In this document: piece by piece, positions 1 to 22,331 of the stretch
Numbering within the stretch: position 1 is the first letter of the stretch
How the letters are laid out: every line of letters starts with the position of its first letter
IMG/VR virus record: IMGVR_UViG_3300034355_000169
Coordinates: 1 to 22,331 of that record
Origin: a virus
Strand: one strand, 5' to 3'
Length of the DNA: 22,331 nt
Made by a program: the position numbers and the translations under genes
Notes under the pieces: generated by a model
The model's input: the letters and a program-made list of their open reading frames with translations, nothing else
The model's database searches: none
What the model was told of the DNA's origin: nothing

Positions 1-99
1 GCAGTGGCCTCCGGCCTCCGGCGGCTGGGCGCGGTCGGCAGTGTCGATCTCCAGGTGAGCAGTGGCCTCCGGCCTCCGGCGGCTGGGCGCGGTCGGCAG
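1..99. repeat. 41-bp direct repeat, two copies (1-41 and 59-99)
   Basis: The 41 bases at 1-41 recur identically at 59-99, giving a 58-base period with a 17-base spacer (42-58). Each copy contains a smaller internal repeat of GGCCTCC. The first copy begins at the window edge, so more copies may lie upstream. The copies lie less than 300 bases upstream of the small terminase gene, where related phages often carry cos/pac or terminase-binding sites; that role is inference. Similar amplified repeats can also be non-functional. Confidence 0.85.
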
Positions 100-117
100 A
101 CAATATGCACCCCGGAA

Positions 118-187
118 GGGGGGGTAGCCCCCCCTGCCCGAACACGGGGCAGACCGCATGTCCTACGGGGGCGTTCGTGCGGACGAA
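118..187. other. cluster of three short stem-loops upstream of terS
   Basis: Seven G (118-124), TAG, then seven C (128-134) make a perfect 7-bp stem with a 3-base loop. Next to it TGCCCG (135-140) pairs with CGGGGCA (145-151) with one bulged G. A third, TTCGT-GCGG-ACGAA, spans 174-187. No T-tract follows any of them, so an ordinary intrinsic terminator is not supported. The remaining 1-291 bases show no convincing gene: the open frame through them reads across the direct repeat and is probably fortuitous. A packaging or leader-RNA role is possible but unproven. Confidence 0.5.
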
Positions 188-291
188 ATTGGCCTTTTTG
201 CTGTTTCACGGCCGCGCCGCGCGCCCTTCGAGGCCCCGGCGACCCCCAGACTCCTTTGCACGGCCCTCCCCTGCCCCGTCATGCTGAAGGT

Positions 292-783
292 ATGGCAAAG
301 GGACGCCCCCCTACGCCCAAGCACATCCTCCAGTTACGGGGCAGCAAGCACGCGAAGAACCGGGAGGAGCTTGGGGAAGTACCCGCCGAGCCGATGGAAC
401 CGCCCGAGTGGATGAAACCACGGGCCAAAGACATCTTTCGCGCCGTCGTCGGCTGGCTCGCCGGGATGGGGACGGTCGCTGAGAGCGACGCGCACGTCGT
501 CGCGAGGTACGCCACGACCTACTGCCTCTGGGAGTTTGCTGCCCAGAAGCTACAGGAAATGGACATGGGGTACGTCGAGGTGACGGCCCCCGACGGATCG
601 CTGCGGTTCGTGAGGCCGAATGGCCTGATGGCGCAGTTCAAGGAAGCAGGCGAGGCGTTGCGGCACCTAGAAGCGGTGCTGGGTTTGTCCCCTGCTGATC
701 GCACCCGCCTCGGCTACGGTGCGGTGAAGGTAACGCATGACCCGACTGACGAACTCTTCTCCCGCCAAGCCGGGGGCGGTTGA
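292..783 (+). CDS. terS: phage terminase small subunit (P27 family)
   Basis: 163 aa. The small terminase recognises the packaging site on concatemeric phage DNA and hands it to the large subunit. The N-terminus (MAKGRPPTP..L.LRGS...R) followed by a Pro/Glu segment (residues about 26-45) and a helical region containing W51 and the YATTYCLWEFA stretch fits the P27-type small terminase family. The ATG at 292 is chosen because the family begins with such a Gly-Arg-Pro segment; GAAGG sits only one base upstream, so initiation may be weak. The frame is open further upstream, but that part runs through the direct repeat and stem-loops. The 3' end overlaps the large terminase gene by 47 bases, which supports coupled expression. 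Confidence 0.88.
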   Translation: MAKGRPPTPKHILQLRGSKHAKNREELGEVPAEPMEPPEWMKPRAKDIFRAVVGWLAGMGTVAESDAHVVARYATTYCLWEFAAQKLQEMDMGYVEVTAPDGSLRFVRPNGLMAQFKEAGEALRHLEAVLGLSPADRTRLGYGAVKVTHDPTDELFSRQAGGG

Positions 784-2314
784 CATTCTGGAGTTCGTTC
801 GGCTTCTGCGGCACACCGAAGGCCGCTTTGCCGGGCAACTCTTCGAGCCGGAGCCGTGGCAGGCCGACTATCTCGGCAGGCTCTTCAACACCCGTCGCCC
901 CGACGGCAGGCGGCAGTATCAGCGGTCGTTTCTCGGGGTGCCACGCAAGGCGGGCAAGACAGCCACCTGCGCCGCCGTCGCCTGTTTCGAGGGATTCTTC
1001 GGCGACGAGGGCGGACAGATTCTTGTGGCGGCAGGCGATCGCGCCCAGGCGGGGCTGCTGTTCACCGCTGCCAGTCGGTACATCGAGAGCAACCCCGGCC
1101 TCGCCAAGCGGTCGAAAATCTACAAGTCGGCGATCGTCGTTCCGCACAAGAACACCACCATCAAGTTCATTTCTCGCGAGAGCAAGACCAAGCACGGCTA
1201 CAACCCGTCACTTGTGCTGGTAGACGAGTACCACGTCCAACCCAACCGAGACCTCGTCGATGTCTTGGAGAGCGGTATGGGAATGAGAACCGAGCCGCTC
1301 GTCATCTTCGTCACGACGGCAGGCATGGACCGCGTCGGACCCTGCTACGAGGAGTGGCAGCGGGCGCTGAAGATCCAGCAGGGCGTCCTCAAGGACGAGA
1401 CCTACCTGCCCTGCCTCTACTACGCCGACGAGCAGGACGATCCGTTCGACGAGGCGACGTGGAAGAAGGCCAACCCGAACTACGGCGTGACGGTGCGGAA
1501 GGAGTTCATGGAGCGCGAGGCGGCCCTGGCCCGCGAAAGCCCATCGCATGAGGTGAAGTTTCGGACCCTCTACTTGAACCAGTGGTGTTCGGTGGGAGCG
1601 AACAAGTTCTTCAAGCACGGGGCCTTCGAGGCGTGCGGCGAGCCACTCGGCGACCTTGAGGGGCGGTCATGCTACGCGGCCATCGACTTGGGAAGCACCA
1701 AGGACACGACGGCCTTCGCCGCGGTCTGGCCGCCCGCCGCCGATGACCCCGAAGGCCCGTGGGACGTGATGGTTCACTTCTTCATCCCCGAGGACACCGC
1801 GAGGGAGCGGTCGCGCGAGGATCACGTCCCGTACATCGAGTGGGCGATGGATGGCCCCGATGGAGAACCGCCGTGCGTTACAATGACAGAAGGTGACATC
1901 TGCGACTACGACGTGGTCAGGGACTACGCGCTGGCGTTCTGCGAGAAGCACGCCGTGCGTGGCGTGGCGATTGATCGCTGGAATGCGGCTCATTTGACTA
2001 CCCAGCTAGCATCCGAAGGCATCGACATGAAGCCTTTCGGACAGGGGTACGCCAGCATGAGTTCGCCGACCAAGCTCCTCGAAACGCTGGTGATGACGAA
2101 GAAGTTGCGGCATGGCGGTCAGAACCGCTGCCTCATGTGGCAGGCCCGCAATCTTCAGGTGAAGCAGGACGCGGCCGAGAACCTGAAGCCGACGAAGGAA
2201 CACAGCAGCGCAACCGGGCGAATCGACGGGATGGTGGCCTTGATCATGGCGATCGGCATCGCATCGGGCGAAGCCAGAACCGAGCCTGACGAACCGACCC
2301 TACTGGTGCTGTAG
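737..2314 (+). CDS. terL: phage terminase large subunit
   Basis: 525 aa packaging ATPase-nuclease. It has a Walker A-like VPRKAGKT at residues 68-75, a Walker B SLVLVDEY with D163-E164, and FVTTAG (191-196) as probable coupling motif III. The C-terminal RNase H-like nuclease has the expected three acidic positions: D317 (AIDLGS), D413 (AIDRWN) and D497 (RIDGMVAL). Length and motif order fit the Terminase_1/HK97-type family. The ATG at 737 has GAAGG six bases upstream and lies inside the end of terS. The stop overlaps the portal start by one base. An AT-rich TACAAT element lies inside the gene at 1879-1884. Confidence 0.95.
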   Translation: MTRLTNSSPAKPGAVDILEFVRLLRHTEGRFAGQLFEPEPWQADYLGRLFNTRRPDGRRQYQRSFLGVPRKAGKTATCAAVACFEGFFGDEGGQILVAAGDRAQAGLLFTAASRYIESNPGLAKRSKIYKSAIVVPHKNTTIKFISRESKTKHGYNPSLVLVDEYHVQPNRDLVDVLESGMGMRTEPLVIFVTTAGMDRVGPCYEEWQRALKIQQGVLKDETYLPCLYYADEQDDPFDEATWKKANPNYGVTVRKEFMEREAALARESPSHEVKFRTLYLNQWCSVGANKFFKHGAFEACGEPLGDLEGRSCYAAIDLGSTKDTTAFAAVWPPAADDPEGPWDVMVHFFIPEDTARERSREDHVPYIEWAMDGPDGEPPCVTMTEGDICDYDVVRDYALAFCEKHAVRGVAIDRWNAAHLTTQLASEGIDMKPFGQGYASMSSPTKLLETLVMTKKLRHGGQNRCLMWQARNLQVKQDAAENLKPTKEHSSATGRIDGMVALIMAIGIASGEARTEPDEPTLLVL

Positions 2315-3963
2315 TGGATCAAGACGACGCCGCAACGCTGCTTGCCATCGAGAGCCGGAGCAATCTGGCGCGGATCTTCGAGGAGATTCGCGACACTCGA
2401 AGGACGGTCGCGGGCGTCACGGTCTCTCCCGAGCTTGCCCTGGAGTGTGCCGCCGTCCTCGCGGCCGTCCGCGTCCTCTCCGAGAGCATCGCCAGCCTGC
2501 CCTTGAATCTCTACCGCCGCCTGCCCAACGGCGGCAAGGAGATCGCCGATGACCAGCACCTCCACGAAGTGCTGCATTTCCAGCCGAATGACTGGATGAC
2601 GGCGTTCGAGTTCAAAGAATGGCTGATGTCGCAACTGCTCCTGTGGGGCAGTTCCTACGCCTACATCAAGCCCGGCCAGTCTGGTGGCGCCGTCGAGCAA
2701 CTGATCCCGCTCCACGCCTCTCGGATGGAGGTCAAGCGGCTCAAGTCGAACAACCCGAAGAGCATCGGCCCGCTGCGGTACTACTACACGCAACCGCCGA
2801 CGCTCACCGAGCCGAATCCCGAGCCGCTCGAATACCGGCAGCATGAGATTTTCCACATCCGCTGGCTCTCCAGCGACGGGGTGAACTCTCACGTCCCCGT
2901 CACGCTCTCCCGCGAAGCCATCGGTCTTGCCCGAGCGACGGAACTCCACTCCTCGTCGTGGTTCGGCAACGGTGCGAGGGGTGGTACGGTCATCGAGACT
3001 GATCAGCCGCAGAAGCCCGAGGCGCTCCAGCGGTTCAAGGAGGCGTGGAACGACGCCCACCAGGGGCCAGACAAGGCATACAAGACCCTCGTCCTGCCGT
3101 ATGGCTTCAAGAAGAAGCCGGAGGAGTCCTCGAACGCCGTCGCGTCGCTGCTCGACACGCGACGCTTCGCCGTCGAGGAGATCGCGCGGGTCTACCGCGT
3201 GCCGCCGCATCTCTTGGGCGACCTGACGAACGTCCGATACAACTCGGTCGAGCAATCGGCCATCGACTTCGTGACGTTCTCGCTCATCCCGTGGTGCCGC
3301 CGGATTGAGATGGCGATCCGCCGCGACCTCGTCGTCGATGACAAGACCTACTTCGCTGGCTTCGACGTCAACGCCTTGATGGCGGGAGACTATGAGGCCC
3401 GGTCGAAGTTCATCCGCGAGATGTGGAACATGGGCGCCCTCGACATCGACGAGGTGCGAGCCGAGATCGGCCGCAACCCGCTGGGCGGCGAGGACGGCAA
3501 GAAGCGTTTCGTGCAGGTGAATATGCAGCTTCTCGGGGCCTTCACGAAGGACAACCCGACAGGCCAGAAGCCGCAGAACGCCCCCGGCGCCGAGCAGCCC
3601 AAGGATCCGGTCGTCTCGGTGGACGACGCCGAGCAGCCGCCCGCCGAGAAGCCGCCGGTCGAACCAGCCAAGCGATCTGGCGACGACGTTGTCTTCCGCA
3701 CGAACCTCCGTCGCCTCGCTGCTGTCGAGTTCGACGGCATCATCGAGCGTCGCAACAAGCCCGAGAAGATGGCCCTGTGGATCGAGCAGGTCGGCGAGCG
3801 GATGCGAGCCGAACTCAGGGACGCCGCAGAGGCTACCGGGCAAGATATCGACGCCTTCGTGGTATCGTGGATGAATAGCTCCCGCGAGATCCTGCTGTCT
3901 TGCCAGCGGAGCGGCCAGAAGTACGAGACCGTCCAGTCGGAGTGGTGCGACAGGCACCTGTGA
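2314..3963 (+). CDS. phage portal protein (HK97 type)
   Basis: 549 aa. The portal forms the dodecameric ring at one capsid vertex through which DNA is packaged and to which the neck binds. The start is GTG in TAGTG, overlapping the terL stop; no ATG is close, so translation is probably coupled. The N-terminal region has the family pattern AVLAAVRVLSESIASLP; the segment with RFAVEEIARVYRVPPHLLGD and YNSVEQ, about two thirds through, is diagnostic for this family. The usual core ends near residue 410. A Pro/Glu/Ala-rich linker and a charged helical tail (about 450-549) extend it; the extension resembles those seen in some phages but has no assigned role here. Confidence 0.93.
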   Translation: MDQDDAATLLAIESRSNLARIFEEIRDTRRTVAGVTVSPELALECAAVLAAVRVLSESIASLPLNLYRRLPNGGKEIADDQHLHEVLHFQPNDWMTAFEFKEWLMSQLLLWGSSYAYIKPGQSGGAVEQLIPLHASRMEVKRLKSNNPKSIGPLRYYYTQPPTLTEPNPEPLEYRQHEIFHIRWLSSDGVNSHVPVTLSREAIGLARATELHSSSWFGNGARGGTVIETDQPQKPEALQRFKEAWNDAHQGPDKAYKTLVLPYGFKKKPEESSNAVASLLDTRRFAVEEIARVYRVPPHLLGDLTNVRYNSVEQSAIDFVTFSLIPWCRRIEMAIRRDLVVDDKTYFAGFDVNALMAGDYEARSKFIREMWNMGALDIDEVRAEIGRNPLGGEDGKKRFVQVNMQLLGAFTKDNPTGQKPQNAPGAEQPKDPVVSVDDAEQPPAEKPPVEPAKRSGDDVVFRTNLRRLAAVEFDGIIERRNKPEKMALWIEQVGERMRAELRDAAEATGQDIDAFVVSWMNSSREILLSCQRSGQKYETVQSEWCDRHL

Positions 3964-3965
3964 CA

Positions 3966-4460
3966 ATGCCCGAATCCCCGAGCAACATGACGCCCAAGCT
4001 CGAAGTCGCCTCCGTCGAGGCGGCATTGCAGCTTTCCGTGAGCCTCCACTGGCTTGCCGTCGAGCAGTACACCGTCCAGGCCGAGCATCTCGCCCGGTGG
4101 GGCTACTCCAAGCTCGCCGAAGAGGCCCGCGAAGACGCCGAGGAGGAGCGCGGCCACCTCCGAAAGCTCCTGGCGAGGCTGGAGTTTTACGACATCGAGC
4201 CGACCTGCGACCACGACCACGCCGAATGGCCGCGGCATGACTACGAAGGCATCCTGGCCTCCAACTATGCGTTGGAGGTGAAGTCGATGATGGCCGAGCG
4301 TGGCAACGTGATGGTGGCCCGAAGCGCTGGCGATGAGCTTACGGCGATCGTTTTCGCCGAGATTCTCGCTGGCAGCGAGGCTTCGGTGCGGAACATCGAG
4401 GGGACGATGCGGGTGATCGAGCAGATCGGGATCGACAACTTCCTCGCGGACAAGGTGTGA
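3966..4460 (+). CDS. bacterioferritin-like protein with degenerate ferroxidase site
   Basis: 164 aa, about bacterioferritin length. It aligns from memory with E. coli Bfr without gaps over the first two helices (AVEQYTVQAEHLARWGYSKL against [20 protein letters not shown]) and again in the last two (ALEVKSM; AEILAGSEAS; IEQIGIDNFL). In that alignment E51, H54 and E94 are kept as E61, H64 and E104. E18 becomes H28, E127 becomes S137, H130 becomes S140, and haem ligand M52 becomes R62. Known Bfr oxidises and stores iron; this copy should lack a normal diiron centre. It sits two bases after the portal stop and one base before the protease start, inside the head operon, which suggests a virion or assembly role. 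That role is inference. A more distant ferritin-like protein is the alternative. Confidence 0.75.
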   Translation: MPESPSNMTPKLEVASVEAALQLSVSLHWLAVEQYTVQAEHLARWGYSKLAEEAREDAEEERGHLRKLLARLEFYDIEPTCDHDHAEWPRHDYEGILASNYALEVKSMMAERGNVMVARSAGDELTAIVFAEILAGSEASVRNIEGTMRVIEQIGIDNFLADKV

Positions 4461-4461
4461 C

Positions 4462-6162
4462 ATGATCGTCGAGCATCGCGGCATCACGAACGGCGAGATC
4501 GAGCGGCGCACGATCGCCAGCGAAGCCACCCTGGAGTATCGGGACGACCCGACAACGGGGCAGAAGACGCCCGTGATCGTCGGGTACGCCGCCGTATTCC
4601 GGTCTGAGAGCCGAAACCTCGGTGGCTTCGTCGAGGTTTTGGAGCCGCGGTCGTTCGACAAGGTGCTGAAGACCAATCCCGACGTCGTCGCGGTCTGGAA
4701 CCACAACAAAGACCTGCCCCTCGGGCGTGTCGCGGACGGTCGGCTCCGACTTTCGGTCGATGAGCGGGGCCTTCGGTACGAAGTGACGCCGAATCAGAAC
4801 ACCTCCATCGGCCGCGACGTCACGACTTGGGTCGCAGATCGCACCGTCCAGGCGTCGAGCTTCGCGTTTGCGGTCAATCGGGACGTCGGAGAGCGGTGGG
4901 AGTCGGGTCCGAACGGCCTTCGGCTGCGTCGGATCACCGAAGTCGCCCTGCTCGACGACGTTTCGCCCGTTTTGCGGCCTGCGTATGACGCGACGAGCGT
5001 CGTCGTGAGCCGCCGGGCGCTGGAATTGGCCGCTGGCGAGTCGCATCGGCCCAATCAGACCATGTCGAACGCCGCAAAGCGGGGCCTGAAGCAGGCCGCG
5101 GGGCGTTCGGACGTCGATCCGGCGGCGGTTTTGCTCGCCGAACGCATCGCGGAGCGTCAAATCCTCACCGTGGACGACGTTGAAGCCCTTTCTGCCGTCG
5201 TCGAGCGGTCCCTGCGGTCGAAAACCGCCACCTGGGCAGGCACTCCGGCGTGGATCGAGTTCAATCTGGCCGGTGGCGACAGCGGACAGCGGTGGATTCA
5301 GCGTCGGAACGAAGAAATTGGTGGCGAGGCGGGTACGGCGACCGTTTCGGTGCCGCCGGAGGACGTCGAGGAGCGCGCCGAGGGCGTCGATCTCAAGCCG
5401 ACGGCCGCCATGGCCGCCGCCTGCCGCCGCGGACTGAAGCTCCACGAAGACGGACGCTCCGGCGACGGCCTCAAGCCCGAGACCGTGGCCCGTGCGAACC
5501 GAATCGCCGCCCGAGAGACGCTCACCCCGTCGCACGTTCGCGAAATGCGGGCGTGGTTCCGTCGCCACAAGGTCGATCGTCGCCCCGGCTGGGACGCTGC
5601 GGGTAGCGAGACCCCCGGATTCACAGCGTGGATGCTGTGGGGGGGATCGCCTGCATGGCGGTGGAGCGAAGCCAAGGTAGCGCAGATGGAACGAGCCAAG
5701 GGCGAGCGCGCGGACGCCGATGACGCCGATGTGCAGGCCGCAATCGCCGAAACTGAGGCGGAATACCGAGGCATGGGCTACGACTACGCCGAATACCCGC
5801 CGAAGATCGCCTCCCTCTATCGCGAGATGGAGAAGTGCGCGATGGAGTACGGCGAGTGGACGAAGGAAGACGAGCAGTACATGGCCGAGAAGCCGTACTG
5901 CCGCGCAGGGATGAACTGCCGGATGGTTATCAGTGCCGTCGATGACGACGCTGAGAAGGAACCCGACAACGACATGGATCAATCCATGAATCCCGCGAAG
6001 CGAAGCGACGAGAACACACCGGCGCCGACGAGTGAGCCGACGCAAACTCCGGCCGAACCGACGCAACAGCAGCGTGAAGATGCTGCCGTGATCGCGGCCA
6101 TCGCCGCGATGGATGCTGCCGTGCTGGCGACTCACTTGCACGGCGACGAAGTAACAGGTTAG
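4462..6162 (+). CDS. HK97-type prohead protease with long duplicated-domain C-terminal extension
   Basis: 566 aa, far longer than the usual roughly 200-aa protease. Residues 1-185 are the peptidase U35/prohead protease domain: VIVGYAAVF, the catalytic His in VWNHNKD (H81), the catalytic Ser in QASSFAF (probably S133), and an acidic residue in ITEVALLDD (E160). Residues 202-280 and 316-402 are two copies of one domain: an AA.RGL helix, an A.RIA..+.LT segment, and an end built on W..FNLAGGDSGQRW or AWMLWGGSPAWRW. A tail follows with a helical part (407-475), a Cys pair (480, 486) and a low-complexity Thr/Pro/Gln stretch (519-540). The end may serve as scaffold or delta-domain, by analogy with fused protease-scaffold proteins; this is inference. 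Confidence 0.85.
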   Translation: MIVEHRGITNGEIERRTIASEATLEYRDDPTTGQKTPVIVGYAAVFRSESRNLGGFVEVLEPRSFDKVLKTNPDVVAVWNHNKDLPLGRVADGRLRLSVDERGLRYEVTPNQNTSIGRDVTTWVADRTVQASSFAFAVNRDVGERWESGPNGLRLRRITEVALLDDVSPVLRPAYDATSVVVSRRALELAAGESHRPNQTMSNAAKRGLKQAAGRSDVDPAAVLLAERIAERQILTVDDVEALSAVVERSLRSKTATWAGTPAWIEFNLAGGDSGQRWIQRRNEEIGGEAGTATVSVPPEDVEERAEGVDLKPTAAMAAACRRGLKLHEDGRSGDGLKPETVARANRIAARETLTPSHVREMRAWFRRHKVDRRPGWDAAGSETPGFTAWMLWGGSPAWRWSEAKVAQMERAKGERADADDADVQAAIAETEAEYRGMGYDYAEYPPKIASLYREMEKCAMEYGEWTKEDEQYMAEKPYCRAGMNCRMVISAVDDDAEKEPDNDMDQSMNPAKRSDENTPAPTSEPTQTPAEPTQQQREDAAVIAAIAAMDAAVLATHLHGDEVTG

Positions 6163-6189
6163 GTTGAAAGTATCAGTCATTGATGCCTT

Positions 6190-6294
6190 GCGACGGACGT
6201 CGCGAGGAGCAGTGCGAGTGACGTGAGGATTCACGTTCGCGGCGTGCTAGCGGGCAACACACCCGCCGGTCGCCGCGCATTCGCATCGACCGGC
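6190..6294 (+). promoter_or_regulatory. structured leader upstream of the major capsid gene
   Basis: The 153-base gap 6163-6315 is the largest between two head genes. It holds three inverted repeats: GCGAC-GGAC-GTCGC (6190-6203), ACGTGA-GGAT-TCACGT (6221-6236, perfect 6-bp stem), and GCCGGTCG (6265-6272) pairing with CGACCGGC (6287-6294), a perfect 8-bp stem whose 14-base loop can form a small inner stem. A strong ribosome binding site (AGGAG, 6303-6307) follows immediately. No T-tract follows, so termination is unlikely. A leader that stabilises the abundant capsid mRNA, or a processing site, would fit. Confidence 0.55.
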
Positions 6295-6315
6295 TCACAA
6301 ACAGGAGCAGGTCGA

Positions 6316-7722
6316 ATGTCGAAGAACCTCAAGGCTCTCCAGAACCGCGCTGCCGCCGTCTCGAAGCGGATGCGGGAACTCTCGGACCTCACCGACCGCA
6401 CCCCCGAGCAGGACTCGGAACTCCGCTCGCTCGTCACCGAGTCCGGTGTCGTGAAGCAGGGCCTGGAGTTCGAGAAGAACATCGCCGACGCCGAAGCCCA
6501 GCTTCGCTCGACGGTCGAGCCTGCCGCCCCGGCCCCGACGACCGCCGTCGCTCCCGCCCCGGCCCCCGCCGTCGAGGAGACGACCGAGGCACGCAGCCGG
6601 AAGTTCCTCAACAGCCTCGAAATCCGCGGCGTGCCGGTCCCCCACCACACCCAGCTTCGGGCCTTCAACGAGCGCCCCGAGGACGTCGAGGTGGCCTACC
6701 GCATGGGTCGCTGGATCAAGGCGACCTTCTTCAAGCACCCCGACGACATCCAGTGGTGCAAGGATCACGGCGTCGAGGCCCGCGCCCTCGGCGAGAACAC
6801 CAACAGCACCGGCGGCGCGCTCGTCCCAACGGATTTCGCGGCCCGCGTGATCCGGCTCGTCGAGAACTACGGCACCTTCGCCTCCTCGCCCGTCGAGAAG
6901 GTGACGATGACCCGCGACACGATGATCATCCCGAAGCGTGTCACCGGGACCACGGCGTACTTCATCGGCGAAGGCGTCGCGGTGCAGGAGAGCCAGCCCA
7001 GCTACGCGAACGTGCAGCTTGTGGCGAAGAAGCTCGCGGTCTCCAGCCGGATGTCGAGCGAGGTCGTCGAGGACAGCCTGATCAGCCTCGCCGACGCCCT
7101 GGCCGCCGAGTTCGCTACCTCGCTCGCATTTCAGATCGACCAGTGCGGATGGATCGGTGACGGGACGAGCAACTTCGGTGGCATCACCGGGCTTGTCAAC
7201 AAGCTCAACAACGGCAGCTACCCCAACTCGATGCAGACGGCCGACGCGGGTCGCGTCAGCTTCGAGACCCTGACGATCAGCGACTTCCTCAAGCTGGTCG
7301 CCAAGCTCCCGCTGTACGCCCGCCAGGGCGCCCAGTGGTACATCTCGCCCGCTGGCTACGCCGCGTCGATGGCTCGCCTCCGCTACGCGGCCGGTGGTAA
7401 CACCATCGCCGACCTCGGCGGCGGCGTGACGGAGACGTTCCTGGGCTACCCGGTGAACCAGATCCATGTGATGAACAGCACCCTCGGCTCCGATCCGTCG
7501 GCGGTCAAGGTTCTGTTCGGCAACCTCGCCCTGTCCTCGATCTACGCTCGCCGCCGGGACTTCTCGGTGCGGATGTACGACCAAGTCTACGCGACCACGG
7601 ACCAACTCCTCCTGCAAGGAACTCTTCGCTTCGACATCGTCCACCACACGCTGTCGAGCAAGGACGGGTCTGGCACCGACATCAGCGGCCCGGTCACGGC
7701 TCTCAAGACCGCCGCGTCCTGA
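6316..7722 (+). CDS. major capsid protein (HK97 fold)
   Basis: 468 aa. It forms the icosahedral shell. The ATG at 6316 is chosen because AGGAG lies eight bases upstream; the open frame continues further 5' through the stem-loops but without family features. Residues 1-66 are a predicted coiled-coil delta/scaffold domain, followed by an Ala/Pro linker (68-86). The shell domain begins near GENTNSTGGALVP (159-171), typical of HK97-type capsid proteins after the N-arm. Later segments such as FIGEGVAVQESQPSY, KKLAVSSRMSSEVVED and WIGDGTSNFGGITGL are also characteristic. The protease upstream presumably removes the delta domain between about 95 and 155; the site is not visible by eye. Confidence 0.95.
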   Translation: MSKNLKALQNRAAAVSKRMRELSDLTDRTPEQDSELRSLVTESGVVKQGLEFEKNIADAEAQLRSTVEPAAPAPTTAVAPAPAPAVEETTEARSRKFLNSLEIRGVPVPHHTQLRAFNERPEDVEVAYRMGRWIKATFFKHPDDIQWCKDHGVEARALGENTNSTGGALVPTDFAARVIRLVENYGTFASSPVEKVTMTRDTMIIPKRVTGTTAYFIGEGVAVQESQPSYANVQLVAKKLAVSSRMSSEVVEDSLISLADALAAEFATSLAFQIDQCGWIGDGTSNFGGITGLVNKLNNGSYPNSMQTADAGRVSFETLTISDFLKLVAKLPLYARQGAQWYISPAGYAASMARLRYAAGGNTIADLGGGVTETFLGYPVNQIHVMNSTLGSDPSAVKVLFGNLALSSIYARRRDFSVRMYDQVYATTDQLLLQGTLRFDIVHHTLSSKDGSGTDISGPVTALKTAAS

Positions 7723-7763
7723 ACCTCACTACCCCACTAGACTCCGAAGGAGTACCAAGAGCG

Positions 7764-8189
7764 ATGATTTTTCATCAGATGGACAAGGTGGTCGCGGCGG
7801 TCCCCGGTACGGTCGGCTCGTCTGCCGTGACCCTCACGGTGGACACCCTCGGCTACGACCATGTGTCGTTCGTCGCCATGCGGGCCAGCAACGCCGCGAC
7901 CACGTTCGCGTCGGTGCTGAAGATCGACCAGTCGAACGACAACGTGACCTTCAGCCCCGTCAGCGGGCTGGTCGGTGGGACCGACTTCACGATCGCGGCC
8001 GTGAGCAACACCAACGCGGTGGCGCTCTACAAGATCGACGTGGACACCAAGGCGAAGCCGCGGTATCTGCGGCTGACGGCGACCCCGTCGGCCTCGATCA
8101 ACATGGTCGCCCATGCCCGGCTCTCCCGAGCCGAGCAGGCCCCCGTGGACGCGACGGAAGCCGGTTGCATCGGTTGGGTGGTTGGCTGA
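7764..8189 (+). CDS. small beta-rich structural protein, possible head decoration protein
   Basis: 141 aa, family not recognised. The sequence alternates Thr/Val/Ser-rich strands (GSSAVTLTVDTLGYDHVSFVAM; DVDTKAKPRYLRLTATPS) with few charged helices, as expected for a beta-sandwich. It follows the major capsid gene by 41 bases and has a good ribosome binding site (GAAGGAG near 7747-7753). Position directly after the capsid gene is where decoration or stabilisation proteins are often encoded, so that role is inferred from context only. No signal peptide or membrane segment is seen. Confidence 0.7.
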   Translation: MIFHQMDKVVAAVPGTVGSSAVTLTVDTLGYDHVSFVAMRASNAATTFASVLKIDQSNDNVTFSPVSGLVGGTDFTIAAVSNTNAVALYKIDVDTKAKPRYLRLTATPSASINMVAHARLSRAEQAPVDATEAGCIGWVVG

Positions 8190-8239
8190 TCTCATGCGGG
8201 ACGGCCAGTGACGGCCAGAAAGGCGCAGGGAAGCGCGCC

Positions 8240-8256
8240 CGCTCCTTCTTGGAGCG
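8240..8256 (+). promoter_or_regulatory. hairpin that contains the ribosome binding site of the glycosyltransferase gene
   Basis: CGCTCC (8240-8245), loop TTCTT, GGAGCG (8251-8256): a perfect 6-bp stem. The only Shine-Dalgarno-like GGAG (8251-8254), eight bases before the ATG at 8263, is inside the 3' arm. Folding would hide the site from ribosomes. The 73-base gap (8190-8262) also has an 8-base direct repeat, ACGGCCAG at 8201 and 8211. No T-run follows the stem, so a terminator is less likely. Confidence 0.55.
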
Positions 8257-8262
8257 TTGAAA

Positions 8263-8988
8263 ATGCTGGTTCGTGTCGGAAACACCGAAGCGGAAGTCAA
8301 AGTCGCGGCAGTCATGTCGATGCCGCGGCTGGGATTCACCGACAACTTCTTCTGCGTGGCGTCGGCCCTGGCGCCACACGGCATCTCCCCGGTCAAGGTC
8401 ACAGGGGCCTACTGGGGCCAGAGCCTCCAGATGGCTATCGAGTCGGTCGCCGATGACGCCGACTGGATCCTGACCATCGACTACGACACCGTCTTCTCCT
8501 CGAAGACGGTCGAGGCCCTGCTGACGCTCGCCCTGTGGAGCGGCGCCGACGCCATCGCCCCACTCCAAGTGAAGCGAGAGTCGAATGCCGTCATGTTCGC
8601 CCCGCACGGCGTCGGCTCCGACGTCAAGCTGGAGGTCGAGGACGACTGGTTCAAGAAGCCGGTCCAGTGGGTCGAGACGGCCCACTTCGGCCTCACGTTC
8701 ATTCGGGCCTCGGCCATCAAGGCCGTCCCGAAGCCCTGGTTCAAGGAGTCGGCGAACGAAGACGGGACGTTCACCGGGGGCCACGAAGACGCCGACATCT
8801 ACATGTGGCGGGCGTTCAAGCGGGCCGGGTTCAAGCTGGGCCTCGCGACGCACGTCAGCGTCGGCCACGCCGAACTGATGATCACTTGGCCGTCGAGGCA
8901 GGTGGAGGGCTGCAAAGTCCTCCAGCACACGACGGAGTTCTGGAAGAACGGGCAAAAGGCGCCCGAGAAGGCTTGGGGGCAGGTATGA
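8263..8988 (+). CDS. glycosyltransferase, GT-A fold (GT2-like)
   Basis: 241 aa. Such enzymes move a sugar from a nucleotide-sugar to an acceptor. Visible features are ADDADWILTIDYDTVF with the metal-binding DxD as D73-Y-D75, an acceptor-side segment TAHFGLTFIRASAIKAVPKPWF (residues 139-160), and GGHEDADIYMWRAFKRAGF with E175-D176 followed by HVSVGH (197-202), where a His often binds metal. ATG 8263 is preferred over the in-frame TTG at 8257, which is only two bases from GGAG. The gene lies between capsid and neck genes, so the acceptor may be a virion protein, DNA or a host surface glycan; the sequence does not say which. It ends in an ATGA overlap with the next gene. Confidence 0.82.
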   Translation: MLVRVGNTEAEVKVAAVMSMPRLGFTDNFFCVASALAPHGISPVKVTGAYWGQSLQMAIESVADDADWILTIDYDTVFSSKTVEALLTLALWSGADAIAPLQVKRESNAVMFAPHGVGSDVKLEVEDDWFKKPVQWVETAHFGLTFIRASAIKAVPKPWFKESANEDGTFTGGHEDADIYMWRAFKRAGFKLGLATHVSVGHAELMITWPSRQVEGCKVLQHTTEFWKNGQKAPEKAWGQV

Positions 8989-9164
8989 AGATTCGCGTCC
9001 TGATGGGCTTCAACGGCTACGAGGCGGGGCAGGTCTTCGAGGACTGGCCCTCGGGCATGTGTGAGGCCCTGATCGAGATGGGAACGATCGAAGAGGTCAA
9101 GGAAGAGGAGCCGAAACAGTCTCCGAAGCCGCAGGTCGTGACCAGCGGCAAGAAGCGAGGGTAA
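8985..9164 (+). CDS. small hypothetical protein in head-neck operon
   Basis: 59 aa, family not recognised. The first 34 residues (MKIRVLMGFNGYEAGQVFEDWPSGMCEALIEMG) look like a small folded beta-alpha domain of the kind found in short phage head-tail proteins; the rest is a Glu/Lys-rich tail ending in KKRG. Its ATG overlaps the glycosyltransferase stop (ATGA), and it ends two bases before the connector gene. Position suggests a minor head or neck component, but no specific function can be given. Confidence 0.7.
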   Translation: MKIRVLMGFNGYEAGQVFEDWPSGMCEALIEMGTIEEVKEEEPKQSPKPQVVTSGKKRG

Positions 9165-9166
9165 GG

Positions 9167-9811
9167 ATGCCCGACTACATCGTTTTCGGCACGCCGCAGC
9201 GACCGACGCCGACGATCACTCCGTACCGGAGCCTCGTCCGCGTCACGCAGCCCCAGGTCGAGCCTGTGTCCCTCGCCGAGGCGAAGGTGCAGTGCCGCGT
9301 GGACACCGAGGCCGACGATGCCTTCATCCAATCGCTGATCTCGGTCGCCCGGCAGTACGTCGAGGATCAGCTTGACATCACGATCCTGACGACCACTTGG
9401 GAGGTTTCCTACGACCTCTTCCCGGTGTGGGCGATCATCCTCCCCCGCCCGATGCTTCAGGGCAGCAACATCACCGTGACCTATCGGCTTGGGGACGGCG
9501 CGACGTCCACCAAGACCAGCGCGGCCGGAGACTTCCGGGTCGATACCCGAACGGTCCCCGGCCGCATCTATCCCAACTGGTCGGACACATGGCCTGCCGT
9601 CCGCGGCGACGAGAACAGCGTCGTCGTGAACTACAAGGCGGGCTACGGCGACGATGGCTCCAGTGCGCCGCCCATCGTCAAGCACCTGATCATGACCCTG
9701 GTGGCTCACTGGTACGACACGCGGCAGATCGTGGCCCCGAACACCTACGGAACGATCCCGAAGACGTTCGACACGATCCTGGCGGCTGCTGACATGGGGA
9801 TTTACCGATGA
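9167..9811 (+). CDS. head-tail connector protein (gp6-like)
   Basis: 214 aa. Residues about 28-70 (VSLAEAKVQCRVDTEADDAFIQSLISVARQYVEDQLDITI) are the hallmark of the gp6-like head-tail connector family: VSL.EAK...R.D...DD..I..LI..AR..VE....R. These proteins form a ring under the portal that closes the filled head. The C-terminal beta-rich part (ITVTYRLGDG; ENSVVVNYKAGYG) and final helix (HLIMTLVAHWYDTRQ) agree with that family. AAGG (about 9162-9165, at the end of the preceding gene) is spaced only slightly before the ATG. It overlaps the next gene by four bases (ATGA). Confidence 0.88.
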   Translation: MPDYIVFGTPQRPTPTITPYRSLVRVTQPQVEPVSLAEAKVQCRVDTEADDAFIQSLISVARQYVEDQLDITILTTTWEVSYDLFPVWAIILPRPMLQGSNITVTYRLGDGATSTKTSAAGDFRVDTRTVPGRIYPNWSDTWPAVRGDENSVVVNYKAGYGDDGSSAPPIVKHLIMTLVAHWYDTRQIVAPNTYGTIPKTFDTILAAADMGIYR

Positions 9812-10140
9812 CCCTCCGCTCCAAGCTCGACGTTGACCTCGTCTGCCACGACGCTGGCACGGCGACGTTCGTGGTCAACAGCCTGTCGGATCACTTCCTC
9901 ATCGAGCCGAACGTCGTCCAGTACACCGGATCGGCGACCGTGGGGACGTCGGCGGTGTCGATCTCCGGCCCGACGATCCTCTCGACGCTCGTCGTCAAGA
10001 ACGAAGGATCCCAGGCCCTGCGGATCGCGGGGGCAATCAACGTCTCGGCGGGCCGCGTGGCGGTCCTGCCGGTCACGGCGACGGTCACGGTGGCGTCGGT
10101 GAGCGGCCAGGGCAGCTACACGGCACTCTGGGTGGGCTGA
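9808..10140 (+). CDS. small beta-rich protein of the neck region
   Basis: 110 aa, family not recognised. Almost entirely Val/Ser/Thr/Ala-rich strands (YTGSATVGTSAVSISGPTILSTLVVKNEGSQALRIAG; VLPVTATVTVASVSGQGSY), consistent with a small beta-sandwich. It sits between connector and adaptor genes with ATGA and TGATG overlaps, so co-translation with neck proteins is likely. The LVVKNEGSQALRI segment is reminiscent of the small virion proteins further downstream (16305, 18536), but homology cannot be established by eye. A decoration or neck-collar role is only a guess. Confidence 0.68.
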   Translation: MTLRSKLDVDLVCHDAGTATFVVNSLSDHFLIEPNVVQYTGSATVGTSAVSISGPTILSTLVVKNEGSQALRIAGAINVSAGRVAVLPVTATVTVASVSGQGSYTALWVG

Positions 10141-10457
10141 TGATCAACTCCGGCATGATGCGCGAGCGGGTGCTGCTCCAGAAACCGGCGACGAACCGGA
10201 CTGGAATGGGGTCTGCCAATCTGGAGTGGGAGGACGTCGCGGAGGTCTGGGCCAGTGTTCTGGGCCTTTCCTCGCGTGAAATCCTCCAGGCGATGCAGGC
10301 CAACGCCATCGTCAGCCACAAGGTCCGCATCCGCTTCTTTCCGGGCATCGCCCACACATGGCGGATGATCTGGCGGGGCCGCGAACTGGAGATTTCCAGC
10401 ATCGTCGAGCGCGAGGTCCGCGCCATCCACGAAATCCTCGTCAAGGAGGTGACGTGA
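10140..10457 (+). CDS. head-tail adaptor (phage head-tail joining protein family)
   Basis: 105 aa. The start MMRERVLLQKPATNRTGMGSANLEWEDVAEVWASV and the later ILQAMQANAIVSHKVRIRF and WRGRELEISSI match the head-tail joining protein family (SPP1 gp16-like): M+.Rv.lq.p......G.....W.....vWA.i, then ....H.i.iR....i.....i...gr.y.I. These proteins sit below the connector and plug the head until the tail binds. TGATG overlaps with the upstream gene and TGATG with the downstream gene indicate coupled translation. Confidence 0.9.
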   Translation: MINSGMMRERVLLQKPATNRTGMGSANLEWEDVAEVWASVLGLSSREILQAMQANAIVSHKVRIRFFPGIAHTWRMIWRGRELEISSIVEREVRAIHEILVKEVT

Positions 10458-11236
10458 TGGCTGTGGGTTCGAGCTACAACGCATTCGCCCGAGTCCTCTC
10501 CTCCGGCCTGACCGGCAAGCAGACCGCCGAAGGCTTCGTCGGCATCCGAATCGACGGCGTCCGAGAACTGATGAAACAGCTTCAGGGCTTCGTCGGAGTC
10601 CTTGAGAGCGACGCGGTCCTGTTCAACGCGGTCGAGCATGGCGCGAGCATCATCGGAGGCGACTACAAACGCAGGGCGACGATCCACATGGCGACCGGCA
10701 ACCTCGCCAAGTCGGTGGACTCAAAGAAGAAGCGTTACGACAACCAGTACGGAGGTGTCGTGGCGGTGGCGATTGTGGGTCCGAAAAGCACTGGCTCGTC
10801 GAAGGCCACGGAGAGCGAAGGATCGGGCAACGCGGCATGGCTCATCGAGTTCGGGTCCGGCCCACGCCGCCCTGGAACACAAGGGCGACGGGCCTATGTC
10901 AACGTCCACCAAAAGATCAACGGACGCATGGGTCCGATGAGAAAAACCGCACGCATGAATGACGAGCAGTTCCTGAATGCAGGAAAGGGCTACTACTTCC
11001 TGATGGGTAGCCTTCGGGAACGGCAGAACCAGCCAGCCGGACGGCCGGGCTACTCGCGAGACTTCGCCGACGGCCCCGGCCCCCGCCAGCATCCAATCAC
11101 GCTCCGGCCGGGTGAGACGATCGCCCCGATGCCCGCCCTCCATTGGATGAGGGAGTCCATCGGAAACCAGAGGATGAACGCCTACAACGCGGTGATTCGC
11201 GTACTCAGGAATGCCGTATCGGCATACGCCGCATGA
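10457..11236 (+). CDS. HK97 gp10-like tail completion protein
   Basis: 259 aa. The ATG at 10457 is chosen because AAGGAGGTGA (10443-10452), the strongest ribosome binding site in the window, precedes it by the right distance. Residues about 28-110 (GVRELMKQLQGF...NAVEHGASIIGGDYKRRATIHMATGNLAKSV) follow the HK97-gp10 pattern: a predicted helix, a loop ending in G.L..S, then a beta segment (VVAVAIVG) and W-L-I-E-FGSGPR (about 130-142). This family completes the tail top near the head-tail interface. It is longer than many members, with an inserted Arg/Gly-rich region (about 143-215) before the conserved C-terminal P-x-L-H-W-M-R segment. It shares ATGA with the next gene. Confidence 0.85.
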   Translation: MAVGSSYNAFARVLSSGLTGKQTAEGFVGIRIDGVRELMKQLQGFVGVLESDAVLFNAVEHGASIIGGDYKRRATIHMATGNLAKSVDSKKKRYDNQYGGVVAVAIVGPKSTGSSKATESEGSGNAAWLIEFGSGPRRPGTQGRRAYVNVHQKINGRMGPMRKTARMNDEQFLNAGKGYYFLMGSLRERQNQPAGRPGYSRDFADGPGPRQHPITLRPGETIAPMPALHWMRESIGNQRMNAYNAVIRVLRNAVSAYAA

Positions 11237-11658
11237 TCATTTCACCAGAGAGACATTTGAGCCTCCGTCTGATGACCGCGCCGAACGTGGCGCGCCACGT
11301 CGGCTTCAACGTCTACCCGCTCGCGGTCCCGAAGGACTCGGATTTTCCGTTCATCCTCTACCGTCGAGCCAATATCACAAGGGAATCCCACCTCTCCGGG
11401 CCTCTCTACGTCCCCGTTGTGACTATTCAGTTCGCCTGCTGGGCGCTGGACTACGACACTGCCAGAGAGCTTGCGGACGAGGTCCGTCTGACGCTGGATG
11501 GCCGCACCGGAACCCTCGCGAACGCTACAATACAAGATATACGGCTGGTTTCGGAGCTTGACGACTTCCTCGATCCGACGACCCAAGGCTCGCAGCTTCC
11601 ACCGGCATACGAAGTCAGGCAGGCGTACCAAGTGCGGTGGCAAGAAGCCACCGCGTAA
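11233..11658 (+). CDS. DUF3168-like tail terminator protein
   Basis: 141 aa. ATG 11233 overlaps the preceding stop as ATGA. The sequence has the family layout: helix with L.LMTAPNVARHVGFNVYPLAVPKDSDFPFILYRRAN, a beta hairpin ending in TIQFACWALDYDTARELADEVRLTLDG, and a final strand with YQVRW. This agrees with DUF3168, which includes lambda gpU-like tail terminators that cap the tube. The role is inferred from family and location. An AT-rich element resembling an extended -10 (GCTACAAT, 11524-11531) lies in its 3' third. Confidence 0.8.
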   Translation: MIISPERHLSLRLMTAPNVARHVGFNVYPLAVPKDSDFPFILYRRANITRESHLSGPLYVPVVTIQFACWALDYDTARELADEVRLTLDGRTGTLANATIQDIRLVSELDDFLDPTTQGSQLPPAYEVRQAYQVRWQEATA

Positions 11659-11679
11659 CCCCGCAAGGAGGCAGGTTCA

Positions 11680-12018
11680 ATGGCCGGTATTTCCGCACAG
11701 GGTCTCACGTTTTCCTTCGGCGGCACCGTTCTCACGGTGACGAGCGTCAATGTCTCCGATCAGCAGGACGTCATCGACGGCAGTCACCTCGGCATCGCCC
11801 CGAACGGGCGGCGTGAGTGGGTGGGTGGCTTCGCGACGAACCGCGAAGTCTCGGTGGAGATCATCTCCCAGACCGTCCTCACGGCAGGCACTTCGGGGGC
11901 GCTCTCCATCACCGGGCCGCTCCAGTTCACCGGCAGCAACGCGACGATCACCTCGGCGAACATCGGCGGGTCGGTCGGCGCTCTGGTGTCTGGAAGCGTC
12001 ACGTTCAAGGTTGCCTGA
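11680..12018 (+). CDS. tail-tube-like protein, first of two paralogues
   Basis: 112 aa, no named family recognised. AAGGAGG (11663-11669) precedes the ATG. It begins MAGISAQGLTFSFGG and is predicted almost all beta: TVLTVTSVNVSDQQDV, REVSVEIISQTV, and GSVTFKVA. Small, strand-rich proteins located between a tail terminator and the tail assembly chaperones are expected to be the tail tube, so this or its partner is probably the major tail protein. It shares its N-terminal half pattern with the following gene, indicating duplication. Which of the two forms the tube, or whether both do, is unclear. Confidence 0.75.
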   Translation: MAGISAQGLTFSFGGTVLTVTSVNVSDQQDVIDGSHLGIAPNGRREWVGGFATNREVSVEIISQTVLTAGTSGALSITGPLQFTGSNATITSANIGGSVGALVSGSVTFKVA

Positions 12019-12033
12019 TTGGGGGCGTGAAGC

Positions 12034-12405
12034 ATGGCAGGCGTCAGCGCACAGGGCGCCACATTCACGTTCAACGGCATTGCGGCGACGATCACCGGGA
12101 TGTCCGTCGAGACTCCGACAGCGGAGGTCGCGGACATGACCGGGATCAACGACGCAGTCGGCGCGACCGTCTTGGTGCCAACCGGCGCGGCCTCCCCCGG
12201 CCGGATCCAGGTCGATTACATCCACGCCGCCGGGGGCATCGACCCCCAGGCGGTTTTGGGCGTCCGGGGGACTCTGTATTTCGGCTCGCCCGGCTACAGC
12301 GTCTCGCGGAACGCAATCCTTGAGTCAGCCAGCACGGAAGTCAGGACTGGCGATGTCGTCCGAGGCTCAATTCGCTTCGTGATGACTGATTACTACGGTT
12401 CTTGA
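12034..12405 (+). CDS. tail-tube-like protein, second paralogue
   Basis: 123 aa. The opening MAGVSAQGATFTFNG and ITGMSVETPTAEVADMTG parallel the preceding gene. The rest (PTGAASPGRIQVDYIHAAGGIDPQ; LGVRGTLYFGSPGYS; DVVRGSIRFVMTDYY) has the strand pattern of phage tail-tube proteins, notably a ...V.DMTG... stretch before a loop and a long central hairpin. It follows 15 bases after its paralogue. It is the better tube candidate because the central hairpin and terminal strand are complete. Confidence 0.75.
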   Translation: MAGVSAQGATFTFNGIAATITGMSVETPTAEVADMTGINDAVGATVLVPTGAASPGRIQVDYIHAAGGIDPQAVLGVRGTLYFGSPGYSVSRNAILESASTEVRTGDVVRGSIRFVMTDYYGS

Positions 12406-12418
12406 GCAAGGTTCAATC

Positions 12419-12811
12419 ATGCCAGCGCTTTCTGCCAGCCAGATTCTCTCTGCGAACGACACGAAGGTCGAGCCTGTCGAGGTTCCTGAGTGGGGCGGGA
12501 CGGTCTACGTCCGGGTTCTTCGAGGGACTGACCGGGACCAGTTCGAGGAGTGGGTCAACAAGGAGAAGGACAAGTCGGTTCGATGCCGGTTCCTCGTCCT
12601 CTCGCTGTGCGACGACAAGGGGTCGTTGCTGTTCACGCCCGATCAGGTCGCTTCTCTCGGCGAGAAGTCCGGTGACGTCTTGGCGAGGGTGTTCGATCGT
12701 GCCTGGGACATCAACTACCTCTCGGTCAAGAAGGTCGAGGAGTTGGGAAAAGATTCGCCGAGCGGCCCGAGCGACGCTTCTACTTCAGGCTCGCCCTCGC
12801 CCTCGGCATGA
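12419..12811 (+). CDS. tail assembly chaperone (gpG-like)
   Basis: 130 aa. Tail chaperones bind the tape measure and recruit tube subunits. It begins MPALSASQILSANDTKVEPVEVPEWGGTVYVRVLRGTDRDQFEEW, the pattern of phage tail assembly chaperones of the G class (a beta strand with W-G, then a helix). It ends in a low-complexity Ser/Pro/Gly tail (DSPSGPSDASTSGSPSPSA), reached only when ribosomes do not shift at 12745-12751. It starts 13 bases after the tube paralogue and ends overlapping the T frame (ATGA at 12808-12811). Confidence 0.85.
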   Translation: MPALSASQILSANDTKVEPVEVPEWGGTVYVRVLRGTDRDQFEEWVNKEKDKSVRCRFLVLSLCDDKGSLLFTPDQVASLGEKSGDVLARVFDRAWDINYLSVKKVEELGKDSPSGPSDASTSGSPSPSA

Positions 12812-13083
12812 CGGTCAAGCGGCTCCTGGCCGAGGTGGACTCCCAGGAGATCGCCGAGTGGTACGCATACGACCAGAGATGGCCGATCGCAGACGGGTGG
12901 CAGCAGACCGCCCGTCTGTGTCGGATCATCATGGCGGCCTCGGGGAACTACGGGAACAAGGTGCCGGATGAGTCGGCATTCATTCCTTCGACAAGAAGGC
13001 CGGAGCAGTCTCAGGAGCAGATTGTCTCGGAACTGATGAAGCTCGTTCGCCCTCCCGGCGACGACAATGACGCGAGAGTGTGA
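12419..13083 (+). CDS. GT-like tail assembly chaperone made by -1 frameshift
   Basis: Reading the G frame to AAA at 12749-12751 and slipping back one base gives a 221-aa product: 111 residues of G and then RFAERPERRFYFRLALALG joined to the T domain. The -1 frame is open from 12751 to the stop at 13081-13083. The junction is hydrophobic and helical and leads into LAEVDSQEIAEWYAYDQRWP, the typical T-domain core. In lambda, a similar slip yields gpGT, whose T part binds the tube while G binds the tape measure. The slip itself is inferred from sequence. Confidence 0.75.
12745..12751 (+). promoter_or_regulatory. programmed -1 frameshift slippery heptamer GGGAAAA
   Basis: In the G frame the codons are TTG GGA AAA, so the heptamer has the required spacing X XXY YYZ (G GGA AAA). 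tRNAs can re-pair on GGG AAA in the -1 frame. Five bases downstream, GCCGAG (12757-12762) can pair with CTCGGC (12802-12807), enclosing a GC-rich region that could act as a stimulatory structure. Location inside the tail chaperone pair makes function likely. Confidence 0.8.
12808..13083 (+). CDS. tail assembly chaperone T-like domain (downstream frame)
   Basis: 91 aa from the ATG. VKRLLAEVDSQEIAEWYAYDQRWPI is the T-class core: F-x-L-A-x-x-x-G-x-x-V-x-x-L (partly 5' of this ATG, in the -1 frame) followed by L-A-x-x-x-x-x-E-I-x-x-W-x-A-Y. The middle (ARLCRIIMAASG) is helical and the C-terminus is charged and polar. The conserved segment begins upstream of the ATG, so the domain is probably made mainly as the frameshift fusion. 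The ATGA overlap with the G stop also allows reinitiation as a separate protein. The stop overlaps the tape measure start (TGATG). Confidence 0.78.
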   Translation: MTVKRLLAEVDSQEIAEWYAYDQRWPIADGWQQTARLCRIIMAASGNYGNKVPDESAFIPSTRRPEQSQEQIVSELMKLVRPPGDDNDARV

Positions 13084-16000
13084 TGAGCGCAGGATACCTC
13101 GGAAAAATCTCTGCGATCGTCACCGTGAACACCACGGACATTGCGTCCAAGGTGCAGAGCGGTTTCGCAGCCCCGTTCGACAAGGCCCTGCGGTCCATCG
13201 AGACGACTCTTCGGAACACGAATCGTTCCGTCGAGAAGTCGTTTGGCGACATCTACACGGCGTCGCAAAAGCAGGCTCGCGCCATTGCCGCAGCGCAGAT
13301 GGGGGCCGTCAAGGGCTTCGACGCAGAGGACTTCGGAAAGAGGCTGCGGATTCGCGATGACATCTCCGAGCCGGTGAAGAAACTGGCTCTTGAGATCGAG
13401 AAGACCGGCGGCATTCTGCGGGGTAACTTCGAGCCTCAGATAGTCTCTCTTCAAGCGGCATCCCAGGCCCTCTTCGACAAGATGGCGACCGATGCCGCCT
13501 CAGTGTCAAGCGGGGAGATATCGGAACTGATCCGAAGGGTTGAGTCGCTTGGCGTTGCCTTCAAAGCCGCAGGGACCGCGGCCGACGGGTGGGAGCGGCT
13601 GAGTGCCATCGGCCGCGGCGACAAAGGTACGAGGGGTACGGATCTTCTCTTCGCCGGTCTCGGCGCCGCGTCGAGGCGTGCCGTTGGTGTTGTGGAGTCA
13701 GGTGCGGCCCGAGACGCTGCCGCAATGCAGGCCGACAAAGAAGCCCGCGATGCCCGGTTCGCAACACTTGGCGCGGCTGGTCGGGAGGCGATCGGGACGT
13801 CCCAGATGTTCGCCACGTTGGGCCAGAGGGTCCGCGATCAGTCGGTTGACCAGAACGCCGCGAACGAGGCGCTGGAGCAGCAGAGGCGAATCTGGGCGGT
13901 TCGCGACGCCGATCAAGCCGCGTTCGAGCAGCGGCAGCGAGCCGCAGCCCAGCAAATCCACGCCGAAGAGCAGGCCGCGATCGCCGCCGAGCGGGCCGCC
14001 CGCGAAGCCGGAGAGCGTCAGGCGCAGGAAGCCGCCCAAGCGGAGCTTCGATCGCGGGAGCTGATTCGACAGAGGATTCAAGAGGATTTCCAAGAGCGCC
14101 AGCGACTTACCGCGCAGCTCATTTACGACGAGGAGCAGGCCGCAATTGCGGCAGAGCGTGCGGACAGGGAGCGAGACGAAAGACGTCGCGAGATGCTCGA
14201 CGAGAACGCCGCGAGAATGCGTGACGCCTCTCAGTACCAGATGCAAGCAGACGCCGCAGCCGAGCGGTCGGCAGCGGCAAGGTTGTCCGGCGCCGTCGGC
14301 GTCGCCAGGACGAGTGCCACGGACGAGTTCAGAGAGTCATTCGGAGGCCGCGGTGCTGCCGGAATAAACCTCGGACTCGACCGCAGGGCGCTGACTGGGT
14401 ACACGGCAGAGCTTCAGGTCTTGCAGAGGGCGATAGGGAACGCCTCGGCTGAAGCCAGAGGCCCGGCCGTCGATGCTTTCGTTCGCCTCAAGAACGCCAT
14501 CGGCGATGCTTTTGAGTCTGGCGAAATTGGCACTGTGGCGACGAGAAGGAATATCGAGCGACTGCGAAACGAAGCGGTAAACGAAGCCTCCTCCGCGACC
14601 GGCCGGAGCCGTCGGGGATTGGGGCAAGAAGTTGGCAGGGCTGGTGACATCGCCAGAGGTGGCGTCGATAAGCTCAGTCTTGCACTCCAGCAGGCGGGAT
14701 TCGCCATCGACGACTTCTTCTCGGCCACGGGCGGGCTAGATCAGAAGATCCGTGCCGTCAGCAACAACATCTCCCAGATGGCTTTCATCCTCGGCGGCAC
14801 AGCGGGGTTGTTTACGGGCCTCGCGTTCACCATCGGGTCGCAGGCGGTCGTGGCGCTGCTTAAGTGGGCCGACGCCGGACGCACGTCGGCAGACCGCACG
14901 GAAGCACTCAACAAAGCCCTTGAACGGCAGAAGTCTCTCGCCGAGGAACTTACCACCGCCTACCGCGACCTCGCGAAAAGCCTGACCGCAGCCATGTCGC
15001 CACAAGGCGTCAAGGCGGCCGACCGCGCAAAGCAGTTGTCTGACCTTACAAGAACGCGCCAGCAGTCGATGGAAGAGGACATCTACGCCAACGACACGGG
15101 CGTTGCGAGTGCGAGAGCAAGCGTAGCCATGGAGGAGAAGAGGGCGTTGCTCTCCTTGACTCCAGTCCAGCAGCAAGCCGCGCAGCTTCGCATCAAGATC
15201 GCAAAGCAGCAGGTCGAGGTGGCGAAGCGTGAGTCGCTCGCGAGGAATGCTGCATTCAACGACTTTGTCGATCGGGGCGTTGGGGGAGGCCCCGGAGCCG
15301 CTGTCCAAGCCTCGATTCAGCAGGCCATTCAGACCTTCGGCCGGATCCGAATGGACGGCATGGACCCCGGCGACGCTCGACGGTTTGAGGAGTTCGTCAA
15401 CGCGCAGATGAACGCCGTGCCGATCGCGGCCGACAAGGAGGGTGCCGCGGCGCAGCTTCGCGCCTTTCTTGATCAGGAGTTCAGGACAAACGAGATCGCA
15501 AGGGCGCCGGGAGCGGTTGCGGCCCCCGTTGTCGGCGCGCTTCTTGAGCAACTCGCCCGTCTTGAGTTCGGCCTGAAAGAGGCGAACTCCGCGATCATCG
15601 ACGAGGTCAACAAGTCTCTTCTCGACACATCGGATGTGATCGAGAAAGCGAAGAATACGCTTGACTCCGCAGCCATGGAGACTCAGGACGTCACCGCTCT
15701 TCGGACGGAAATCGACCGAGTCGCCACCACGCTTGCTGCCCTGTCCGCTGCGGCCTCGGAAACAACCGACAAGGCGGTCCTTGACGCGATCGCCGAGGAC
15801 GCCGCGGCGGCAAAGGCTTTCGGCGACAAGTTGAACGAAGCGGCCCGCGGCGTGAAGGAGTTCGCAGACCAGATCCAGGCGGCGATTGCCGAGGAGGCCG
15901 CCGCTGCGGCGAGGGGCGTCGATCTCGGCAGGGTTCGGGATCAGGCTTCGCAGGCCGAAGACATCCGCGCTGCTGCGGCGAACATCGGAAACGACGCAGA

Positions 16001-16295
16001 CAGGCGGTCGTTCATCGAAAGGGCGTTCGGAAATGTCGTCGCGGACACGCAAACAGCCCTCAAGGGCTTCGGGATGGAGCGTGAGAACGCCCTGCTTGGC
16101 GGCCCCAGCCGGGCGGCCCTGAATGCCTCGGACGTGTCCACGTTCGAGGGGCAGCGGGAGCTAAACCGACTGCTTCGCGGCGACGACGCAAGTCGCGACG
16201 TCAACTTCGCGGAAATGAAACACCAAAGCGAGCTTCTTCAAACAATCGCAGACCGAATCCTTGCCGCGACAGGGGTCGCGGTCGAGTTCAGGTAG
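13083..16295 (+). CDS. tail tape measure protein
   Basis: 1070 aa, the longest gene in the window, directly after the chaperones as expected. The tape measure fills the tail lumen, sets tail length and helps DNA enter the cell. Residues about 200-400 are an Ala/Glu/Arg-rich coiled coil containing a 25-aa unit repeated 55 residues apart (EEQAAIAAERA at 295 and 350). One hydrophobic segment (about 565-595, MAFILGGTAGLFTGLAF followed by GSQAVVALL) could cross the host membrane. The C-terminal third is again Ala/Asp/Glu-rich. No peptidase, lysozyme or transglycosylase motif is seen. ATG 13083 is preferred; a GTG immediately before it is in frame. Confidence 0.9.
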   Translation: MSAGYLGKISAIVTVNTTDIASKVQSGFAAPFDKALRSIETTLRNTNRSVEKSFGDIYTASQKQARAIAAAQMGAVKGFDAEDFGKRLRIRDDISEPVKKLALEIEKTGGILRGNFEPQIVSLQAASQALFDKMATDAASVSSGEISELIRRVESLGVAFKAAGTAADGWERLSAIGRGDKGTRGTDLLFAGLGAASRRAVGVVESGAARDAAAMQADKEARDARFATLGAAGREAIGTSQMFATLGQRVRDQSVDQNAANEALEQQRRIWAVRDADQAAFEQRQRAAAQQIHAEEQAAIAAERAAREAGERQAQEAAQAELRSRELIRQRIQEDFQERQRLTAQLIYDEEQAAIAAERADRERDERRREMLDENAARMRDASQYQMQADAAAERSAAARLSGAVGVARTSATDEFRESFGGRGAAGINLGLDRRALTGYTAELQVLQRAIGNASAEARGPAVDAFVRLKNAIGDAFESGEIGTVATRRNIERLRNEAVNEASSATGRSRRGLGQEVGRAGDIARGGVDKLSLALQQAGFAIDDFFSATGGLDQKIRAVSNNISQMAFILGGTAGLFTGLAFTIGSQAVVALLKWADAGRTSADRTEALNKALERQKSLAEELTTAYRDLAKSLTAAMSPQGVKAADRAKQLSDLTRTRQQSMEEDIYANDTGVASARASVAMEEKRALLSLTPVQQQAAQLRIKIAKQQVEVAKRESLARNAAFNDFVDRGVGGGPGAAVQASIQQAIQTFGRIRMDGMDPGDARRFEEFVNAQMNAVPIAADKEGAAAQLRAFLDQEFRTNEIARAPGAVAAPVVGALLEQLARLEFGLKEANSAIIDEVNKSLLDTSDVIEKAKNTLDSAAMETQDVTALRTEIDRVATTLAALSAAASETTDKAVLDAIAEDAAAAKAFGDKLNEAARGVKEFADQIQAAIAEEAAAAARGVDLGRVRDQASQAEDIRAAAANIGNDADRRSFIERAFGNVVADTQTALKGFGMERENALLGGPSRAALNASDVSTFEGQRELNRLLRGDDASRDVNFAEMKHQSELLQTIADRILAATGVAVEFR

Positions 16296-16304
16296 GAGGG
16301 CTAG

Positions 16305-16673
16305 ATGGCTGATCTCAACTTCGGAACCACGATCGTCGTCAGCAAGGGGAACCTTGCGACGAACCTCTACGCCGCAAACGTCACCGCCACCATGAGTCAG
16401 GCGGGCATGAAGACGACCGTCTACACGCTGTCGTCAACCGCCGTGTCGCTCTCGACTGCGAACCTGTCGGCAGTCGGGCTGGCGCAGTTCTGGAATATCT
16501 CGACCAACACAAACGCTACCGTGCTAGTCTCTGCCGTCAGCGGGGCGAATGTCGTCGGGTTCGCGGCTCCCCGGCCCGGTGAACCGGCCATGCTTCGACT
16601 CCCCAGCGGGGTCAGCTTCCAGGCCACAGGCCATACCTCCGCGATCCTTCGCGTGGACATCACGGAGGGCTGA
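16305..16673 (+). CDS. small beta-rich tail-region protein
   Basis: 122 aa, family not recognised. Ser/Thr/Val/Ala-rich strands throughout (TTVYTLSSTAVSLSTANLSAVG; FWNISTNTNATVLVSAVSGANVVGFAAP; PSGVSFQATGHTSAILRVDI). GGAGG lies about 7 bases upstream (16294-16298). It follows the tape measure, where distal tail or tip proteins are usual, but the size is far below a Dit protein. A small jelly-roll-like virion protein is the best description. Confidence 0.65.
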   Translation: MADLNFGTTIVVSKGNLATNLYAANVTATMSQAGMKTTVYTLSSTAVSLSTANLSAVGLAQFWNISTNTNATVLVSAVSGANVVGFAAPRPGEPAMLRLPSGVSFQATGHTSAILRVDITEG

Positions 16674-16676
16674 TCC

Positions 16677-17768
16677 ATGCCGAGGTACGCCACAGAACTC
16701 GCGCAGGGACAGGCGTTCTCGCGGACGAGCGAGGACGACGGCCTTCACGACACGGCCCAGCGGGTCTTCAAGGTCATATTGGTCAGCCCCGCCGAGGTGT
16801 TTGACCCCCAGGCGTACACGGGCGTCTACATCGGGACCGTACACCCCTACAACTCGAACCTCATCTGCTTCTCGTTCGACGCCAAGTTCGACGGCGACAG
16901 CAGAATGGTCTCGATCGTCACGTTCAACTACAAGAGCTTTGCTTCCACGGCGTCCTCCAGCGGTCGCCCAGACCCCAAGACGATCCAGCCAGAGGTAAGA
17001 CCTTCCAACTGGTCGGCCGACACCTCCCTCATGGACATCCCGGCGCCGACGTGGAACGAGTTCGGGACCGGCAAGTGGGTCGTGCCGGTCAATCCGGTCG
17101 GCGACAGGTACGAGGGCGTCAGGAAGATGGTTCCTGTCACCACCATTCGCGTCGATCAGTACGAAGGCTCAGATCCGCTCCGGCACATGGATCATGTCGG
17201 AAAGATCAATAGCAAGACAGTCAAGATCGGGTCGCACGACTTCGCTCTTCACACGCTGATGCTCCGCGGAATCAGCAGCAGGGCGCACGTCGAGACGTTC
17301 CAAGGATCGACGTTTCGAGGGTGGATCGCGTCGTATGAGATTGTCCACAAGGCAAACATCGTCTTTGTGAGTGATCCTGACGGAGGGGAAGGCGACCCCA
17401 CTCGGATCGTTCTCGGATGGGACCACCTTCAGGTCGTCGAGGGAATCAACGTCAAGAACCTTGTCGGTGCTTTGGATAGGCCCGATGTCGATCCTTTCGG
17501 TCTTGCCCTCACGCACAACGGCCAGAAGGTTCAATTTCCACTGACGCTTGCGTCAGGGACCGAGAACGAGAAGGTGCGAGCCATGCTGGCAATCCCGTCC
17601 TATGACGACCGGGGCGGGTGGGTCCAGAGGCCCGTGTCGTCTCCGATTGCCCTGAACCTTGACGGAACGCCGAGAGACTTGCTCGGCGGCCTGAATCCCT
17701 TGGTCGTGCGATACCAAGTTCAGGAGTCCGGTGACCTTGTGGCCGACCTCAATCTCCGGCTGTACTGA
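16677..17768 (+). CDS. tail-tip region protein of unknown family
   Basis: 363 aa, not recognised. The N-terminal third is beta-rich with aromatic residues (FKVILVSPAEVFDPQAYTGVYIGTVHPYNSNLICFSFDAKF), the middle mixes helix and strand (IKVDQYEG-like segment; MDHVGKINSKTVKIGSHDFALHTLMLRGI), and the end contains DGTPRDLLGG and YQVQESGDLVADLNLRL. Its position after the tape measure is where Dit or tail-hub genes sit, so a distal tail role is plausible. No Dit, Tal or gpJ motif is evident. It is followed two bases later by the next gene. Confidence 0.65.
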   Translation: MPRYATELAQGQAFSRTSEDDGLHDTAQRVFKVILVSPAEVFDPQAYTGVYIGTVHPYNSNLICFSFDAKFDGDSRMVSIVTFNYKSFASTASSSGRPDPKTIQPEVRPSNWSADTSLMDIPAPTWNEFGTGKWVVPVNPVGDRYEGVRKMVPVTTIRVDQYEGSDPLRHMDHVGKINSKTVKIGSHDFALHTLMLRGISSRAHVETFQGSTFRGWIASYEIVHKANIVFVSDPDGGEGDPTRIVLGWDHLQVVEGINVKNLVGALDRPDVDPFGLALTHNGQKVQFPLTLASGTENEKVRAMLAIPSYDDRGGWVQRPVSSPIALNLDGTPRDLLGGLNPLVVRYQVQESGDLVADLNLRLY

Positions 17769-17770
17769 AA

Positions 17771-18532
17771 ATGGATGGAAGATTCGTTCTTACCGGAGGC
17801 TCTGCGGAGAGAATCCGCGACACGATTCGCACGGTCGAGTCGATGGTCGCCCGGTCGGACGTCACGGCACTGCCGACGAGGTTCGGCGAGGGGGCGCCTC
17901 TCCCGCTCGACAACTTCCGCATCGGCACCTTCGGCACCGCGGCCTGGAGCCTCGGCAGCGCCAACACCGTCACGCTGTCGAACGTCGGCGTCACCGGCTA
18001 CACGGTCTTGGCGACCAACGTGTTCGGGTCGCTGCCTGCGTCGGGGTCAACAGCCACGGAGATCCGGCGAACCTGCGCCATCGCCAAGGACGGGACGGCG
18101 TGGTATCTCATCCAGCCCGTCCCCGCGACCGGCGGCGCGAAAGCCTGCACGTTCACCGGGGCCTGGGGAATCGACACCGACAAGGCAGTGACTTCGATCG
18201 CGACCGGAGAGACGATCAACGTCACCAACATTCTCTACACGATCCCCGACGCAGGCGTCTCGATGACTTGCATCGCCGTGCAAGAAGGGACTGCGTGGCA
18301 GCTTGCCAACGTGCGGCATCGTGGAACGTCGGTTGTCACCAGGGTGGCGATCGAAGGCTCGAACCTTGTGTTCCACAACGCCGGGATTCAGGTTGTCGGA
18401 GACACAAGCCTGCCGACTCTCTTCCCGCTCGCGACGTGCCAGACCTACTCCGGCACTACAGTCTCTGCGACCTCGGTGACGTCCTCCGGCGGCGCCGCGT
18501 CGTCATCCTCCACGTCGTTCTTCTTGGGGTGA
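17771..18532 (+). CDS. tail-associated structural protein of unknown family
   Basis: 253 aa, not recognised. A short helical start (SAERIRDTIRTVESMVARSD) precedes beta-rich Thr/Gly/Ser segments (GSANTVTLSNVGVTGYTVLATNVFGSL; GETINVTNILYT) and ends in a Ser-rich tail (SSGGAASSSSTSFFLG). Composition and position suggest a virion surface or tail-tip protein. The Ser/Thr-rich C-terminus may be a flexible linker. The start follows the previous stop by two bases without a strong ribosome binding site, so coupling is likely. Confidence 0.62.
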   Translation: MDGRFVLTGGSAERIRDTIRTVESMVARSDVTALPTRFGEGAPLPLDNFRIGTFGTAAWSLGSANTVTLSNVGVTGYTVLATNVFGSLPASGSTATEIRRTCAIAKDGTAWYLIQPVPATGGAKACTFTGAWGIDTDKAVTSIATGETINVTNILYTIPDAGVSMTCIAVQEGTAWQLANVRHRGTSVVTRVAIEGSNLVFHNAGIQVVGDTSLPTLFPLATCQTYSGTTVSATSVTSSGGAASSSSTSFFLG

Positions 18533-18535
18533 AAT

Positions 18536-18862
18536 ATGGCTGATATCTTCCGCATGGCGGCCAAGACGCTGACGTCCACGACAAACACGACCGTCGCCCA
18601 GATGGGGACGTCAAGCACCGCCGTCGTTCGTGGCATCACGTTCTGCAATACCGGAACGGCGTCGGCGACCTACGACCTTCTCGTCGTGCCGGACGGACTC
18701 ACTTCGGCGGTCTACATGATTCGCGCGGCGTCCCTTGCCTCGCAGGCGACGGGTCAGCCACTCAACAGCACGATCGTCCTGAATCCAGGGGACAGGCTTC
18801 AGGCGAGAGCAAGTGCTGCGAACGTCTTGGACGTCACTGCCTCCTACCTTGAGTCGTTCTGA
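18536..18862 (+). CDS. small phage structural protein with jelly-roll-like pattern
   Basis: 108 aa. The pattern is: LTSTTNTTVAQMGTSSTAVVRGITFCN, TASATYDLLVV, then LNSTIVLNPGDRLQARASA and LDVTASYLESF. It resembles, from memory, small phage virion proteins found near tail or fibre genes in environmental phages (Thr/Ser repeat, then a VRGI..CN strand, and a final NPGD.L+A.AS...). Precise function is unknown. GGTGAAAT precedes the ATG. It overlaps the next gene (TGATG). Confidence 0.68.
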   Translation: MADIFRMAAKTLTSTTNTTVAQMGTSSTAVVRGITFCNTGTASATYDLLVVPDGLTSAVYMIRAASLASQATGQPLNSTIVLNPGDRLQARASAANVLDVTASYLESF

Positions 18863-19227
18863 TGGCCTTTATCTTCTCTGGATCGTTTTTGATGGAGGAC
18901 GGCGGGTTCGCCTTCTCGAAGTCGTGTTGCTGCAAGTCCTACAACTGCTACTGCTTCAGGCATTCGATCTTCTACGGATCTCAAACCATCGAGCAGCGAG
19001 TGATTCGCTACCGCGCGCCAGAGTGGGACGACATGAATCAGCGGTGGATCTTCCCCGACGGCCAGCCGTGCGTCCCCGCCGGATCGCGATGCACCGTCAG
19101 GTTCATTGGTCAGGTTGTCGAGGTGTGCAGTTGCGCCGGGACCGGAAACAACGGCGAATCCAGATCGTGGGTGTTGATGGACTGTGAAAACCTAACCTCC
19201 TGCCCGACGGTACTCCCCCCTCCATGA
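18862..19227 (+). CDS. small Cys-rich protein in tail region
   Basis: 121 aa, family not recognised. The N-terminal 30-odd residues hold five Cys in the cluster SCCCKSYNCYCF, followed by C (Q-P-C-V), C (R-C-T), CSC and two more near the end (MDC; TSC). The pattern suggests metal binding or disulfides. Position in the tail block, after a small virion protein and overlapping it by TGATG, argues for a virion part over a cytoplasmic one. Final Pro-rich residues are probably disordered. Confidence 0.6.
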   Translation: MAFIFSGSFLMEDGGFAFSKSCCCKSYNCYCFRHSIFYGSQTIEQRVIRYRAPEWDDMNQRWIFPDGQPCVPAGSRCTVRFIGQVVEVCSCAGTGNNGESRSWVLMDCENLTSCPTVLPPP

Positions 19228-19676
19228 TCCTCGTCAATCTGGTCGCCATCCGCGAAACCGCCAAGCATCGGCCCGCGGGCTACGAGGAAGAGATGCTTGC
19301 CGCGGGGACGGTCGAGGGCGACTACGTCCAGATCCCCGACACGACCTACGACAAGCTGTTTCTCAAGTACGTCGGCTTCATCAGGCCGTGCGGCCCCGGT
19401 TGCCAACTCAAGCGGATCCTGGCCGCCTGGGGATTCAATGCCCAGCCGGGCTGCAAGTGTGAGGCCCACGCGGCGGTCATGGATGACTGGGGGCCGGACG
19501 AGTGCGCCAAGCCCGAGCGGCTCGCCGAAATCCTCGGATGGCTCAAGGAGGAGGCGGGGGTCCGCGGGATGCCGTTCATCCCCGCCGTCGCCTCCGTGGG
19601 AGTCAGGCGGGCAATCTCCCTCGCAAGGAAGAACGCCAAGGCCGTCGCCGAATCCCAGCAAAAACCCCCATCCTGA
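19224..19676 (+). CDS. phage protein with CxxxC / CxC-type motifs
   Basis: 150 aa. Key region is FIRPCGPGCQLKRILAAWGFNAQPGCKCEAHAAVMDDWGPDEC: Cys pairs around a helix, then a conserved-looking His, Asp and Trp, followed by a helical C-terminus. This arrangement is reminiscent of small Cys-rich phage proteins of unknown function often encoded after tail genes; it may bind a metal. Its start overlaps the previous stop (ATGA). The C-terminus is Lys/Ala-rich. Annotated function is not possible. Confidence 0.65.
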   Translation: MILVNLVAIRETAKHRPAGYEEEMLAAGTVEGDYVQIPDTTYDKLFLKYVGFIRPCGPGCQLKRILAAWGFNAQPGCKCEAHAAVMDDWGPDECAKPERLAEILGWLKEEAGVRGMPFIPAVASVGVRRAISLARKNAKAVAESQQKPPS

Positions 19677-19708
19677 CACCCCCTCGGGGCTGTGGTAAGC
19701 TACCCGGC

Positions 19709-19915
19709 ATGACAAAGCCGCCCGAAAAAAGGCTCGATATCGGGGAGTCTGAGGAGGTCTTCGACACCGACGTCGATGGCTTGCCGCAGATGCCGCCGAC
19801 CGACGACATCGGGTGGCTACGGACACCCCAGAGGCCGTCGCGTGAGCGCAAAAGCCAAGCCCCCAAAGCTCCTCGATCTTCTTCAGCGGGAACTCGCAAG
19901 CCCCGCAAGACCTAG
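19709..19915 (+). CDS. small hypothetical protein, Pro/Arg-rich
   Basis: 68 aa. Acidic N-terminal half (DIGESEEVFDTDVDGLPQMPPTDDIGW) and Arg/Lys/Pro-rich end. No family recognised. The ATG lies after a 32-base gap that contains an imperfect GC hairpin (CCCC-CTC-GGGG) and the sequence TGTGGTAAGCTACCC, a poor -10 match. The end overlaps the next gene by 74 bases in a different frame, so the basic C-terminus may be a by-product of the neighbour's codons. May be a real small protein or a fortuitous frame. Confidence 0.4.
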   Translation: MTKPPEKRLDIGESEEVFDTDVDGLPQMPPTDDIGWLRTPQRPSRERKSQAPKAPRSSSAGTRKPRKT

Positions 19916-20105
19916 GTTCCGTTGGTTCGCGGACCTGCCAGCGGACGTGCAGGCCGACTTTCTGGAGGCCAAGCGGCTATGGCGAGACGGGACGTACAAG
20001 GTCACCGCGAACCGAATGGCGACAAATCTGGTCGCCGCCGCGAAGCAGATGGGAATCGATCCCCTGCCGTCGAGAACGGCCGCGGCCGACTGGCTGAAAG
20101 ACTGA
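19842..20105 (+). CDS. small HTH-like protein before the metallophosphoesterase
   Basis: 87 aa from a GTG that has GAGG about seven bases upstream. Sequence WFADLPADVQADFLEAKRLWRDGTYKVTANRMATNLVAAAKQMGIDPLPSRTAAADWL has the alternation of two or three helices and a final WL typical of small helix-turn-helix phage proteins, but no named family is recognised. The gene overlaps the two neighbours in other frames (74 bases upstream). A DNA-binding or terminase-accessory role would be a guess. Confidence 0.55.
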   Translation: MSAKAKPPKLLDLLQRELASPARPRFRWFADLPADVQADFLEAKRLWRDGTYKVTANRMATNLVAAAKQMGIDPLPSRTAAADWLKD

Positions 20106-21241
20106 TCGCCGCCGACCCGACGATCCTCGGGCCACCCCAGGTCACGACGACGACCGACGGCGACACGAAGACGATCCAGTCGGCGTCGCATGGGATCAGG
20201 ACCGTGGACGATCTCCTCCGGCACATCGAAGCCGATCTCACGAAGTTCGAGGTCGTCGCGAGCGAGGCGACTGTCTGGGAATCCCCCAGCGACGGCGCCA
20301 AGGTGCCTCTCTACCGCGTCTGGGTAAAGCTCCGGCCCCGCGGTGGCCCCGGCGTCCTCGACGCCGTGAAGGCCATGCTCGACGGCGCCGCAGCCTCGAT
20401 CACCCGCAAGGGCCGCAAGCCGCACCGCCCCCGCACCGGCGGCGCGTGGCAGGTGCTGGTCGTGGCCGACGTCCACCTCGCCAAGCTCGCCTGGACGCCC
20501 TCGACCGGCGAGGCCGACTACGACCTCGACATCGCCACCCGGCTCCTCCGCGACACGTCCCACGAACTGGTCGCCAGCGGCGACGCGATCTTCAAGCCGT
20601 CCCGAAGGACCGTGGCCTTCCTCGGAGACCTGTTCCACTTCGACACACCACACGGCACGACGAGCAGCGGAAACACCTACCTCGACCGCGACTCCCGCAT
20701 CCAGAAGATGCTCGATGTCGGCACCGACGCCCTCCTCGACGTCGTGGCCCGGTCGGCCGAGACCTGCCAGACCGACGTCGTCCTCGTCGCCGGGAACCAC
20801 GACGAAGCCCTGTCGTGGGCGTTCCACAAGATGCTTTCGATCCAGTTCGCGAAGGACGAGCGGGTCACGATCGCCAAGAGCTACACCGCCCGTACCTACG
20901 CCCATCACGGCGGGACACTCCTCGGGTTCGCCCACGGCAACCGGGCCAAGAAGAAGCTCCCGCAACTGATGGCCTACGAACGCCCCGCCCTGTGGGCGCA
21001 GTGTCCCTACCGGGAATACCACACCGGCCACTTCCACTCCCAGGCGGCCGAGTGGCAGCGGCCCATCGAGACGATCGATTCGGTGGTCGTGCGAACCGCC
21101 CCTGCCCTCTGCCCCGCGGATGAATGGCATTCCGCGAACGGATTTCTGGGGAGCCGCCGGGCGATGGAGACGTTTTTTTACAGCCACCGCGGCGGCCTCG
21201 ACGGGATGCTCGTCGCCGGGCCGGAGGAGGAGGGGAAATGA
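19979..21241 (+). CDS. calcineurin-like metallophosphoesterase
   Basis: About 420 aa from ATG 19979 (GGAGG 19964-19968 upstream). The start is uncertain: the first 50 residues lie in a different frame of the preceding gene and look low-complexity, so a later non-ATG start is possible. Motifs in order are DVH (164-166), GDLFHFD (GD at 216-217), GNHDE (272-276), HG (319-320) and GHFH (350-353). This is the full dimetal phosphoesterase set. Phage enzymes of this type can act as nucleases or nucleotidases; substrate is unknown. A conserved-looking N-terminal domain (about 60-140) precedes the catalytic part. It overlaps dCMP deaminase by ATGA. Confidence 0.85.
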   Translation: MARRDVQGHREPNGDKSGRRREADGNRSPAVENGRGRLAERLIAADPTILGPPQVTTTTDGDTKTIQSASHGIRTVDDLLRHIEADLTKFEVVASEATVWESPSDGAKVPLYRVWVKLRPRGGPGVLDAVKAMLDGAAASITRKGRKPHRPRTGGAWQVLVVADVHLAKLAWTPSTGEADYDLDIATRLLRDTSHELVASGDAIFKPSRRTVAFLGDLFHFDTPHGTTSSGNTYLDRDSRIQKMLDVGTDALLDVVARSAETCQTDVVLVAGNHDEALSWAFHKMLSIQFAKDERVTIAKSYTARTYAHHGGTLLGFAHGNRAKKKLPQLMAYERPALWAQCPYREYHTGHFHSQAAEWQRPIETIDSVVVRTAPALCPADEWHSANGFLGSRRAMETFFYSHRGGLDGMLVAGPEEEGK

Positions 21242-21720
21242 CGGAGATCGAGTATCTGAGGAAGGCGGCGAAGTTCGGCATGGTGATGTCCGACGATCTG
21301 CGGACGCGGGTCGGGGCGCTGATCCTGATCTCCGACGCCACTTACCTGCTGGGCGCGAACCGCCTTTCTCCGGGTGTCAGGCACACCTCGACCCGCGTGT
21401 CGCCGGAGCGCAAGGACCGCTACATCGAACACGCGGAGCGAGACGTCATCAACATCGCCGCCCGCCACGGGATATCGACCGACGGATCGACGATGTACGC
21501 CCCGTGGTTCGCCTGCTGCGGATGCGCAAGAGCCATCATCAACGCCGGGATCCGCGAGGTTGTGGGGCTTGCTTTGCTCCAGTCGATGACCGCCCACAAA
21601 TGGTCCGAGGAGATCGCCGCGGCACACCAGATGCTCGCCGAGGCTGGAGTCGGAATGCGGTGGCTCACCGCGGAAATCGGCACGACGATCCTGTTCGACG
21701 GCAAGGAGGTGGAGATATGA
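21238..21720 (+). CDS. deoxycytidylate deaminase-like (dCMP deaminase)
   Basis: 160 aa. The zinc site shows HAERDVINIAA (His ligand and catalytic Glu) and WFACCGCARAIINAGI, the phage-type variant of P-C-x-x-C with Cys ligands four residues apart. Deaminating dCMP to dUMP supplies thymidylate precursors for phage DNA synthesis. The ATG at 21238 overlaps the upstream stop (ATGA) and is preceded by GAGGAGG. Its own stop overlaps the following kinase (ATGA), giving a nucleotide-supply pair. Cytidine or other deaminase activity is a less likely alternative. Confidence 0.85.
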   Translation: MTEIEYLRKAAKFGMVMSDDLRTRVGALILISDATYLLGANRLSPGVRHTSTRVSPERKDRYIEHAERDVINIAARHGISTDGSTMYAPWFACCGCARAIINAGIREVVGLALLQSMTAHKWSEEIAAAHQMLAEAGVGMRWLTAEIGTTILFDGKEVEI

Positions 21721-22331
21721 CCCCGACGATCATCGGTCTCTGTGGGGCCGCAAACGCTGGCAAGAACCTCGTCGCGCGGCTCGTTCAGCCCGACGCGACC
21801 ATCGCTTTCGCAGACCCCCTCTACGAAGCCCTGTCGGTCATGCTGGGCATCCCGGTAGCTACCCTGCAAGACAGGGTGTTCAAGGAGCAGGTCATCCCCT
21901 GGCTGGGGAAGTCGCCTAGGCAGATGCTTCAGACCCTCGGGACCGAGTGGGGCCGGGGGATGGTGAACCCCGGAATCTGGCTGATCCTGGCCCAGAGGCG
22001 AATCGAGTCCGCTGTCGCGTCGGGGGCGAAGTCGATCGCCATCACCGACGTCCGTTTTGACAACGAAGCAGAACTCATTCGACGCCTAGGCGGCACCGTA
22101 GCCCAAGTCGTCAGGCCCGGCGCCCCGACGTGCGTAAGGCACTCAAGCGAGGGGGGCATCAGCCGTCACCTGATCGATGCGACCATCGAAAACAAAGGCT
22201 CAATCGGCGACCTCCACGCCGCGGTGCAGTGCCTTCTGATCCTCCGCGAGGCGGCGGGCCAAAATGCTACACTGAAAGATATCACGGAGGGTGACTATCG
22301 TGACCGAAGAGTCGAAGGCTGCGCTGTTTGA
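21717..22331 (+). CDS. deoxynucleoside monophosphate kinase (T4 gp1-like)
   Basis: 204 aa. The P-loop GLCGAANAGKN (residues 7-17) is of the G-x-x-x-A-G-K-[DN] type used by phage dNMP kinases. PRQMLQTLGTEWGRG (about 67-81) is the strongest signature of the family, with ITDVRFDNEA (about 109-118) later. It phosphorylates dNMPs to dNDPs, downstream of dCMP deaminase. GGAGG lies immediately upstream and ATGA is shared with the deaminase. The stop is the last codon of the window. Confidence 0.85.
   Translation: MTPTIIGLCGAANAGKNLVARLVQPDATIAFADPLYEALSVMLGIPVATLQDRVFKEQVIPWLGKSPRQMLQTLGTEWGRGMVNPGIWLILAQRRIESAVASGAKSIAITDVRFDNEAELIRRLGGTVAQVVRPGAPTCVRHSSEGGISRHLIDATIENKGSIGDLHAAVQCLLILREAAGQNATLKDITEGDYRDRRVEGCAV
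22266..22290 (+). promoter_or_regulatory. candidate extended -10 element and ribosome binding site at the 3' end
   Basis: TGCTACACT (22265-22273) matches the TGnTAnAnT form of an extended -10, and it stands out as an AT-rich patch in GC-rich DNA. No -35 is seen 16-18 bases upstream. GGAGG (22286-22290) follows at a suitable distance for the GTG at 22300. A nearly identical stretch occurs at 11524-11544 inside the DUF3168-like gene. Promoter use is a low-confidence inference. Confidence 0.3.
22300..22331 (+). CDS. possible start of a further gene, truncated by window edge
   Basis: GTG at 22300 has GGAGG nine bases upstream and opens a frame reading MTEESKAALF to the window end; another GTG at 22291 is in frame but touches the ribosome binding site. 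The frame overlaps the end of the dNMP kinase by 32 bases. Too short to identify. Confidence 0.35.
   Translation, partial: MTEESKAALF

Follow-up and report, generated by a model that had tools for sequence, protein, structure and literature searches.

In phage lambda, which offers the closest described system, a -1 ribosomal frameshift occurs near the 3' end of gene G; its slip site is G_GGA_AAG according to the passage of PMC5009743 that cites Levin 1993 and Xu 2004. The short product G and the fusion product GT are made there at a ratio of about 30:1, and the T part binds the major tail protein (PMC5009743). In the Streptomyces phages Dubu and phiSASD1, the tail assembly chaperone is annotated as a joined coding sequence with GGGAAAC in phase. 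A second slip motif, GGGGGAA, is represented by about a thousand actinophage sites ('fivetwo', PRFect; PMC10885494) and has been described for the tail chaperone of corynephage phi16 (PMC5506516).

The window analyzed here is the whole 22,331-nt stretch of viral DNA (IMG/VR record IMGVR_UViG_3300034355_000169), from a phage that has no cultured close relatives. All features given below with coordinates lie on its plus strand. At positions 12419-13083 it contains a gene pair that is very probably expressed by a functional programmed -1 frameshift of the lambda G/GT type, and we assign this reading a probability of about 0.96. Since lambda GGGAAAG, the joined genes of the Streptomyces phages, and the documented GGGGGAA sites are precedents, the kind of frameshift is already known, and the locus would represent a new, well-supported example of it. 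The locus shares with lambda the gene order, the -1 shift near the 3' end of G, the GGGAAAN type of heptamer, and a T domain of the Pfam Phage_tail_T family, whereas the heptamer of the window ends in A (codon AAA) and that of lambda in G, and the protein sequences are far apart. The same script recovered GGGAAAG in phase in lambda. In Dubu and phiSASD1, G and T show about 40% identity to those of the window, and these phages have a joined gene, GGGAAAC in phase, and T in the -1 frame as well; in contrast to the window, their 0-frame stop directly follows the slip codon (GGAAACTGA).

The 0-frame gene G (12419-12811) encodes a 130-aa protein that matches the tail assembly chaperone family PHROG 344 (E 3e-28), while its match to Pfam TAC_13 falls below the cut-off. 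Near its 3' end, the slippery heptamer GGGAAAA occupies positions 12745-12751, and the 0-frame codons are GGA (12746-12748) and AAA (12749-12751), that is, the canonical G_GGA_AAA phase of an X XXY YYZ site. The nearest -1 frame stop on the 5' side of the heptamer is TGA at 12673; from 12676 onward no stop interrupts this frame until that of T, which ends at 13083. A -1 shift at the heptamer would thus append the T domain (12748-13083, 111 residues and the stop) and yield a GT fusion of 221 aa (12419-13083). The phase, the open frame, and the two protein lengths had been proposed in an earlier note made from the sequence of the window, and all of its numbers, including the coordinates and the spacing of the downstream stem discussed below, were reproduced. 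Among the 6055 codons of the 21 open reading frames examined, no X XXY YYZ heptamer (Y being A or T) other than GGGAAAA is in phase. When the codons of G were shuffled, 1.3% of the resulting sequences had GGGAAAN in the overlap.

Both parts of the fusion are homologous to known tail assembly chaperones. T matches Pfam Phage_tail_T (PF06223) above the cut-off, and PHROG 14766 aligns over residues 36-189 of the GT fusion, spanning the junction. PHROG 337 matches T with E 1.6e-5 if the protein is read from its ATG and with E 1.2e-11 if it is read from the slip site, which indicates that the T domain already starts before this codon. About 20 conserved T-domain residues precede this codon; residues R6, P7, E8, F11, L15, and A16 of the segment are invariant among the relatives (RPE..F...LA), and the stretch from the slip site to the ATG is among the most conserved. 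In the AlphaFold model of the T domain, which has moderate confidence (mean pLDDT 66) and was used only for this segment, the residues upstream of the ATG form a helix in the more confident part of the model. The earlier suggestion that T-domain conservation starts before the ATG therefore stands.

Two scans of IMG/VR and one scan of genome contigs yielded relatives that, together with the window, made up 63 distinct environmental sequences once duplicates had been removed. The column of the slip site contains GGGAAAA in 32 of them, GGGAAAC in seven, and GGGGGAA in 24, so that a heptamer is present in all 63; as these sequences are related to each other, the counts do not represent independent events, although the pattern is one-sided. 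GGGGGAA, used by 24 of the 63 sequences at the homologous place, is the actinophage 'fivetwo' heptamer, whereas the window itself has GGGAAAA. The earlier note had made its reading depend on whether related phages keep the heptamer in phase and a -1 frame that is open ahead of the T ATG; a slippery heptamer in this phase and the open frame are retained in all 63. Together with the matches to PHROG 344, Phage_tail_T, and PHROG 14766, this conservation supports the proposed correspondence to the lambda mechanism. Chance origin of the heptamer is untenable given its conservation, and this candidate explanation was rejected.

The conservation extends to synonymous positions. The glycine codon of the slip site is GGA or GGG in 63 of 63 sequences, compared with 44 of 352 (12.5%) elsewhere in G, and the A-site lysine is encoded by AAA in 32 of 32, compared with 53 of 526 (10%). 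The codon preceding the slip-site glycine always ends in G. Among 53 distinct sequences, the GGG of the slip site is invariant, and variation peaks at third codon positions, those of the G frame on the 5' side of the site and those of the T frame on its 3' side. We also considered the possibility that G and T are one continuous gene that a sequencing or assembly error had broken into two frames. Single-base errors do split open reading frames in contigs, and nothing more specific speaks for this explanation here; it is refuted by the relatives, as all 67 distinct sequences that contain both parts, among them those of cultured phages, have T in the -1 frame and the 0-frame stop is conserved as well, which leaves it a practically negligible probability.

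The end of G is informative in its own right. The 0-frame stop is located at +43 from the first base after GGG in 51 of 68 sequences, and it exists because the leucine codon of the T frame at this place is CTA or TTA (49 of 55 sequences), codons that are nearly absent among the other leucine codons of G. To judge from this codon usage, the rare leucine codon serves to end G, and since the stop is kept in this way, both G and GT appear to be under selection. In the window, the leucine codon is CTC and the usual stop is lost, so that G continues to the TGA at 12809-12811; this is the only one of 68 distinct sequences with the G stop at +61. The ATGA at 12808-12811, in which the stop of G overlaps a possible start of T, is thus a peculiarity of the window.

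This overlap raises the question of whether G and T are simply two separate proteins made by ATGA translational coupling, with an incidental heptamer. An ATG is found at the position of the T start in 42 of 68 distinct sequences, which speaks for coupling. On the other hand, neither the window nor any of the 32 distinct relatives with ATG that were inspected has a Shine-Dalgarno-like motif in front of it; 21 of 63 sequences have neither ATG nor GTG near the T start, AAG being the commonest replacement; and in the majority of relatives the stop of G precedes the ATG by about 15 nt and does not overlap it. Coupling also leaves unexplained why both conserved T residues and a helix predicted with good confidence precede the ATG and why the heptamer is kept at synonymous sites. 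Plain stop/start coupling was rejected on the basis of the relatives without a start, the missing Shine-Dalgarno motifs, and the conservation upstream of the ATG, and as the sole mode of T expression it is very improbable. The earlier note had allowed that both modes may operate, frameshifting producing GT and coupled initiation adding some free T in this phage. The ATGA overlap it pointed to is present, and coupling can work without a Shine-Dalgarno sequence; the overlap, however, is confined to one of 68 distinct sequences, and a free T would be devoid of the conserved RPERRFYFRLALAL helix. We consider such a combination unlikely, though less so than coupling alone. In view of the absent Shine-Dalgarno motif, the lack of a start in a third of the relatives, and the loss of the conserved helix, initiation at the ATGA is unlikely to be the main source of T and could at best be a weak additional mode.

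The frameshift reading also included a possible stimulatory stem. Its arms GCCGAG (12757-12762) and CTCGGC (12802-12807) form a perfect 6-bp match beginning 5 nt after the heptamer, at the positions noted before. Of 46 distinct sequences, about 13 form all six pairs, and compensatory changes occur in three relatives (L024, L052, and L074), whereas the stem is absent from most sequences of the GGGGGAA group. In the window itself the fold is not better than in shuffled sequences (z about -0.9), so that the stem alone is unremarkable there, and consensus folding of all 46 distinct sequences revealed no common structure. Randomization preserving the codons gave a mean z of -0.9 over 32 sequences, with strong cases in L024, L029, and L032; the signal comes largely from the GGGAAAN group, and most of the GGGGGAA group has none. 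The match and the spacer of the proposed stem are thus correct, but its support is moderate and comes from one subgroup only, and we regard the stem as plausible but unproven. An upstream GAG at -20 is present in 34 of 42 relatives, which is not clearly above the bias in glutamate codons (the window has AAGG there), and support for an internal Shine-Dalgarno element upstream of the slip site does not go further than this bias. A scan of the window against Rfam yielded no match, a promoter scan around the slip site found no promoter, and a single terminator-like match near the site, on the minus strand, is at chance level.

By analogy with lambda, we suggest that most ribosomes would read G and stop after 130 aa, while a minority would slip back one base on G_GGA_AAA, the P- and A-site tRNAs re-pairing with GGG and AAA, and enter T to yield the 221-aa GT. 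As in lambda, G would coat the tape measure protein, and the T part of GT would recruit the major tail protein and thereby let the tail tube polymerize to the right length; both G and GT would leave before the tail is completed.

The main value of this case lies in comparative evidence that is both extensive and clear. A large phage lineage, most of it uncultured, is hereby firmly assigned to the G/GT frameshift system. The 20 conserved T residues before the ATG would escape gene callers, which would also find no T start in a third of the relatives. With over 60 sequences, two heptamers that can replace each other, and a 0-frame stop under selection, the family provides a useful natural data set on the tuning of slip-site efficiency. 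One tentative idea, which we hold to be possible rather than probable, is that a single lineage switches, at one and the same codon pair, between GGGAAAN and GGGGGAA, the stem mainly accompanying GGGAAAN; different means would then serve to retune efficiency at a constant GT:G ratio, and the rare leucine codon would be kept solely to end the short product.

Homologues of G and T, with T in the -1 frame, were also found in the Rhodococcus phages Madraxi and REQ1 (L083 and L086; about 760-830). Conserved T residues again precede any start, and the canonical heptamer was not found in the G/T overlap of either phage; these phages may shift by another motif. One relative with GGGAAAC at the site (L088) lies on a contig of a Planctomycetaceae metagenome-assembled genome, which hints at the host group without proving it.

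The gene pair is located in a tailed-phage morphogenesis module, as indicated by the terminase, portal, S78 protease, major head protein, and connector protein genes upstream of G. The order and sizes of the genes flanking G and T fit the slots of the major tail protein and the tape measure protein; neither has a profile match, and these two are thus named by order only. The former slot is occupied by two similar short tandem reading frames (11680-12405), both starting with MAG(I/V)SAQG and without a match in Pfam or PHROG, and the latter by a long reading frame at 13083-16295 (alternative start GTG at 13080), assigned by position and length and likewise without a significant match to Pfam or PHROG.

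Several other genes of the window deserve mention. Among the structural genes, a 243-aa reading frame (8257-8988) without PHROG or Pfam matches looks glycosyltransferase-like by eye (DADWILTIDYDTVF). A 157-aa ferritin-like protein (3987-4460; PF00210, E 3.8e-10) is encoded between the portal and S78 prohead protease genes, an unexpected finding in a phage head module. Finally, a cytidine/deoxycytidylate deaminase gene (PF00383) is located at 21238-21720, and the product of the reading frame that follows it resembles, by eye, a deoxynucleotide monophosphate kinase.
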